The translations under genes were made by a program, and so were the position numbers. Positions 1-64,000 of a stretch of 64,000 nucleotides of DNA are shown here, piece by piece. Position 1 is the first letter of the stretch. The number at the start of each line of letters is the position of its first letter. Under the pieces are notes generated by a model that saw only the letters and a program-made list of their open reading frames with translations, did not search any database and had not been told where the DNA came from. The DNA is from Marinomonas sp. SBI8L (lineage in GTDB: Bacteria; Pseudomonadota; Gammaproteobacteria; Pseudomonadales; Marinomonadaceae): positions 310,001-374,000 of the forward strand of contig NZ_JSEO01000003.1 of assembly GCF_001624705.1 (NCBI RefSeq). Reading direction: 5' to 3'.

Positions 1-39
1 TTTTATGCTGAGAAAATAATATTGTGAGCCTAAGAAGGT

Positions 40-753
40 TTAAGGTGCCACATACAGTTCGCCTAGCACTTCTTTTAGTTTCCCTGTATTTCTTAATGCT
101 TCTAACCTTGTATTGAAACCTTTGATAAAGCTTGGCTCAACGCCGCGACAGACTAAGGCGTCATTATGGATAGCGATAGGTTGCATCTCGTCATAGTGAA
201 AGCGGTTAGGATCGACTTCTTTAAATGCCTGATAAATATCTGGTGCATAGGCGATCATAGTGTCGATTCTATGAATCGCCAGCATTTTAAAATTTTGCAA
301 TAAGCTATTGGTGACTGAGTGGGTAAAATTGCCTGCAGCCACTGCTTTGCCGTAATTCATTCCACGTTCTAGTCCCACTCTTTTTCCAACTAACTGGGTT
401 AACTCGGTATAAACCTCATCTTCGGTAAGACTGAATATATAGGCCTTGGCTCTATTTAACGGTTGAGTTGCTCTGACTTCGTTTCCAAATGAGTAAAAAT
501 CAGGATTGAGATTTGCTGGGGATAAACAGCAATTTGTACAGGTTTTAAACTTATTACTTGCTCTGTGATTGGGAAGTACTTGCAGTGAAATAGAATGATT
601 CTCTGGAGTAGCAAGCCTAATAACCTGATCGTAAACACCCTGCTTATCATACTGAAACAAGCCAGGAATAAACTGAACATACAGATTGATTGGCTCAGCT
701 TTAATAGCGCTTGGCAAAAGTATAATGCAATACAGGCAGAGGCGTTTAAACAT
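40..753 (-). CDS. Periplasmic solute-binding-type protein (family 3-like), hypothetical
   Basis: A 237-residue exported protein. Residues 1-19 form a signal peptide (MFKRLCLYCIILLPSAIKA) and the rest has the size and pattern of a family-3 periplasmic solute-binding domain, with a short GKRVGLERG stretch near residue 123 typical of the start of the second lobe. It is a distant member with no clear ligand. There is no permease or ATPase beside it, so it may be an orphan binding protein or a sensor accessory rather than part of an ABC importer. A cysteine cluster (CTNCC, near residue 72) is unusual for the family. It lies downstream of a chemoreceptor on the same strand, separated by about 160 bases and a hairpin. 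Family assignment is moderate; function is unknown. Confidence 0.6.
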   Translation of the reverse strand: MFKRLCLYCIILLPSAIKAEPINLYVQFIPGLFQYDKQGVYDQVIRLATPENHSISLQVLPNHRASNKFKTCTNCCLSPANLNPDFYSFGNEVRATQPLNRAKAYIFSLTEDEVYTELTQLVGKRVGLERGMNYGKAVAAGNFTHSVTNSLLQNFKMLAIHRIDTMIAYAPDIYQAFKEVDPNRFHYDEMQPIAIHNDALVCRGVEPSFIKGFNTRLEALRNTGKLKEVLGELYVAP

Positions 754-861
754 AGTATCCGTCTTTAAGCCGATGAACTTAGCTTTAATACTATGACCTA
801 AAAGGTGAAGTTTCGAATTTCTTTTAGCTTTTTTGAGCGAGTAAAGTAAAGCTTGAGAGGT

Positions 862-891
862 GACCCACTTTATAAAAAGATAAAGTGGGTC
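862..891 (-). terminator. Hairpin downstream of chemoreceptor
   Basis: A perfect 12-bp inverted repeat (GACCCACTTTAT / ATAAAGTGGGTC) with a 6-base loop lies about 25 bases past the stop of the chemoreceptor at 916-3042. No clear T-run follows it on the minus strand, so it may be an RNA-stabilising hairpin rather than a classical intrinsic terminator. Confidence 0.4.
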
Positions 892-915
892 GTATGATGG
901 GGCAATTAACTTGTC

Positions 916-3042
916 TTAAACTTTAAATTTAGTGACAAGTTGTTTTAGCTCATCCGCATGAAGTTCTAGCTGCTGGCTAGTTTCATTTGAGTTAGTTGCA
1001 CCTGTTGCTGTTTGAGTTGCAACCGAAGTGATGTTGTTCACATTAGTACTAATGCTATCTGTTACGCTTCTTTGTTGTTCAGCGGCACTGGAAACTTGAA
1101 TGATAAGGTCATTTACTTCATCGATATTCTGGATGATGTTAACGAGTTTCTCATTAGCTTCTGTTGTCATTGCTTCGGACTCGTGTGCTCTTTCACTGCC
1201 CACTTCCATTGAGTTAACGGCTTCTAGCGCACTGGTTTGAAGGCGTTCAATTTTTTCTTGAATTTCAGCCGTTGAATCTTGAGTACGCTTAGCCAGTGAA
1301 CGAACCTCATCGGCTACTACTGCAAAACCACGACCCTGCTCACCCGCTCGTGCCGCTTCAATCGCAGCATTAAGTGCAAGTAGGTTGGTTTGGTCTGCAA
1401 TATCACGAATCACATCCATGACAGTGTGAATCTCTTTACTGTCATGGCTAACTCGGTTGATAACTTCGCTGGAGTGTTTAACGTCCTGGGCTAGTGCTTC
1501 AATCGAGCTATTTGCTTTATCCAATACTTTTTGGCCTTCAGCGGCAATGGCTTTCATTTGGCCTGTGGAGTCGGCGGCTGTAACTGTGTTGTCTGCTACG
1601 TTTTGAGCCGTTGCGCTAAGCTCGGTTACTGCTGATGCTAGCTGCATCACATCTTCTTGCTGTTGGCTTGCTCCTGTTAGGGTTTCTGCAGAAATTCGAG
1701 CCGACTGAGTTGCATTTCCTGTGATCTGGTCACTAGAGACAATAACCTGCTTTAGCAAAGGTTGAATCTGGTCAAGGAACTGATTACAAGCATCGCTAAG
1801 TTGGCCTAGTTCATCAACTGATTTGTGCTCAAGTCTATGGGTAAAGTCGCCTTGAGCCACTTGTTTCATAAAGCCTGTTAGCTTAACAACAGGTCGAGAA
1901 ATTTGGCTAGATAACCACCAGATAACGACGATAGAAATCAGCGTAATGAACAAGCCAACCAGAATAAAGCTGATATTTTGTTCAAACTGCTCAGCTTGAG
2001 TCATTTCGTTTAGCTCAATAAAGTCAGCTAGAACAACGGCTTTAGGTACACTGATCCAAAGAGACCAGTTAGGAATGTTAGCCCCAACCTTGATACTAAT
2101 CATGGCCTGGAAGTTATCATCTTCAGGGTCATTAATAAGCTCAAAGCTATCTTGGTTCATATTATTTATGATGTGGTTTGCTTTCTTAGGCAAGAAGTCC
2201 TTGATGTTATTACCAGTTTCTTCTCCTTCGCTGTCCGATGCTATGCCACCTCGATTACTTAAAATCAAAACACGGCTATGGCCATCATAAAGTTTGTCAC
2301 TGAGTTGTTTTGAAATTGCTTCTAAGCTTTTGAGAGAGATATCTAGTCCAGTGATACCCACAAATCTTTGATTAATCAAAATAGGGGTTACCAAGGAGGT
2401 AAGTAAAGTATCAACACCACCTACTTCATAGATATAAGGCTCAAGTAGGCAGTTATTGCGACTGTCTTTAGAGCAAAGGTAGTATTCACCAACACGGTCA
2501 GTCCCATCAGGGCGGCTAGTATCTTCATAACCGACCAAGGGATCAACCTGAGGTTTACCTAGATTAGAACGAGTCCAGTAAGGAATAAAGCGACCACTGG
2601 CATCATAGCCAAGATGGTTTTGGCCTTGATACTTTTCATCTTGGTTATCTAATGCATTTGGTTCCCACAGGGTATAAACCCCAAGAATTTCAGGACGATC
2701 TTTAAGCGCACTTTTTAAGATGCCATTAAAGTTATCACGAAGTTGATTCTGAGCCTCTGGCGTCTCTGCACCTTGTTTGAGGCTGATAAAGCTGCGCGCT
2801 AGGTCTTCATTAATTAAAAAAGCGCTTTGTAATAGGTTAGTTATATGTTCGGCGCTATTTTCCAAGCGACCCTCTAGTTGATCTTCGAACAAATCGAAAA
2901 ATACATCCTGAGTATTTTCTTGTACCTGCTCCTGTAATTGCTTTGTCGACAAAATAGAGAAAGCAGAAAGACAAAGTATGGCAATTAGTGTTGCAAGGCC
3001 AGTGAAGAGTGAGATTTTTAACTGAATTGATTTCATTAACAA
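916..3042 (-). CDS. Methyl-accepting chemotaxis protein with dCache sensor
   Basis: A 708-residue transmembrane chemoreceptor. The first membrane segment spans roughly residues 8-30, a large periplasmic dCache-type domain roughly 35-345, the second membrane segment roughly 355-377, then HAMP and a long cytoplasmic coiled coil. The conserved kinase-contact tip is clear ([18 protein letters not shown], followed by [12 protein letters not shown]). The sensor carries GRFIPYW and EPYIYEVGG stretches of the double-Cache type. It should bind a small periplasmic ligand directly and signal through CheA/CheW; the ligand cannot be read from sequence. No che genes are nearby. It appears monocistronic, with a hairpin downstream and about 500 non-coding bases upstream. 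Confidence 0.95.
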
Positions 3043-3551
3043 AGCTCTCTTGTTTAAAGTTTAATCAATATTGTGTGGGGGAGTAAAAAAGCCTAAGCAT
3101 TTCAACTGGTTATTGCTTTTATAACGGGACTGTATAAAACATCAATGTAAGTCATTGTTAAAAAGCGGTTGAATTGTAAACAAAATGTTATGCCTGTTCT
3201 AGGTTATTTTCCGTTATATGAGATAATTGTCGTTTTTATCTTTTTCGAAAATAAACCTATGTAGGACAACAAGTTGTCGTTTTTAAGCAAATAAAATCTA
3301 AGAAGGTGAAAATTAAGCTAAAGAAGTGAACCTGGCTTTTTAAAGAAGAGGAATTTTTGTTAATAAGGTAAATGCAAGGTAAATATATTAAGGATATTTC
3401 GTCATGTTAGTGTCTTATGTCTGATTTTTTATTTATTTAGTGTTTTGATTATGAGAGATATTACTTATCTGAAAGCGGCATTATTTATATAAAAAAACCA
3501 TGTACCTAGGTACATGGTTTTTATTTATCAGGATAAACTTAACTGTGAAAG
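3043..3551. other. Intergenic region, 509 bases
   Basis: AT-rich non-coding region between the chemoreceptor start and the end of the M6 protease gene. It holds the strong protease terminator at 3493-3522 and must contain the chemoreceptor promoter. I could not identify convincing sigma-70 or sigma-28 boxes and see no ORF of note. Confidence 0.6.
3493..3522 (-). terminator. Intrinsic terminator of M6 protease gene
   Basis: A perfect 30-bp palindrome centred on CTAG (arm AAAAACCATGTACCT) starts about 30 bases after the protease stop codon and is followed on the minus strand by a run of T. It should end protease transcription. Confidence 0.8.
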
Positions 3552-6074
3552 TTATAGGTTAAGTGTGATTTCCTTAGTTGTTACTGCGCCATCGTCGTCA
3601 GTGACAGTCAGGGTGATGATTTTCTCGCCTTTAGTTGGGAAAACGTGAAGAACAAAACGTCCTTTTTTCACCTTACCGTTTGGTAGAGTCCAAGTCGTAG
3701 AGACGATTTTGCCGTCTTCATCAGAGCTCTTAGACTTCAGCATTACTAGACGGCCCAAGTGTTTCACTTTCGCTTTAGCAACAGGTGCGATATTGTCAGG
3801 TTCAGTTGGCTCTTCACCCTTAACATTTAGACGAATAATGGCATATTCGTTATTGCCTTCTTGCTCAACAATCTCAACAGACAAGCCTTTCTCTGTTAAT
3901 AAGCGGCCAGAATCTGGTGCTTGAGGAGAGCTGTAGTCTTGATCATCTGAGAAGTAGTGGTTGCCCTCAAGATTGCTATCAATCAATTGGTTCCCATCAC
4001 TTGCTGTTAGAGTGAAAGGTGTTTGTGTCTGCAAAGAGAAAGTCGCATCACGCATTTGATAACGGGTTTGCGCAATCGCATTATCGTTCGCCCAAAGTAG
4101 CGCATTTTGGTCTGCATCAACGACACCTAACCAACCTTCGCCAGGGTGATTGCCAACCCAGTTGTCAGAACTTGATAGGTCAACATACCAAACCAATAAG
4201 CCTGGTTGGAAGTCCATGATTTGATCCATACGCTTGATGTTAGCTAGACCTTCATCAACGCTGTTATGACTACGCCATTGTAGTAGGTAGTAATGTTCTG
4301 CCGTGTGGAAACCTTGGTTAATGTTATAGCCGTTATAGCTAAATACATTGTCAGTTTCAGCGTCAGAGATTGGCTCAATAGTGCCATCTGCTACAAACTG
4401 AAGGTTATCAAGGTAGAAACCTTCTTCTGTCAAACCGCCGTCAGTGACATACTCAAAGCTTAATGTGATGTCTTGACCTGCCCAAGCAGTAACATCAAAT
4501 TCAGCATCAACCCAGCCATCGGAAGAGCCAGATAGGGCAGGTACTAAACCTGTTCCATAAGGGTCATCCATGGTTGTGATGTTACCGGCAATGGCCTCAC
4601 CGTTAATTAAGACACGAGCAAAGTCGTAATCCTTCTCGATTGTGAACCAAGCTTTAAATTGAAGGTGAACCTTACCAGCCGTTGGCACAGTCAAATTTGC
4701 AGACATTGAAGAGTTTAGATCATCACCCTTATTTGAGTAATAATGGTTTTCACCTTCAAATGGGGCCACACCGTCAACTTGTTTAAGCGGCAAATCAACG
4801 CGGACCAAGTTATCTTTACTGTTATCCGTGGTTTGGTGCAGGGTCACAAGTGTTGGGTTATCAGTTAGCTCTTCTAGAGTGAATCTTTGATCATTGATCC
4901 AGTTACCACCCATGTATTCTTGCAAGTAAACTTTCGCCCAAGCACTGAATGCACTAGGTTGAGTGCCACCAATTTTACCTGCCCAGCTACCTGATGACAT
5001 GATAGACCAATAAGATACTGGTTCACCTTGTCCTGTGTATTGAGTGTCATATTCATCTGGTAAGCCAAGGTCATGGCCATATTCGTGAGTACATACACCA
5101 GCCGCGGCATCGATAGGCTGCATTGTATAATCGTAAGCAACATATTCGCCGTTAAAACGATCAAGGCCACTTGATGTACCAGATAGGGCGTGAACATTAC
5201 CTAAGTTGTATCTGTGAGACCAAATTGCATCGTCACCTAAGACACCACCACCGGCTTCTTCACCTACTGACGCATGGAAAACCATAAGGTGATCAATCAT
5301 GCCATCAGGTTCACGGTAATTGCCGTCCCCATCATAATCGTATCTGTCTTCGATATCGAAATCTGCAAGGTTAATATTTGGATCTTTCGCTAGCTGATCA
5401 AGTGCTTCACGAACCAAACCCTGTGCATTTATATCATTGTCTGTAGTTGCAGAGTTGCCACCATAAGTTGCAGCTTTTTCACTCGCACGATACCAGCCAT
5501 ATACAGCACCATCGACAGAATAGGTTTCACCTGATTCGTCTTCATAGTACTGACGCATAGAAATAAGATTTTCATCATTCGGCCCTGTGTAGCCTGCAGG
5601 TGAGAACAGTAGGTCTTGATAATGATCTGTGCCGTAAGTGTCATAAAGCATTTCCGTATGCTCAGATGTCAAACCATTATCGTCCCAAGGTAGATCAGGG
5701 AAGTCGATGAGTAGTGCTAGCACTTTATCCGTGCGCATTTCTGGCTCAGTTAAAGCGGCACTTCTTAGTTGTTTATGACCACGGTTTTTGCCAATGGCTT
5801 TCAATACACGAGAGCGTTGCTCAAGCATTTTTTTATCTGGATTGTGGCTATCGATTTGGCCACCTTTACGCTTACGTTCTAGTAGCGCTTGTACTGCTGC
5901 ACGGCGTTCTTCGACGCTAGCATCAGCACTCAATTCGCCTTTTTTGATAAGCATTTGAGCAAGTTTGTCTTCATTGGCGATGGCCAAATCGGCAACAGGT
6001 TGTGCTTGTGTCGGCATGCTAGATAATGCCACCGCCACAGAGGCTGCAATTAGGGTTGTTTTAACCGGAATCAT
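3552..6074 (-). CDS. Secreted M6 family metalloprotease (immune inhibitor A-like) with PKD domain
   Basis: An 840-residue secreted zinc protease. Residues 1-25 are a signal peptide ending TQAQP. A helical propeptide follows to about residue 110, then the catalytic domain with HEYGHDLGLPDEYD, zinc ligands H330 and H334 and catalytic E331. A DYDGDGN stretch near residue 245 looks like a calcium loop. Residues about 470-560 form a beta-rich domain of the kind found after the catalytic domain in M6 enzymes, and the last 80 residues form a PKD domain. Known relatives include Vibrio PrtV and Bacillus InhA, which degrade host or environmental proteins. A small gene encoding a propeptide-like protein lies 72 bases upstream on the same strand, suggesting co-transcription. 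A strong terminator follows. Confidence 0.93.
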   Translation of the reverse strand: MIPVKTTLIAASVAVALSSMPTQAQPVADLAIANEDKLAQMLIKKGELSADASVEERRAAVQALLERKRKGGQIDSHNPDKKMLEQRSRVLKAIGKNRGHKQLRSAALTEPEMRTDKVLALLIDFPDLPWDDNGLTSEHTEMLYDTYGTDHYQDLLFSPAGYTGPNDENLISMRQYYEDESGETYSVDGAVYGWYRASEKAATYGGNSATTDNDINAQGLVREALDQLAKDPNINLADFDIEDRYDYDGDGNYREPDGMIDHLMVFHASVGEEAGGGVLGDDAIWSHRYNLGNVHALSGTSSGLDRFNGEYVAYDYTMQPIDAAAGVCTHEYGHDLGLPDEYDTQYTGQGEPVSYWSIMSSGSWAGKIGGTQPSAFSAWAKVYLQEYMGGNWINDQRFTLEELTDNPTLVTLHQTTDNSKDNLVRVDLPLKQVDGVAPFEGENHYYSNKGDDLNSSMSANLTVPTAGKVHLQFKAWFTIEKDYDFARVLINGEAIAGNITTMDDPYGTGLVPALSGSSDGWVDAEFDVTAWAGQDITLSFEYVTDGGLTEEGFYLDNLQFVADGTIEPISDAETDNVFSYNGYNINQGFHTAEHYYLLQWRSHNSVDEGLANIKRMDQIMDFQPGLLVWYVDLSSSDNWVGNHPGEGWLGVVDADQNALLWANDNAIAQTRYQMRDATFSLQTQTPFTLTASDGNQLIDSNLEGNHYFSDDQDYSSPQAPDSGRLLTEKGLSVEIVEQEGNNEYAIIRLNVKGEEPTEPDNIAPVAKAKVKHLGRLVMLKSKSSDEDGKIVSTTWTLPNGKVKKGRFVLHVFPTKGEKIITLTVTDDDGAVTTKEITLNL

Positions 6075-6146
6075 TCGTTAGTCCTTTAGCTAAAATTGGC
6101 GTTTTTATTTGCAAAAAACGCCAGCTTGTTTACTGGAATCAGAAAC

Positions 6147-6542
6147 TTAATTGAGTTTTTTGGGACTAACTTGTTCAGGCACTGGCTGACAAGCTGTTTT
6201 TGCTTGCGTGTCAGGGGCAGTTTTAGCAGGTTTGTTATGTGCTTTCTTTTGCATTTTCTTTTGTAGATAGTTCTGCAATGCTTGTTGCTGCTCAGATGGG
6301 CTTAATTCAGCACAAATGATACCTCTATCTATTAATGATTTGAGCAATCTTTCATCATTAATACTACTAGCGAAAAGTGAAAAAGATGGCTGTAGTAAGG
6401 CAACACAGACAAGCGTATAAAAAACATTTTTTTTAAACGTTTGATTCAAATGGCTTTTTGTTAAAGCCTTGAATAAGAAATCACCCATAACGAAACCTAA
6501 CAAGTTGTTCACAATAAACTCCGCTCTATTACAGTTTTTCAC
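6147..6542 (-). CDS. Small exported protein resembling the M6 protease propeptide
   Basis: A 131-residue protein from a GTG start. A hydrophobic segment at residues 39-57 (NVFYTLVCVALLQPSFSLF) looks like a signal peptide, so the true start may be further in: the ATG at 6488 (Met19) or the TTG at 6449, which would give a conventional 28-residue signal. None has a strong ribosome site. Residues 61-100 resemble the protease propeptide: INDERLLKSLIDRG matches IANEDKLAQMLIKKG, and SPSEQQQALQNYLQKKMQK matches SVEERRAAVQALLERKRKG at the same spacing. The tail is Lys/Pro/Ala-rich and disordered. With no catalytic domain it may act in trans as inhibitor, chaperone or secretion aid. This is inference; I know of no named family. 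Confidence 0.65.
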   Translation of the reverse strand: MKNCNRAEFIVNNLLGFVMGDFLFKALTKSHLNQTFKKNVFYTLVCVALLQPSFSLFASSINDERLLKSLIDRGIICAELSPSEQQQALQNYLQKKMQKKAHNKPAKTAPDTQAKTACQPVPEQVSPKKLN

Positions 6543-7012
6543 GAGGACTTCGTCAATAAAGTGTAAGCCAGTGTACTATTTATAGACGCATGATATGGCT
6601 ATAAAACACCCTTTATTTGATCTTGAACGACCGGACAAGATAAGAGATTGTTTTTTAAAAAGCGAATTTTTTTAGCTCCCTTCTTGTTAGGGCTCATCTT
6701 TTGGGCTAATGGATACCGTTTTTAAAGACTCGCTAGATAAAGTCAATAAAACGCAAAAAAGTGATCTAAAAAGACTAACAAAATCGCTTTTACGCGGTCT
6801 AAGTGCATTTACTATAACTTATTAATTATAGCTTTAATAATCCATGATTATGTCTCTGTCTAATTATTGAACAAAATATTATAGATTTATTTGGCTATTA
6901 AAAACCGTATTTCATTTCGCTTTTTGAGTTTCAAATGAGGTGCCCATTTCTAAGCTTGCGAGTCTGTTTTTGTACAGGCATGATGTTGGCAGACTTATGA
7001 AGGAGTGGGTGA
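6543..7012. other. Divergent intergenic region, 470 bases
   Basis: AT-rich non-coding DNA between the small propeptide-like gene (leftward) and the LysR gene (rightward). It should hold both promoters. A good ribosome site (AAGGAG) sits just before the GTG start at 7013. No other structure stands out. Confidence 0.6.
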
Positions 7013-7969
7013 GTGGATATTAATTTAGGGTTTGATTTAAAAGCACTTTCTGTCTTTGTATTAGTAGCGGAAACTGGCAATATGTCGCACGCTGCAGAGC
7101 GCCTTGGCACCACTCAATCATCCATTTCACAAACCTTATCCAGTCTAGAAGCGAACCTTAAAACTCAGCTTATTGATCGCAGTGTTAGACCTTTGGTGAT
7201 CACCTCTGCAGGTCGTTATTTCTACGATAGGGCCTCTTATTTATTAAAAGAAGCGGCTCAGACTAGCCGTGATATCAAGCAAGAAAATTATGAGCAACTA
7301 AGGCAAGTGAATATTGCTATTGTTGATTCTCTTGTGACAGCCGTGGGTGGTCCTATTCTAGATGCAGTAAAGCATAGAACCAGAGAGTGGAGTATTAAAA
7401 CGGGTTCTTCTCATATGCATGCCCATGGGCTCTTATCTCACCAGCTAGATATCATCTTATCTGACGATGCGTTAGAAGATCACCCAGATCTATGCCGCTT
7501 TCCAATTTTGCGTGAACCCTTCATCATTGCCTTGCCTAATGACTATAAGGTGAAGCAACTTGACCTAAATAGCTTGTGTCGAGATTTAGACTTTGTGCGC
7601 TATTCAGAACATTCTTTAATCGGCCAAACAATAGAAAGGTATTTAAGACGTATTCAATTAGAACCCGCTATGCGTCTCCAACTTGATAATTCCTATGCCA
7701 TTGCCTCTATGGTATCAGCAGGTGCTGGCTGGACCATTACTAGCCCATTATGCCTGTTCCAATCTGGTATTAAGATGCATCAGGTTCAATGTTTACCATT
7801 GCCAGGAGAAAGCTTTGTTAGAGCTTTAACCTTGGTGGCAAGAAACAACGAACTACTTGACTTACCTAAGACGATTGCTAAGGACAGTCGCGCTATTTTA
7901 AAAGAGAAATTTCTACAGGAAGTAGGGGCACATTTGCCTTGGTTAGAAGGCCAAATTGTGATTGATTAA
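7013..7969 (+). CDS. LysR family transcriptional regulator
   Basis: A 318-residue LysR-type regulator starting at GTG behind an AAGGAGTGGGTGA ribosome site. The N-terminal winged helix-turn-helix covers about residues 8-68 (GNMSHAAERLGTTQSSISQTLSSLE), then the linker helix and an effector domain to residue 310. It lies just upstream of, and parallel to, the permease / glutamine synthetase-like / dehydrogenase / amidotransferase operon, and is the natural candidate to control it. The inducer would then be the imported amine or a gamma-glutamyl intermediate. A palindromic hairpin overlaps its stop codon, so the permease probably has its own promoter in the 220-base gap. Confidence 0.92.
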   Translation: MDINLGFDLKALSVFVLVAETGNMSHAAERLGTTQSSISQTLSSLEANLKTQLIDRSVRPLVITSAGRYFYDRASYLLKEAAQTSRDIKQENYEQLRQVNIAIVDSLVTAVGGPILDAVKHRTREWSIKTGSSHMHAHGLLSHQLDIILSDDALEDHPDLCRFPILREPFIIALPNDYKVKQLDLNSLCRDLDFVRYSEHSLIGQTIERYLRRIQLEPAMRLQLDNSYAIASMVSAGAGWTITSPLCLFQSGIKMHQVQCLPLPGESFVRALTLVARNNELLDLPKTIAKDSRAILKEKFLQEVGAHLPWLEGQIVID

Positions 7970-7987
7970 GTTTCCAATTGGAAACTT
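7968..7987 (+). terminator. Probable intrinsic terminator of LysR gene
   Basis: Perfect 20-base palindrome AAGTTTCCAATTGGAAACTT overlapping the stop codon and continuing into a T-run at 7986-7990. The stem is AT-rich, so it is a modest terminator. It could also be a protein-binding palindrome. Confidence 0.5.
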
Positions 7988-8193
7988 TTTCTCTGTTAGT
8001 AATTGTTTTTTAAAGAAATATTCCGACACTATTAAATTTTTTAATAGTACGTTTTTATTTCAAATGATGGTGTTTGCAGCCACTAAAAATAATCTCTTAC
8101 TATCGAAAGGTATTCAGTTTTCAGCGCTGAATCGCTATTTGAAAATCAGAACAATCGCTTTATCCCGACAATAATTAGTAAAGGAATAGCAAG

Positions 8194-9624
8194 ATGTCAG
8201 ACAGTAATAGCGCAATGGGCTACGATTCAGTAGCCCAAGAATATCTTCAAAAAAGGCAACTCAAGCAAGGGGCCGCAGGATGGATTTTACTTGCGGGTCT
8301 TGGGGTGTCTTATGTTATCTCAGGTGACTTTGCCGGCTGGAACTTTGGTCTAGCGCAAGGGGGTTTTGGTGGCATGCTCATCGCCACTGTCATAATGGGG
8401 ATCATGTATACCTGCATGGTTTTGTCATTAGCAGAGCTTTCATCGTCATTGCCTACTGCGGGCGGTGGTTATAGCTATGCCAGACGTGCATTAGGTCGTA
8501 CAGGTGGCTTTTTAACCGGCACCGCCATACTACTTGAATACGCTATCGCACCGGCTGCGATCGCTGTTTTTATCGGTGGTTATTGTAATGAGTTATTTGG
8601 CTGGGATGGAGCAAGTGTCTATGCCGCCTTTTATGTGATTTTTATTGGTATTCATCTATTTGGTGCTGGTGAAGCGCTAAAGATTATGTTGGTTATCACT
8701 TCTATCGCTGCATTGGCCATTATTGCTTTTATTCTAGGCATGATTCCACACTTTGAAGTCGCCAACCTGATGGATATTTCTGTTGATGCCAGTGCCGTTG
8801 GTGCCAGTGCATTCTTACCTCAAGGTTATATTGGTATTTGGGCTGCCATTCCTTTTGCTATGTGGCTTTTCTTAGCGGTTGAAGGTGTGCCATTAGCAGC
8901 AGAAGAAGCAACAGATCCAGGCAAAGATCTACCTAGAGGTATTATCACCGCTATGGTAATTCTGTTGGTGTTCGGTGGTTTAGTCTTAGTTTTAGCCCCA
9001 GGTGGTTCTAGTGCGGAGTTGATGAAAGACCATGCAGCACCATTAGTTGGCGCGCTTCAGGCTGTTTATGGTGAAAACTCCATGGTAGCGACCTTTGTTA
9101 ACCTAGTGGGCCTCGCTGGTTTGATTGCTAGCTTCTTCTCTATCATTTATGCCTATTCTCGTCAGGTGTTTGCCTTGTCTCGCGCTGGCTACTTACCACG
9201 CTTCTTGTCTTTGACTGGCAAGCGCAAGGTGCCAACCTTAGCGCTAATTATTCCTGGCATCTTAGGTTTCTTACTCTCTTTAACAGGTGAGGGTGATTTG
9301 ATGATCACTATGGCCGTATTTGGTGCCACCTTGTCTTATGCCTTAATGACCTTGTCTCACATTATCTTGCGAGTAAAAGAGCCTGATCTTGAACGTCCTT
9401 ATAAAACGCCGGGTGGTGTGTTCACTTCAGGGATCGCCTGCGTATTAGCGGTTATTGCCTTTATTTCAACCTTCCTAGTTAGCCGTGAAGCGGCGATGTG
9501 GTCGGCTGTTTTCTACGGCATCATGGTGGCTTACTTCTTCTTGTATAGCCGTCATCATCTTGTAGCACAGGCGCCAGAAGAAGAGTTTGAAGCGATTGCA
9601 AATGCGGAAAAAGAGCTGAGTTAA
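8194..9624 (+). CDS. APC superfamily permease, ethanolamine-permease type
   Basis: A 476-residue inner-membrane transporter with about 12 hydrophobic segments. The N-terminal region is the amino acid/amine permease core and closely follows the ethanolamine permease family: GAAGWILLAGLGVSYVISGD then FAGWNFGLAQGG, and PTAGGGYSYARRALG in the loop after TM2-3. Family members import ethanolamine or related amines by proton symport. The following four enzymes suit stepwise oxidation of an amino alcohol through gamma-glutamyl intermediates, which supports an amino-alcohol substrate. A ribosome site (AAAGGAATAGCAAG) precedes the ATG. Family call is strong; substrate is inferred. Confidence 0.88.
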   Translation: MSDSNSAMGYDSVAQEYLQKRQLKQGAAGWILLAGLGVSYVISGDFAGWNFGLAQGGFGGMLIATVIMGIMYTCMVLSLAELSSSLPTAGGGYSYARRALGRTGGFLTGTAILLEYAIAPAAIAVFIGGYCNELFGWDGASVYAAFYVIFIGIHLFGAGEALKIMLVITSIAALAIIAFILGMIPHFEVANLMDISVDASAVGASAFLPQGYIGIWAAIPFAMWLFLAVEGVPLAAEEATDPGKDLPRGIITAMVILLVFGGLVLVLAPGGSSAELMKDHAAPLVGALQAVYGENSMVATFVNLVGLAGLIASFFSIIYAYSRQVFALSRAGYLPRFLSLTGKRKVPTLALIIPGILGFLLSLTGEGDLMITMAVFGATLSYALMTLSHIILRVKEPDLERPYKTPGGVFTSGIACVLAVIAFISTFLVSREAAMWSAVFYGIMVAYFFLYSRHHLVAQAPEEEFEAIANAEKELS

Positions 9625-9826
9625 GCGTTCAAAACCTAACAAATAAAGCGATTTTAATAAAAATATAAGCTAAATCAGAAATATAAGGATGTAAAAAGAG
9701 TACTGGTTAAGAGAGCTTAGGATGAGTTCTTTTAACTCTTGAAAGAAGTTAAATGCGTCGCTCGCCCTCCAGTTTTGGTGAGCTGACACTTCATAAAAAG
9801 AATATTTCGAACAAGAGTACGACATT

Positions 9827-11200
9827 ATGTTAAATGCAAAAGATGTGAAAACAATTGAAGATGCCAAGCGCATCGTCGATGAACGTAATTTGAGCCATGT
9901 GAAAGTCGGTTTATTTGATATCGATGGCATCATGCGCGGCAAGTACATGAGCAAGGAGAAGTTCTTTTCTTCATTGGACAGTGGTTTTGCATTTTGTGAT
10001 GTTGTACTGGGCTGGGATTCAAAAGACCAGCTTTATGATAATGGTAAGGTAACAGGCTGGGAGACAGGTTATCCAGATGCCCCAGTGCGTATTTTACCTC
10101 ATACCTGTCGCGACATTGTGGATGAGCCGGGCCAGCTTATCTTTATTTCTGAATTTGTTGAAGAGGCTGAAAAGGTGTGTCCACGAGGCACCCTGCGTAA
10201 GGTCATTGAAAAGGGTAAAGCCATGGGCTTTGATGCTTTTGCCGCCCTAGAGTATGAATTTTTTATGTTTGATGAGACCCCAGATTCCATTCGAGAAAAG
10301 GGCTTTCGTAACCTAAAACCTATCACACCAGACTTCTTTGGTTATTCCGTCATTCGCAACTCAGTACATTCTGAGTTGTACCAGCAAATTATGGGGATGG
10401 GGGAGTTAATGGATTTCCCTATCGAAGGTCTGCACACAGAAACGGGTCCGGGTGTATTAGAAGCGGCACTTGCTGTAGATGATGCGACCAAAGCGGCAGA
10501 CAAAGCGGCGCTCTTTAAAACCTTTATGAAGGTGCTGGCGCAGCGTAATAACATGATGGCGACCTTTATGGCTAAGTGGTCCGGAGAATACCCAGGACAA
10601 AGTGGCCATATTCATCTCTCTCTGACAAATAGCTCAGATGGTAGTTCAGCTTTTTACGATGCCAATAACAAACACAATATTAGTAAGATTCAGCGTCACT
10701 TTATCGCAGGCCAGCAGCGCCTTATGCCAGAACTACTTGCGATGTTTGCGCCAACCGTCAACAGCTATAGTCGCTTGATTCCGGGCTTTTGGGCGCCGAC
10801 TGATGCTACTTGGGGGGTAGAAAACAGAACTACGGCACTAAGAGTTATCCCAGGCTCTCCTAAATCTCAAAGGGTGGAATATCGTTTAGGTTCGGCTGAT
10901 GCTAACCCTTACCTTGCACTAGCAGCCGCCTTAGGTGCTGGCCTATATGGCATAGAGCATGAACTAGAGCCAGAAGCGCAAGTCAAAGGTAACTCCTACG
11001 AACAAACCCATTCGCCAGAATTAGCACTACCTCGTACCCTTTGGGAATCTGCGCAAAGGCTGAAACACTCAGCCGCGGCTAAAGATTTATTCGGCGAAAC
11101 TTTTGTTGAGCATTTTGCCGCTACCCGAGAATGGGAAGAGCGAGAGTTCCGCCGCCATATTACCGATTGGGAAATGGAGCGTTACTTCGAAATTATTTAG
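9827..11200 (+). CDS. Glutamine synthetase family ligase, probable gamma-glutamylamide synthetase
   Basis: A 457-residue cytoplasmic ATP-dependent ligase of the glutamine synthetase superfamily. The N-terminal beta-grasp region covers about residues 15-115 and the catalytic domain 120-457, with GQSGHIHLSL in the ATP/glutamate site region and an NRTTALRVIPGSPKSQRVEY arginine motif. The GlnA adenylylation-site region is not evident. Relatives such as PuuA, IpuC and Streptomyces GlnA4 join the gamma-carboxyl of glutamate to an amine. Placed after an ethanolamine-type permease and before ALDH, ADH and amidotransferase genes, it most likely makes gamma-glutamyl-ethanolamide or a close analogue. 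PuuA-type putrescine use is less likely because the expected FAD-dependent oxidase gene is absent. About 200 bases separate it from the permease. Confidence 0.87.
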   Translation: MLNAKDVKTIEDAKRIVDERNLSHVKVGLFDIDGIMRGKYMSKEKFFSSLDSGFAFCDVVLGWDSKDQLYDNGKVTGWETGYPDAPVRILPHTCRDIVDEPGQLIFISEFVEEAEKVCPRGTLRKVIEKGKAMGFDAFAALEYEFFMFDETPDSIREKGFRNLKPITPDFFGYSVIRNSVHSELYQQIMGMGELMDFPIEGLHTETGPGVLEAALAVDDATKAADKAALFKTFMKVLAQRNNMMATFMAKWSGEYPGQSGHIHLSLTNSSDGSSAFYDANNKHNISKIQRHFIAGQQRLMPELLAMFAPTVNSYSRLIPGFWAPTDATWGVENRTTALRVIPGSPKSQRVEYRLGSADANPYLALAAALGAGLYGIEHELEPEAQVKGNSYEQTHSPELALPRTLWESAQRLKHSAAAKDLFGETFVEHFAATREWEEREFRRHITDWEMERYFEII

Positions 11201-11262
11201 TCAGCTTAAGATGCATATATTTTGAGTTAAGAGCATAACCGCTTTAAATACAGGAAATTAGA

Positions 11263-12651
11263 ATGACAAACATGATCAAAACCATCTCACCGATTAATGG
11301 TGAGGTTTATGTAGAGCGTCCACTCGCTTCAGTGAATGAAATAGACGATGTCTTAATCAAGGCTAAATTAGCTCAGCAAGCTTGGTCAGCAAAGAGCGTG
11401 GCTGAGCGTGCAAAAATCTGTACTGCGGCTGTTGATGCGTTTGTGGCGAACAAAGACGTGATAGCTAAAGAGCTAACTTGGCAAATGGGCCGTCCTATCC
11501 GTTACAGCCAAGGGGAAGTGGGTGGTTATGAAGAGCGTGCCCGTTACATGATAGGCGCAGCAGAAGAGGCGCTAGCGCCGTTACAGCTTGAAGAGAAAGC
11601 AGGGTTTACCCGTTACATTAAACGTGAAGCTCTGGGTGTCGTGTTTGTGGTTGCCCCTTGGAACTTCCCTTTTATGACGGCAATTAATGCGGTTATGCCG
11701 GCATTAATGGCAGGTAATGCTGTGCTACTTAAGCATTCAGCGCAAACGCCTTTGTGTGCTGAGCGTATGGTTGAATCCTTTGAGAAAGCAGGTCTACCAG
11801 CGGGCGTATTCCAATATCTACACCTTTCCCATGCGGATACTGAAAATATTATTGCCTCAGATAAGGTGGATTATGTTGCCTTTACTGGCTCTGTGGCGGG
11901 TGGTGAAATGGTGGAGAAAGCCGCTGCTGGTACCTTTAAAGGCACAGGTCTTGAGCTAGGGGGGAAAGACCCAGCTTATGTGCGCTCTGATGCCAATATT
12001 GATCAAGCGGTGGATACTGCCATTGATGGTGCTTTCTTTAACTCAGGCCAGTCATGTTGTGGTATCGAGCGTATTTATGTGCACGAGTCTGTCTATGATG
12101 AGTTCGTTGAAAAGGCTGTGGCATTGGTAAATGGCTATGTACTTGGTCGCTCTGATGATGAAAGCACAACCTTAGGTCCTGTGGTTAAAGCAAGCTCTGC
12201 CGACTTTATTCAAGGCCAGATTGATGAAGCTGTAGCACAAGGTGCGGTGGCACATATTGATAGCAAAACTTTTGCCATGGCAGAAAAAGGCACGCCTTAT
12301 TTAGCGCCACAAGTACTGACCAATGTGGATCATTCTATGCGTATTATGCAAGAAGAGTCCTTTGGCCCTGTGGTAGGTATCCAAAAAGTGACCGATGACG
12401 AAGCGGCGATCTCGTTAATGAATGACAGTGAGTTTGGTTTAACTGCCAGTGTGTTTACCACAGATGTAGAAGCCGGTATTGCAGTGGGTGAACGTCTTGA
12501 AACAGGGACTTTCTTTATCAACCGTTGTGACTACCTAGACCCTGCGCTAGCTTGGACTGGGGTGAAAAACTCAGGTAAGGGCTGCACCTTATCGTCTTTA
12601 GGGTATGACTATCTTACTCGTCCAAAATCTTTCCACATCAAACTGCCTTAG
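11263..12651 (+). CDS. NAD(P)-dependent aldehyde dehydrogenase
   Basis: A 462-residue aldehyde dehydrogenase. The cofactor-binding part carries APWNFPF and GSVAGGEMVEKAA, the general-base glutamate lies in ELGGKDPAYV, and the catalytic cysteine in FNSGQSCCG. This is the succinate-semialdehyde / lactaldehyde-like branch. In this operon the likely substrate is the aldehyde made by the next gene's alcohol dehydrogenase from a gamma-glutamyl amino alcohol, giving gamma-glutamylglycine if the amine is ethanolamine. It lies 62 bases after the ligase and 12 bases before the ADH gene, consistent with one operon. Family is certain; substrate is inferred from context. Confidence 0.9.
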   Translation: MTNMIKTISPINGEVYVERPLASVNEIDDVLIKAKLAQQAWSAKSVAERAKICTAAVDAFVANKDVIAKELTWQMGRPIRYSQGEVGGYEERARYMIGAAEEALAPLQLEEKAGFTRYIKREALGVVFVVAPWNFPFMTAINAVMPALMAGNAVLLKHSAQTPLCAERMVESFEKAGLPAGVFQYLHLSHADTENIIASDKVDYVAFTGSVAGGEMVEKAAAGTFKGTGLELGGKDPAYVRSDANIDQAVDTAIDGAFFNSGQSCCGIERIYVHESVYDEFVEKAVALVNGYVLGRSDDESTTLGPVVKASSADFIQGQIDEAVAQGAVAHIDSKTFAMAEKGTPYLAPQVLTNVDHSMRIMQEESFGPVVGIQKVTDDEAAISLMNDSEFGLTASVFTTDVEAGIAVGERLETGTFFINRCDYLDPALAWTGVKNSGKGCTLSSLGYDYLTRPKSFHIKLP

Positions 12652-12663
12652 TCGGAGCTTTTT

Positions 12664-13830
12664 ATGACATATTCTCAATACACAATGAACTGGAATTATC
12701 CGACAGCGGTTCGCGCTGGTGTTGGCCGTATTAGCGAACTAGCTGATGCTTGCCAATCCTTAGGAATGAAAGCCCCACTTCTAGTAACAGACCCAGGCCT
12801 TGCGAGTTTGCCTATGGTGACAGATGCTATTGCAGCCTGTGTTGAAGCGGGTTTAGATTGTCGCTTGTTCAGCAATATCAAAGGCAACCCGACGGGTGAA
12901 AACGTCAATGATGGTGTAGTCGCTTTTCGTGAAGGTAAGCATGACGGTGTGATTGCATTTGGTGGCGGCTCTGGCCTTGATGCTGCCAAAGCCATTGCCT
13001 TTATGTCTGGTCAAACCGCTGATCTATGGTCTTTTGAAGATGTGGGTGATAACTGGAGTAAAGCGATTGAATCAGGTATCGCACCGATTGTTGCTGTTCC
13101 AACAACCTCAGGTACAGGTTCAGAAGTAGGACGCGCTTCTGTGATTACTGATGATGCTAACCATGTGAAGAAGATCATCTTCCATCCAAAAATGTTGCCA
13201 GAAGTAGTGATCTTGGACCCAGTATTAACCCAAGGTCTACCAGCCAAAATTACCGCCGCAACAGGTATGGATGCTTTATCTCACAACTTAGAAGCTTACT
13301 GCTCTCCATTTTATCACCCAATGGCAGAAGGGATTGCGATCGAAGGTATTCGTTTGGTGAAGGAGTACCTACCTCAAGCGGTTGCTAATGGGGATAACCT
13401 AGATGCCAGAATGCAGATGCTTGTGTCATCTTCTATGGGAGCGACCGCCTTTCAGCGAGGCTTGGGTGGCATGCACGCTTTAGCTCATCCTTTAGGGGCT
13501 TTATATGATGCTCACCATGGTTTATTGAATGCCATCTTGATGCCTTATGTTCTTAAAGCGAACCAAGACGTTATTGCAGAAAAATTGTCTCGTTTAGCCC
13601 TTTATATTGGTCTAGAAGGCAGCTTTGATGCCTTCTTACAATGGGTATTAGATCTACGTGAACAATTAGGTATTCCGCACACACTAGCGGCAATTGGCAT
13701 AGATGAAGAAAAAGCCGAGCTAGTAGGGCGAATGGCCACAGAAGATCCTTCTGCTGGTGGTAACCCGATTAGCTTTACTGATGCTCAATACAGCCAATTA
13801 TTTAAAAATGCGGTTCAAGGTGTGCTATAG
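12664..13830 (+). CDS. Iron-containing alcohol dehydrogenase
   Basis: A 388-residue group III alcohol dehydrogenase. The nucleotide-binding GGGSGLDAAKAIA and PTTSGTGSEVGR motifs are present, as is the metal site region with DALSHNLEAY and GGMHALAHPLGALYDAHHG, whose Asp and His residues bind Fe(II) or Zn. It would oxidise a primary alcohol to the aldehyde with NAD. Following the ALDH by 12 bases, it probably oxidises the hydroxymethyl of a gamma-glutamyl amino alcohol. A simple putrescine pathway would not need an alcohol dehydrogenase, so this gene is the main clue that the substrate is an amino alcohol. Confidence 0.92.
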   Translation: MTYSQYTMNWNYPTAVRAGVGRISELADACQSLGMKAPLLVTDPGLASLPMVTDAIAACVEAGLDCRLFSNIKGNPTGENVNDGVVAFREGKHDGVIAFGGGSGLDAAKAIAFMSGQTADLWSFEDVGDNWSKAIESGIAPIVAVPTTSGTGSEVGRASVITDDANHVKKIIFHPKMLPEVVILDPVLTQGLPAKITAATGMDALSHNLEAYCSPFYHPMAEGIAIEGIRLVKEYLPQAVANGDNLDARMQMLVSSSMGATAFQRGLGGMHALAHPLGALYDAHHGLLNAILMPYVLKANQDVIAEKLSRLALYIGLEGSFDAFLQWVLDLREQLGIPHTLAAIGIDEEKAELVGRMATEDPSAGGNPISFTDAQYSQLFKNAVQGVL

Positions 13831-13865
13831 CACCTTGTAAGCTGCAGCCATAAAGGATGCTTTAG

Positions 13866-14576
13866 ATGAAGATTGGATTATTACAATGTGATTCCGTGAT
13901 TGATGCGCTACAAGGCAAGCATGGCAATTATCCAGCTATGTTCAGCGAACTGTTTGCTCAGCTTGATAGTCGTATTGAATTAACGGTTTTCAACGTAATT
14001 GAAGGTGAGTATCCAGAAGATATTGATGCTTTTGATGGGTATGTCACCACAGGTAGCCGCTTTGGTGCCGAAGACGACTTACCTTGGATTACGGATCTGA
14101 TTAGCTTTGTAAAAACGCTCTACCAAGCTAATAAAAAGCTAGTGGGTATTTGCTTTGGTCACCAAATCATTGCCAAAGCCCTAGGTGGTCAGGTGGTGAA
14201 ATCGGATAAAGGTTGGGGTGTTGGGGTTTCTGTTAATAAAGTGCTGGAGAAGAGCCAAAATGAGGCTTGGATGCAACCTGCTAAAGCAGAAATGAAACTG
14301 ATAGTGAGCCATCAGGACCAAGTGGTACAGCTGCCAAAGGATAGCAAGGTACTTGCTGCAAGTGACTTTTGTCCAGCGTACATGTATCGCGTGGGTGATT
14401 GCTTCTTATGTGTACAAGGCCACCCTGAGTTTTCAAAATCCTATTCCAATGACCTAATGGAGTCCCGTCGAGATCGCATCCCTCATGATGTGATAGAGGA
14501 AGGGCAGTCTTCATTAGAACAAGACGTGGACGATATCTTGATGACCCAATGGATAGTAAACTTCTTGAAAGCTTAA
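13866..14576 (+). CDS. Class I glutamine amidotransferase, probable gamma-glutamyl hydrolase
   Basis: A 236-residue class I amidotransferase-like hydrolase. The nucleophile C96 lies in GICFGHQ and the rest of the triad in QGHPEFS (H186, E188). There is no synthetase partner domain, so like PuuD or IpuF it probably hydrolyses a gamma-glutamyl bond and releases glutamate plus the freed amino acid. As the last gene of the operon (35 bases after the ADH) it would close the cycle: glutamate is spent by the ligase and recovered here. A strong terminator follows. Family is firm; the substrate (gamma-glutamylglycine or similar) is inferred. Confidence 0.88.
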   Translation: MKIGLLQCDSVIDALQGKHGNYPAMFSELFAQLDSRIELTVFNVIEGEYPEDIDAFDGYVTTGSRFGAEDDLPWITDLISFVKTLYQANKKLVGICFGHQIIAKALGGQVVKSDKGWGVGVSVNKVLEKSQNEAWMQPAKAEMKLIVSHQDQVVQLPKDSKVLAASDFCPAYMYRVGDCFLCVQGHPEFSKSYSNDLMESRRDRIPHDVIEEGQSSLEQDVDDILMTQWIVNFLKA

Positions 14577-14609
14577 GCCCTTGACGTTTTAAAGTAAGTG
14601 CATAAAAAA

Positions 14610-14641
14610 GCCCGAACAGCTTTATTGGTTCGGGCTTTTTT
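14610..14641. terminator. Bidirectional intrinsic terminator
   Basis: GCCCGAAC / GTTCGGGC stem with a 10-base loop, flanked by AAAAAA on the left and TTTTTT on the right. It sits between two convergent units (amidotransferase rightward, M48 protease leftward) and should stop both. Confidence 0.9.
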
Positions 14642-14710
14642 GTGTTGATCATTTATCAAGAGCATCTATTCGGAGTATTCATCTAAAGGTAAGTGAATAA
14701 AGAAGAATGC

Positions 14711-15772
14711 TTAATGAGCTTCTTTATAATCCAAAATAGTTTGGATTCGCTCTTCAGGTGCTGGGTGAGTTGAAAGGTAATGTTCTAAACCTGATAAGGC
14801 CCCAGCTTCTTCGTCGCTATTCATTCTATTTACTTGAGTTAAACGGCCCATAATCAAGGCAAAGTTTTCTACATTAATATTTGCAAGTGTAAGCTGTTCT
14901 AACGCAAATTGGTCAGCTTCACGTTCAAAGTCGCGTGAATAGGTAAGATCAGTTAATAGGGTTGGTAGGCCGGTGATGATATCAAGCGTATCAAGGTCAC
15001 CTGTGACTAATAAAATAAAAGCGGTTAATAGGGAGGCCTGAATCGCACGGCGTAAAATATGTTTGTGTTTTAAGTGGCCAATTTCATGAAATAAGACAGC
15101 AATGATCTCGTCATCGTTCTTGGTTAATTCAATAAACTCGTCAGTAAATACGATAGTACCACCGGGTAAAGCAAAGGCGTTTGCGCCAAAGCCAGAGCGA
15201 AACTCTATTTTGATATTTAAATTGTCGAAGTCCTGATAATAGGGCTTCATTAAATACCTAAGCTTGTTTTGTTCTTCTTGTGATAATTCACTCGGTTCTA
15301 AAAAGCTATTATCTAATACTGTGAGGCTTTGATCGAACTTAGCTTCAATGACTTCTGGTAAGCTTTGGGCAATAACACTTGTTAATTTAGGAATGCCATA
15401 AACAAGGCCAACATAAGATAAGGAAATTAAAGCGAAAGTCGCAATCAGTATGGTGCTTAAATTGGATTCAAGCCTGTGTAAAAAGGAGCCTTTATGACGT
15501 TTTGGCGAAAGGGTATTAGCAAGTGCATCGACACCTTCATTATCATAACTAATAAAGAGTTGATCGTTTTCTAAGGTGATTTCACGAGCTGTATTAGCAA
15601 CACGAGACTCGATTTGAATCGAGTCCGCATCAAACATAATGAGTTCGTGACCAATGTGCTCTGCACTCGGGCCATAAAGGTATAGCTTGATACCTCTATG
15701 GCTGTTGAGTTCTAAACTAGCTTCATGGCGTTTTGATGATTTACCATCAAGGTAGTAACCCTTAATTCTCAT
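14711..15772 (-). CDS. M48 family membrane metalloprotease
   Basis: A 353-residue zinc protease. Residues 1-95 form a small soluble N-terminal domain, a membrane segment lies at about 107-127, and the M48 (HtpX/Ste24-like) domain follows. The zinc site is HEIGH (H229, E230, H233) with a third ligand glutamate in the READQFALEQL helix around residue 284. A short hydrophobic stretch near 246-258 may be a second membrane contact. It is 27 bases downstream of the DUF898 gene on the same strand, a pairing I recognise as common, suggesting the two work together in membrane protein turnover. The physiological substrate is unknown. Confidence 0.9.
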   Translation of the reverse strand: MRIKGYYLDGKSSKRHEASLELNSHRGIKLYLYGPSAEHIGHELIMFDADSIQIESRVANTAREITLENDQLFISYDNEGVDALANTLSPKRHKGSFLHRLESNLSTILIATFALISLSYVGLVYGIPKLTSVIAQSLPEVIEAKFDQSLTVLDNSFLEPSELSQEEQNKLRYLMKPYYQDFDNLNIKIEFRSGFGANAFALPGGTIVFTDEFIELTKNDDEIIAVLFHEIGHLKHKHILRRAIQASLLTAFILLVTGDLDTLDIITGLPTLLTDLTYSRDFEREADQFALEQLTLANINVENFALIMGRLTQVNRMNSDEEAGALSGLEHYLSTHPAPEERIQTILDYKEAH

Positions 15773-15799
15773 TTATGGCTCTTCTCTAGGGCTAAAAAT

Positions 15800-16831
15800 C
15801 TAAACACCGAAGTCAAATGCTTGACCCATTTCTTCTCCTAAAGCGCCAACTTCTTGAGCGGGTGCTGCTCTAAAGTTTTCAAGGGAACCATTTACTTCTA
15901 GCGATACATTTTGTGCTAGGTATTTAATCATGCGAATTTTTGCAGCAGGAAGGTAAAGGCCTAAAGTCACAATCGTTAAAAGTACATTAATTAGAATCAC
16001 TTTAAATAAACCAGGCATGGTGAAGTTAGCATTAAAATTATGCTCATCAATATGTAGATTTCTATAAAAGATGTTATTTACCGTTACGATAAAAAAGATA
16101 ATAAGGAATAGATAAGCGGGTAGAACTATCACAGGTAGGAAGGCTGCAAAAGCAGGTACTGCACTAATAATTCCGAAACCAATTAAACCTAAAACAAGCA
16201 TGATAGCAGCGGCTACTAATGCAGGCTTACCATAATCCCAAGCTTTGGCGCTAAATTGAAATTGGGTTTTACCGTAAGAAGAGTTGTTTACAAGATAAGC
16301 ATTAATTTCTTTAAAAGCTTTTGGATATAAAATACCCATGGTGAATATACCCAGCAGCGGCCATAAAATTAAAGCTTTTACTGCTTGCCAATAAGTTGCG
16401 CTGAAGCGAAATTGAATATTGTTATAAGAGGTCATACGACGATCAAATACTAAAGACTGGTTAACAAAGTAAGGAATCGCAATGAATAGTGCTATACCCA
16501 ATATTGCACCTACAGTAGGCATAAACTGCAAGGCAGTCATGTAAATGATCAAGGCGGCAATCGCAATGATACGCCCTTTTAGTATCTGCATTGGGGTCGC
16601 AAGATAGCGGAAGTGAGTATTGTTTAAATACAGATTTGCATGTAAATAGCGGTTGTTTCTAACCGTTGCCCAAGCCGAATAAATACCGAAAGTTAATACA
16701 GTGAGTAACGCGTTGACTACCCATAATTTGAAATATTCAAAACCCTGACCTCTAAACTCAAAGGGTAAAATATTTTTAGTTTGTGAGTCGTTAATAGGCG
16801 TGACGACTTCAGCTGTGACTGATTCAGACAT
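15800..16831 (-). CDS. DUF898 family (YjgN-like) membrane protein
   Basis: A 343-residue multi-pass inner-membrane protein. After a short soluble N-terminus, the family hallmark FEFRGQGFEYFKLWVVNALL and GIYSAWATVRNNRYLH appear at residues 25-65, and a related pattern recurs in the second half (FNANFTMPGLFKVILINVLL, GLYLPAAKIR), so the protein looks like an internal duplication. The C-terminus (ALGEEMGQAFDFGV) is also family-typical. Function is unknown. It is the first gene of a two-gene unit with the M48 protease and is therefore a candidate partner, adaptor or substrate-presenting subunit for it. Confidence 0.9.
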   Translation of the reverse strand: MSESVTAEVVTPINDSQTKNILPFEFRGQGFEYFKLWVVNALLTVLTFGIYSAWATVRNNRYLHANLYLNNTHFRYLATPMQILKGRIIAIAALIIYMTALQFMPTVGAILGIALFIAIPYFVNQSLVFDRRMTSYNNIQFRFSATYWQAVKALILWPLLGIFTMGILYPKAFKEINAYLVNNSSYGKTQFQFSAKAWDYGKPALVAAAIMLVLGLIGFGIISAVPAFAAFLPVIVLPAYLFLIIFFIVTVNNIFYRNLHIDEHNFNANFTMPGLFKVILINVLLTIVTLGLYLPAAKIRMIKYLAQNVSLEVNGSLENFRAAPAQEVGALGEEMGQAFDFGV

Positions 16832-17145
16832 CTAAGCTTTCCTTACTTATGTGATCCATTTTGGGGGTATTTAATATAAGCCTAATATAGTGCCTTATAT
16901 TGAGCATTTTTCATATCCCAAGAAAGAAAAATGACGTTAAATTATTATATAAAGGATCAATTTTTATTAAAATAAGGTCTAAAGAATGAGTCTAATTGTA
17001 AAAAGTATCTAAATTAATTGATATTTATCTTATTAATCTAATTGTGAATATAGCTTCAAATTACTATTAAAAAATGCCGTCCTTGGCCAAAGGGATTTTT
17101 TATCCATTTTTCACTTAGCAAACAGGTTTTTTTATTTATAAAAAA
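16832..17145. other. Intergenic region, 314 bases, with terminator-like inverted repeat
   Basis: AT-rich DNA upstream of the DUF898 gene. At 17070-17102 an inverted repeat (AAAAAAT and CCTTGG arms) with T-rich flanks could end transcription of the binding-protein gene at 17146-17883. The rest presumably holds the DUF898 promoter. No ORF is supported. Confidence 0.5.
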
Positions 17146-17883
17146 TTATAGTTGTTCAAACTGTTTTAAGATTTTTTCATAGGTACCATTCGCCTGAATC
17201 ATAATAAAACCTGCGTTAAAATCATCACGAATTTTTTCAGCATCCTTTATATTTTTAGAAATCATTACATAAAGATCATTCTTTTCAATTGGAGGCTGCA
17301 CCATGCTTAATTGGCTTGGATCAATGCCAATTTTTCCGGCAATACTTTTCACCACAGATAAGTTATCGGCATATAGATTTATATCGCCTTTAGCCAAGGC
17401 TTTTAAACCTTCTTCTGCGCCGTTATAACCCTGAATACTCTCAAAAGGGAAAGCATCAAAACTTTGACTGATGACCGAGCCTTCCATCTTGCCAATCTTG
17501 TATTGGTTGAGCATTTCAAAAGAAGAGTAGAAATCCAGATCTAGACCTTCTTGTTTTATCACACCGGTTAATACTGAATAGATAGGAATCGAGACGTGAT
17601 AATCTTGTGCTCTATCTTCAGAATAGTAGGCGCCAACAAGCACATCTTTTTCTCCACTTTTAACCAGTCTCATTGCTTCTTTCCATTGGGTGAATTCAAG
17701 CTGGCTTTGATAACCTGATGCTTTAAATGATTCAGAGACTATGGTGGAAATAAAGCCACCTTGCTCTAATTCATTGCCATAAAATGGAACCCAATTCGTG
17801 GTTGTCATAGAGACTTCTTGAGCCTGAGCGAGACTGGCAAAACTTACGGATAAAGCAAAAGCAGTATTGATTAAAGCTTTCAT
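17146..17883 (-). CDS. Family 3 periplasmic solute-binding protein (paralogue 1 of 3)
   Basis: A 245-residue periplasmic binding protein. Residues 1-21 form a signal peptide ending SLAQAQE and the mature part is a two-lobed SBP_bac_3 domain. It opens with EVSMTTTNWVPFYG and GGFISTIVSES, features shared with the genes at 18198 and 19727, so the three are clearly paralogues. Family members usually feed polar amino acids to ABC permeases, but no permease or ATPase gene lies in this region. The protein may serve a distant transporter or a chemoreceptor/sensor. It has its own upstream gap and a terminator-like repeat downstream, so it is probably a single-gene unit. Confidence 0.85.
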   Translation of the reverse strand: MKALINTAFALSVSFASLAQAQEVSMTTTNWVPFYGNELEQGGFISTIVSESFKASGYQSQLEFTQWKEAMRLVKSGEKDVLVGAYYSEDRAQDYHVSIPIYSVLTGVIKQEGLDLDFYSSFEMLNQYKIGKMEGSVISQSFDAFPFESIQGYNGAEEGLKALAKGDINLYADNLSVVKSIAGKIGIDPSQLSMVQPPIEKNDLYVMISKNIKDAEKIRDDFNAGFIMIQANGTYEKILKQFEQL

Positions 17884-18001
17884 GAATAAACCTCATTTTT
17901 ATTTTTTTATGTTTAAAAAGCAGTGTTAATACGCGGCGTTTTAAAAGGTGCGTTTTAAGTGTTTCGCAGCCTAACCTAAAAGTTTTTGAGGAATACAATA
18001 A

Positions 18002-18029
18002 AAAGCCAGCGAATGGCTTCGCTGGCTTT
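18002..18029 (-). terminator. Intrinsic terminator of binding protein paralogue 2
   Basis: Perfect 12-bp stem (AAAGCCAGCGAA / TTCGCTGGCTTT) with a 4-base loop, followed on the minus strand by TTATTG. It lies about 170 bases past the stop of the gene at 18198-18935. Confidence 0.75.
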
Positions 18030-18197
18030 ATGCGGGTCGTAATTGATTAAAAATTGAACGGGCGTTTAATAAAAAACATCATGAAACAGATTGAAGGTTA
18101 ATCTTAAAAAGGGGGGAGAGGTTAAAAAAATATAAAGAGGGAAAGGCCATCCATGGCGGATTAGTGTTTTATCTGATTTGCTCTAATCTAGCTCTTA

Positions 18198-18935
18198 TTA
18201 GCTTTGGTTAAACCTAGCCAAAATTTTATCGTATGTGCCATTTACCTGAATTTGAATAAAACCTGCATTAAAAGCGTCTCTCAGTTTTTCTGCATCAGGT
18301 ATGTTTTTAGAGACAAGAATGTAGAGATCATTTTCTTCGATGGGCGGTTGCACCATCTTGAGTGAAGCTGGGTCCATCCCTATATCTGCAGCCACTTGCT
18401 TAACAACAGCAAAGCTATCTACATAAAGGTCAATATTGCCTGAGTTGAGCGCTTTTAGGCCGTCATCCACCCCTTCATAGCCAGTTAAGCTTTTAAATGG
18501 GTAAGCATCAAAGCTTTTCCCAACAACGGATTGATCTATCTTGCCTATCTTGTATTCATCAAGCATTTCGAAAGAATTATAAAAATCTAACGGCAGCCCA
18601 TCTTTTTTGATAATACCGGTTAATACCGAATAAATAGGGAGGGAGAAGTGGTAAAGCTTCTCTCTTTCTTCAGAGAAATAAGCACCCACAAGAATATCTT
18701 TATCACCTGTTTTGACTAGCTCTAATGCATTGCCCCAACTGGTGAACTCTAAGTTACTATCATAGCCTGCGGCTTTTAAAGACTCAGTCACAATAACAGA
18801 AATAAAACCGCCGTCATCTAGCTTAGAGCCATAAAAAGGTGCCCAATCTGTCGTCGTTAAACTGATTTCTTTTGCGTGAGTTAAGCCACTAAAACTCAGA
18901 CTGATAGTGGCGATTAAACTAATTATAAGTTTCAT
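18198..18935 (-). CDS. Family 3 periplasmic solute-binding protein (paralogue 2 of 3)
   Basis: A 245-residue exported binding protein (signal peptide about residues 1-21, cleaved after THA) that aligns end to end with its neighbours at 17146 and 19727. Shared landmarks are EISLTTTDWAPFYG, AGYDSNLEFTSW, DILVGAYFSEER, IYSVLTGIIKKDG and VQPPIEENDLYILVSKNIPDA. The differences between copies are spread along the whole length rather than clustered, which argues for old duplication and separate ligand preference. No transporter subunits are adjacent. Flanking gaps and the downstream terminator suggest independent transcription. Confidence 0.87.
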   Translation of the reverse strand: MKLIISLIATISLSFSGLTHAKEISLTTTDWAPFYGSKLDDGGFISVIVTESLKAAGYDSNLEFTSWGNALELVKTGDKDILVGAYFSEEREKLYHFSLPIYSVLTGIIKKDGLPLDFYNSFEMLDEYKIGKIDQSVVGKSFDAYPFKSLTGYEGVDDGLKALNSGNIDLYVDSFAVVKQVAADIGMDPASLKMVQPPIEENDLYILVSKNIPDAEKLRDAFNAGFIQIQVNGTYDKILARFNQS

Positions 18936-19138
18936 CCTTTAGCTCCATAAAATTAAATTTATATCGGCTTATATGAAGATGAGAACTTACTAATCTATAA
19001 GCCAGCTAAAGATAAAAGATAGTCAAAAAAAACGGTTTTATAAATGTGTTCATTTTTTATTGTTGAATACAGAGAAGAGAGTTTGCCTCAGCGATTGTAT
19101 TTTAGGCTGAGGCGGGTGGCTTTTAACTTGTTACTTAC

Positions 19139-19489
19139 CTAGCCTGCCTCGTTATCCATCTTTTTGCCCAAACGATAACAATCTAAAACAGTAACTAACC
19201 AAGTTGAAAATAAGAAAAGGGATAGGTACTCAATAAAGTTTGAGCCATAAAGAGAAGGGCCAGACATGAGCTTTTGAGTAATCAAAATAGGATCAAAGCT
19301 CATTTCACCCGCTAAAATTTCTTTAGATATGATATCGGCTTTGAACATAGCGTCTTTCATGATAATGACCAATGAAAGCAGGGTTACCAGCAGGGCCATA
19401 CTGCCATGCCAAGGTTTTGCCAAGATAAAATACCCTGCCCCAGGAAATACAGTAGTGCAAAGAAGGGGAGCTTTACGGGACTTTTTCAT
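19139..19489 (-). CDS. Small membrane protein, unknown
   Basis: A 116-residue protein with two or three hydrophobic segments (about residues 10-24, 28-46 and 86-104) and a central hydrophilic loop. It starts with a basic MKKSRKAP and contains PGAGYFILAKPWHG, a glycine/proline pattern seen in several small unnamed membrane families. I do not recognise a specific family. It sits between binding-protein paralogues 2 and 3 on the same strand, with about 200 bases on either side, so it is probably transcribed alone. An inverted repeat (GCCTCAGC / GCTGAGGC, 19085-19113) lies downstream. Any link to the binding proteins is positional only. Confidence 0.6.
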   Translation of the reverse strand: MKKSRKAPLLCTTVFPGAGYFILAKPWHGSMALLVTLLSLVIIMKDAMFKADIISKEILAGEMSFDPILITQKLMSGPSLYGSNFIEYLSLFLFSTWLVTVLDCYRLGKKMDNEAG

Positions 19490-19726
19490 TTAATAACCTT
19501 TGAATCTTTGTGTAGCAAATAGTCTGCGCATCTTAACATCAGATTGAATTTATCAGAGTAAAAAGATTGGCTAGCGACGGCTTGCTAAAGGGGCTTGAAA
19601 TTGCACCTAACAATATAACAAGAAGAAGCTGAATGAGGGAAGGGAATGAAGAAGTGAGCTTGAATATTTGTCTTAAAATGATGAAATGCCATCCCTGGCT
19701 TATGCTAGAGCCTATTCGTCGCTTCC

Positions 19727-20539
19727 CTAAATTTGGTTAAAGTCCTTCAAAATAGTTTCATAAGTCCCATTGGCTTGAATCTGAATAAAGCCAGCATTAA
19801 ATGCATCTCTTAATTCAATCGCATTAGGAATATTTTTAGAGATAAGCACATATAAATCGTTTTCTTCTAAAGGTGGTTGTACTAGCTGTAGCTGTGATGA
19901 GTCCATCCCTAAATCGGTAGCAACCTGTTTAACAACCGCCACACTGTCTATGTACAAATCAATTTGACCTTGGTCTAGGGCTTTCAAGCCATCTGCTACA
20001 CCAGGGTAACCTGTTAGGCTATTAAAAGAATAAGCGTCAAAGCTTTTTCCAACGACAGAGCCTTCAATTTTACCCAGTTTATATTTGTTCAACTCATCGA
20101 ATGAATTAACAAAATTAAGTGGGAATTCTTGTTTTTTGATGACGCCTGTCATGAGTGAATAAATAGGGATAGAAATATGAAAGTCTCTTGCTCTCTCCTC
20201 AGAGAAATAAGCGCCAACTAACATGTCTTTCTCGCCCACTTTGACCTTTTCAAAGGCTTCTGTCCAATCACTAAAAACAATATTACTTGTATAGCCAGAT
20301 GCCTTTAGGGATTCCGCCACTATGGCAGAAACAAAGCCACCACGATCCAAAGAGCTACCGTAAAAAGGGGCCCAATCGGTTGTTGTCAGAGAAATTTCTT
20401 GTGCTTGTGCAGTGCTAGAAACACTCAAACCAAGAGCTAATCCAAGACTTAAACCTAACGTACTCACACCTAAGCCAATGGACCTAGATAGACTTTTTAC
20501 TCGATCTTTAACGCTTAATTTTTGCAACAAAATGATCAC
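19727..20539 (-). CDS. Family 3 periplasmic solute-binding protein (paralogue 3 of 3)
   Basis: A 270-residue binding protein, longer than its paralogues because of an N-terminal extension: residues 1-20 are basic (KLSVKDRVKSLSRS) before a long hydrophobic signal segment ending STAQAQE near residue 47. The start may be later than annotated, but no better-placed ATG precedes the hydrophobic stretch. The mature domain has the same landmarks (EISLTTTDWAPFYG, DMLVGAYFSEER, VQPPLEENDLYVLISKNIP). As with the others there are no permease genes. It is the first and most upstream copy of the tandem set. Confidence 0.86.
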   Translation of the reverse strand: MIILLQKLSVKDRVKSLSRSIGLGVSTLGLSLGLALGLSVSSTAQAQEISLTTTDWAPFYGSSLDRGGFVSAIVAESLKASGYTSNIVFSDWTEAFEKVKVGEKDMLVGAYFSEERARDFHISIPIYSLMTGVIKKQEFPLNFVNSFDELNKYKLGKIEGSVVGKSFDAYSFNSLTGYPGVADGLKALDQGQIDLYIDSVAVVKQVATDLGMDSSQLQLVQPPLEENDLYVLISKNIPNAIELRDAFNAGFIQIQANGTYETILKDFNQI

Positions 20540-20830
20540 CTATTTTTAATTATTTTACTGCCGGTTTATCCGGTCAGTTTGGTGTTACGCCTGCTGCTCA
20601 CCAGTCACGCAGCAGAAAGCACTATCTAAGGTATAAAACCTCAGTTGTAACGCTTAAAAATAGCTTAAATAGCGAACACCTTAATTAATATAGAATCTTG
20701 ATTTGAAATAACTATCGAATGATAAGTGGCTTTAGCTAGGCTTGTATCAAACTAACTAAAGCGTGTTTTTGAAATATCTGAATATTAAAGGTAACTTATT
20801 AATTCAATACAGAATTAAGGATGAACTTTA

Positions 20831-21544
20831 GTGCAGAGTAGTAAGCAAGGAAGATTAAATAAGCTTGTATGGAATAAAAACCTAATAAAGCGTGCTCTTG
20901 CATATATGACACTAATCAGCTTTTTATCTGGTTGCGTCATGGTGCCGAAAACTCATGAATTCCAAGAACCTAAATGTGAGTTGATTACTAAAGAGCTTAC
21001 CGTGGGGCTTAAGGAACTTGATTTAAAAAACGCAAAAATGGACCCTAGAGGGATCATTGCTTTACCTGTCGCTTTTACTGCTCTTTTTACTGTTTCGGTT
21101 GTGGTCTCTGGTTCTATTGTGGTGGCTGGAAATACAATCCACTGGATAGAACAAGAAGGTATCTGTGACGATGGCAAAATAAGAAACGCTATAGCTGATT
21201 TATCTGGTTCTCTTGTGTCTATGGGCGGGCAGGTCATTACGAGCTCTAAACAACTAATGGACTGGCTTATGTTCTGGAAAGAAAAGGAAGAGGCCAGCAC
21301 TCAGCAAGGGCTAGATCTTTTACTGTTAGAGAATAACGCTGAACCTATTGAACCCAGTGCAGAAGAAGGTGTACTAGAACCCATAATGTTTGAACTCGAA
21401 CAGAATAAAACAGAAGCTGAAATAAGACTAGATGATGCCCTAGCTGTTGATAAAGAGCCAGTTGATGAAGAGCTAGTTGGTGAAGAGCAAACCGATTTAA
21501 TGAATAGTGATGATCTGATACTTGATAATAAGGTTGAAAATTAA
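20831..21544 (+). CDS. Putative lipoprotein with acidic tail
   Basis: A 237-residue protein from a GTG start. The N-terminus is basic (residues 1-22) followed by a hydrophobic stretch and a lipobox-like LSGC at residues 32-35, so it is probably a lipoprotein. A second hydrophobic segment (about 75-98, ALPVAFTALFTVSVVVSGSI) could be a membrane pass. The C-terminal 75 residues are strongly acidic, rich in Glu/Asp, and probably unstructured. I do not recognise a family. It lies 26 bases upstream of a dual-specificity phosphatase gene on the same strand, so the two are likely co-transcribed. Confidence 0.6.
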   Translation: MQSSKQGRLNKLVWNKNLIKRALAYMTLISFLSGCVMVPKTHEFQEPKCELITKELTVGLKELDLKNAKMDPRGIIALPVAFTALFTVSVVVSGSIVVAGNTIHWIEQEGICDDGKIRNAIADLSGSLVSMGGQVITSSKQLMDWLMFWKEKEEASTQQGLDLLLLENNAEPIEPSAEEGVLEPIMFELEQNKTEAEIRLDDALAVDKEPVDEELVGEEQTDLMNSDDLILDNKVEN

Positions 21545-21570
21545 CGGGTTAAAGGGAGTAGGTGAGAAGA

Positions 21571-22077
21571 ATGCAAAAGGTATTTTGGTTAATCGAAGGC
21601 AAGATAGCAGGGCGCTCTGGCCCTAATTTAGATGCTTGGAGCCTAGCAGAGCTTAAAGAACATGGCATCACGGCTATCTTAAGTGTCAATTTTGCCGAAT
21701 CTGTTGATAGTAATGAGATGGAAGAAGTAGGAATAGTCCATGCCAATATTCCTATGTCGCCCAATGCGCCCGTACAAGCAGGTGATAAAGAAATCTGCTT
21801 GGAGAATTTACCAAAAGCCATGGCTTTTATTGAGGCTCAAAAAGTGTTGGGCCCAGTGATGATTCATTGTCGTTCAGGCAAGGATAGAACAGGCATGGTC
21901 ATGGCAGCTTACCTGATTCAATTTGAAGGTATGACAGCTAAAGACGCCATGGATAAGGTGTTCAGTGTGAGACCCATTGCCTTTAGTGCAGAGGGGTGGA
22001 TACCTTTTGCATTGGATGTGTTGGAGAGTTTTGAAGCGACTTTATCAATAAAGAAAAAGAGCGCTACTCACTTTTGA
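21571..22077 (+). CDS. Dual-specificity / tyrosine-type protein phosphatase
   Basis: A small cytoplasmic cysteine phosphatase of 168 residues. The P-loop HCRSGKDRTG supplies the nucleophile C100 and R106, and the preceding region has the DSP core including an NFAES loop. A GTG at 21562 would add three residues, but AGGTGA at 21560-21565 is well placed for the ATG at 21571, so I prefer that start. Such enzymes dephosphorylate proteins, or sometimes phosphoinositides or nucleotides; the target is unknown. It follows the putative lipoprotein gene closely. Its stop codon lies inside a hairpin that probably terminates the opposing operon. Confidence 0.85.
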   Translation: MQKVFWLIEGKIAGRSGPNLDAWSLAELKEHGITAILSVNFAESVDSNEMEEVGIVHANIPMSPNAPVQAGDKEICLENLPKAMAFIEAQKVLGPVMIHCRSGKDRTGMVMAAYLIQFEGMTAKDAMDKVFSVRPIAFSAEGWIPFALDVLESFEATLSIKKKSATHF

Positions 22078-22087
22078 GTAACGCTCT
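22058..22087 (-). terminator. Probable terminator of the phosphonate operon
   Basis: Stem AGAGCG-TACTCA / TGAGTA-CGCTCT with one mismatch and a 4-base loop. On the minus strand it is followed by a T-rich run (CTTTTTCTTT). It overlaps the phosphatase stop codon and lies about 110 bases beyond the end of the leftward operon at 22195. Confidence 0.55.
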
Positions 22088-22131
22088 ATTGCGCTTGTAG
22101 GAATTTCCTAAAAGTTATAATTGCCGAATTA

Positions 22132-22217
22132 ACAAAGCGCCTCTTCACTGCTAACAAAGAGACTCTTCGTTGCTAACAAAGCGCCTCTTCGCTGCTAACA
22201 AAGTGGCTCTTCGAGCC
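22132..22217. repeat. 22-bp tandem repeat, 3 full units plus a partial
   Basis: Units start at 22132, 22154 and 22176, each ACAAAG-N3-CTCTTC-N4-GCTA-like and 22 bases long, with a fourth, partial unit at 22198-22217. The fourth unit is the 3' end of the hydrolase gene (the region coding EEPLC and the stop), so the array looks like repeated slippage of the gene's end. Confidence 0.8.
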
Positions 22218-23475
22218 AGGGCGTCTCTATCTTAAGAATCGATGCCAGTGTGGGTGCTACCTGAGAGGCTGTCGCAAATTCCACCTCTTGTTGCGGCACA
22301 TCTGGCCCAACAAAAAGACAAAAACGATAATCTTCACGAGAACCTGGTCGCATACCATGGTTAGATTGATATTTAGATTTTCCGCTAATCTGACCTGTGC
22401 CTTTCAAGTCCCTTTCAAAACTGGTTAGCGCCCCTTCTTTAGAGGTGAAAACAAGCAATTCGTCCTGCTGATGTTTAGGAATAAAGTCTTTATTCCAGGT
22501 TTCTAAACCCGCTTCTAGCAATATCTTGGTGACTTGTTCTGCTTCCGTTTGGGATCTTGGAGCGATAAGCAACATGCCTCCTTCACTAGACCAGCGTACG
22601 CCTTCGGGTAGAATCTGGTCGCAATAAATGGCCTCTGTCATCGCCGTATGGCCGTGGTCACTCATGATGGCAAAGTTATACTCATCCAGCTTGCCTGCTT
22701 GTCTTAGCCTTTCTAACAAAGTGCCCACTTGTGCATCGGCGGTACGTAGTGAATGCTCCATCATAGGGTCACCTGCTCCGTACTTATGCAAAAAGTAATC
22801 GGTCGCCGCAATTTCTAGCAAGATAAGGTCTGGCGCATCATCAGAGCAAGCAAGACCAGCGCCTATATCTAATAGTTGCTGATCAGCCAATATGCCAAAG
22901 GTCATGGTTTCTGTATTGCTATAGTCTTGGTATTTAGCGCCATTTGGGTTAATTACCTTGGTCGCATAAATGGCCTCATCCAAGGTTTTTAAAGTGTCCT
23001 TTGTATGCTCAGCAAGGGCATGTTTAAAGTCTTGATTATCTTGCTGCTTTTTTCTTTCCTCTAGAGAGTAAGAATCATAGTTTCTAGCTCTGTTTGTGGT
23101 TTCATCAGACCACCAAGGGTCAAGATAAAGGTCACAATCTTGGGTATTCACCATGCCATAACCTAGGCCTGCTACCTTCTTGTTAGCTTGCTTGGCATAG
23201 CCTGCCACTGTGGTGGTTAATACATCTTCAGGAATCGCCCAACGAAACTCAGTACCATCCCAAACCTTATTGCCATACACCCCATGTTCGGCGGCGGTTT
23301 GTCCTGCAATCATAGAGGTACGGCCGGGAAAAGAGGTGCCGCAGACTTCAGGCGTTAAGGCTCTCACATAGGTGCCTTGGCTCGCCAAAGCATGCAAGTT
23401 GGGTAACCAAGCTTTCGCTTGCACAAATAGGTCGGCACTGATGCCATCTATCATAATGAGGATAAGCTTACTCAT
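22195..23475 (-). CDS. Alkaline phosphatase superfamily (NPP-like) phosphodiesterase or phosphonate hydrolase
   Basis: A 426-residue hydrolase of the nucleotide pyrophosphatase/phosphodiesterase branch. Metal and nucleophile sites are visible: D10 in LIMIDG, a TSFPGRTSM motif where S48 (or T47) is the likely nucleophile, DYFLHKYG, SDHGHTAM and a late NHGMRPG histidine. There is no signal peptide, so it acts in the cytoplasm. It is the third gene of an operon with TmpB-like and TmpA-like oxygenases (22 bases downstream of the former). In that setting it may free a phosphonate from an ester, or hydrolyse a related phosphonate. It is not a canonical phosphonoacetate hydrolase by motif, but that family is related. 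The substrate is unknown. Confidence 0.8.
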   Translation of the reverse strand: MSKLILIMIDGISADLFVQAKAWLPNLHALASQGTYVRALTPEVCGTSFPGRTSMIAGQTAAEHGVYGNKVWDGTEFRWAIPEDVLTTTVAGYAKQANKKVAGLGYGMVNTQDCDLYLDPWWSDETTNRARNYDSYSLEERKKQQDNQDFKHALAEHTKDTLKTLDEAIYATKVINPNGAKYQDYSNTETMTFGILADQQLLDIGAGLACSDDAPDLILLEIAATDYFLHKYGAGDPMMEHSLRTADAQVGTLLERLRQAGKLDEYNFAIMSDHGHTAMTEAIYCDQILPEGVRWSSEGGMLLIAPRSQTEAEQVTKILLEAGLETWNKDFIPKHQQDELLVFTSKEGALTSFERDLKGTGQISGKSKYQSNHGMRPGSREDYRFCLFVGPDVPQQEVEFATASQVAPTLASILKIETPWLEEPLC

Positions 23476-23497
23476 AGACAGAACTCCTTGTAGCGGC

Positions 23498-24064
23498 TTA
23501 AGCAGCAGGCTGAATTAACAGCTTCTGCATCATAGGAATATAGTGATTCAGATCTGGGACAGTAAGGGAATCCTGCTTGCCAGCATCATCCCAGTAACGC
23601 ACTTTTACCGCATCTTGATGATAAGGCTCGGCTTCAAACTGCGCCACTTCATCCGTATTCATCGGGCCGCCTTGAACCGCTAGCGACTCTTTCGATGCCT
23701 CAGAAAGTACCTCGTAATACTCAGGTTTTACCGCGCATAAATAGCGTTTGCTCGCCACATGTAGACGAATCGCATCGAGTACTCTTTGAGGGAAATGCCC
23801 TGCTAAAAAGTCCGCGGCACTGTCTTCGTGTTCGTTATCTATGCCTTTTTGCAGGCAATCTTCGGCATATTCACTGGTGTAGTGGCCAATATCATGCAAA
23901 AGGGCCGCTATGATAAGTTCGTCGTCGGCACCGGCTTGCATAGCAAAAAAGGCAGATTGCAGCATGTGCTCAGCCATGGTGACAGGTTCGCCCATGTACC
24001 AGTCAGCACCATGATCACTAAAGAGCGCTTCTATCTTGGCTAGAATTGAGTTTTCGTTTGTCAT
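23498..24064 (-). CDS. HD-domain diiron oxygenase, TmpB/PhnZ-like
   Basis: A 188-residue HD-domain protein of the PhnZ/TmpB oxygenase type rather than a phosphohydrolase. The PhnZ signature residues line up with a one-residue offset: Y23 and E26 (YMGEPVT), H33, H57-D58 and H61 (LLHDIGH), with later histidines in DNEHEDSA and RLHVASKRYL. In characterised members this mixed-valent diiron enzyme cleaves the C-P bond of a 1-hydroxyphosphonate: PhnZ gives glycine plus phosphate, TmpB gives glycine betaine plus phosphate. It lies 20 bases downstream of the TmpA-like gene, the known functional pairing. The GBBH-like partner favours the trimethylated substrate, but this is inference. Confidence 0.88.
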   Translation of the reverse strand: MTNENSILAKIEALFSDHGADWYMGEPVTMAEHMLQSAFFAMQAGADDELIIAALLHDIGHYTSEYAEDCLQKGIDNEHEDSAADFLAGHFPQRVLDAIRLHVASKRYLCAVKPEYYEVLSEASKESLAVQGGPMNTDEVAQFEAEPYHQDAVKVRYWDDAGKQDSLTVPDLNHYIPMMQKLLIQPAA

Positions 24065-24084
24065 TCTTACGTCTCCTTATCTGA

Positions 24085-25278
24085 TTAGTTTGATGTCTTC
24101 TTAGCTGATGGGGTTGATGTGATTCGAGCGTCAGTTTCTGTCTTACGAGATAACACAGATTGCAAACTGTATAAGCTATCGACATCCGCATAAGCTCCTT
24201 GTAACCAACGGCTGCCAGAGGTCGAAAAAGCCTTTCTAGCGTGGAAAACACGGGTGTTATCAAACATCACAAGTTGGCCCTGTGTGAGCTTGAAATCAAT
24301 CATGATGCTGGTGCGATTTAGTATCTCAGCATAGTGCTGATAGGCTTTATAGAAGGCTTTCATTTTATGCTTATCGATATTGATCGGGGCAATCGAGCGG
24401 TTGTTAAAGCGTACTTTGACCACCTGATCATTATCATTCACTTCAATCAAAGGCACCCGGGACTGAAGGTCTGTGTCTTTATCTTGAAAGCGAAAATTAA
24501 TCCAAGTTTGGCTTAAAAGGTCAAAATCAGCTTGGCTTTCTTCTCTTAGAATATTGGCCGCTTTAAAGCCATCCCCAAGAATGGATTCACCACCTTCTAC
24601 CGTGTTTTCCAAGCAATGCAATAACTGTACTGTTGGTACTGGGTCGCGATAAGGGTTATCCGCATGCAGACCTAAGCCTAAATTTGTAAAAGCGAGGTTG
24701 TTTGGCTCAACTTGTGTTTTCACCTCAAACAACTTGCCATAGTTAGTGTCTCTGACATAACCAAAGGTGTCGATCACATCAAGAATTTGGCTTTCTTTAC
24801 AAGGGACATTCTCTAAAATGGCAAAACCATAAAGAGCAAAGTGATCGAATAAAGCGCGGCTAGTATCTTTGTTGCTTAGGTAGGCTTCATAGTCGAACAC
24901 AGATTTTTCTGTGCTAAAACTCGAATCCCATAAAACCTTATTTTGTTCTGAGTAAATATCATTGGCGAGGTGTTTGTCATACGCATTTTGCTCAAGCCAT
25001 TCCAAGCTAAACACACTGCGATGTAGTGGCGAGAAGATAATCTCAACATGCTGATTATCCAATGCTGTGATCGACTCTATGCTCACATCTAAAGGAAAGT
25101 CAGTCACATTCATAAGGCGCTGGCCACTGTGGGCATCGCGACTCTCGGGCATTTGGCAATGGTCTCTTAACCAGATCGCGAGAAACTCGCTGTTATGACC
25201 ATCATTCCATTCAATATTTAACTGAGTGCTGTCGTGCGCTATTGAGAGCTTATGGCCATTTGCCATTGCAATACTCAT
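24085..25278 (-). CDS. 2-oxoglutarate Fe(II) dioxygenase, TmpA-like (gamma-butyrobetaine hydroxylase family)
   Basis: A 397-residue non-heme iron dioxygenase. The N-terminal GBBH-like domain (about residues 10-100) has WLRDHC at 36-41, and the TauD-like catalytic core (about 140-370) has the HxD...H triad at H205, D207 (LGLHADNPYRDP) and H346 (NTRVFHAR). These proteins are usually annotated as gamma-butyrobetaine hydroxylase. Next to a PhnZ/TmpB-type HD oxygenase, the better reading is TmpA, which hydroxylates 2-trimethylaminoethylphosphonate at C1. Only one cysteine (C41) remains where the human enzyme has a three-Cys zinc site, so that site may be altered. It is the first gene of the leftward operon and divergent from a LysR gene. 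Confidence 0.85.
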   Translation of the reverse strand: MSIAMANGHKLSIAHDSTQLNIEWNDGHNSEFLAIWLRDHCQMPESRDAHSGQRLMNVTDFPLDVSIESITALDNQHVEIIFSPLHRSVFSLEWLEQNAYDKHLANDIYSEQNKVLWDSSFSTEKSVFDYEAYLSNKDTSRALFDHFALYGFAILENVPCKESQILDVIDTFGYVRDTNYGKLFEVKTQVEPNNLAFTNLGLGLHADNPYRDPVPTVQLLHCLENTVEGGESILGDGFKAANILREESQADFDLLSQTWINFRFQDKDTDLQSRVPLIEVNDNDQVVKVRFNNRSIAPINIDKHKMKAFYKAYQHYAEILNRTSIMIDFKLTQGQLVMFDNTRVFHARKAFSTSGSRWLQGAYADVDSLYSLQSVLSRKTETDARITSTPSAKKTSN

Positions 25279-25372
25279 GTTTCACTACCTCATTATATTT
25301 GCCTTATCACAAGTTAAGCATGCCTGTGATTTGTATGAATATGATGACAAACTAAAAGGGATAAAAACATTG

Positions 25373-25403
25373 AGAATTTCCAAAGTGCTAGTATAGAAAT
25401 TCT
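25373..25403. promoter_or_regulatory. Candidate LysR operator between tmpA-like gene and its regulator
   Basis: Perfect 8-bp inverted repeat AGAATTTC / GAAATTCT with 15 bases between the arms, located in the 274-base divergent gap, about 95 bases before the dioxygenase start and 150 before the LysR start. Size and position fit a LysR-type activation site. Confidence 0.55.
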
Positions 25404-25552
25404 AAAGTATTCAGTTTTTAATTAGGTTAAAAATTGACCCAACACCATAAATATTGCATTTTGATGACGATTTTATTGCCGCGAGAGATTTTTATCTCAT
25501 CTATGCTATAGAATTGCTAAAATCGAGACAGGATAAAAAAGGACGTAACCTC

Positions 25553-26488
25553 ATGCCTCAAGCTCAAAGCTTACCGCCATTAAATGCCCTTCGCGCATTT
25601 GAAGCCGCAGCGCGATTACAGAACCTAGCGAAGGCCGCAGCCGAGCTACATGTCACCCAAGGGGCAGTGAGTCAGCAAATTAAATTGTTAGAACAATACC
25701 TTGATACCCAGCTTTTTTATCGCAGAGCAAAAGGGCTAGAACTAACTGACAGCGCCAAAGCTTATTTACCTGTCTTAACTCAAGCTTTTACCAATATGCA
25801 GGCAACCACCAACGAGCTGTTTGTGTCCGACTATCGCCCCACTATTAAAGTGGCCTGTGGTACCACTTTTGCCCAATGTTGGTTAATGCCAAGATTACCC
25901 AAGTTTTTTGCTAAGCATCCAGAGTATCGAGTGAGACTGCTAAGTTCGGCTTGGCCAACAGGCCAGGGTGTTAATGATGCTGATGTGGAAATTTGCCATG
26001 GGGAAGGGGGCTTTTCTGGTTATCGAGTACAACGCATTATTAAAGAAGACTGGATGGTGATCGCCAGCCCCAGCTTTATCGAAACACACCTGCCAGAGGG
26101 GGAGGATCAGTTTAATGACTTAGACCAGATGAAAAGCCTCCCACTTATTAGCACATTGGGTTTTAAGCTAGGTTGGCGTAACTGGTTTAGTGAGCTAGGT
26201 GAAGAAGGCTTTCAGCCTGAACCCTTGTTTGAAAGTAACCACACCTCTACCGCATTAGAAATGGCACAAGCAGGCGTTGGCTTATTACTGGGTTTGTCTT
26301 TTTGTTTTCGTATGGCGTTAGATGAAGGCAAGGTGGTTAAGGTGCACGATCACATAATGCCAGCAGAAGGTGGCCAGTATCTGATTCTATCGAATGCCAC
26401 TATCACACCTAAAGTGGATACATTTTGTCGTTGGATGTTAGCAGAGCTAGCGGATCATCCTGATAGAGACAATTTAGAGTGGGGATAG
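25553..26488 (+). CDS. LysR family regulator (GcvA-like), probable regulator of phosphonate operon
   Basis: A LysR-type regulator of 311 residues from the ATG at 25553. The reading frame is open upstream to 25454, but AAAAAAGGACG just before 25553 and the canonical start of the fold (LPPLNALRAFEAAARLQNLA) favour this start. The helix-turn-helix covers about residues 8-65 and the effector domain follows. It is transcribed away from the TmpA/TmpB/hydrolase operon across an inverted repeat of LysR type, so it is the likely activator, with the phosphonate or an intermediate as inducer. The GcvA-like subgroup is also used for many amino acid and aromatic pathways. Confidence 0.88.
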   Translation: MPQAQSLPPLNALRAFEAAARLQNLAKAAAELHVTQGAVSQQIKLLEQYLDTQLFYRRAKGLELTDSAKAYLPVLTQAFTNMQATTNELFVSDYRPTIKVACGTTFAQCWLMPRLPKFFAKHPEYRVRLLSSAWPTGQGVNDADVEICHGEGGFSGYRVQRIIKEDWMVIASPSFIETHLPEGEDQFNDLDQMKSLPLISTLGFKLGWRNWFSELGEEGFQPEPLFESNHTSTALEMAQAGVGLLLGLSFCFRMALDEGKVVKVHDHIMPAEGGQYLILSNATITPKVDTFCRWMLAELADHPDRDNLEWG

Positions 26489-26529
26489 AGATATGATCTG
26501 CCTAGGAATAAAGACAGGGAATAAACTAG

Positions 26530-26807
26530 GGAACCTGCGAATAAGTCCTCCCGCCTCAGCGTGTGGATAAAAGTGCCTAGATTTATGGCGAGGGGCGTAA
26601 CTTAATAGTTATTCTATTGATAAGACCCTTAACTTAAAGATAGGGCTTTTAGACCACGCCCTTCGGGTCTTTCAGAAAAAGCGCCACCCTGTGTTGTCCC
26701 TTTTCGAAAGGTGCCTACAGCTCTTATCAGAAAAAAGCGGCAAAGTGACGCCTTGCTTGACGCTTTTTCTGAAAAGACTGAGAAGAGGTGACTTGTTCGC
26801 AGGTTCC
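26530..26807. mobile_element. MITE copy 1 (IS5-like ends), reverse orientation
   Basis: A 278-bp non-coding element bounded by imperfect 18-bp terminal inverted repeats (left GGAACCTGCGAATAAGTC, right the complement with one mismatch) and flanked by 4-bp direct repeats CTAG at 26526-26529 and 26808-26811. The interior matches the elements at 49427 and 63314 in reverse orientation. It encodes no transposase. It lies between two convergent genes (LysR and peroxiredoxin-like). Confidence 0.85.
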
Positions 26808-26873
26808 CTAGGTGTGATGCAGGTGTGAATATAAATAGTGAATACTCACACCTTATCTAGATATTGCTGTTGA

Positions 26874-27404
26874 TTAAACTAACTCGCCTCTGGCTGGGTA
26901 GTCTTTTTGAATCGCAAAGTCTATCGCACCTAGTATTTCTTTAAAGTGCGGACGTGCAAATGGCATAGTGCTGATATTGCTCCAATAAAGCGTATTATCA
27001 GGGCGAACAATAAAGATACCAGGTTCTGTAAACTCTTCTGGCTCTTCGATGCCTATGCTAGTTAAACCACGACCTTTCGATCTGTGTAAACCTAAGGCTT
27101 GAGATTGCTCAACGCTTAATCCATAACCTAGGTTTAGTTTTGGTAGCTTCCATTCATCAAAAGCGGTTTGCGCTCTTTCATGGGTATCACTACTAATTGT
27201 AAAAATATTAACGCCTCTGGCACTAAAATCTTCAGCTAAGCGATTAAGCTCAGTCAAATAGCTCTTACAAATAGGGCAATGTAGACCACGGTAAACCACT
27301 AACATGGTGAATTGAGCGGGTTCTTGTTCTGCCAAAGACCAATTATCTTGCAAGGAATGGAACTGCAAAGCAGGCATGGCTTGGCGAGGTTTTAAAACTG
27401 TCAT
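26874..27404 (-). CDS. Peroxiredoxin-like (AhpC/TSA) thiol protein
   Basis: A 176-residue cytoplasmic thioredoxin-fold protein. VVYRGLHCPICKSYL places C43 and C46 in a CPIC arrangement at the position of a peroxidatic cysteine, with C46 as possible resolving partner. The remainder (TISSDTHERA, EPGIFIVRPDNTLYW) follows the AhpC/TSA fold. It probably reduces peroxides or other oxidants with a thiol donor, though the CxxC form could also make it a disulphide reductase. It is divergent from an AraC regulator across 237 bases, which may control it. There is no signal peptide. Confidence 0.85.
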   Translation of the reverse strand: MTVLKPRQAMPALQFHSLQDNWSLAEQEPAQFTMLVVYRGLHCPICKSYLTELNRLAEDFSARGVNIFTISSDTHERAQTAFDEWKLPKLNLGYGLSVEQSQALGLHRSKGRGLTSIGIEEPEEFTEPGIFIVRPDNTLYWSNISTMPFARPHFKEILGAIDFAIQKDYPARGELV

Positions 27405-27641
27405 AATAAGCTCCTAACTTTTTCAAGGTTGAGTTCAAGAGCAGTAAGACACCCATTCCATTTGGTGATTTTAACTTGATTACCTATTTTCATTCTCATG
27501 ACTCACTGGCCCAACTAGTGTGGCACCAAAGACTGATTTGTCTATTAAACGATCAGTTTTGATGTCTTAGTAGTAATCATAGGGGATCTTGTGTATTTTA
27601 TTTGTATCAATTTAAATTAAATTTGTAGCAGATAGTACAAA

Positions 27642-28598
27642 ATGGATAGATTAACCACATTATTGACTCACTTTCGACCGCAAGTGAAATCCGTGTCCTT
27701 TTTGCAACAGCATGAAGACATGCCTCACGAGCAAAATACCAAACAAGAATCCGACTTTAGTATCGAAAATGCGTCAGAAGAAAAACACCAAGCCTCACAA
27801 AAAAGAGTTCACCTCTCTCCCGAATCCTCCTACTTACTGTGTGTCTGTCAGGGGAAGCTCAGCTTTTTAGAGCAAGAGTTTATGCTAGGAGAAAACGCCG
27901 GTGAGTTTACCCAAGGCAGTATTCTCTGGTTAGCCGCAGGCACAGAACTCAAGCTACAAACCCTAGAACAAGAGCAAGATGCCGCCATACTGGTATGTGA
28001 GTATGACTTTGGCCTGTCTAGCCTCAACCCTTTATTGGATACTCAATCTAAGCTGGTGGGCATTAATCAAGAAGATGATATCGCCCTAGCAATTCAGCCT
28101 ATTCTTGATGTATTACAACAAGAGCTAGCAAGGCTCTCATGCGGTTTCCAAGTAGTAAGCGAGCGTCTGGCCGAAGCCTTGCTGGTGCAATTCTTACGCT
28201 TACTGATGCAGCAAAAGCGCCTGCCATTTGGTTTATTAGCGGCTTTATCTGACGACAAACTGGCAAGAGCCATCGTAGTAATACACGATCAGCCCGAACA
28301 AGCTTGGACAGTAGAAAAACTCGCCCAACAAGCCGGCATGTCACGCACCGCCTTTAATAATGCCTTTCGTGACAAGCTAGGTTACACACCACTTGAATAT
28401 GTCACCCTTTGGCGCATGAGGTTAGCCAACCAAAAACTCAGACAAGGCCAACACAATCTTGCCGCCTTGAGTTTGGAGTTAGGTTATCAAAGTGAAACGG
28501 CTTTTCGTCGTGCCTTTAAAAAGAACCTAGGCTTTGCCCCAGGGCAAGTACGCAAACTGCAAAAAGAGGAAAGACTGCAACTGCCTTCAGCCTCATAA
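27642..28598 (+). CDS. AraC family transcriptional regulator
   Basis: A 318-residue regulator. Residues about 55-205 form a cupin-like or AraC_N-type sensing domain, with a Glu/Gln-rich stretch before it, and residues 205-310 hold two helix-turn-helix motifs (WTVEKLAQQAGMSRTAFNNA, then LAALSLELGYQSETAFRRAF). It ends with a typical RKLQKEER tail. Its divergent position opposite the peroxiredoxin-like gene suggests it regulates that gene, perhaps in response to a reactive small molecule. The ligand is unknown. Confidence 0.9.
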   Translation: MDRLTTLLTHFRPQVKSVSFLQQHEDMPHEQNTKQESDFSIENASEEKHQASQKRVHLSPESSYLLCVCQGKLSFLEQEFMLGENAGEFTQGSILWLAAGTELKLQTLEQEQDAAILVCEYDFGLSSLNPLLDTQSKLVGINQEDDIALAIQPILDVLQQELARLSCGFQVVSERLAEALLVQFLRLLMQQKRLPFGLLAALSDDKLARAIVVIHDQPEQAWTVEKLAQQAGMSRTAFNNAFRDKLGYTPLEYVTLWRMRLANQKLRQGQHNLAALSLELGYQSETAFRRAFKKNLGFAPGQVRKLQKEERLQLPSAS

Positions 28599-28752
28599 AA
28601 AGCCGTGTCTTCTTGTTAGCACTGGATACCGTGAAAACTGAATGAAAACAATTGAATAGGGCTTTTTTAGCCGAGATTGAACAATAAATAAGCAAGACTT
28701 GGCTTAACTAATAAAAAGCTGAAATAAATAAAGAGAAAAGCCTAAACAAAGC

Positions 28753-28781
28753 TTGGCAGAAACTCATAAGCTAGATATAAT
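28753..28781 (+). promoter_or_regulatory. Sigma-70 promoter of the tRNA gene
   Basis: TTGGCA (28753-28758) and TATAAT (28776-28781) with a 17-base spacer, ending 13 bases before the mature tRNA 5' end. The close match to consensus is typical of stable RNA genes. Confidence 0.85.
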
Positions 28782-28794
28782 GGCGGCCGTTTTA

Positions 28795-28871
28795 GGGCCT
28801 ATAGCTCAGTTGGTTAGAGCATCCGACTCATAATCGGCAGGTCCCGTGTTCGAGTCACGGTAGGCCCACCA
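28795..28871 (+). tRNA. tRNA with CAU anticodon (elongator Met or lysidine-modified Ile2)
   Basis: A 77-base tRNA with encoded CCA. The acceptor stem GGGCCTA / TAGGCCC pairs fully, the D arm is GCTC...GAGC, the anticodon loop CTCATAA has CAT at 28829-28831, and the T arm CCGTG-TTCGAGT-CACGG pairs perfectly. The 27-43 pair at the top of the anticodon stem is a T/C mismatch. The fourth and fifth acceptor pairs are C-G, as in E. coli tRNA-Ile2, a feature TilS uses to choose its substrate, while E. coli elongator tRNA-Met has U-A and A-U there. I lean to Ile2, but sequence alone does not settle it. Confidence 0.93.
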
Positions 28872-28875
28872 TATT

Positions 28876-28911
28876 AAAAACCGTAGTTGATTTATCAGCT
28901 GCGGTTTTTTT
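28876..28911 (+). terminator. Intrinsic terminator of the tRNA gene
   Basis: A 15-bp stem (28876-28890 with 28895-28909, three G-T wobbles) followed by a 7-base T run, starting five bases after the encoded CCA. Confidence 0.9.
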
Positions 28912-29182
28912 ATGTCTATTTTCTAATTCGTAGAGAGCTTCTTATTCTCATTCTTCCCGTGTTATTAAGAAAAGGCTGGTTATTCTTCTTACTGGTTTTT
29001 ACTCACTTGAGAGGCTTTTATTGAGCTGGAGCTCAATGGTATGCATTACCACGCAGAGCATGGTAACGAGATGCTTTGATCTAGCTATTGAAGTTGATTT
29101 AGTGATTTGGAGGTGGGGCTGGAGGGGCATAAATTGTTAATCGAGATTCTTTTCATTTTATGATTCAGCCTGCGATAAAGCA

Positions 29183-29216
29183 CCTAATAGAGCGGTAAAT
29201 ATACCGCTCTATTAGG
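29183..29216. other. Perfect 15-bp hairpin downstream of BCCT gene
   Basis: CCTAATAGAGCGGTA and its exact complement separated by AATA, about 85 bases beyond the BCCT stop. There is no clear T-run on the minus strand, so it may be a weak terminator or an mRNA-stabilising structure. The rest of the 28912-29300 gap shows nothing recognisable. Confidence 0.6.
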
Positions 29217-29300
29217 CCTTTAAGGTTAACTTAATCACTCGCTTTTTAAGTTTTTCTAGCGCTAAATTTTTAGTTCTACTTCCACCGATACGAGTTAACG

Positions 29301-31103
29301 CTATTTTTCTTGTTTGAGTAACACGCTATCGACGTACATGGCTTTGCACATGGCAATCATCATTAAGCCTAGGATCATAGCGAAGGGCAGTGCGCCTATT
29401 ATCATGGCATTTCTTAGTGCTTCCATAGGGTTGTTATCGCCTGCGGCTAAAAGCAAAGTACCAATGACGGCAGTGAGGATGGCTCCCCAAACAATGCGAT
29501 GCTTAATGCCTGCATCTTGATCGCCACCTGACATGATTGTATTCATCACAAGAATACCCGAATCAGCAGACGTGATTAGGAATGTGAGAACCAAAATGAC
29601 GCACATGATATTAACCAGTGCTAAAAACTCACCTTCTAATAAGTAGCCTAATGTTATAAATAATTTATTTGTATTTGAAGCGTCAATAATTGATCCGTCT
29701 GCAACGCCACTTAATTCAAGGTCAATCGCTGTCGCACCTAATATTGTCATCCAAGCGAAACAAACCAAAGAGGGTGCGATGACACAGCCTAAAATGAATT
29801 CACGAATCGTTCGGCCTTTTGAAATTCGAGCAAGGAATAAGCCGACAAAAGGCGCATATGCCACCATCCAAGCCCAATAAAAGGTTGTCCAGCCTGCTTG
29901 CCATGCAAATTGACGGCCTTCATTTCCTGCTATATACGCTTGTTTAAGAGTACCTTCATCAAGTGCTGCTGCATTATCGGATAAGCTCGACAAGAAGCTT
30001 TGATAACTTCCCCAAGCATTCGTTGAATTAGCGAATAGTTCGCTTGAAAATGCTTTTGCAGATTCAGGGATGAGATCTAAGTATTGAGATTCATTCATTG
30101 GTAAATAGGCATTAAATGAGAGTGAAATATAATGCAAAATATAATCAACAAACGCAGTGCCATAGGTGGTCATCGCAAATAAAAATGAACCAAAGAAAAC
30201 AAATATTAATAACAAGAATATAGATAAGATTAAATTAAGGTTAGAAAGGTATTTAACCCCTCTTCCGACACCTGATACAGCAGAAACAATTGATAAAATC
30301 ATGATTAATGCTAAGCCAGCGATTAACCCTGCATTACTGGGTGTTGGTATATCGCCACTGATATTCATAATCCATTCGATGCCGGTAATTGTATAGATGC
30401 CATCAATTAACTGGCTCACACCAAAGCCGATTGTTGTTGATACAGCCAAAATAGTGGCAACAACACCCAGTATGTCAATTATGTGGCCTAATACACCATT
30501 GGCATATCTTCCGATTAAAGGGGTTAGGGTCGACCTTAAAGTGAGAGGCATGCCTCGGGTATATGAACAATAGGCTAACGCTAAACCTACGATGACAAAG
30601 ACTCCCCAAGTATGAAATCCATAATGCGCAAAGGTATAACGATAGGTAGGTAAGAGAGCCTCAACCGTATTGGCCTCAACGTCTTGGGCTAATATTGCGG
30701 GGTTAGATGCCCAAAGGCCTAAGGGTTCAGCGGTCGAAAAAACCATCAAGCCAACACCTAAACCGGCCCCAAACATCATTGAAAACCATGAGAAGGTTGA
30801 GAATTCTGGCTTATCACCGGGCAAGCCCATTACGCGTTTTCCTATCGAAGGAACAACCGCAATAAAAATGAGAAAGCATGAAAAAAGGCCAAATAAGATG
30901 ATATAGAAAGCATTAAAGTTTTCGAGAAGAGCCCACTTTATACTTCCCAGTAAATTATTTGTAGATTCAGGCCATAAGAGAGCCCAAAGCGCTAGGGCAA
31001 TAATAATGCTCTTACTGCCTAATGCGATTGGAACACTATAGTTTTGATAAAACCCCGTGTCAGATTTTTTTATAACAACATCAGTAAACTCTGGTTTTAT
31101 CAT
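29301..31103 (-). CDS. BCCT family betaine/choline/carnitine transporter
   Basis: A 600-residue transporter with about 12 membrane segments. The BCCT signature is clear: a glycine-rich MFGAGLGVGLMVFSTAEPL near residue 112, and WTTFYWAWMVAYAPFVG followed by ARISKGRTIREF in the second half. These carriers take up glycine betaine, choline, carnitine or similar zwitterions with Na+ or H+. It is longer than a typical member because of a polar insertion of about 60 residues before the YWAW motif, between membrane segments. There is no obvious long osmosensory C-terminal tail, so it is more likely catabolic uptake than osmoregulation. It appears monocistronic. Confidence 0.93.
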   Translation of the reverse strand: MIKPEFTDVVIKKSDTGFYQNYSVPIALGSKSIIIALALWALLWPESTNNLLGSIKWALLENFNAFYIILFGLFSCFLIFIAVVPSIGKRVMGLPGDKPEFSTFSWFSMMFGAGLGVGLMVFSTAEPLGLWASNPAILAQDVEANTVEALLPTYRYTFAHYGFHTWGVFVIVGLALAYCSYTRGMPLTLRSTLTPLIGRYANGVLGHIIDILGVVATILAVSTTIGFGVSQLIDGIYTITGIEWIMNISGDIPTPSNAGLIAGLALIMILSIVSAVSGVGRGVKYLSNLNLILSIFLLLIFVFFGSFLFAMTTYGTAFVDYILHYISLSFNAYLPMNESQYLDLIPESAKAFSSELFANSTNAWGSYQSFLSSLSDNAAALDEGTLKQAYIAGNEGRQFAWQAGWTTFYWAWMVAYAPFVGLFLARISKGRTIREFILGCVIAPSLVCFAWMTILGATAIDLELSGVADGSIIDASNTNKLFITLGYLLEGEFLALVNIMCVILVLTFLITSADSGILVMNTIMSGGDQDAGIKHRIVWGAILTAVIGTLLLAAGDNNPMEALRNAMIIGALPFAMILGLMMIAMCKAMYVDSVLLKQEK

Positions 31104-31449
31104 ATATTTCTCTCATTATTTTATTTATTAGAATTAAAAAACTAAACAGACAAGAGTAATTATACAAAGACGTAAAAGTTATTAAATTTCGCGAATTTAA
31201 AGTAAATTGAAACTAGTTTAAGCGAGTTTATGCTCTTAAAGCGAAGGTTAGAATGTATATGTTTTGATTAGATCTAAATACTTCTATAAATACATTAATA
31301 AAAAATATTGATTGATAAGTTTATCTTAAGAACAGATTAAAAAACTGTATTTTATAAGGTTTAACTTAGGCGTTTCATTCGCTTAATACAGATATTATTG
31401 TGGTTTATTCTTTCAGAGTTGTCGAATCTGACCGTCTAGATCGAGACAC
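31104..31449. other. Intergenic region, 346 bases
   Basis: AT-rich non-coding DNA upstream of the BCCT gene and downstream of the MFS gene, both leftward. It must contain the BCCT promoter. I see no terminator with a convincing T-run and no ORF. Confidence 0.5.
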
Positions 31450-32697
31450 CTAATTTGGTGCTGGTCTTGGCTTTACCATCAATGTTTTAAAATAAATATA
31501 AGCCGTTCCAGCGAGGCAGATACACGCCATGGCGATCATCAATAATATGAGATAGTTAACGCTAGGTTCATACTCAGAAGAGATGGCCGAGCCTATGACG
31601 ATATAAGATGAGGTTAAGGTGCCATAGATGGCGGCAGAGTAGCCTGTTTTCGACTTATCTACCCTCATGAAGGCATAGACTAGGGCGTAGCAGTGGACGA
31701 CACTTAGGGCAAAAATAAAGGCCGAATAGCTGAGAGAAAAGAGAAGGATAAACGCCATCCCTTGGGTTGAGGTGCTTAGGTAGCTAATCAGCGCCGCCAG
31801 AATAGATAATGAGCTCCATTTAAATAGCCCCTGCATTACATTCGTTTCTCGCAAATACCTTAGGTAGTAAAGCCTTGCGAACACAGACACCAATATTAAT
31901 AGAAAGCAGATGATACCAAAGTTTAACGAGCTGACTTGCGCCTCTTCTATGAAGATGAAAGAGGCGATCTGATAAAAAATTACCATGGCAACCACGGCGC
32001 TAATGCTGATAAAAGAGCTGATGGTAAATACTGAGTTTGTCAGCATGGCTTTGTAGTTTGTGTATGAGGTTTTTACAAAGTAGGCAAAGCGTATTTTCGT
32101 TACGGCTTCATCGGTTTGTTTAGCCGTTTTGGGAAATAAAAAATAAGTCGAAACAAAGAGGATAAAACCAATAAAGGCCATGCTGCTAAACACTTGATGC
32201 CATTGGCCAAACTGGATAATAAGGCCGCCAACTATGGGTGAAAAGGCTGACATGAAAGTAAAACCCAGTGAAGAGAGTGGCATGATGGTTTTGAGTCTGT
32301 CTTCTGAGACCAACTCTCTTGCTGTTGCAAAGCCAATAACATACATAGAGGCGCAGCAAGCCCCTTGAATAAAGCGATATAAATATAAGGCTTCTATCGC
32401 ATTTGTGCTGACTATGGCGAGGCTTGTTAGGCTAAACACGGCACTCGTGGCTAATAAGATTTTGCGTTTATCATAATGGGAAATGAGCGCACCAAAGAAG
32501 AGTTGGCAGCTCCAAAAGCCAATGGCAAATAAGGTGATGGTTAACTGAACTTGGTAAAACGGTGCCTGAAAAAGGCTTTTAATTTGCGGCAACGAAGGGG
32601 CGTATAAATCAAGCGCAAAAAAGTACATTGACACTGTGATGATAAGAAAATAGATAGCTTTCTTTTCTAACAAAGAGAAGGGCTTGTTGTTTTCCAT
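31450..32697 (-). CDS. MFS transporter, Bcr/CflA-like efflux type
   Basis: A 415-residue major facilitator with 12 predicted membrane helices. YAPSLPQIKSLFQ in the first helix-loop and the conserved IGFWSCQLFFGALISHYDKR loop between helices 2 and 3 match the drug:H+ antiporter Bcr/CflA branch, and RFIQGACCASMYVIGFATAR is the helix 4 motif. It probably exports a drug-like or metabolic compound; the substrate is unknown. It is transcribed away from an XRE-type regulator across a 418-base gap, so that regulator may control it. Confidence 0.88.
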   Translation of the reverse strand: MENNKPFSLLEKKAIYFLIITVSMYFFALDLYAPSLPQIKSLFQAPFYQVQLTITLFAIGFWSCQLFFGALISHYDKRKILLATSAVFSLTSLAIVSTNAIEALYLYRFIQGACCASMYVIGFATARELVSEDRLKTIMPLSSLGFTFMSAFSPIVGGLIIQFGQWHQVFSSMAFIGFILFVSTYFLFPKTAKQTDEAVTKIRFAYFVKTSYTNYKAMLTNSVFTISSFISISAVVAMVIFYQIASFIFIEEAQVSSLNFGIICFLLILVSVFARLYYLRYLRETNVMQGLFKWSSLSILAALISYLSTSTQGMAFILLFSLSYSAFIFALSVVHCYALVYAFMRVDKSKTGYSAAIYGTLTSSYIVIGSAISSEYEPSVNYLILLMIAMACICLAGTAYIYFKTLMVKPRPAPN

Positions 32698-33115
32698 TCA
32701 AATAAAATCCAGTCCCTAGGTGTGTTTCTCTTCTATCTTAATCGGCTTAAATAATCGGTTCGAGTCATTGGCTTAAATGCTTGCTCTTTCTTTCATGAAG
32801 CCTTTGCTGATTCTATCCTACTCTATTCCTGTCAAAGAGTAAGCCTGTGCTTATGATGATTATCTTGAATATGAGATGTGTGATGAGCGAGTTGTGAGCA
32901 TGGATAACACAGAAGAAAGTATCTGGCCCCCAAAATATTTCTGGGTGAGCCTGAATCAAAATTATATTTTTGCTTTAACGTCATTAAGTTAGAACGATAA
33001 AAAGTGTACTATTATTCAATTAACTGATGTGTCTTTAAATATCAGTACCTAGTTACTAACGTCTTGTTACTAAATAGGTAAATTGAGCTAAATCCGACTA
33101 TGGACCCAATGAGAG
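32698..33115. other. Divergent intergenic region, 418 bases
   Basis: Non-coding region between the leftward MFS gene and the rightward XRE regulator gene. It should hold both promoters. I could not pick out an operator with confidence. Confidence 0.5.
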
Positions 33116-33943
33116 ATGAATAAACAGAACTTTGCCGATAACCTTAGATTACTCTGCAATTATAAAAAATCTATCTCAGAAGTGTGCCGCGAGTTGGAGA
33201 TTAACCGCCAACAATTCAATAAATACTTAAGTGCTAAAACCACGCCTTCTGGCAATAATTTACGCCGCATTTGTGACTACTTTGGATTAGAAGAGCACGA
33301 GATTCATCTGCCACATGATGAGTTTGAAGAGATCATCAGGGTAAGGCCAGTTCACGAGTTGAATTTCGTTTCCATGAATCGCCCTGAGTTGCATATTATT
33401 GACCAGCTTATGACAAGTTCGACCATGGATTTGTCCAAGTACGAAGGCAGCTATCACATTTATTATTACTCCACCTCTTTTCCAACCCAGATCCTCAAGG
33501 GTTACGGCATGATATTCAAAGAAGATGGGCGCTATTTTATTAAGTGGATAGAGCGCCTTTCGCAAAAAGACAAATCTAGCCATAACGATTTTATTTATAA
33601 GATTAAAGGTATGGTAACAGGCTTAGGTAACCGTATTTTTATCAGTGGTTATGAAGAGCTGCTGCAAAACGAAATGATACATGTGACCTTGTTTCCGACT
33701 TATAAGAATAAGGTGTCTCTGTTATCGGGTTTGATGTTGGGTGTGTCAGGAACGGATGCCAGAGAACCTGTGAGCCAAAGGGTGGTTCTTTCCTATTTAG
33801 GAAAAAACTGTAATCACAAGGAAGCTTTAAAAGCATGCGGCATTTTTGAAGAAGATTCTGGTGAGATAGAAGAACAGATTCGAAAACATATAAGTAATGA
33901 TCTTGACCCTGAAGAGAAGGTGTTTTACGCAAGGCCTCTCTAG
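33116..33943 (+). CDS. XRE-type helix-turn-helix regulator
   Basis: A 275-residue protein with an N-terminal Cro/CI-type helix-turn-helix (about residues 5-58: ISEVCRELEINRQQFNKYLSAKTTPSGNNLRRICDYF, read in parts as SEVCRELEINRQQFNKYL and NLRRICDYFGL). The 200-residue C-terminal region has no family I recognise and may sense a ligand. It lies next to the divergent MFS efflux gene and convergent with the TRAP/nitrilase operon, so it could regulate either. A strong shared terminator follows. DNA binding is well supported; regulon and ligand are unknown. Confidence 0.8.
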   Translation: MNKQNFADNLRLLCNYKKSISEVCRELEINRQQFNKYLSAKTTPSGNNLRRICDYFGLEEHEIHLPHDEFEEIIRVRPVHELNFVSMNRPELHIIDQLMTSSTMDLSKYEGSYHIYYYSTSFPTQILKGYGMIFKEDGRYFIKWIERLSQKDKSSHNDFIYKIKGMVTGLGNRIFISGYEELLQNEMIHVTLFPTYKNKVSLLSGLMLGVSGTDAREPVSQRVVLSYLGKNCNHKEALKACGIFEEDSGEIEEQIRKHISNDLDPEEKVFYARPL

Positions 33944-33965
33944 TATTTATCGCCAATCTCAACCT

Positions 33966-34003
33966 AAAAAGCCCCTTATCAATGACTTGGTAAGGGGCTT
34001 TTT
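33966..34003. terminator. Bidirectional intrinsic terminator
   Basis: Stem AAAAAGCCCCTTA / TAAGGGGCTTTTT (13 bp) with a 12-base loop and A/T runs on both sides, between the convergent XRE and nitrilase genes. Confidence 0.9.
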
Positions 34004-34020
34004 ATTTTGTTATTTCTCGC

Positions 34021-34854
34021 TTATTTATTTTCTGAGCTGCGCACTGGCAAAACATCATAATCGGCTAAGGTATCCCTGCGATAAGGGATTTCTTTGCGTA
34101 CTTTATTAATTACCTCACGATCCACTTCGACTAAATGGAAGGTTTCTTCTTGGCCAAAGATGAGAGGTTGTACTTTATTATCTACCCAAGGTGGGCAAAT
34201 GATGGATTGGCCAAAATGGTCGCCACTTTGGTTGATGCTCATAAAATAAACCTGATTCTCAAGAGCACGGCTCACCACAAATTGCTTCCAGGTATGGAAG
34301 GACAAGTCTTGGGCGAAGGCCACAGGATGCAAGATGACATCGACCGAGAATTCACCGCATAAACGTCTGATAAGCTCAGGAAAACGCATGTCATAACAAA
34401 TGATAATGCCAGCACGTACACCATCCACTTCAAACACAGATAAGTGGTTGCCACGCTTAAAGTATTTAAGCTCAGCCGCATCACCGTATTCGGCCGTGTG
34501 TATCTTGTCATAATGGGTGAGATACTCACCATTACGGCCTAAAGTCACTTGGCTAATATAGGCGTCATTATCTTCTTTACGTGGCATGCCATAACAAATA
34601 GCCACCTTATTTCTGCGGCAAAAACTGGAGAACCTGTCATAGGTTTCCCCATAGAGTTCTTCACTAAAGGTGTCTATGTTCTGAAAGTTTTCAGCCGAAT
34701 ATTCCATGGTGGAAAGCTCGGGCAAGACCACCAAATCCACGTTTTTTCCCTTCAACTCTGTCTCTAATTTAGTGATAACAGTGTCGATATGTTTTAGTTG
34801 TTTTTCTCGGCTATCGATCGCCGGAATATGAATCTGACAAGCTAATATACGCAT
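34021..34854 (-). CDS. Carbon-nitrogen hydrolase (nitrilase superfamily amidase)
   Basis: A 277-residue cytoplasmic nitrilase-superfamily enzyme. The catalytic triad is visible: E46 in VLPELST, K117 in HYDKIHT and C153 in IICYDMRFPE. The last motif is typical of aliphatic amidase, omega-amidase and carbamoylase branches rather than true nitrilases. It is the last gene after dctPQM (82 bases downstream of dctM, same strand), so the imported compound may be an amide, or the enzyme may process a nitrogenous side-product. A strong terminator closes the operon. The substrate is unknown. Confidence 0.88.
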   Translation of the reverse strand: MRILACQIHIPAIDSREKQLKHIDTVITKLETELKGKNVDLVVLPELSTMEYSAENFQNIDTFSEELYGETYDRFSSFCRRNKVAICYGMPRKEDNDAYISQVTLGRNGEYLTHYDKIHTAEYGDAAELKYFKRGNHLSVFEVDGVRAGIIICYDMRFPELIRRLCGEFSVDVILHPVAFAQDLSFHTWKQFVVSRALENQVYFMSINQSGDHFGQSIICPPWVDNKVQPLIFGQEETFHLVEVDREVINKVRKEIPYRRDTLADYDVLPVRSSENK

Positions 34855-34936
34855 ACCAGAATGACTCCATTAGGTGTATTTAATAAAGCGTGTTTATTAA
34901 AAAGTGCATGATAAAAAGAGTTTCAAATCTTGATGA

Positions 34937-36232
34937 CTAGCCTAAAAGCAGCTCAGGCAAAAAGAGTGATAACTCTGGAATAAAAGTGGTTAGCATGAGC
35001 GTGGGCAACCAGGCGAAAACGATAAAAATCAGGGTTGGTTTCATCATCTTGTTAACCGGTACTTGTGTCACTCTGGCGCCTAAATAGAGTAAGGGAGCAG
35101 TCGGTGGCGTAATGTTCGCCATCCCTAGGTTTACCCCAAGCACGGCGGCAAAATGAATGGGGTCCATGCCCACACCTGTGACAATGGGCAGTAACAAAGG
35201 TGTTGAGAGTAATAAACCACTGATGTCATCCATTAGCATGCCGATTAAGATCATCACCAGATTCACCATCAAGAGAATCACAATTGGGTTATCCGAGACA
35301 GAATAAACCAGCTCTTGGGCAATGCTTGGAATGTCTTCAAAGACTAAGAAGCGGCTAACAATTAGCACCATAAAGATCATCACCATGACCACGCCAACGG
35401 TAACACCGGCATTACGCATAGTGTCTAAGAAGGTGCGCCAAGTTAGGCCTTTATAAACATAAATCCCGATTGGAATGGCATAGATAACCGCCACACCAGC
35501 CGCTTCTACAGGTGTCATAATGCCGCCGTAAATGCCGCCTAAAATGATGGCTGGCATCATAAGTGCTGGGAAGGCTTTAAAGGAGCGAGTACGAAACATC
35601 AGGCTAAAGTTATCTACCTTTTGTCCTAACTCTAGCTGCAGGTTCTTGTGACGGCACAGGCAAATATAGTTAACAATAATCAGTAGCGTGATCAGGATAA
35701 TGCCTGGGATAACCGTTGATAAAAATGCCTTAAGTACCGATTGCTGCGCAGCCCATGCATAGAGAATATGAGACGAGCTAGGTGGAATCAGTAAGCCTAG
35801 CGGGCTGGCACTGACAATCAATGCTGCCGATAACCCTTTAGGGTATTTAGCCTTTCTTAGGTGGGGCATCATGATGCCACCGATGCAAGTCAGGGTAGCA
35901 TTGGCACTGCCTGAGATAGAGCCAAAAACACCACTGGCAAGCACAGCCGCAGCGGATAAACCGCCTTTTAAGTGGCCAACAAACATTTCTGCAAGGCTAA
36001 CCAAGGGCGCGGCGATTCTGCCTTTCTCCATGATGGCACCCGCAATGATAAACAGTGGGATAGCCAATAGAACTAAGGAGTTCATCTTCCAATGACCTGT
36101 TGGAAGGTAACCGGATACCTCATGACCACCCATGGTGGCCAAAAACATGAGTACACCGCCAAAGGCAATGGGCACACTCACACCAATTAGCAAGAGCATG
36201 CAAAGAATAAAAAGAGTACCTGCAATAATCAT
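34937..36232 (-). CDS. TRAP transporter large permease subunit (DctM-like)
   Basis: A 431-residue membrane protein with about 12 hydrophobic segments. The DctM landmarks include GSISGSANATLTCIGGIMMP, a SASPLGLLIPPSSSHILYAW stretch around residues 144-163, and NLGMANITPPTAPLLYLGAR near the end. It forms the Na+-driven core with the DctQ subunit for uptake of an organic acid delivered by DctP. Its start overlaps the dctQ stop by four bases (ATGA), so translation is coupled. It belongs to the leftward dctP-dctQ-dctM-amidohydrolase operon. Confidence 0.95.
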   Translation of the reverse strand: MIIAGTLFILCMLLLIGVSVPIAFGGVLMFLATMGGHEVSGYLPTGHWKMNSLVLLAIPLFIIAGAIMEKGRIAAPLVSLAEMFVGHLKGGLSAAAVLASGVFGSISGSANATLTCIGGIMMPHLRKAKYPKGLSAALIVSASPLGLLIPPSSSHILYAWAAQQSVLKAFLSTVIPGIILITLLIIVNYICLCRHKNLQLELGQKVDNFSLMFRTRSFKAFPALMMPAIILGGIYGGIMTPVEAAGVAVIYAIPIGIYVYKGLTWRTFLDTMRNAGVTVGVVMVMIFMVLIVSRFLVFEDIPSIAQELVYSVSDNPIVILLMVNLVMILIGMLMDDISGLLLSTPLLLPIVTGVGMDPIHFAAVLGVNLGMANITPPTAPLLYLGARVTQVPVNKMMKPTLIFIVFAWLPTLMLTTFIPELSLFLPELLLG

Positions 36233-36789
36233 TTTAGAGCGTCCTGTAATGCTGGCTGTTGTTTGCGTGTTTCAGGGCCATTGCTTAACAGCAGATAAAG
36301 GTGAAGCGCGGTATAGATAGCCATCATTAGAAAACCAAGGAAAATACCAATACGTGGCACCAGAAAAGGGATCTTTAAGGCGATAGTCGATTGCCAATTA
36401 GGGTAAGTATTAAACTCCTCCTGACACATTAAGAAGCCCCAATAAGCCACAACCACCACTATGCATAGCTCTATGCTCTCGACGATGACAGAGCGCCACC
36501 AGATGAGTTTAGGGTTATGTATCATGGTGCCTAGAATGTCGGCATTAATATGGGCTCTGTCATGACTGGCTACGGCGCTGGCCATAAAAAACATCCAGAA
36601 GGCGATTGTCATCAACCATTCTTCATAAGCAAACAAGTCCGCCCCAAAGCCATATCGAAAAATCACCACAAAGAAAAAAGTAAGCGCCATGATGGTGCCT
36701 GACGCGATAATGATGCCGTTCATTAACTTCATCATTAAATCCAGTGGTATCCGCAGACCAGAGGGGAGTTGATTCGTATAATTTGCCAT
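36229..36789 (-). CDS. TRAP transporter small permease subunit (DctQ-like)
   Basis: A 186-residue inner-membrane protein with four predicted helices (around residues 23-47, 56-76, 105-125 and 145-165) and the family-typical YEEWLMTIAFWMFFMASAVA followed by DRAHINADIL. It pairs with DctM. It sits 80 bases after dctP and overlaps dctM by four bases. Confidence 0.93.
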   Translation of the reverse strand: MANYTNQLPSGLRIPLDLMMKLMNGIIIASGTIMALTFFFVVIFRYGFGADLFAYEEWLMTIAFWMFFMASAVASHDRAHINADILGTMIHNPKLIWWRSVIVESIELCIVVVVAYWGFLMCQEEFNTYPNWQSTIALKIPFLVPRIGIFLGFLMMAIYTALHLYLLLSNGPETRKQQPALQDALK

Positions 36790-36869
36790 GAAATGAGCCT
36801 TACTTTAGTGAACTGATAACTTGAAACGAGAGTATGGGTGGGAGGCTCCCATACTCTTAAAGGGCTGGC

Positions 36870-37895
36870 TTAGTTAGCGTCAGCTTTAATGCGATCAAGT
36901 GTGTCTTTGCCCACAGTTGGCTCAATTTGTGGCCAGATCTCAGCTTTTACTCTCTCTTTCAAAGCGAGCTTTTGAGCATCGGTAGGTACCAGTACTTCAT
37001 AGCCCTTGTCGACCAATTTGGCGCGATAGATTTCATCATTCTTCTTATTCATTTCGAACAATTGATCCGCCGCTTTAGTGAAAGCTTTAGAGACAACAGT
37101 ACGTTGCTCTATGGTCATCTTGTTCCAAGTTTTTTGAGAAATGTAGTAAGAGGAAATATCGATAATGGCATCGTTAGCGATAAAGTATTTACCCACATCA
37201 CTGACAGCGAAAATGGTGTAAGTGGCTTGGCTAGTACAGCAAATAGCACCATCGACTATGCCAGATTGCAATGCTGGGAAAATATCACCCCAAGCCATAG
37301 TCGTTGAGCGATAGCCCATCATTTCGACTAGGTTTTTCACCACGTTAGAGGACCAAACGCGTATGTTCATACCTTTCTCACCGACACCTTCCCAGTTCTT
37401 TGGCTTTTTGCTTGCCACTATGCCTGTGAAGCCTTCAGGAATGTTTTCCATTAGGTGAATACCAAGTTTGTCTAAACGCTCACGCATGATCTGGTTGTAG
37501 GCAGAGTTTTTATTACGTACAACACTGTCCATCTCAGCCCAAGAGCTTGCAAGATAAGGTAGGGAGTTGATCTCAAGTACAGGGTCTTTATGGGAGTAAA
37601 TAAAGCCTGCCACCATATCAATGTTGCCACGGATACTGTCTTCAAACAGTTCTTCTCCTGAGCCTAATTGGTTCGCTGGGAATACAGAGACTTTTAGACC
37701 TACGTCCGCTGATTCAATGTCCTTCTCTATCTGCTTCATCATCTTGGTGCCTGGATGATCTAAAGGCAGGGTGCCAGCAAATTTTAGTCTAAGATCAGCC
37801 GCTGAGGCCGACATAGCAGTGGTAAGTGCGATTAAGGTGGCACCTGTGCATAGGGTTCTTTGCACATTTTTGCTTAGGGTGTTGAGGTTAAACAT
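36870..37895 (-). CDS. TRAP transporter substrate-binding protein (DctP-like)
   Basis: A 341-residue periplasmic protein with a signal peptide ending SASA at about residue 33. The DctP fold is marked by GTLPLDHPGTKMM and FPANQLGSGEELFEDSIRG, and the carboxylate-binding arginine lies in MNIRVWSS. DctP proteins bind organic acids, so the cargo should have a carboxylate. The gene order dctP-Q-M-amidohydrolase, with a divergent acyl-CoA operon across a 1-kb gap, suggests the ligand is a carboxylic acid or acid amide that is then activated to a CoA thioester. The identity of the acid is not clear. Confidence 0.95.
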   Translation of the reverse strand: MFNLNTLSKNVQRTLCTGATLIALTTAMSASAADLRLKFAGTLPLDHPGTKMMKQIEKDIESADVGLKVSVFPANQLGSGEELFEDSIRGNIDMVAGFIYSHKDPVLEINSLPYLASSWAEMDSVVRNKNSAYNQIMRERLDKLGIHLMENIPEGFTGIVASKKPKNWEGVGEKGMNIRVWSSNVVKNLVEMMGYRSTTMAWGDIFPALQSGIVDGAICCTSQATYTIFAVSDVGKYFIANDAIIDISSYYISQKTWNKMTIEQRTVVSKAFTKAADQLFEMNKKNDEIYRAKLVDKGYEVLVPTDAQKLALKERVKAEIWPQIEPTVGKDTLDRIKADAN

Positions 37896-38892
37896 CTAGA
37901 TTCTCCAGGAATTGTTGTTATTAAGTTTGGCATAATCTGGCTACTTCACTTGGTTTATCTAACACTCTGGTTAAACAAGGGGTTAGATAATCGTGAGTAC
38001 TAAAGAAGTGAAAATAAGGTATCTAGCATTAATGCTAGATTAGAAAGTTCATCATTATTACAAGAGAGGTATCAGGCTTAACCTTGCTATCTTTTCTTGC
38101 GGTAAACCTGCTGGCATTACCTTTAATCTTGAAGTGTTTCTATCTGTTTTATTCTCTACTTCAGAAGAGTTTGTTTGGGTGTGTTGCCCTTAACTAACTC
38201 TGTTTCCACTATAGGCTTGGAGTGAGTTGGGGTTCAATTTCGCCCTCTATGGTTACCTGACGCAAGTTTGAGCCTTTGGTGCGTCGATTTGCTCACCTTG
38301 TTAATGGTTACCTCGAGCGATTAAAAGGGCTAAAAAGACTGATTTTTACGTTTCCTATTTAATTTCAGGAGACCTGCACTGTCATGGTGCTGTTATGACT
38401 AACCTAGGGACTTGAATGATGGGAGAGGTGTGAGTGATTTGGCGCTGAATGAGCGTCAACTTGCGTCAGTTTTTGACTGATTGCGAAATTGTCGAGCCAC
38501 CAAGCAGAGTCCTATAGTTTATCTAACAATTAAAAAAATAACGCTGTGGGTAATCTTGTATGTCAGGATTGAATGAAACATTAAGCAAGTTGACGCTCTC
38601 TTTTAGGCTAAAGGCCTTAAAAAGGGGCTTGCTCTTATCCTCGCCTCAGCGCTTATTCTCACCTTTAAAGGCCTCTACTCAAGGACTGTCATTGATAAAG
38701 GGAATGGTATTTCTGTTATCTGTGTTTCAGCTTAAGTTGCCTATCTTGATGCGGCCTGGCCATTGGAGCCGTCGCGGTAATACCGACTAGTTCCTCTCGT
38801 TTTTTATTAAGCCTAAATCCCATCCTACTTTTGCCTTACCTTTTCCAAATAGGGCGAGAGGGGTTGCTTTGATCCAAAAATGCGAGATAACC
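37896..38892. promoter_or_regulatory. Divergent 1-kb regulatory gap between TRAP and CoA operons
   Basis: Non-coding DNA rich in symmetrical motifs. TTATCTAAC occurs at 37955-37963, inverted at 37982-37990, and again at 38519-38527. A perfect 20-bp palindrome ATCTAGCATTAATGCTAGAT lies at 38021-38040. A 12-bp inverted pair CTGACGCAAGTT / AACTTGCGTCAG is at 38257-38268 and 38458-38469. These look like operators, possibly acting through a DNA loop between the two divergent units. A 76-codon ORF at 38560-38790 has no recognisable features and I do not call it a gene. Confidence 0.5.
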
Positions 38893-39678
38893 ATGAAGTT
38901 TGAAACCCTAATTTATAACAAAGCAGCGAATTATGTAGAGATTCGCTTTAACCGCCCACACAGGCTAAATGCTGTGGTGGAACTATTTTACCAAGAGTTA
39001 ATTGCTGCCCTTGCTCATGCTGAAGCAGATGAAGAAGTACGTGCGGTATTACTGACAGGAGAAGGCCGCGCCTTTTGTGTCGGTGCGGATATGAAAGAGC
39101 ATGGGGCAGGTGAACGTAGCTTGTTTGATCGTCGCCAATATCTACAGCTCGGTAATGATGTGTGTGAAACCATCTTTGAATTAGATAAGCCAGTTGTGGC
39201 TGCGGTAAATGGCTATGCCTTAGGCGCAGGTGCTGAAATGGCATGTGCTTGTGACTTTGTCATCATGGAGGAAGAGGCCAAAATAGGTTTCCCTGAAATC
39301 AGCATAGGCACATGTGTTGGCGGCGGTGTGACTCAGTTTTTACCTCGTCTGGTGGGGTTAGCAAAAGCCCGCGAGTTGATCTTTTTAGGTAACAAGATTG
39401 ATGGCAAAGAAGCGGCTCGTATTGGTTTAGTGACTAAGGCTGTAGGGACAGATGAACTTGCGAAAAGCGCCCAAGATTTTATCTCTGAGCTGGCAAGCAA
39501 AGCACCTGTTTCCATGAGGTCTGCGAAAAAGCTGTTAAATCAAGCCTCTTATAACAATCTAGATGCCCAGCTCATCCATGAGTTAGATGCGGTGTTTGTG
39601 TGTACAACCACACATGATTGGCAAGAAGGTGTGGATGCGTTTGCACAAAAACGCGCACCTAAGTTTAAGGGGTGTTAA
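38893..39678 (+). CDS. Enoyl-CoA hydratase/isomerase (crotonase) 1
   Basis: A 261-residue crotonase from the ATG at 38893; an upstream in-frame TTG at 38869 is less likely. The oxyanion-hole segments are FCVGADMKE and GYALGAGAEMACACD, and both catalytic glutamates are present (GAEMA and GFPEISIG), so hydratase chemistry is plausible. It opens the rightward operon and its stop codon lies just before the acyl-CoA synthetase start, consistent with tight co-expression. It would hydrate or isomerise the enoyl-CoA made from the acid taken up and activated by its neighbours. The exact substrate is unknown. Confidence 0.9.
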   Translation: MKFETLIYNKAANYVEIRFNRPHRLNAVVELFYQELIAALAHAEADEEVRAVLLTGEGRAFCVGADMKEHGAGERSLFDRRQYLQLGNDVCETIFELDKPVVAAVNGYALGAGAEMACACDFVIMEEEAKIGFPEISIGTCVGGGVTQFLPRLVGLAKARELIFLGNKIDGKEAARIGLVTKAVGTDELAKSAQDFISELASKAPVSMRSAKKLLNQASYNNLDAQLIHELDAVFVCTTTHDWQEGVDAFAQKRAPKFKGC

Positions 39679-39680
39679 GC

Positions 39681-41855
39681 ATGAGCACGCAATTTAACAC
39701 CCAATTTAACCCCCAATCCTTTTCTTCATTAGAGCAGGTGCTTGCGCCAGATTCGATTGCCATAGTAGGGGCATCGAATGACCCAACCAAGCGTGGTTAT
39801 AAGGCCATGATGGGTCTAATGGATGGTGGCTACCAAGGCGCTATTTATCCTGTTAATCCAAAAGCTGACACCATTTTAGGTAAACCTGCTTATGCTTCTG
39901 TGAGCTTGATTCCAGAAGGCGTGCATATGGCGCTGATTTGTACCCCAGCAAGCAGTATTCCTGCTTTGATTAAAGAGTGTGGTGAGGTCGGAGTAAAAGG
40001 CGCGATTATTCTTGCCAGTGGTTTTGGTGAAGTTGATGAAGTGGGTGCCCGTCTTGAGCAAGAGGTACTGCAAGCGGCACAAAATGCGGGTGTTCGCATT
40101 ATCGGCCCAAATACATCGGGTATGTTTAACCTGCATAAAAAGGTGAATTTGTTGGCTTTAGATAATGTCAGAGCGGGTGATATCGGCATTATCTCCCAGT
40201 CTGGCAACATGCTGTTATCCCTTGCGTTAGAAGCCCAATCTAATGGCCATATTGGCTTTAGTACCTATGTGGGCCCGGGTAATCAAACGGATGTTGGCTT
40301 TGCTGATTATCTGGCTTACCTAGGGGGCGATAAGCATACAGGGGTGGCAACCTTCTATGTGGAAGGCTTTAAAGATGGCCGTGCTTTTTTAGATGAAGCA
40401 AAACGAACTAGCCAGCTAAAACCGGTTGTTGTTTATAAATCTGGCAGTACAGAAGCAGGTCAGAAAGCAGCAAGCTCTCATACTGGGGCACTTGCCGGTA
40501 GTTATCAGATGACGGTGGACCTGCTTCAGCAAGCGGGTGTCAGCGTGGTGGCAAATTCCGATGAGATCCTGCCTGTCGCTGAAGGTTTAGGCTTGATGAA
40601 ACAAGCGTCGGGCAAGCGTGTCGCCGTGCTCGCCGATGGTGGCGGACAAGCAACCATTGCCTCGGATCGTATTTCTGAAGCTGGCCTAGAGCTTGCTGAA
40701 CTTGAGACTGCAACACGCCTTGCTTTAAGCCAAATTCTCTTTCCACAAGCTTCCTTGGTGAACCCAATTGATGTGGCGGGTAGTACAGATGCGGCGCCGG
40801 GGCTGTTATCAAAATGCATGGAGATACTTGTCGCCGATAAGAATGTCGATATGGTCTTTTTAGTTGGCATGTTTGGTGGGTACGGGATTCGTTTTGCTAA
40901 GGAGCTCATCGAAGAAGAGCTGCAATGTGCGGATGAGATGATAGCGCTTGCGAAAAAGACAGATAAGCCTCTGATTATCGACAGCCTTTATGCCCATATA
41001 AAACCTGAGCCACTTGAGAAATTACGCCAAGCAGGCCTGCCTGTGTATGCCTCTATCGAACATGCGGTCAAGATCATGTCTGCATTAGGCGAACGTGGTG
41101 CTTATCTAAAAAACAATCAGCATCAAGCACGAAAAGCCCCTTTAACGATCAATCAAGCCTGTGCCGATACGCTAGCAAACGCCAAAAGCCAAGGGCGAGA
41201 CTTGTTTGAGTATGAAGCGAAAAACTTACTGAGTGCTTACGGACTTGAGGTGGCAAAAGAAATTATCGTGCGTGATGAAAGCGAGTTAGAGGGTGCTTTT
41301 GCTGAGTTCGGTGATATCCCATTGGTGATGAAGGTCGTCTCTAAAGACATACTGCATAAGTCCGATGCGGGTGGGGTAAAGCTCAATTTAGTTGGAAAAG
41401 ATGCGCTTTATACCGCCCGAGAATCCATCTTAGCTTCCTGTCTTGCCTATAACGACGATGCAGATATTGAAGGTGTTTTGATAACACCTATGGCCCGCAA
41501 AGGAACAGAGGTCATTATCGGCATGAGCCAAGACCCTATCTTTGGCCCAGTGCTCATGTTTGGGCTAGGTGGCATCTTTGTCGAGATATTAAAAGATGTG
41601 TCCTTTAGAGCCATTCCTCTTAGTCGTTATGACGCTATTTCCATGATAGATCAGATTAAAGCTAGCAAGGTGTTTGACGGTGTTCGAGGAGAATTACCTC
41701 TAGACAAAGATGCTTTAGTTGACCTCTTGTTAACCGTCTCAGCCATTGTGGAAAACCACCCAGACATTAGTGAATTAGACCTTAATCCTGTGATCGCCTA
41801 TGACAAAGCTTACGCCATTGTCGATGCCAGAATCATTGTCTTTCAGGAGAAATAA
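39681..41855 (+). CDS. ADP-forming acyl-CoA synthetase (acetate-CoA ligase family)
   Basis: A 724-residue fused synthetase from the ATG at 39681, preceded by AAGGGG; an overlapping GTG at 39672 is less likely. The N-terminal CoA-binding domain begins around residue 10 (PDSIAIVGASNDPTKRG), succinyl-CoA-synthetase-like domains follow with the catalytic histidine in SSHTGALAGSY, and the C-terminal third is an ATP-grasp domain (about 495-724, MKVVSKDILHKSDAGGV). It makes an acyl-CoA from an acid, ATP and CoA with release of ADP and phosphate. Lying between two crotonases, it is the probable activating enzyme of the pathway. Confidence 0.93.
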   Translation: MSTQFNTQFNPQSFSSLEQVLAPDSIAIVGASNDPTKRGYKAMMGLMDGGYQGAIYPVNPKADTILGKPAYASVSLIPEGVHMALICTPASSIPALIKECGEVGVKGAIILASGFGEVDEVGARLEQEVLQAAQNAGVRIIGPNTSGMFNLHKKVNLLALDNVRAGDIGIISQSGNMLLSLALEAQSNGHIGFSTYVGPGNQTDVGFADYLAYLGGDKHTGVATFYVEGFKDGRAFLDEAKRTSQLKPVVVYKSGSTEAGQKAASSHTGALAGSYQMTVDLLQQAGVSVVANSDEILPVAEGLGLMKQASGKRVAVLADGGGQATIASDRISEAGLELAELETATRLALSQILFPQASLVNPIDVAGSTDAAPGLLSKCMEILVADKNVDMVFLVGMFGGYGIRFAKELIEEELQCADEMIALAKKTDKPLIIDSLYAHIKPEPLEKLRQAGLPVYASIEHAVKIMSALGERGAYLKNNQHQARKAPLTINQACADTLANAKSQGRDLFEYEAKNLLSAYGLEVAKEIIVRDESELEGAFAEFGDIPLVMKVVSKDILHKSDAGGVKLNLVGKDALYTARESILASCLAYNDDADIEGVLITPMARKGTEVIIGMSQDPIFGPVLMFGLGGIFVEILKDVSFRAIPLSRYDAISMIDQIKASKVFDGVRGELPLDKDALVDLLLTVSAIVENHPDISELDLNPVIAYDKAYAIVDARIIVFQEK

Positions 41856-41857
41856 AG

Positions 41858-42673
41858 ATGACACAAAACTATCAAATCCCAGCGTTAAAAGACGCTAAGT
41901 TAACCCTTGAAGAGGGTGTGGCGATACTGACTTTTGATCGTCATGATCTGCGCAATGCACTGACGGGTTCTCACTTGATTGATGACATAGTGACAACGGC
42001 TAGCTGGGTGAATCACGAAAAAGCCGTGTCAGTGCTGGTGATGACAGGCGCAGGGTCAGCTTTTAGCGCTGGCGGCAATATTTTGGACATGGCCGAGCGA
42101 GCGGGTGATTTTGCTGGCGATGTGGCCGAGTGTGAAGAGCGCTATCGTCGAGGTATTCAGCGTATTCCGTTGGCCCTGCAAGAAGTGGAAGTGCCTATCA
42201 TAGCGGCGGTTAATGGACCTGCTATAGGGGCAGGTTTTGATTTAGCCAATATGGCGGATATGCGGATCGCCTCTGAAAAAGCCAAGTTTGGTGAGACCTT
42301 CTTAAACCTTGGCATTATCCCAGGCGATGGTGGTGCTTGGTTTATGCAGCGCTTAATTGGCTATCAAAAAGCATTCGAACTTACCTTAACGGGCCGCGTG
42401 ATTGATGCCAACGAAGCCAAAGCCCTAGGTATTGTTTTGGATGTGGTCGCTCCCGATCAGTTAATGCCAGCTGCTTTAGCTTTGGCTGAGCGTATTGCTA
42501 GCCAACCACCTAAAGCTACGCGCTTAACAAAACGCCTGATGAAGATGGCACAGCGCACTGAATTAAAAGACTTTTTAGATGTGTGCGCTGGCTACCAAGG
42601 TATGTGCCATAACGAGCCAGAACACCTTGAAGCCGTGAATCGTATGTTGCTTTCCATGCAAAAAAACAAATGA
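41858..42673 (+). CDS. Crotonase-family protein 2 lacking the usual glutamate pair
   Basis: A 271-residue crotonase-fold protein whose start is two bases after the synthetase stop. The oxyanion-hole region is present (FSAGGNILDM, AIGAGFDLANMAD) but the two hydratase glutamates are replaced: the GCE position reads GFD and the QPE position reads ETF in FGETFLNLGIIPGDGG. It may therefore be an isomerase, hydrolase or decarboxylase-type member rather than a hydratase. The rest of the fold is intact. It belongs to the same operon as the crotonase 1 and acyl-CoA synthetase genes; a hairpin follows in the 240-base gap. Confidence 0.87.
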   Translation: MTQNYQIPALKDAKLTLEEGVAILTFDRHDLRNALTGSHLIDDIVTTASWVNHEKAVSVLVMTGAGSAFSAGGNILDMAERAGDFAGDVAECEERYRRGIQRIPLALQEVEVPIIAAVNGPAIGAGFDLANMADMRIASEKAKFGETFLNLGIIPGDGGAWFMQRLIGYQKAFELTLTGRVIDANEAKALGIVLDVVAPDQLMPAALALAERIASQPPKATRLTKRLMKMAQRTELKDFLDVCAGYQGMCHNEPEHLEAVNRMLLSMQKNK

Positions 42674-42799
42674 ATAAAAAGCCATGAGCCAATCACCATG
42701 CACACAAGAGGGCTTATAAATTTTAAATTTCGGTCTTAGTAACCCTTTTAGCCCTTCTCGTTCCCTTAGCTTAATACGAGAAGGCCTTGGTTACAGGGA

Positions 42800-42827
42800 G
42801 CATGGCGTTATGCCATGCGCCTTTTTT
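42800..42827 (+). terminator. Intrinsic terminator or attenuator inside the CoA operon
   Basis: GCATGGC / GCCATGC stem with a 5-base loop followed by GCC and six T, located between crotonase 2 and the 3-hydroxyacyl-CoA dehydrogenase. It may split the operon into two units or reduce downstream expression. Confidence 0.65.
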
Positions 42828-42912
42828 AATTCTCAATTTTCTTGGTAAGACTTCTCTCATAAAGCGTGAATAGAGAAGGCGTAATTACCAAGAAATCGGT
42901 AAGGAATAACGC

Positions 42913-43761
42913 ATGAATATTCAACAAATCGGGGTAGTGGGTGCAGGACAAATGGGCGCTGGTATTGCCCAAGTCTGTGCGCTAGCAGACTATCAAGTCA
43001 TCATGTTTGACTTGAACGGTGAAGCCCTTGAAAAGGCCTTATCAGGCATAGCGACCAGCCTGCAAAGATTGATCAAAAAAGAAAAGCTCACTATAGATGA
43101 GATGCAAGGCTGCTTGGCGAATATCTCAGCCTCAACAGAGCTTAGCTCAATGGCTCAAGCAGATTTAGTGATAGAAGCTGCCAGTGAACAAGAGAGCATT
43201 AAACAAAGTATTTTTCGACAGCTGGATGATATCTGTCATCCAGATGCCATTTTAGCCACCAACACTTCTTCCATTTCTATTACGCGTCTTGCGGCTGTGA
43301 CTAAGCGCCCTTCACAAGTAGTGGGGATGCACTTTATGAACCCAGTACCTGTGATGGCGCTGGTGGAAGTTATACGTGGTTTGCAAACTCAAGAAGCGGT
43401 GTTTGATCAGGTCACCCAAGTGGCAAAAGAAATCGGAAAAACACCCGTGGATGTGAAGGATTCACCGGGTTTTGTGGCCAATCGAATTCTGCTGCCCATG
43501 ATCAACGAAGGCATTTTTTGCCTGCATGAAGGTTTAGCCAAAGCAGAGGATATTGATGAGGTGATGAAGCTTGGTATGAGCCACCCCATGGGGCCTTTAG
43601 CGCTTGCTGACCTGATTGGTTTAGATACCTGTTTGAGCATAATGCAGGTGTTATATACCAGCTTTAATGATAGCAAATACCGTCCTTGTCCTTTGTTAGT
43701 ACAAATGGTGGATGCGGGCTATTTAGGCCGTAAAACTGGCCGTGGTTTTTATACTTATTAG
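42913..43761 (+). CDS. 3-hydroxybutyryl-CoA dehydrogenase type enzyme
   Basis: A 282-residue NAD-dependent 3-hydroxyacyl-CoA dehydrogenase. The Rossmann motif is GVVGAGQMGAG (residues 7-17), and catalytic-region motifs NTSSISIT, GMHFMNPVPVM and DSPGFVANRILLPMINE are all in place, ending in the usual GRKTGRGFYTY. It oxidises a 3-hydroxyacyl-CoA to the 3-ketoacyl-CoA. It fits between hydratase and thiolase steps, but no thiolase gene is in the window, so the final cleavage must be done elsewhere. Start at ATG 42913 behind AAGGAATAACGC. Confidence 0.95.
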   Translation: MNIQQIGVVGAGQMGAGIAQVCALADYQVIMFDLNGEALEKALSGIATSLQRLIKKEKLTIDEMQGCLANISASTELSSMAQADLVIEAASEQESIKQSIFRQLDDICHPDAILATNTSSISITRLAAVTKRPSQVVGMHFMNPVPVMALVEVIRGLQTQEAVFDQVTQVAKEIGKTPVDVKDSPGFVANRILLPMINEGIFCLHEGLAKAEDIDEVMKLGMSHPMGPLALADLIGLDTCLSIMQVLYTSFNDSKYRPCPLLVQMVDAGYLGRKTGRGFYTY

Positions 43762-43770
43762 GAGCAAGTA

Positions 43771-44550
43771 ATGCGTTACCAACATATTTTACTTGAGCCG
43801 ATAGAAGCAGGTGTTATGCGCCTGACGATTAATCGTCCTGAGGTGTTAAATGCGCTTAACAGGGCAACCTTAGAAGAGATAGAACAGGTATTAGACCTGC
43901 TTGAAGCAGATAAGAATACACGCTTGTTATTAATCACAGGTGCAGGCAATAAAGCCTTTGTTGCTGGGGCGGATATCGAAGAAATACGCCAATTCAGCGC
44001 CCTTGAAGCTAAGGCTTTCTCTGCCTTTGGGCTAGGTGTATTGAGGCGCTTAGAAAATGCCACTTTCCCTGTGATCGCTCTGGTTAACGGTTTTGCCTTA
44101 GGTGGGGGTTGTGAATTAGCCATGAGTTGCGACCTGGTTTTAGCCTCAGACAATGCCAAATTTGGTCAACCTGAAATTAATTTGGGTATTACCCCAGGCT
44201 TTGGTGGTAGCCAAAGATTAACTCGCCTTGTTGGCCGGCCAATGACTTTAGAGCTGCTTTATACAGGGCGCATTTTAGGGGTGGAAGAAGCTCAGCGTTT
44301 TGGCTTGGTGAATCATATCTTCCCTCAAAAGGTCTTGATGACAAAAGGGATGGAGATGGCATTAGACATAGTGAGTAAAAGTCGGACTTCTCTGCAACTC
44401 ATTAAACAACTGGTACAAAGAGGACAGGATTTACCTCTAGATAACGCCTGCATCATGGAAAGTGATCAGTTTGGTTTGAGCTTCTCAAGCCCTGATCAGG
44501 TAGAAGGCATGGCCGCTTTTTTAGAAAAAAGAGCGCCAAGTTTTAACTAA
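43771..44550 (+). CDS. Enoyl-CoA hydratase (crotonase) 3
   Basis: A 259-residue crotonase beginning nine bases after the dehydrogenase. Both catalytic glutamates are present (GGGCELAMSCD and FGQPEINLG) and the oxyanion hole is FVAGADIEE. This is the most canonical of the three crotonases here and probably hydrates a short-chain enoyl-CoA to the 3-hydroxyacyl-CoA used by the dehydrogenase before it. Part of the same operon. Confidence 0.95.
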   Translation: MRYQHILLEPIEAGVMRLTINRPEVLNALNRATLEEIEQVLDLLEADKNTRLLLITGAGNKAFVAGADIEEIRQFSALEAKAFSAFGLGVLRRLENATFPVIALVNGFALGGGCELAMSCDLVLASDNAKFGQPEINLGITPGFGGSQRLTRLVGRPMTLELLYTGRILGVEEAQRFGLVNHIFPQKVLMTKGMEMALDIVSKSRTSLQLIKQLVQRGQDLPLDNACIMESDQFGLSFSSPDQVEGMAAFLEKRAPSFN

Positions 44551-44598
44551 CTCTTTCAATTGTAATCTATTCAAATGTGCTTAAAGCAGGAGAGCCCC

Positions 44599-46449
44599 AT
44601 GATGCCAATTCACTTGAGTTTAAAGCATAAACTCTACACAGTTATCACCTTAGCGTTAATGGGGTTCTCCTTACTGTTAGTGCTCACATCCAATGTATTA
44701 AACACCTTAGAAATTGCTTCAAAACGGGTTGATGATATTCGCTATGATGCGAACCTGCTTAAAGACCTGCAAATTGAAGTGCTGAAAATTAATCAGAATA
44801 CCGATGAAGGCAGACTCAGAGCCTTGCCTGAAATTTATAAAGACCAGCTAGATCAAATTGTACAAAAGGCCCCTATCGAGCAAGCGCAAATCGTCAGCGA
44901 TATTCAATTATCACTTGGGGCTTTTACTGTTAGTCGAATGCTTTGGCTAGTTCAGGATCAAAAAGTTGGGGCCAGTGCCGAAGACGGTTTAAGAGCGAAA
45001 ATACAAGCAAGCTTTAGCGCCTTAGAAGAAAACTTATTTGCCAATTTTCGTAAGCCTTTTGCCGAGCTTAAGCAAAGCTTTACAGGCTTTATGGATCAGA
45101 GAAATGAGGTTGAATATCAAAAGATGAAGCTTGCCCTAACAGGCTTTAAAACACTGACCTATGAGATGGAGTTTGAGGAATTATATGACGCTAATATCAG
45201 CGAAATTGAGGGCCTGTTAACCGAACTTGCAACCGCTTTGTTTAGTATGAATGAGCAAGCAGTAAAGGCCAAAAAAGCCTATCACACCCTGGCTAAAGGC
45301 GTGCTCTTGTCTAATGCCTATTTTGGCGAACAACTTACGCTGGCAAAGCAAGATGCTAGCTTGGTGAGTGACCAAGCTCAGACACAAATTTTTAGTGTCG
45401 CGATTGCTGTCGCCTTGCTGGTGGTCGGTTTATTGATTGCGACGAGCCGAAGTTTGGTAGGCAGTTTGGGGCGTATGTCAGGGGTGATGTATCAACTGGC
45501 TGAGGGAGATTTAACTCAGAAGCTTGTGGTAAATCAGGACCGTAAAGATGAGCTCGACAAGGTGGGTATAGCGGTTAATGAAATGACATCCTCACTTAAC
45601 CAAATACTTAATCGGGTGACTTGTACCAGCCAAAGCCTTGACCTTGGGGCCAGAGACTTATCCTCTAAGTTGCAACACATGCTAGAAAAGAGCACCAAGA
45701 CTAACGAGCAAGCAGGGTCTGTAGCGGTCGCAACCGAAGAGATCAGTTCCACCATTGCTAATATGGCAAGTGCGACGAATCTGGCTCAACAAAAGACACA
45801 GCAGGCCCATGAATCTGCCGAACAAGGGGGCGAGGTGATTACCAATGCCATTGGCAGTTTAGGACAATTAGCCCAAGTTTTTGAGCATCTTAATGAGCAA
45901 GTAAGCGAACTTGAAGGCACCTATCGCAAGGTGGATGGGGTGACCGAAATGATCAATGGTTTGGCAGAGCAAACTAATCTACTGGCTCTCAATGCCGCCA
46001 TTGAAGCTGCTCGTGCGGGTGATGCTGGCCGTGGTTTTTCAGTGGTGGCAGATGAGGTAAGAAGTCTTGCAGAGAAAACGGTCAACGCCACACAAAGCAT
46101 CAATGACATTATTGGTGCCATGCATACGAGTATTCAGTCCTTGTTAAAAGTCATGCAAGAGGGCAGCGATCATGTGGATAATGGCAAGCTGCGAGGTGAT
46201 GAAGCTGCAACCGCTGTTGGGCAAATCAAAGGCTTGGTTTTTGATGTGAACGAGCGTAATCAAGAGCTTGCCATCAGCATAGATGAAGCTTCAAAAGCGA
46301 CCCAGATGATTGCTGAGAACATGGACCAAGTGGCCTCAAACGTCTCCAGCAATAAAGAACAAAGCCAACAAGTCTTAGACTACGTGGATCAGGTAAGTGA
46401 ACAAGCTAAAGACTTACTCACCATGACAGCTAAGTTTAAGTGTGAGTAA
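44599..46449 (+). CDS. Methyl-accepting chemotaxis protein, helical sensor
   Basis: A 616-residue chemoreceptor from the ATG at 44599 behind AGGAG; an upstream in-frame ATG at 44575 would add 8 residues. TM1 is about residues 6-28, the periplasmic sensor about 30-275, all-helical and long (of HBM type rather than Cache), then TM2 at about 277-300, HAMP and the signalling domain with [20 protein letters not shown] receptors known elsewhere sense organic acids. It follows the CoA operon by under 50 bases, so it may detect the acid that the operon degrades. This link is inferred. Confidence 0.92.
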
Positions 46450-46469
46450 TAAAATCGTTTAGTTAAGCT

Positions 46470-47192
46470 TTACTTTTGAAATGGGTTTGCTATTGAATAA
46501 AATATATCTAGCTCGGCTAGTTGAGCCTGTTGAATTGTTTCAATATCAAATGCATTGTTGTTTTGAATGTGAGAATTCATACTTTCTCGGTTTGAAATTA
46601 TTTTTCTCGTATCGATTTGACTATTTACATTTTTCAGTTCGATGCACTTTTTATGGAGCTGATGAGCTGTTTTATTTTGCTTAAAAGATAGCTCTGCTTT
46701 AATTGCACTTAACTCATAAATTTCTGATTGCCAAGTTTCCTGTAAATTTATGAAGGGCTTGTTTTCGGAGTCTGAATTTTCTATTTTGGTTATTATTTTA
46801 TTTTTTTCAGAGTTAGGGCTATCTGAATTTACGCTTTGTAATAATAGTGCTTGTTTTTGTAGTCTTTCAGCAATTTCTTTGGTGATTCTTTCAAGCCGCC
46901 ACTCTAAATCAGTTTGCTTTTTAAAATTATCGATTAGCTCATCATCTACATCTTGAGCAGCATAAATAGTTGCTTGTATTGCTTTAATACACTCTGTTTG
47001 TCGTGATGTTTTGTATTGATCTTTCCAACTACTAAATGACCTAAATGCTATGAAAGCTAATACTCCTGTACCAAGAGCGACTATTACATCAAATACAGTT
47101 TTAGCTTCTTCGTAGTCCTCTTGTTCACCTACTCCAAAACCGAATAGAAAGGAAATAGCGATTATCATCGTTATATCAATTTTTGAGACCAT
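46470..47192 (-). CDS. Membrane-anchored coiled-coil protein, unknown; third gene of TA operon
   Basis: An AT-rich gene for a protein of about 240 residues. Two hydrophobic segments lie near the N-terminus (IITMIIAISFLFGFG-like and a VALGTGVLAFIAF stretch), followed by a long charged, mostly helical region with predicted coiled coil. The ATG at 47192 is my preferred start; a TTG at 47249 would overlap the toxin gene by 29 bases. I do not recognise a family. It lies directly after the toxin gene on the same strand, so it may be an accessory or defence-like partner of the toxin-antitoxin module, but that is only positional. Confidence 0.65.
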   Translation of the reverse strand: MVSKIDITMIIAISFLFGFGVGEQEDYEEAKTVFDVIVALGTGVLAFIAFRSFSSWKDQYKTSRQTECIKAIQATIYAAQDVDDELIDNFKKQTDLEWRLERITKEIAERLQKQALLLQSVNSDSPNSEKNKIITKIENSDSENKPFINLQETWQSEIYELSAIKAELSFKQNKTAHQLHKKCIELKNVNSQIDTRKIISNRESMNSHIQNNNAFDIETIQQAQLAELDIFYSIANPFQK

Positions 47193-47220
47193 TCTTATCA
47201 ATCCATTTGATTTTATGTGT

Positions 47221-47574
47221 TTACTCGTTAAAAAATACATCAGCCCCAATCAAAGGAATGACTCGCATGAGAACTTCATCAATGACATCAGTTTCAGCTT
47301 GAGCAACAAACTTAGCTTCTCTATCTTTCCACGATAGGGTTTGAATCAGACTAGCAGCGACAACAGAGGGTTTATCTAGGTTATTGACAGGGACTTCTGT
47401 TGCACCGCCACGAATGCTTGTACTAATCGGGCAGCATATTAGCAGCCCTGTTGATTTGTTATAGGCAAGGCTGGAAAGCACGAGAGCGGGACGGTATTTG
47501 CCAATTTCCTTACCTTTAACCGGCTTAAAATCGATAAAAATAATATCATTACGCTTGGGGATGTAGTTACTCAT
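47221..47574 (-). CDS. MazF/PemK-type endoribonuclease toxin
   Basis: A 117-residue toxin of the MazF/PemK fold. The opening IPKRNDIIFIDFKPVKGKEIG is followed by KYRPALVLSS (arginine conserved in the active site) and a CCPIST strand, as in MazF and ChpB. It should cleave single-stranded RNA at a short sequence and be held inactive by the antitoxin encoded upstream, whose stop codon overlaps this start by four bases. Both belong to one autoregulated operon. Confidence 0.93.
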   Translation of the reverse strand: MSNYIPKRNDIIFIDFKPVKGKEIGKYRPALVLSSLAYNKSTGLLICCPISTSIRGGATEVPVNNLDKPSVVAASLIQTLSWKDREAKFVAQAETDVIDEVLMRVIPLIGADVFFNE

Positions 47575-47828
47575 TCATCCCCCATTTCTTTAGATGAGAT
47601 ATGGGCAACTTCATCAGCATGAGCTGAATAAGGGGTCAAATCTTTTAAAAGTTCAGATTCAGTGAATTTAAGCTGTCTCTTTTTTGGCTTAATTGGCTCA
47701 ATAACAATGCGCCCTTCATCTAATTTGATATCCACCTCAGAGCCTTTTATAAGATTAAGTTCGCGAATATAAGCGGCTGGAATGATTGCTCCAATGCTAT
47801 TACCTAAACTTTTAAGTTGAACCTTCAT
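47571..47828 (-). CDS. MazE/AbrB-type antitoxin
   Basis: An 85-residue antitoxin. Residues 1-48 form a swapped-hairpin AbrB DNA-binding domain (QLKSLGNSIGAIIPAAYIRE), and the rest is a flexible acidic tail that would bind the toxin. It is the first gene of the pair and should repress the operon by binding the GTTATAAC boxes upstream. Confidence 0.92.
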   Translation of the reverse strand: MKVQLKSLGNSIGAIIPAAYIRELNLIKGSEVDIKLDEGRIVIEPIKPKKRQLKFTESELLKDLTPYSAHADEVAHISSKEMGDE

Positions 47829-47852
47829 AAGAAGTACCTCATTAATTTTATA

Positions 47853-47920
47853 TAGTTATAACCTTGTTATAACTAGTTGGCAATGAATTAAGTATTTTAT
47901 TGTTGTAACAAAGTTATAAC
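47853..47920. promoter_or_regulatory. Toxin-antitoxin operator with four GTTATAAC-type boxes
   Basis: GTTATAAC or a one-base variant occurs at 47855-47862, 47866-47873, 47902-47909 (GTTGTAAC) and 47913-47920. The boxes form two pairs, each pair spaced 11 bases start to start, one DNA turn. The first pair lies within TAGTTATAAC-CTT-GTTATAACTA, a perfect inverted repeat. Position just upstream of the antitoxin gene fits autoregulation. Confidence 0.7.
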
Positions 47921-48016
47921 TTCTATGAATCGAATTAAATATTTGGTCTTAAGTTATTATATTTTAATATTTCCAAAAGTATTGAAGTATTATTTATCTT
48001 GATCCATACTGCCAAC

Positions 48017-48301
48017 ATGAATCAAGACAACGCAACTAATATTTTATGTGAGTTAGGCCACTCAACTCGGTTTTCTGTCTTTCGCTTGTTAGTCAAAGCG
48101 GGAGATAAAGGACTAGTCGTGGGTGATATTCAACAACATTTGGATATCTCGGGACCAACACTCTCGCACCATATTCGAAGGCTTACTTCTGTGGGTTTGG
48201 TTAAACAAAACAGAGAAGGGCGCAGTTTATATTGTGTGGCTCAACTGGATGCTTTTCGTGATGTGATGAGCTACCTGGAAGATGAGTGCTGTACCTTGTA
48301 A
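48017..48301 (+). CDS. ArsR family transcriptional regulator
   Basis: A 94-residue winged-helix repressor from the ATG at 48017; a TTG at 47999 would add six residues. The recognition region is ISGPTLSHHIRRLTSVGLVKQ, standard for ArsR. The C-terminus ends DECCTL, and a cysteine pair there could bind a soft metal or metalloid such as arsenite, although the usual ELCVCDL motif in helix 3 is absent. It probably controls the following permease gene, although a hairpin separates them. Confidence 0.9.
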   Translation: MNQDNATNILCELGHSTRFSVFRLLVKAGDKGLVVGDIQQHLDISGPTLSHHIRRLTSVGLVKQNREGRSLYCVAQLDAFRDVMSYLEDECCTL

Positions 48302-48350
48302 GGCGCTAAATTGAGCTGCTTATAGGTTTCAGATAATAGATATCGATGAC

Positions 48351-48393
48351 AAAAAATGACCTAACTACTTAGAAGTAGTTGGTCATTTTTTTT
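48351..48393 (+). terminator. Terminator between ArsR gene and permease gene
   Basis: Inverted repeat AAATGACC-AACTACTT / AAGTAGTT-GGTCATTT with a one-base bulge and 2-base loop, followed by a run of T. Most ArsR transcripts should end here. Confidence 0.8.
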
Positions 48394-48475
48394 AAAATTA
48401 TATTTCGACATTTTTAAAAATATTTAAGTGTTTTGAAGAATAAACTTTAAAAAAGAGATTAATGAGAAGGTGGTT

Positions 48476-49426
48476 ATGATAGATCTATCTAGTTTGGGCC
48501 TAACAAGCGACATGCAGGTAATGCTTATGGATTCCCTGCACATGTTTATTAATTTATTTGTTGAGCTAACCATACTGTTTCTTGCGATTAGCTATTTGGT
48601 CTCTGTGATTAACCAAAAGCTGCCAGCGGATAAGATTCAGGCGTTATTAGGTGGTAAAAAAGGCCGTGGTTATATCACTGCTGCAGGGCTTGGTGCGATT
48701 ACGCCTTTTTGCAGTTGCTCGACTATCCCTATGTTAATCGGTTTGTTAAAAGCTAGGGCAGGCTTTGGGCCGACCATTACTTTTTTGTTTACATCACCTT
48801 TATTAAACCCCATTGTGATCGCGCTATTTGTGCCCATTTTAGGGTTTAAGGTAACGCTTTTATATGCGTCTCTGGCCTTGGTGGTTTCTGTGCTTGCAGG
48901 GGTTCTATTACAGTCACTGGGCTTTGACCGTTTTATCAAACAGGAAATGTTATTACCAAGTACTAAAGCAAGTGGTTGTGCTGGTTCAGATTGCTCTGCT
49001 AGTAAAAAAGCCCCAAGCATTTGGCAAACTGCTTGGAAAGAGACCTGGCCTTTATTCCTATCTATGCTGCCTTATATGATTATTGCCATGATGATTGGCT
49101 CCTTGGTTCACGGCTTTGTACCGGCTGAGTTTTTCTCTCAAGTAGCGAATGCAGATAATCCAGCGGCAGTACCAACCGCTGCTTTAATTGGTATTCCGCT
49201 TTATATTCGAGTATCGACTTTGTTGCCTTTGGTTGGTTCTTTCTTAGCTAAAGGTGTGAGTATTGGCGCTGTTATGGCTTTGGTAATTGGTAGTGGTGGC
49301 GCAAGTTTACCTGAACTGATTTTGCTAAAACGCCTTTTCCATTGGCCTATGCTAGTCGCCTTCTTAATGGTGATTTTTAGCATGGCGGTTTTCGCAGGCT
49401 TCACCTTTAATATCCTGTTTGCTTAA
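48476..49426 (+). CDS. DUF318/ArsP-type permease
   Basis: A 316-residue membrane permease of the PF03773 (ArsP/YraQ) family, from the ATG at 48476 behind AGAAGG; GTG at 48470 is an alternative. The hallmark PFCSCSTIPMLIGLLKA motif is at about residues 77-93 with further helices after. Some family members export trivalent organoarsenicals, which fits the preceding ArsR gene. A GCAGSDCSAS loop may be a soft metal site. The stop codon TAA coincides with the left TTAA target repeat of the next MITE. Confidence 0.9.
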   Translation: MIDLSSLGLTSDMQVMLMDSLHMFINLFVELTILFLAISYLVSVINQKLPADKIQALLGGKKGRGYITAAGLGAITPFCSCSTIPMLIGLLKARAGFGPTITFLFTSPLLNPIVIALFVPILGFKVTLLYASLALVVSVLAGVLLQSLGFDRFIKQEMLLPSTKASGCAGSDCSASKKAPSIWQTAWKETWPLFLSMLPYMIIAMMIGSLVHGFVPAEFFSQVANADNPAAVPTAALIGIPLYIRVSTLLPLVGSFLAKGVSIGAVMALVIGSGGASLPELILLKRLFHWPMLVAFLMVIFSMAVFAGFTFNILFA

Positions 49427-49689
49427 GGAACTTGCGATTAAGTCATCTCTTCTCAGTCTTTTCAGAAAAAGTATCACACAAGGCGTTACTTTGAAGTAAT
49501 GTAGGTACCTTTCGAGAAGTGACAACACAGGGTGTTACTTTTTCTGAAAGACCCGAAGGGCGTGGTCTAAAAGCCCTATCTTTATGTTGAGAATCTTATC
49601 AATAGAATAACTATTAAGTTGCGCTCCTCGCCATAAATCTAGCTGCTTTTATCCACACGCTGAGGCGGGAAGACTTATTCGCAGGTTCC
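49427..49689. mobile_element. MITE copy 2 (IS5-like ends)
   Basis: A 263-bp non-coding element with imperfect 18-bp inverted termini (left GGAACTTGCGATTAAGTC, right complement of GGAACCTGCGAATAAGTC) and TTAA direct repeats at 49423-49426 and 49690-49693. The left TTAA contains the TAA stop of the permease gene. An internal inverted repeat (TTCAGAAAAAGTA, about 49461-49473, with TACTTTTTCTGAA, about 49536-49548) gives a hairpin. No ORF. Confidence 0.87.
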
Positions 49690-49827
49690 TTAAGTAATGC
49701 CCTTGTTAAGTCTTGAATGAAGCGCTTAACAAGGGTTTAGCAAGAAACGGCTTAAAGCATAAGAGATACCTTTATTAGCTGAATCCCTTTAAGATTATGC
49801 CTGTAAGTTTTAAGTGGACTCCAGTTG

Positions 49828-50292
49828 ATGATCTTCAAATATCTAATCACTTTTTTTATGGCTAGCCTTCTAATACTAACTTTGCCAGTGTCTGCAATGG
49901 ATCAAACAGAGAGCAGAGTCGAGCATAGCCATCTCAATGTCATCACTGAAGTGATTAATACTTTACGCTTTCTTCAAAGCACACAAGATTATGAACTAGC
50001 TTATAACGCTGTGGAGCAACTCGACTTGGCAATGGACGACATAATCGCCCAGGGTGCTAATAAGGTTGGAGAAGACTTCTTTAAGGCACAAACACTCAAG
50101 TCAGCGCTTGATGTTGTCTTAGTACAGAAAAAGTTAGATTTGGATGGCTGTTATAGTGCCAAATTGAGTTTACAGGTCGATTTTGCCTTACACTCTGAAG
50201 ATGGTTCAGAACTCTCGCCTTATGATTATCCTGCTATGGTCAAAGAAACCTATTTTATCTTGGATAAACTGTGTCTGCTTTATCTTGCTTGA
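49828..50292 (+). CDS. Hypothetical exported protein
   Basis: A 154-residue protein from the ATG at 49828 (a TTG precedes it). Residues 1-23 are a signal peptide ending PVSAMDQ; the mature part is mostly helical, with a cysteine at about residue 109 and another near 149, which may form a disulphide. I recognise no family. It stands alone between a MITE and the leftward chemoreceptor unit. Confidence 0.6.
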   Translation: MIFKYLITFFMASLLILTLPVSAMDQTESRVEHSHLNVITEVINTLRFLQSTQDYELAYNAVEQLDLAMDDIIAQGANKVGEDFFKAQTLKSALDVVLVQKKLDLDGCYSAKLSLQVDFALHSEDGSELSPYDYPAMVKETYFILDKLCLLYLA

Positions 50293-50448
50293 ATACAGTC
50301 ACCGATTAAACGTTAGGGTTTTAGCTTCTCTTGAAGAATAATGTTTTTAGTTTTTATTGAGGTTGTTAAAAAGATACATCGCTTAGCAAAGGTTATTTAG
50401 CGAAGTGAATTTGAAACTAAGTGTTTTCCTCAATAAAATGTCTATTTA

Positions 50449-50484
50449 TTTGATACCCAAAGTGTCACTTCTCTGGGTATCAAA
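50449..50484 (-). terminator. Hairpin terminator of dCache chemoreceptor
   Basis: Stem TTTGATACCCA / TGGGTATCAAA (11 bp) with a 14-base loop, 10 bases past the chemoreceptor stop. T-run on the minus strand is weak. Confidence 0.6.
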
Positions 50485-50494
50485 TAATCTCTGA

Positions 50495-52399
50495 TTACTG
50501 GAGCTTGAACTGATTAACAATCGATGCCAATTTCTCATTCACATGGGTGATGTTTTCAGTTTGGCTAGAGGCTTCTTCACTGTTGCGATTTAGCTGATTT
50601 ACTATGCCGTTCAGTGCATTCATGTTTTGGCTAACTTCATGGGTCACACTGCTTTGCTCTTCTGCAGCGGTTGCAATTTGCATGGTTAAGCCTGTGATAT
50701 CGTGAACATGGGTAGATAGCTTGTTAATACTCTCGTTTACCTTGTCAGTATTATGATAGGCCTCATCACAGTTCGACTTAGTACTTTCCATGGCTTTCAC
50801 CACAATATCATTGCCAGAAACTAGCTTTGTTAAGGCTTGTTCTATTTCAGATGTGCTGTTTTGAGTGCGAGATGCCAAGGCTCGGACTTCGTCAGCCACC
50901 ACAGCGAAGCCTCTACCGTATTCACCTGCTCGTGCCGCTTCGATGGCTGCATTTAATGCCAGCAAATTAGTTTGTTCGGCAATATCACCAATCACATTCA
51001 AAATAGAGTTGATGCTCTTAGTTTCATCACTCATGGCTTGTAGGCTATTAGCGGTTTTATCCATGTCGCTTACTAGTTCTGAAACCTTAGACTGTGCCTC
51101 TGTGACCACCTCTAATGAATGCACACCAATTTGGGCTGCTTGTTGAGTTGATTGCGCGGCATCACTTGCATTTTGCGCAACGGTGTTTGCAGTGGCGCTC
51201 ATTTCTTCTATGGCCGTAACGACTAACTCTGTCTCTTGGACATGATGATCTAACATTGCTGTGTTTTCATTAGATTTTAACTCTAGCTCTGACACATTAT
51301 GCTTAAGTTCTTTGGAAGCTCTATCTATGTCAATGATGAGGCTGTGAATGTGCTCGACAAAGCTATTCACACCTTTTGCGATATGCCCAAGATCATCATT
51401 AGAGTTAATCTCAAGTCTATGGGTTAGGTCACCATGACCATTAGATAGACCAAGTATGGTTTCTTTAAGGGCTAAGATAGGACGGTATAGGAAGGTGAGA
51501 ACTAACAAGGTAATCAAGGTACTTAGGACGACATAAGTAATTGTTAGCAGGGTTGCTGTGTTTTTTGTTTCGCTTAGCTTACTAAAGACAACGCTTTTAT
51601 CTAGGCCAATTAGTAGATACCAGCTCTTGTCACCATAGTTTATCTTCTTAGAAAACATCACCTTATCTGTGCCATTTAGCTCATAGTCTGTGGTGTTTGT
51701 TTCAGTACCTAGCACTTCTCTACTGATATGAGATAACTCACTGTAATCAGTTAACTTTTTACCGGTTTTAACGACAGGTGAACTACTAGCAAGAACCGTA
51801 TTATCTTCCGTCATTATCATAGCGATGGCCCCTTTCATATTAATGTCAGAGACAGTTTGGCTAAGTATCTCTAGCGTAATATCTGCCAGAATGACACCGT
51901 TACCAGAGTTTTTGCCAATACTCACCATAAGTAAGCCTGTGCTTGCGCCTGTATATGGTTGAGTAAAAATAGAGCCAGAAGTACGAATAGCTTCTTGGTA
52001 CCAAGGACGTTTTCTTGGGTCATAATTTGGCGGGTTTTTGTTATCAATCCAGGTATCGTAATTGGCTGAGGTATAAGCATCACCATTAGCAAAGCCTATC
52101 ATTAGGGCAAAGACATCTGCTCCATGGGAGGCAATTCTCATTCTTTCTGCGTGACCTGTTTGGTATTGATGTTGCTGATAATCATCAGCTAATTTCTCGA
52201 CAGCATGGGTTTTTGCTTGGATATAAGCTTCGAGTTTTTCTGCTTCGACTTTGATGCGTTCTTCCGTGCTTTGATAAATGGTATTTGTCAGTTCATGACT
52301 AAACTCGTTATAGGAAAAGTAATTGGATGAACCAACGCTTAAGGCGATGATTAATGACACTGCTAGCAATAATGTTTGCTTAAAGCCTAAGTTGACCAT
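50495..52399 (-). CDS. Methyl-accepting chemotaxis protein, dCache_1 amino-acid-type sensor
   Basis: A 634-residue chemoreceptor. TM1 is about residues 7-30, the periplasmic dCache domain 35-275, TM2 about 280-302, then HAMP and the signalling domain with [17 protein letters not shown]. The membrane-distal module has the amino-acid binding pattern known from PctA-type sensors: Y126, R131, W133, Y134 ([13 protein letters not shown]), Y149 and D173. This supports amino acids as ligands, binding the alpha-carboxylate via R and W, and the alpha-amino group via the tyrosine and aspartate. Transcribed alone, followed by a hairpin. Confidence 0.94.
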
Positions 52400-53089
52400 G
52401 AGGACCCCTGTAAATCTGGTGTGTAGGTGATTACAAATTGCGGGATTCCTATCCCAGCAAAAGAGATGTATTTTTCAAAATACTATTAATCGGCGATGAC
52501 ATTTTTATTGCATAAATGAAATAAAAGTTGATCAAAGTAACAAAAGTTAAGCACTGGGGTTTTTGTTTTTAGAAAGGCTCATTGTTATCAGGTGCTCGTT
52601 CGCAACCTGTGAGTTAGATCAGATTAATGTCGTGACTTATTTTTATCGTCTAAATGTTTCTATAGCCTAGTCCTTATTCCTGCTAATTTTGTGAGTGTTT
52701 TGGTACGAAATAAAAAAGTCAGAAAGGCGCAATTTATCTTTTCTGAACACAGAAAAAACAACCTAAGAGCACTTTCAATTTATTGTTTTTATGAAGGATT
52801 TTTTTAGAGATGGGTGATCAAAAAGTACAGAATAATTGACCATCAAATTCGCAAGAAGGGCAGGTTATATGAACTAAATCTCATATTCAATAACAAGTTA
52901 TTACTCTCTTTTTTTCTGAATAAAGTTCACTACTAAAAAAGCTTTTTACAGGTTAATAATTTGCGGTGTTTTTTCTCCCTTAAATGCCGTTAATTTGCAT
53001 TCAAGCGGCTCTTTTTTCGGCGTATACTTGGAGATTATTTTAAGAGACTTTAGGGTCTTAATTTCAGCCTAAGTTAGAGTTTTATTTTT
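52400..53089. other. Divergent intergenic region, 690 bases
   Basis: Non-coding, AT-rich gap between the leftward chemoreceptor and the rightward LysR gene. A GCCGATTA at about 52489-52496 on the minus strand resembles a sigma-28 -10 box but lacks a convincing TAAA at the correct spacing. No ORF and no strong repeat. Confidence 0.5.
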
Positions 53090-53968
53090 ATGCGCTCACT
53101 GCCTTCTCTTACCGCCCTACGTGTCTTTGAAACCGCGGCTAAACAGCTTAGTTTTACCTTAGCTGCCAAGCAGTTACATGTAACTCAAGGGGCAGTCAGC
53201 CGTCAGATAAAACAGCTTGAAGATTATTTAGGTGTCCCCTTATTTGTGAGGTTGCATCATAAATTAGAACTCACGGATGCAGGGCAAGAATTACTGCAAA
53301 AACTGGATATTTCCTTCAACCTGATTGAAACCACCATAGCTGATATTCGAGACCCTAATTTAAGACAGAAACTTAACATTTTATTACCTCCCACTTTGGC
53401 GACACGTTGGTTGGTAAAGCGATTAGCCAAGTTTAGGCAAAGCTTTCCTGAGTTCGAATTAAGTATCTACGACAGACCGAATGATCAAGTGTTATTTGAT
53501 TGTGAAATTCGCTTTGGTATTGGCCCGAAAGCGAAAGCCAATAGTGAGCTCTTATTCCTTGAAGAGCACCTGCCAGTTTGTGTGCCTGATATGCAAGTTA
53601 GGGCGGCACAATTACCTCTAGAAAGTAGTAATTTATTAAACATAGTGCACGAAGGTAAAAAGCTACCTGTTTGGCAGGATTGGTTGGTTGCTGCAGGGCT
53701 AGATGGGTTAGTCGATACGGCCAGAGGGGTGGGTTTTAGTACTTTGGATCAGGTGATTAATGCCCTTAAATCTGGAGCTGGCTTTGCCATCATTGATAAG
53801 CACATGATAGGTGAAGAGTTAAATCGAGGTGAACTGGTACAGTTTAGTGAGATAAGTACACAAGGCCCTTATGGTTATTGGCTTGATGTCTCTGCTGAAA
53901 AACAAGGTTTGTCTAAGGTCATGCGTTTTACAGAATGGTTAAAGCAACAAGCTTCACTGGAAGTTTAA
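53090..53968 (+). CDS. LysR family regulator (GcvA-like)
   Basis: A 292-residue LysR regulator with the GcvA-like opening LPSLTALRVFETAAKQLSFT and AAKQLHVTQGAVSRQIKQLE helix-turn-helix, followed by an effector-binding domain. Target genes are not obvious; the closest are the convergent aldo/keto reductase and BCCT genes, which lie across a terminator. A strong terminator follows. Confidence 0.9.
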   Translation: MRSLPSLTALRVFETAAKQLSFTLAAKQLHVTQGAVSRQIKQLEDYLGVPLFVRLHHKLELTDAGQELLQKLDISFNLIETTIADIRDPNLRQKLNILLPPTLATRWLVKRLAKFRQSFPEFELSIYDRPNDQVLFDCEIRFGIGPKAKANSELLFLEEHLPVCVPDMQVRAAQLPLESSNLLNIVHEGKKLPVWQDWLVAAGLDGLVDTARGVGFSTLDQVINALKSGAGFAIIDKHMIGEELNRGELVQFSEISTQGPYGYWLDVSAEKQGLSKVMRFTEWLKQQASLEV

Positions 53969-53985
53969 ATGCCAAAAGTCACTAG

Positions 53986-54021
53986 AAAAGCGTTTGTGTT
54001 GTAAGCACAAACGCTTTTTTT
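53986..54021. terminator. Bidirectional intrinsic terminator
   Basis: Stem AAAAGCGTTTGTG / CACAAACGCTTTT (13 bp) with a 7-base loop and T/A runs on both sides, between the convergent LysR and aldo/keto reductase genes. Confidence 0.9.
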
Positions 54022-54045
54022 GTTCATGAACTCAAGCCTCAAGCT

Positions 54046-55062
54046 TTAAGCAAAGGGCGCTTTAGCCGGACGCGAAAATCTCGGTGTTCGCTTTCCTGAT
54101 GTGTAATCATTGATAAGATCACATGGCGTATAGTGACGCTCTAATTCATAAATTTCTTCTGCAGTGAGCTGCATTTCAAGTGCTGCTAAAGCGCTGTCAA
54201 ATTGTGCGGTAGTGTCTGCTCCCACCAACATAGAGGCCACTTCAGGTTTATTCAAAACCCAAGCTTGTGCTATTTGTGCTGGCAAGCAACCACGGGCATC
54301 AGCCACTTTCGCAACCGAATGAGCAATGTTTCGAGACGCTTCGTCGTTATACATTTCAGCGGTAAAGAAGTCTGTCTTGTTACGGGTAGACTGTAAGTCG
54401 CTGGTAAGAATACCGCGCGCCAGAGGGCTAAAGACGGAAACACCGATACCTTGGTCTTGGCAAAAAGGTAGCATCTCACGCTCTTCTTCACGATAAGCGC
54501 AGTTTAGCTGTAACTGCATATTAATAGGACGTGCCCAGCCGTTTTGATCACACACTTGTAGTATCTTAGCTAGCTGCCAAGTGTACATGGTAGACACAGC
54601 AATATAGCGAGTTTTACCTGCAAGAACGAGATCATTCAATGCGCCCATAGTTTCTTCGACTGGAGTATCGGTATCGAAATAATGCAGCATATATATGTCT
54701 ACATAATCCATTCCCATACGAGTGAGGGAGGCATCGATCGCTTTAAAAATATTTTTGCGAGAATGACCTTGTGCATTGATGTCATCGCTCATGGCATAAC
54801 CTACCTTGGTGGTGATCACTAAGTCATCACGACGGCCAATACGGTTAAGCACATTACACACCACTTCTTCGCCGGCACCAATGGAATAAAAATCTGCAAG
54901 ATCGATAAAGTTAACCCCATTATCGAGTGCGTGATGGATAATTGGCTCACTTTCTTTTTCATCAAAAATCCAAGGTTTCCAATCCTTTGAGCCCATGTTC
55001 ATGGTGCCAAGGCAGAGGCGAGAAACTTTTAGGCCGGATTGACCAAGACGAACGTATTGCAT
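54046..55062 (-). CDS. Aldo/keto reductase
   Basis: A 338-residue NADPH-dependent TIM-barrel reductase. The catalytic tetrad is visible: D54 (FIDLADFY), Y59, K86 (VITTKVGY) and the His in DIYMLHYFDTDTP. It belongs to the YajO/YghZ-like branch with unknown natural substrate. It is 64 bases downstream of the BCCT gene, probably in one transcript with it. It may reduce a carbonyl formed from the transported compound. Confidence 0.9.
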   Translation of the reverse strand: MQYVRLGQSGLKVSRLCLGTMNMGSKDWKPWIFDEKESEPIIHHALDNGVNFIDLADFYSIGAGEEVVCNVLNRIGRRDDLVITTKVGYAMSDDINAQGHSRKNIFKAIDASLTRMGMDYVDIYMLHYFDTDTPVEETMGALNDLVLAGKTRYIAVSTMYTWQLAKILQVCDQNGWARPINMQLQLNCAYREEEREMLPFCQDQGIGVSVFSPLARGILTSDLQSTRNKTDFFTAEMYNDEASRNIAHSVAKVADARGCLPAQIAQAWVLNKPEVASMLVGADTTAQFDSALAALEMQLTAEEIYELERHYTPCDLINDYTSGKRTPRFSRPAKAPFA

Positions 55063-55126
55063 AGTTAACTCCTAACAAGGTGTCCAAGTTTGTGCTCAGA
55101 CACCTGATCTTAATAAGTGGTTTGCT

Positions 55127-56722
55127 TTAGTTAGCAGGGGTTGTGACACCTGACGTCTGAGCCTTGGTTGGAGACTCAAGAGCAGCAAGTGTCGAAGGTT
55201 TGATCTCAACTATTTGGCCATTGATTTCGACTTTCTGAGCTAGGCGAATAAAGGCAAAACCTGAGCCGAGGACGATTAACATGCCGGGCAAACCGGATAG
55301 GTTGAACAGCATTTTGACCCCATCAACACCAATGAAAGAGGCACTAATCCAAGCCACAAAAGCGATAGCACTGCCCCATAAGGCTTTTACCCAAAGAGGG
55401 GATTTCTGGTTTTCAGAGTTATTACCCTTGGTGCAAAGACCACCAATAACATCCGTATTTGAGTCAGCGGCTGTGATAAAGGTAATAAAGCAGGCAAAAA
55501 CAAACAGACCACTAAGTAAGGTGCTGCCAGGGAGTTGATCGAATAGCACATAGATAACCGCCGCAAAACCATCTGCTTGATAAGCGTCATACATGATGCC
55601 ACCCATGGTGGTATCGAAGAAAAGCGCTGAACCACTGAAGGTACTGAACCAAAGAAAACCAAAGGCAGAAGGTAATAACATATTAACGATGATGAATTGG
55701 CGAACTGTGTAACCACGGGCAATCTTGCCAAGGAAAAGACAGCTGACAGGTGCCCAAGCGAACCAGCTAGCAAAGAAAGCCACTGTCCACCAGCCTGGCC
55801 ATTGGTCGTTACCTGATGCGCCAGTGACTAGGTTACGAGCGAAAAATTCAGACAGATAAACACCCAGAGATTCAACGCCAAGAGAGAGTATGAAAGCGGT
55901 TGGTCCAACAACGAAAATGAAGGCTGCACCGATAAAATATAACCAAGTATTAATACGAGCTAGAGTTTGAATGCCTCGATATAAGCCTGATGCTGCTGAG
56001 ATAATGGCGGAGCCAATGATAGCGATAGCGATGAGGCCGTAAATGAAAGGGCTCTTTTCAATGCCTAATACTGAGTTCATACCATCGGCAATTACAAGTA
56101 GGCCAGACGTCAAAGTGGCTGACATACCTAATACAACCGATAGCAGCGCTAGGCCGTCGATGATTTGACCGCCAACACCGTCAACCCAACGGCCTAATAA
56201 AGGGCGCAACATGGAGCCGATGGAAAAGTTCAGTTTTAGGTTATGAAAAGCAAGGGCAAAGGCTAAGCCTGCCACTGTGTAAATGCTGTAGGGAGTGATA
56301 GTCCAGTGTACGAATATGGTAGACATGGAAAAGCGCATTGCTTCTGGGCTTTCTGGGGTAATGCCAAGATAAGCAGGTGGTGTGTGGTAATGCAAAATAG
56401 GCTCAGCCACAGACCAGAATAATATGCCCATAGCGATAACGGTTGTTAGTGAAATGGCAAACCACTGAAACGGTGAAAGCATAGGTTTAGCGCCTTCACC
56501 GCCAATTTTTACTTTGCTAACCGGTGCGAAAAAAGCATAAGCAACAACACCCACTAGAAAGAGTGCACTGAGGTTAAATAACCAAGACAGATTATCTATG
56601 ATGGCCGTATTGATTGCTGAGGTGGCAGCAATGAAATTTTGTTTATCCAAGATGGTATATATTACTGTTAGCAGCAAGCCAATACAGGCTGGCCAAAACG
56701 TAATAGGGCGAATGTTTTTCAT
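55127..56722 (-). CDS. BCCT family transporter, divergent type
   Basis: A 531-residue carrier from the ATG at 56722, behind GGAAG; a start four codons earlier is possible. The BCCT signature appears in diverged form (AMGILFWSVAEPI; later SWFAWAPVSCLFLGKIARGY), so the substrate-box aromatic pattern differs from the canonical BetP/CaiT type and from the neighbour at 29301. It imports a betaine- or amino-acid-like zwitterion. A terminator separates it from the upstream aldehyde dehydrogenase. Confidence 0.9.
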   Translation of the reverse strand: MKNIRPITFWPACIGLLLTVIYTILDKQNFIAATSAINTAIIDNLSWLFNLSALFLVGVVAYAFFAPVSKVKIGGEGAKPMLSPFQWFAISLTTVIAMGILFWSVAEPILHYHTPPAYLGITPESPEAMRFSMSTIFVHWTITPYSIYTVAGLAFALAFHNLKLNFSIGSMLRPLLGRWVDGVGGQIIDGLALLSVVLGMSATLTSGLLVIADGMNSVLGIEKSPFIYGLIAIAIIGSAIISAASGLYRGIQTLARINTWLYFIGAAFIFVVGPTAFILSLGVESLGVYLSEFFARNLVTGASGNDQWPGWWTVAFFASWFAWAPVSCLFLGKIARGYTVRQFIIVNMLLPSAFGFLWFSTFSGSALFFDTTMGGIMYDAYQADGFAAVIYVLFDQLPGSTLLSGLFVFACFITFITAADSNTDVIGGLCTKGNNSENQKSPLWVKALWGSAIAFVAWISASFIGVDGVKMLFNLSGLPGMLIVLGSGFAFIRLAQKVEINGQIVEIKPSTLAALESPTKAQTSGVTTPAN

Positions 56723-56935
56723 ATGATCTTCCAATTATTATTTTATTTATTGAGCAGGTTAAAATGGCTTTATCGTAAGAGCCACCAAGAGTGAACTAGC
56801 CTTAATTAATTTAAAAATCACTTAAATTCAAACTAGCATGACTTTAAGTAATGCTTTGCTAATATATTGATTTATAAATGATTAATTATAATTTCTGAAC
56901 CGATTTTTTTAAGCTTATGAGTGTCTTTCTGAAAT

Positions 56936-56959
56936 AAAAAAAGCGCTCCTAGGAGCGCT
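56936..56959 (-). terminator. Intrinsic terminator of the lyase/dehydrogenase unit
   Basis: Palindrome AGCGCTCCTAGGAGCGCT (56942-56959) preceded on the plus strand by an A-run, which becomes a T-run on the minus strand. It lies about 60 bases after the ALDH stop. Confidence 0.88.
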
Positions 56960-57017
56960 AACATGGGTGTAAGTGTGTTGCAGCTTTAAGAGCTGTTATG
57001 AGAGAGCTAATAACCGC

Positions 57018-58520
57018 TTAAGCATCCCCGTAATAGACCCAAACCCCTTTGGTTTTGGTGTAGGAAGAGAGAGAATGTATTGCCATTTCTTTGCCCCAGC
57101 CACTTTGCTTGAAGCCACCAAAAGGGGCTGCTAAACCATAACAACCGTAGCGGTTGATAAAGAGCATGCCTGCGTCTAATTGTTCGGCAACTTTGTGAGC
57201 ACGGGAAACATTGGCCGTGTATAAACCGGCCGCTAGACCGTATTCAGTGCTATTGGCAATGGCGACAGCTTCTTCTGTGGTATTGAAACGAATACAGCTA
57301 AGTACTGGACCAAAGATTTCTTCTTGGGCAATACGGGCATCTGGGGCAACATCGGCAAATATAGTTGGTCTGATAAAGTAGCCTTTGGCATTGTCACCTT
57401 GGGTATCCGCATAGCCACCCGCCACTAGTTTGGCTTCAGTTTTACCTATTTCAATGTATTCCATGATCTTGTCAAACTGGACCTGATTACATTGTGGACC
57501 TTGGTCAACACCTTCTGCTAGCGGGTTGCCGCAAACTACCGCATTGGCTTTTTCCACTAGCTTGTCTAGTACATAGTCGTAAATGCTATCGTGAATCAGG
57601 AAGCGAGTAGGCTCGGAGCACTTTTCACCCTTATGAGAAAACATCACATTAAAGGCTCTATCAATCGCGCCATCTAGGTCTGGCGTATCATCAAAGAAGA
57701 TACATGGAGACTTACCGCCAAGCTCTAAAGTAGCGGCTTTTAGGTTAGACTGTCCTGAGTTCTGCACAATTTTACGGCCCACACCTGTACTACCGGTAAA
57801 AGACACCTTATCCACATTTTGGCTCAAGGTAAGTTGATTGGCGCTGCTGCCATTGGTTAGCAACATATTGATCACACCGGCTGGAATATCTAGCGCTTCG
57901 TCGATTAATTCCATTAGGAAAATCGTGGTTAAAGGCGTGTATTCAGAAGGTTTAATAATCACTGTATTGCCCATGGCTAAGGCAGGTGCGATTTTTAAAC
58001 TGGCTTGATATAGAGGGAAATTCCAAGGGGCAATCAGGGCGCAAACACCAATAGGTTCTTTTAATGTGTAGTTTAAAAAACCTTCATCAACAGGTGAGGT
58101 TTCCCCGTAGAACTTGTCTGTCCAACCCGCATAATAATCGAAAATATCGGCACAGGTTGGGATATCATCCGCCATGGATTCAGAGAACAGCTTCCCGTTA
58201 GGCAAGGTTTCTAATAGGGCCAGCTTTTCGACATTTTCACGGATTAAACGCGCAATTTGGCGCAATAAATTAGCACGTTCAGTTCGGCTTACCTTATTCC
58301 AAGTCCCCATGTTGTGATGGTGTTTGGCGATTTCTGCTGTCTTTTCAACTTGCGTTTCACTCGCCATGCTAATCGCACAAAGTGTGTCGCCATTGGCTGG
58401 GTTCTTAACCTGCCAATCCGTGTTTTCACCTTGGACCCACTGGCCATTGATATACTGCTGTTTTGGCTTAGTTAGCCAGTCGTTTGCCCAAGCTAGCGGG
58501 ATCTCTTGTGCTGTTGTCAT
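57018..58520 (-). CDS. Aldehyde dehydrogenase, betaine-aldehyde-dehydrogenase-like
   Basis: A 500-residue NAD(P)-dependent aldehyde dehydrogenase. I place the start at the ATG of 58520, seven bases after AGGA; the frame runs upstream to 58619. NAD-binding APWNFPLYQA and SFTGSTGVGRKI, the general-base glutamate in LELGGKSPCIF, and the nucleophile in KGEKCSEPTRF are all present. It may oxidise a betaine-type or amino aldehyde. It is downstream of the lyase gene by 166 bases on the same strand. Confidence 0.92.
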   Translation of the reverse strand: MTTAQEIPLAWANDWLTKPKQQYINGQWVQGENTDWQVKNPANGDTLCAISMASETQVEKTAEIAKHHHNMGTWNKVSRTERANLLRQIARLIRENVEKLALLETLPNGKLFSESMADDIPTCADIFDYYAGWTDKFYGETSPVDEGFLNYTLKEPIGVCALIAPWNFPLYQASLKIAPALAMGNTVIIKPSEYTPLTTIFLMELIDEALDIPAGVINMLLTNGSSANQLTLSQNVDKVSFTGSTGVGRKIVQNSGQSNLKAATLELGGKSPCIFFDDTPDLDGAIDRAFNVMFSHKGEKCSEPTRFLIHDSIYDYVLDKLVEKANAVVCGNPLAEGVDQGPQCNQVQFDKIMEYIEIGKTEAKLVAGGYADTQGDNAKGYFIRPTIFADVAPDARIAQEEIFGPVLSCIRFNTTEEAVAIANSTEYGLAAGLYTANVSRAHKVAEQLDAGMLFINRYGCYGLAAPFGGFKQSGWGKEMAIHSLSSYTKTKGVWVYYGDA

Positions 58521-58686
58521 TTTCATATCCTGTTGGTTAATTTTTATTTTGATCTTGCTGTCAAAAATAGTGTGTTGGTGACTTGTTTTAAGTTTAGAAA
58601 GCCCTGCCTCAAGCCACAATTGAGATTATTGAATACTGCTATGGCTAAAAACTCATTCCTTGGTTCTCATTCCGTTTTCTCGCTTG

Positions 58687-60093
58687 TTAGCTTCCTTGTT
58701 TATCTTTTATAAGGTGCGCCCTGACTTTTGTAATATCACCTTGGCTCTCCTTGAATACTTTTGAGGCATAGGAATAGCCCTTTTCTTGTTTAAGGCGAAT
58801 TAAAGTCGGGATCATGGTTTGTATGTTCTGCTGATTTTGTTGGCTGTTGGGGGTCACACCACTCAGGCAATGCTGGGTGAACGCTTGGATGCCATTCTCT
58901 AGACAAGTCATGGCATCTAATAAGTTATGTATAACAAGAGACTGCCAGACGTTAAGGTCTAGCTCCCCATGATCTTGCGTCATTTGTATCGTGTAGCAAC
59001 GCCCACAGACTTGCATGCAACACTGCACTAAATACTCTGCAATGGTTGGATTCACCTTACCCGGCATGGCAGAGGAGCCAGGTTGAACGGCGGGTAAATT
59101 GAGCTCGGCGAAGCCTGTTTCAGGGCCTGATGACATGAGGCGAAAGTCTTTGGCGATTTTAATCAAGCCACGGGCAAATAACTCAAGACGATTGGCAATG
59201 GAGATAAGGTCATCATGGTTTTGAGAGCTATCAAACAGGTTGTCACTATGGCAAAATAGACTGGTGTACATCTGGGTATTCACCTGGTCTATGATGCTTT
59301 CAAAAAATGCCTGTGATACATCTCCTTTACGACCAATAATATTGCCACCAAGGTTAATCTTATAAAGTTCTATTACCCCTTGGTTAAGGCGTTTTTTGTT
59401 TCTCTCTATCAGGCTTTGATAACCACTAAACAGGTCGGCAAAGCTGATCTCTACAGCATCTTGCAAGCAGGTGCGGGCGATTTTTTGTTCATGCTGCCAT
59501 TTCGCTCCTTGGGCATTAAACTCGTTAATAAGCTTGTCTATGCTGCTTTCTAACGATTGCCATTGCTCAATCACAGCAAAGTGGCAAGCAGTGGTTTGAG
59601 CGTCGCTGGTGGAATTATTGAGATTGATATGATCGTTGGGATGAACTGGAGAGTAAGTGCCCAATGGGCGAAAAAATGCGTCACGATTTACTAGGTTTGC
59701 GACCACTTCATTGATGTTCATATTGGTCGAAATGCCGCCACCACCATGACAGGCATGCACTGGAAATTGCTCAAGCGGTAAGTCGTCTAATAGCCTGTTA
59801 ATCACTTGGATAATCGATTGGGCAATTTTAGGCTCTAATTCCCCTGTGTTGAGGTTAGTTTGAGCCGCAATTCTCTTCACCCTCAGCATGGCTTTTATTA
59901 GCACAGGGTAAGCGCTTAACGGCTTTTCACCATTGAGTGGATAGAGCGCAATGGCCCTTTGAGTTTGTACACCATATAGCGCATCAACAGGCACTTCTAG
60001 TACGCCAATCAAGTCTGTTTCTACGCGCGTTTCTAACGGACTGTCTAGTTGATTGTCTAATTTACAGTCTAACGAAAAGTCATTGGCTGACAT
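58687..60093 (-). CDS. Divergent aspartase/fumarase-superfamily lyase
   Basis: A 468-residue homotetramer-type lyase. The signature GSSAMPGKVNPTIAEYL is intact and NMNINEVVANL is present, so the fold and catalytic serine loop are conserved. But the RT(H/Q)LQDAV position reads RTCLQDAV, the NLGGTAIGTG loop is replaced by NLGGNIIGRKGD, and HPNDHINLNNSTSDAQ differs from the aspartase sequence. This is therefore unlikely to be plain aspartase or fumarase. Other family members include argininosuccinate lyase, ergothionase (which eliminates trimethylamine) and EDDS lyase. A BCCT gene and an aldehyde dehydrogenase nearby suggest a betaine-like substrate, which is an inference. Confidence 0.8.
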   Translation of the reverse strand: MSANDFSLDCKLDNQLDSPLETRVETDLIGVLEVPVDALYGVQTQRAIALYPLNGEKPLSAYPVLIKAMLRVKRIAAQTNLNTGELEPKIAQSIIQVINRLLDDLPLEQFPVHACHGGGGISTNMNINEVVANLVNRDAFFRPLGTYSPVHPNDHINLNNSTSDAQTTACHFAVIEQWQSLESSIDKLINEFNAQGAKWQHEQKIARTCLQDAVEISFADLFSGYQSLIERNKKRLNQGVIELYKINLGGNIIGRKGDVSQAFFESIIDQVNTQMYTSLFCHSDNLFDSSQNHDDLISIANRLELFARGLIKIAKDFRLMSSGPETGFAELNLPAVQPGSSAMPGKVNPTIAEYLVQCCMQVCGRCYTIQMTQDHGELDLNVWQSLVIHNLLDAMTCLENGIQAFTQHCLSGVTPNSQQNQQNIQTMIPTLIRLKQEKGYSYASKVFKESQGDITKVRAHLIKDKQGS

Positions 60094-60245
60094 GACTTAG
60101 CCTCTTTTATATTTGTTATATAAACGCCTATAAAAGAGGAAAGCAGGGGAAGGGGCAATCGAGTTAATGACATAGAAGCATTACATAAACTCATGCTTAA
60201 ATAGGTTTAAAAAAACTTCCTATCAAAGCTGCTGCAAGGAAGCTA

Positions 60246-60412
60246 GGAACTAGTTACTTCTTTTCAGTCTTTTTAAACAAGCCGTCACTTTGACGTAATC
60301 TAGACACTTTTCGAGAAGAAAGAATACAGATTAACACCCTTTCTAAAAGACCCGCAGAGCGCTGCTTAAAAGCCCTATCTTTATGTTGAAGCTTTATAAA
60401 TAATTGACTTAT
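60246..60412. repeat. Decayed MITE copy 4
   Basis: A degenerate, right-truncated copy of the MITE in the same orientation as copies 2 and 3. It begins GGAACTAGTTACTTCTTTTC and retains TTTGACGTAAT, TTTTCGAGAAG and AAAGCCCTATCTTTATGTTG blocks. The right inverted terminus is not recognisable. It lies in the 367-base gap between the AraC and lyase genes, and the rest of that gap shows nothing else. Confidence 0.7.
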
Positions 60413-60460
60413 ATTGAATTTTTTTAAACATGAAAACTAAGTATATGATCTTAGTTCTCA

Positions 60461-61414
60461 TTATAAAATCATATGGGGGGATTTTGATTTTGTAATGGAG
60501 GGTGATTCGCCATATTTTGTTTTATAGGCTCGGCTAAATGATGATTCTGATTGATAACCTGTTTCAAATGCAATATTAAGAACGTTTTCGTTCGTGTTTT
60601 TTAAGCGGTCTTTAGCTATCGCTAATCGCCAGTTGTTGATATATTTTTTAGGTGTTTGTCCTACTATATTTTTAAAGTGATTGATGAAACTTGTTCTAGA
60701 CATTTTTGCCATTTGAGATAGTTTTTCTAAATCGATTTTTGAAGCTGTATCATTATGAATATGATACATAACTGCCGATAGGTTTTTATCTGTGTAAGCA
60801 ACTATCCAGTTTTTATTTATATCTGAAAACTGTGAAACCCAAGTCCTAATACATTGTAATATTAATATATCAGCTAGTTTTGAAACAATTAACCCAGCAC
60901 AAAAATCAAAATTTCTTGTTTCTCTTTTTATAGAGTTAACCGTACTTTTAATTGTTGAATGAGACTTTTCACTACTCGGTATTAGAATATAGTCTGGCAT
61001 AGAGTTAATAATTGATTTAGTTATTTCATTCTCAAATAAAACGGTTCCGCATAAGGTGGTAGTAATATCTCCATCACCACCTGTTGTCAGACGTTCATAA
61101 AACTCAGTTACTTTCGATAAACTTTGCTCCGTTAATTCTTCTGCTGGTGAGAGGTTTTTATCAATTATGTCATGGCCACGTCCTCTCGGCAGTAAAATAA
61201 AGTCCCCTGGATTTAATACAATATTCTTTCCTGAAATGACAACAACGGCAGTCCCTTCCAATACAAGATGAAACATTGTGCTAGAAGGGATGGCAGGCAT
61301 TTTAACACCCCATGGCTGCTTCATTGTAGAGTGAGTATAAAAAACGCTACTCATTTTTAATTGGCTAAGTGGAGAACTGAGTTCTGCTTGGCTTTGATTG
61401 AATTTTTCTAACAT
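60461..61414 (-). CDS. AraC family regulator with cupin-type sensor
   Basis: A 317-residue regulator. The N-terminal cupin_6-like domain (about 25-95; PWGVKMPAIPSS and LNPGDFILLPRGRGHDI) may bind a ligand; the C-terminal double helix-turn-helix (205-305; LEKLSQMAKMSRTSFINHF and NIAFETGYQSESSFSRAY) binds DNA. The gene is AT-rich compared with its neighbours, as is the divergent chemoreceptor's sensor part. It may control the lyase/dehydrogenase unit downstream on the same strand, or the divergent chemoreceptor. Confidence 0.88.
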   Translation of the reverse strand: MLEKFNQSQAELSSPLSQLKMSSVFYTHSTMKQPWGVKMPAIPSSTMFHLVLEGTAVVVISGKNIVLNPGDFILLPRGRGHDIIDKNLSPAEELTEQSLSKVTEFYERLTTGGDGDITTTLCGTVLFENEITKSIINSMPDYILIPSSEKSHSTIKSTVNSIKRETRNFDFCAGLIVSKLADILILQCIRTWVSQFSDINKNWIVAYTDKNLSAVMYHIHNDTASKIDLEKLSQMAKMSRTSFINHFKNIVGQTPKKYINNWRLAIAKDRLKNTNENVLNIAFETGYQSESSFSRAYKTKYGESPSITKSKSPHMIL

Positions 61415-61613
61415 GTTTTTTAACTCTGTTAACTATTTGTACTTTTTGCAAACTAACCGCGACTTATTGACAACTAAATCATCACTCAATCTGAGTTAAT
61501 GTATAAATTATCACGAATTTTATGAATGGTAATTTAGTTTTTATAAAAAATTCAATTTTATTCTCCTGCTTTTGAATTTATAAGGCTGAAAAATAATTTT
61601 TAAGGTGTGTTTA

Positions 61614-63221
61614 GTGACTACTATAAAGTTTAAGTTTATTGTGTTTTCAGTGTTTTTATCAATTTTTGTGACTTCATTTGGTGTTTTTTCAGTTGTCTCT
61701 CAAAATGAAGTTAAAAATAAATGGGAGTTATATCTAAGCGATGTCGAGAAAAGACAAAGAATGTTAATGGAAATAAAAGAAAGTTTTGGATATGGCGGTT
61801 TGATTCATAATTTTAAGAATTTTGTAATACGTGGTGATTTTAAGCACTCAAAAAAAGTTACTGAAAAATATATTGAAATTACTGATAAAATTAAAATTTA
61901 TAAAAAAATTCACTTAATAAATGATGTTGAAATAGAATCTTTAAATAGTGTTCAAGAAGTAGCTGAGCAATATTTTAATATGTTAAGTAAAATAGAGCCT
62001 ATGGTTATAAAGGGTGATGCCCCTGATTTAATCGATTCTTTAGTTAAAATAGATGATAGTAAGGCTTTGAAAGCTTTTGAAAAACTGAATGAAAACTTTA
62101 AATTTTTAAGAGAAGAGTCTAATAACGAGATTAATAGAACGTTTAATGCTATTAACTATGCAAATATTGGCAGTGGCATTGTATTAATTTTAATCGTGAG
62201 TTTGGGCTGCTATGTTTTATATTTTATCTCTGTACCAAGGCTTAAAGAACTAACGAATGTCATTATCAAGACAAGTGATAGCCGTGATATGAGTATGAGA
62301 GCGGAAATTAAAGGCAAAGATGAAATTGCAGAGGCAAGCCATGCCTTTAATAATCTCATGAGTGCCATGCAACAAGCCTTAGTAATAGTGGCTGGCTCTT
62401 CCCGTAAGTTAGTAGAAGTAACGGCCAATATGTCCAAGCAATCAGCAGAGGCCAAAGTCTTGATGTTAAATCAGCAATCGGAAGCTGACTTATTAGCAAA
62501 TGCAATGGGTGATATGGGACAAACTGCCCAACAAATGTCTACCAATATAAGCCTTGCTTCAAGGTATGCGCATGAGGCTGTTAGTGTTGCGAATGATGTT
62601 GAATCCTCTATGTATTCAACAGCGGATAGTATTAGTTCACTTGCGAGTAATATTACTATTGCTGAAGAGACCATAGAGCAATTAGAAATTGAGGCATACG
62701 AAATAGGTAGCATTTTAGAGGATATAAGTGGTATCGCAGATCAAACCAACCTCCTCGCCCTGAATGCTGCTATTGAAGCCGCTAGAGCGGGTGAGCAAGG
62801 TCGAGGTTTTGCCGTTGTTGCCGATGAAGTACGTTCTCTTGCTTTACGCACGCAAGAATCCACAGAAAAAATAAAGTCTAAAATTGAGAGACTTCAGAAA
62901 ACCACCAGTGAATCCGTTAATACGATGAAACAGGGTCAGATACTGTCAGAAAGTAGCGTAAAACTCGTCGAGAGTAGTAGTGATTCAATTCATCAAGTGA
63001 TCGAAAAAGTTAAAGAAATTTCAGGCGGAAATGAATTAGTGACGAATACTTTTGAAGAGCAAAGTAATGTGACCAATCAGCTAAACGTTAATATTAAATC
63101 CATACATCAAGCATCGATTAATACCTTAACAGGCACCAATATGATTGAAGAAACCTGCCTAGAGGTGTCTGACTTAACGGCTGATTTAGATAAAATGTTG
63201 AATAAATTTAAATTAAGTTAA
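61614..63221 (+). CDS. Methyl-accepting chemotaxis protein, helical sensor
   Basis: A 535-residue chemoreceptor. I choose the GTG at 61614, eight bases after AAGG, over the GTG at 61605 that overlaps that site. TM1 is about residues 5-27, a helical periplasmic sensor of about 155 residues follows, TM2 is about 187-207, then HAMP and the signalling domain with [17 protein letters not shown]. Its N-terminal half is clearly AT-richer than its signalling half. It is divergent from an AraC gene. Confidence 0.92.
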
Positions 63222-63313
63222 TCGTCTTAATGAAAGGAGATTAAAAATAGAGGCTAGTGCTTAGCCTCTATTTTTCGAGAATCTTTAGGTAGAAACCAGA
63301 TACGCAGTACTAG

Positions 63314-63598
63314 GGAACCTGCGAATAAGTCACCTCTTCTCAGTCTTTTCAGAAAACGTATCACACAAGGCGTTACTTTGACGTAATGTAGGTACCTTTC
63401 AAGAAGTGACAACACAGGGCGTGACTTTTTCTGAAATGCCGTTTTGGCATTATTCAAAGACCCGAAGGGCGTGGTCTAAAAGCCCTATCTTTATGTTGAG
63501 AACCTTATCAATAGAATCACTATTAAGTTGCGCTCCTCGCCATAAATCTAGCGGCTTTTATCCTCACGCTGAGGCGGGAGGACTTATTCGCAGGTTCC
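63314..63598. mobile_element. MITE copy 3 (IS5-like ends) with internal insertion
   Basis: A 285-bp non-coding element with inverted 18-bp termini GGAACCTGCGAATAAGTC and its complement, and CTAG direct repeats at 63310-63313 and 63599-63602. It matches copy 2 but holds an extra segment of about 20 bases containing ATGCCGTTTTGGCAT at about 63436. It lies between two convergent chemoreceptor genes. Confidence 0.87.
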
Positions 63599-63605
63599 CT
63601 AGGCA

Positions 63606-64000
63606 TCACACTTGATAGCGGCCTAAAAGCCTTTGTAGCTCGCTAGATAATGTCTCTAGTTCTTGGCTTGCTTGGGTGACTTTATCTGCACCGGTATTTA
63701 CTTCTTGGGATTGGGTGTTGATGGTGGCTAATGAAGTATTAATATTTTCAGCCACATGGGACTGCAAATCCGATGCATCTGCTATGTCTAAATTCATGTG
63801 TGTCATACGTTCAACAGCTTTGGCAATTTGAGTTAACGTCTCAGCAGCAAGTTGAGATTTGTTTTCTGCGCTATCGGCTTGAGTGGAGCACAGCTGCATT
63901 ATTTTTGAGGCTAAACTTGTGCCAGTTTGCAGGCTTTTTATGGCATCACGAATTTGGTCTGTAGAGGCTTGTGTCCTTTGTGCCAAGGTACGAACTTCAT
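63606..64000 (-). CDS. Methyl-accepting chemotaxis protein, C-terminal part (cut by window end)
   Basis: The C-terminal 131 residues of a chemoreceptor whose 5' part lies beyond position 64000. The frame continues through DEVRTLAQRTQAS at the window edge, the end of the kinase-contact tip, followed by the descending coiled coil. The sensor domain cannot be assessed. An apparent internal Met start at 63986 is not the true start. Convergent with the chemoreceptor at 61614, with a MITE between them. Confidence 0.88.
   Translation of the reverse strand, partial: EVRTLAQRTQASTDQIRDAIKSLQTGTSLASKIMQLCSTQADSAENKSQLAAETLTQIAKAVERMTHMNLDIADASDLQSHVAENINTSLATINTQSQEVNTGADKVTQASQELETLSSELQRLLGRYQV

Follow-up and report, generated by a model that had tools for sequence, protein, structure and literature searches.

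Introduction

Most enzymes that break C–P bonds have been described on free phosphonates. In marine dissolved polysaccharides, however, phosphonates occur as esters, whose degradation has been postulated as a key step, with candidate enzymes no more than suggested (PMC5649143, in the excerpts considered). The window (the whole stretch of 64,000 nucleotides of Marinomonas sp. SBI8L DNA analyzed here) raises the question of what an NPP-like hydrolase contributes to an operon that also encodes two putative phosphonate oxygenases. The TmpA/TmpB pathway is known from Leisingera caerulea (Rajakovich 2019, as described in excerpts of PMC10574752 and PMC8177086), and judging from sequence and genome context we consider it likely that the operon encodes an oxidative phosphonate pathway of this type, which would be extended one step upstream by ester hydrolysis.

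Results

Organization of the operon and its regulator

Three genes on the minus strand (22195–25278) form a tmpA-tmpB-hydrolase operon, from which a LysR gene diverges (Table 1). According to the ORF coordinates the intergenic gaps measure 20 bp and then 22 bp, and these data bear out the operon structure of the original prediction (three genes, 20/22-base spacing, divergent LysR). Along the operon, Pfam matches were obtained for TauD and GBBH-like_N, for HD, and for Phosphodiest with a weaker match to Sulfatase. All four genes are present in Marinomonas MED121 at 94–96% identity. For the LysR gene, the ATG at 25553 is the most likely start rather than the mechanically assigned TTG at 25454, and the MED121 ORF starts at the same residue. 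MED121 also has repeats that resemble, by eye, the 22-bp direct repeat of the window.

Table 1. Features of the operon region
Feature	Position	Strand	Remarks
22-bp direct repeat, 3.8 copies	22130-22213		overlaps the last hydrolase codons and continues downstream
NPP-like hydrolase, 426 aa	22195-23475	minus	putative cytoplasmic phosphonate-ester hydrolase
tmpB/phnZ-like HD-domain oxygenase, 188 aa	23498-24064	minus	
tmpA-like Fe(II)/2-oxoglutarate dioxygenase, 397 aa	24085-25278	minus	first gene of the operon
Perfect inverted repeat GAATTTC-N15-GAAATTC	25374-25402		candidate operator in the divergent intergenic region
LysR-family regulator, 311 aa	25553-26488	plus	divergent

In a quick tree, the LysR protein of the window groups with those of other hydrolase loci (SH-aLRT 99) and is separate from the LysR proteins encoded at three hydrolase-less TmpAB loci. 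The candidate operator is free of mismatches in MED121 as in the window. At the Motiliproteus locus L032, copies with one and two mismatches are located upstream of LysR and of the phoA-hydrolase pair, and the search of this locus yielded 3 matches at ≤3 mismatches compared with 1.34 expected. Near the L025 hydrolase, the search for this repeat gave a match at chance level only.

The two oxygenases

The TmpA-like protein scored 435.1 bits against NF049936 (equivalog cut-off 400), and its nearest solved structure is that of TmpA (6npb, 314 bits; human GBBH, 162 bits). The residues H205, D207 and H346 predicted for the dioxygenase were confirmed by alignment, and the equivalents of N187, N287 and R288, which bind the phosphonate in TmpA (excerpt of PMC9296572), are retained. 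Thus, family score and substrate-site residues agree with the predicted TmpA function. All 10 aligned TmpA-like rows that have a full-length TmpB in the vicinity contain Arg288. Of the 24 remaining rows 6 contain it, and each of these 6 adjoins a weak HD match.

For the TmpB-like protein the result was mixed. It exceeded the cut-off of TIGR03276 (phosphonate HD oxygenase; 218.3 vs. 214.6 bits) but missed that of the TmpB equivalog NF049941 (235.4 vs. 300 bits), and because of the latter score we file it as TmpB-like rather than as TmpB. The nearest solved structure is TmpB itself (6npa, 186 bits), with PhnZ at 137 bits. The YxxE loop, a feature of PhnZ and TmpB (excerpt of PMC8177086), is present as Y23 and E26, and together with H33, H57, D58 and H61 these predicted residues were found in the sequence.

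The hydrolase

With 134.6 bits against PF01663 (gathering cut-off 23) the third protein qualifies as an NPP-type phosphodiesterase. In the family alignment D10, S48, D226, H230, D273, H274 and H373 are invariant, which corresponds to the full two-metal ligand set plus the Ser nucleophile; Ser48 is present in all 20 aligned members and lies in an S-x-P-x-R motif with an invariant Arg. To our knowledge, no member of this family has a known activity. Structure modeling predicted an NPP fold, and the nearest folds listed are NPPs, ENPP6 among them. Since the N-terminus begins at the metal-binding strand (Asp10), there seems to be no space for a signal peptide and the enzyme is probably cytoplasmic.

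Three more specific assignments do not agree with the sequence. In formylglycine phosphonate monoester hydrolases a Cys nucleophile matures to formylglycine, and this position is Ser48 in 20/20 family members. A PhnA-type C–P hydrolase was rejected because the hit to TIGR02335, weak and local, reached 27.6 bits against a cut-off of 407.55. The choline pocket of ENPP6 consists of Tyr72, Tyr75 and Tyr188 (excerpt of PMC4757880), all three of which are replaced in the hydrolase (Phe49, Arg52, Glu221), and a choline-specific diesterase of the ENPP6 type was rejected on this ground.

Co-occurrence of hydrolase and TmpAB

Among 293 genomes of the order, three gave a strong hydrolase match (E < 1e-70) and a further 13 gave weak, partial matches only. 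At the class level (1e-30) the hydrolase was found in 1 of 369 genomes and at the phylum level (1e-40) in 1 of 398, in both cases the window's own genome; it was absent from all 12 other genomes of the genus that were sampled. Sixteen hydrolase loci of Gammaproteobacteria, the window among them, were inspected, and at 5 the hydrolase adjoins a tmpA-like gene, a tmpB-like gene lying no more than 3 kb away. Given the rarity of the hydrolase, its linkage with TmpAB is more than chance. The TmpAB-linked hydrolases do not form one clade but occupy two separate places on the tree (p-AU 0.0005), and a single clade of hydrolase-linked TmpAs was also rejected (p-AU 0.0008). In the second Tmp-linked group (L021, L022, L030) the TmpA-like proteins scored 386–397 bits (cut-off 400) and the TmpB-like proteins 237–239 bits (cut-off 300), with 192 bits for TIGR03276 (cut-off 214.6); in two of the three TmpA-like proteins Ser replaces Asn287.

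A Tmp-specific hydrolase was rejected, as 11 of the 16 gammaproteobacterial hydrolase loci lack TmpAB. Six TmpA+TmpB pairs were found among 30 TmpA-like loci of the order (fetched out of 51 matches listed), and only the pair of the window carries the hydrolase. Because the other five pairs lack it, the hydrolase appears dispensable for the core TmpA/TmpB route. The outcome that the original prediction named as refuting, a hydrolase not conserved with the oxygenases in relatives, was not observed, although most TmpAB loci seen are without the hydrolase. At ten other TmpAB loci (L086–L095), searches for PF01663-like genes, using the family profile plus three individual proteins as queries, matched only a Labrenzia plasmid (L086), on which LysR-tmpA-tmpB is followed by a PF01663-like protein of a different subfamily.

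At hydrolase loci without TmpAB, a HAD-family gene is located within about 6 kb (L023, L024, L027, L028, L029, L078) or within 10 kb (L025, L031). The Motiliproteus hydrolase lies beside a PhoA-type phosphatase and bet/cho genes. Such HAD and PhoA-type neighbors fit phosphate esters equally. A search of the window genome for PhnJ gave no match to a C–P lyase. Among the titles and abstract beginnings listed for the open-licence literature, no description of such a hydrolase beside TmpAB or C–P lyase was found.

Rhizobial relatives and substrate import

Rhizobial plasmids carry hydrolase relatives at 14 loci, which are not 14 independent cases because they share ancestry (several are > 85% identical); taxonomy confounds the plasmid counts. 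A binding protein of a peptide-family ABC transporter is encoded at 14/14 loci and a C–P lyase (PhnI/PhnJ) beside the hydrolase at 8/14. PEP mutase is encoded on 12 of the 14 plasmids, within about 20 kb of the hydrolase on 8; among all 72,556 plasmids there were 93 PEP mutase matches, a count obtained with a different query and threshold. Seven of these eight PEP mutase neighborhoods were examined, and an aminotransferase and a cytidylyltransferase adjoin PEP mutase in all seven, with a CDP-alcohol-phosphotransferase match in five. Together these genes are likely to constitute an ester-forming set. At L039, the CDP-alcohol phosphotransferase is matched by no curated family and the cytidylyltransferase falls below every family cut-off, both names being those of the record itself. 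The position of hydrolase relatives beside C–P breakers and near phosphonate-making genes suggests that the enzyme frees a phosphonate from a larger ester. This context, together with the two separate TmpAB-linked tree positions, gives independent support to the upstream step envisaged in the original prediction.

When four binding proteins were compared, AccA was by far the best match for those of MED121 (L020), L035 and L039, and that of L092 was not AccA-like. In a quick tree, the binding proteins beside two hydrolase-less TmpAB loci cluster with those from TmpAB-less hydrolase loci (SH-aLRT 99). Beside the window operon there was no match to an AccA-like binding protein, and the window genome as a whole has nothing closer to the MED121-type protein than a 27% match. 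A BCCT transporter (29301–31103) is not supported as dedicated importer because the MED121 stretch shows, by eye, no similar ORF. Because the hydrolase seems to have no room for a signal peptide and three of the four binding proteins compared resemble that of a sugar-phosphodiester importer, a lipid head group, which had been named as a possible ester source, is not favored.

Discussion

Gene order, family scores, conserved catalytic residues, the fold prediction and the recurring company of the hydrolase (C–P breakers, a peptide-family importer and, on rhizobial plasmids, genes for phosphonate synthesis) lead us to infer the following route, including its substrate, ester cleavage, direction and regulation. 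The starting compound would be a small ester of a phosphonate, R-P(O)(O-)-OR', in which R is most likely 2-trimethylammonioethyl, and it would be taken into the cell. In the cytoplasm, Ser48 of the hydrolase would attack the phosphorus at the two-metal site, so that R'OH would leave as the alcohol and the phosphonate would be set free. Next, TmpA would hydroxylate the carbon adjacent to the phosphorus, and TmpB would cleave the C–P bond, yielding glycine betaine and phosphate. The divergent LysR would control the operon, probably via the inverted repeat. Our guess that R' is a sugar or small polyol is based on the AccA-like binding proteins tested for MED121 and two rhizobial loci. The Labrenzia gene order and the shared grouping of binding proteins from TmpAB and hydrolase loci also speak for this route. 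Points against it are the many TmpAB loci without hydrolase, the HAD and PhoA-type neighbors at other hydrolase loci, the scores below cut-off in the second Tmp-linked group, the binding protein of L092 and the lack of a close MED121-type binding protein in the window genome.

Alternatively, the hydrolase might be a cytoplasmic diesterase that acts broadly on small phosphodiesters, glycerophosphocholine being one example. Its adjacency to tmpA/tmpB would then reflect general scavenging of quaternary amines and phosphorus, with phosphonate esters being at most side substrates. HAD-family genes near 8 of the 16 gammaproteobacterial loci, the bet/cho and PhoA-type neighbors in Motiliproteus, and the fold and Ser nucleophile shared with ENPP6 are in line with this scenario. 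However, the pocket tyrosines of ENPP6 are replaced, and the C–P lyase beside and the PEP mutase near the rhizobial relatives are phosphonate-specific, so that we regard it as rather unlikely. That the gene is a passenger joined to tmpAB by chance, without any role in the pathway, would agree with its absence from five of six TmpAB pairs of the order and from the 12 other sampled genomes of the genus. This appears very improbable, since two separate clades of this rare family show the linkage, with differing regulators and gene orders, and since relatives keep phosphonate company elsewhere. Hardly credible is direct C–P cleavage as by the phosphonoacetate hydrolase PhnA: the superfamily is the same and TIGR02335 gives its weak local match, but this is far below the PhnA cut-off, the nearest folds listed are NPPs, and a second C–P breaker next to C–P lyase or TmpAB would be redundant.

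Through its genomic association with TmpAB and C–P lyase, the hydrolase is a concrete candidate for phosphonate-ester degradation. More tentatively, its family may point to soluble phosphonate esters as an overlooked class of compounds, which bacteria would import whole and then break by means of plug-in modules (importer, ester hydrolase, C–P breaker). Rhizobial plasmids, often conjugative, would carry maker and eater clusters for compounds that may act as phosphonate-type opines or rhizopines. Marine bacteria would have joined the hydrolase to TmpA/TmpB for a choline-like version. The rhizobial maker and eater clusters offer a testable handle on the purpose of esterified phosphonates.

The acc operon of Agrobacterium Ti plasmids comprises AccA, AccBCDE, AccF and AccG, AccA being the binding protein of a sugar-phosphodiester importer (excerpt of PMC4526662). 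The hydrolase loci share with it a peptide-family ABC importer with an AccA-like protein (MED121, L035, L039), a cytoplasmic diesterase and a subsequent phosphorus-releasing step. However, their diesterase is NPP-like, the final step involves C–P lyase or TmpAB instead of the phosphatase AccG, and the window operon has no AccA-like importer beside it. With the phosphonate monoester hydrolases of Rhizobium leguminosarum and Burkholderia caryophylli (excerpt of PMC5649143) the enzyme has the alkaline phosphatase superfamily and, as proposed here, hydrolysis of phosphonate monoesters in common, but it combines an S-x-P-x-R nucleophile motif with the full two-metal NPP ligands. Among NPP/ENPP phosphodiesterases (PF01663), ENPP6 in particular is alike in fold, bimetal ligands and Ser nucleophile, whereas the hydrolase presumably lacks a signal peptide and has Phe, Arg and Glu in place of the choline-pocket tyrosines. 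Compared with TmpA/TmpB of Leisingera caerulea, the same gene pair encodes the same two oxygenase families, and a divergent LysR is also present at other TmpAB loci seen here. The window operon differs in that its LysR groups with the regulators of hydrolase loci, not with those of the three hydrolase-less TmpAB loci, and in that it adds a third gene, the NPP-like hydrolase.

The operon and its two oxygenases

The open reading frames confirmed the proposed three-gene operon divergent from a LysR gene, with gaps of 20 and 22 bp between its three genes, and all residues named in the original prediction were found in the window proteins. Marinomonas sp. MED121 (locus L020) carries all four genes with 94-96% identity to the window. 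In both Marinomonas genomes, 22-bp direct repeats (window 22130-22213; L020 about 11260-11330) overlap the final hydrolase codons and continue downstream. Visual inspection of the listed ORFs suggests that three paralogous genes at window 17146-20539 (245-270 aa) encode amino-acid-type periplasmic binding proteins.

Genes of the window operon and its divergent regulator
Feature	Position	Strand	Basis
tmpA-like	24085-25278	minus	ORF
tmpB-like	23498-24064	minus	ORF
hydrolase	22195-23475	minus	ORF
LysR gene	25553-26488 (start ATG 25553)	plus	ORF

With 435.1 bits, the window TmpA surpassed the NCBIfam TmpA equivalog cut-off of 400, and with 404.4 bits it fell short of the 414.75 required by the gamma-butyrobetaine dioxygenase equivalog; its nearest solved structure is TmpA itself. 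According to PMC9296572, N187, N287, and R288 hold the phosphonate in TmpA. The aligned window residues are N, N, and R, the printed chain numbering being shifted by 6 at all three positions. In an alignment of 35 rows, TmpA itself included as one, all 10 rows that have a full-length TmpB close by carry Arg288, as do 6/24 other rows, each of these six with a weak or short HD match alongside; the 18 rows lacking it had no HD match within the 1.5 kb flanks. At the aromatic positions which we take, from butyrobetaine hydroxylase, to surround the trimethylammonium group, the window has Y, F, F, Y and TmpA Y, F, Y, Y. The window HD protein exceeded the TIGR03276 cut-off, stayed with 235.4 bits below the 300 that the stricter TmpB model demands, and was more similar to TmpB than to PhnZ. 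Taken together, family scores, similarity, and substrate-site residues point to 2-trimethylammonioethylphosphonate as the most likely first substrate of the window oxygenases.

Two more TmpA/GBBH-like genes of the window genome (G000:C35:339800-340882, G000:C5:93740-94810) scored under the TmpA cut-off. The TmpA-like proteins of three other loci (L046, L048, L049) exceeded it and retain N and R, but at substrate positions Y, F, N, Y are replaced by W, A, D, M, and the adjacent TmpB match is no more than a short one; they perhaps use a different substrate.

Distribution of the hydrolase and its joining to TmpA/TmpB

The hydrolase family is rare. Strong matches were found in 3/293 genomes of the order, 1/369 of the class, and 1/398 of the phylum; at E 0.001 the order yielded 16/293, the 13 beyond the strong ones being weak and partial. 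We compared 16 gammaproteobacterial loci (the window, 13 from one search, and two from another), among them short contigs (L022, L026, L030) and a stretch cut at one side (L028). The three-gene neighbourhood expected from the original prediction was present in five (window, L020, L021, L022, L030), where a tmpA-like gene adjoins the hydrolase and a tmpB-like gene is close, and was not seen in the other 11. In L079, no recognisable neighbour gene was found in the stretch scanned. The Aliamphritea spongicola copy (L031 10001-11259) is broken across two frames and may therefore be decaying.

In the hydrolase tree, the copies linked to tmpA-like and tmpB-like genes fell in two places and a single clade was rejected (p-AU 0.0005), and the hydrolase-linked copies in the TmpA tree likewise formed no single clade (p-AU 0.0008); the AU test presumes a group named before the tree is seen, and here the group was chosen by gene context. 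The two settings differ in regulator (LysR vs AraC) and in gene order. Since the second group (L021, L022, L030) scored under all cut-offs (TmpA 386-397, TmpB 237-239, TIGR03276 192 bits), the substrate of its enzymes is less sure. Most simply, the hydrolase and the oxygenase genes would have come together on two or more occasions; an old cluster followed by losses may be an alternative explanation.

A third case of joining, via another PF01663-like subfamily, is the Labrenzia sp. THAF187b plasmid (L086 4820-7403), where the next gene after LysR-tmpA-tmpB encodes a 281-aa protein with an alkaline phosphatase family annotation. This protein is barely similar to the window hydrolase (E 0.005) and shares 35% identity with the PF01663 protein adjoining the hydrolase in L027. 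No other PF01663-like neighbour turned up when 10 TmpAB loci not belonging to the hydrolase set (L086-L095, Labrenzia among them) were scanned. The L027 protein (8694-9533, 279 aa) is flanked by the hydrolase, less than 500 bp away, and a HAD-family gene. Relatives of the Labrenzia protein occur on 198 plasmid records (179 Enterococcus); the three loci inspected with this type were all non-Enterococcus.

Regulator and importer

The window LysR shares 46-65% identity with the LysR proteins of four hydrolase loci (L023, L024, L025, L032), where the gene is adjacent to the hydrolase (L025) or about 7-8 kb away, and 28-33% with those of seven TmpAB loci without the window-type hydrolase (L043-L045, L086, L087, L089, L090). 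In a quick tree it clustered with the former four (SH-aLRT 99), apart from L043-L045. In both the window and MED121, the tmpA-lysR intergenic region contains a candidate operator, the perfect inverted repeat GAATTTC-N15-GAAATTC; a second window match, with two mismatches, is inside tmpA. At the Motiliproteus locus L032, the LysR gene and the phoA-hydrolase pair are preceded by sites with one and two mismatches, and a third site has three, where 1.34 sites are expected in all at up to 3 mismatches and 12/100 shuffles reach three. LysR likeness and repeat sites weakly suggest that hydrolase and LysR arrived together, with tmpA/tmpB brought under the control of this regulator.

Half of the 16 loci have a peptide-family ABC transporter near the hydrolase (L020, L023, L024, L025, L026, L027, L031, L078). 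Three of four binding proteins (MED121 L020, rhizobial L035 and L039) had AccA as nearest structure (E 6e-68 to 1e-89 vs 1e-23 to 7e-37 for the next family); among solved structures, that of L092 was not nearest to AccA. According to PMC4526662, AccA serves the import of the sugar phosphodiester agrocinopine, and AccF subsequently cleaves this compound. By eye, two phosphate-holding AccA tyrosines are apparently kept in L035 and not in MED121, so that the imported ligand need not match. In a quick tree, the binding proteins of L092 and L093 (TmpAB without hydrolase) formed a group (SH-aLRT 99) with their counterparts from four loci that have the hydrolase and no TmpAB (L023, L024, L025, L031) and from Shinella L096, where a gene of the Labrenzia 281-aa kind is present. 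The grouping links both enzyme sets with imported compounds of a related kind. The Labrenzia binding protein fell outside this group in the quick tree, and the window genome holds no close copy of the MED121 protein (best 27%).

Rhizobial plasmid relatives

A plasmid search gave 14 records with hydrolases of 30-38% identity, 10 of them conjugative (MOB-suite). All 14 stretches scanned contain a peptide-family ABC binding protein, eight PhnI and PhnJ, two a PEP mutase, and three a CDP-alcohol-phosphotransferase match. On the whole records, PEP mutase was found on 12/14 (10/14 over the equivalog cut-off) and PhnJ on 8/14. Of all 72,556 plasmids, 93 matched PEP mutase at E 1e-50 (query and threshold differing from those used on the 14), and the contrast is confounded by taxonomy because 71 of the 93 are Rhizobium, Sinorhizobium, Agrobacterium, Bradyrhizobium, or Mesorhizobium.

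On eight of the 14 (loci L035-L041; records W03-W09, W14), no more than about 20 kb separates the hydrolase from PEP mutase. With W14 left out, aminotransferase and cytidylyltransferase adjoin the PEP mutase in 7/7 neighbourhoods and a CDP-alcohol-phosphotransferase match occurs in 5/7, the cytidylyltransferase and phosphotransferase being mostly record annotations that curated models back weakly. Three further plasmids picked for their PEP mutase have the same gene set. Genes of this kind would serve to activate a phosphonate and transfer it to an alcohol, and the hydrolase therefore looks like the reverse of this ester-forming step. Several of the eight plasmids carry C-P lyase too. Outside the 14, Agrobacterium pAt2 (L126, 11929-17137) and S. 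meliloti AK83 pSINME02 (L127) have the same kind of phosphonate-making cluster, with ABC transporter genes close by.

Proposed role of the hydrolase

The original prediction that the hydrolase frees a phosphonate from an ester, upstream of TmpA/TmpB, is well supported by the genome context of its relatives. Chief among the alternatives is a phospho- and phosphonodiesterase of broader range, a reading favoured by the loci with a HAD-family gene within about 6 kb (L023, L024, L027, L028, L029, L078) or 10 kb (L025, L031) of the hydrolase, as well as by L032 with its PhoA-type phosphatase and bet/cho genes.

The general kind of the predicted ester-cleaving route is already known from the TmpAB pathway and from phosphonate monoester hydrolases of another subfamily, described in PMC5649143. 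Judged from gene neighbourhoods alone, there may be an overlooked class of phosphonate esters, which rhizobia both make and eat. The eight rhizobial plasmids with PEP mutase near importer and hydrolase resemble the make-and-use logic of opines and rhizopines.
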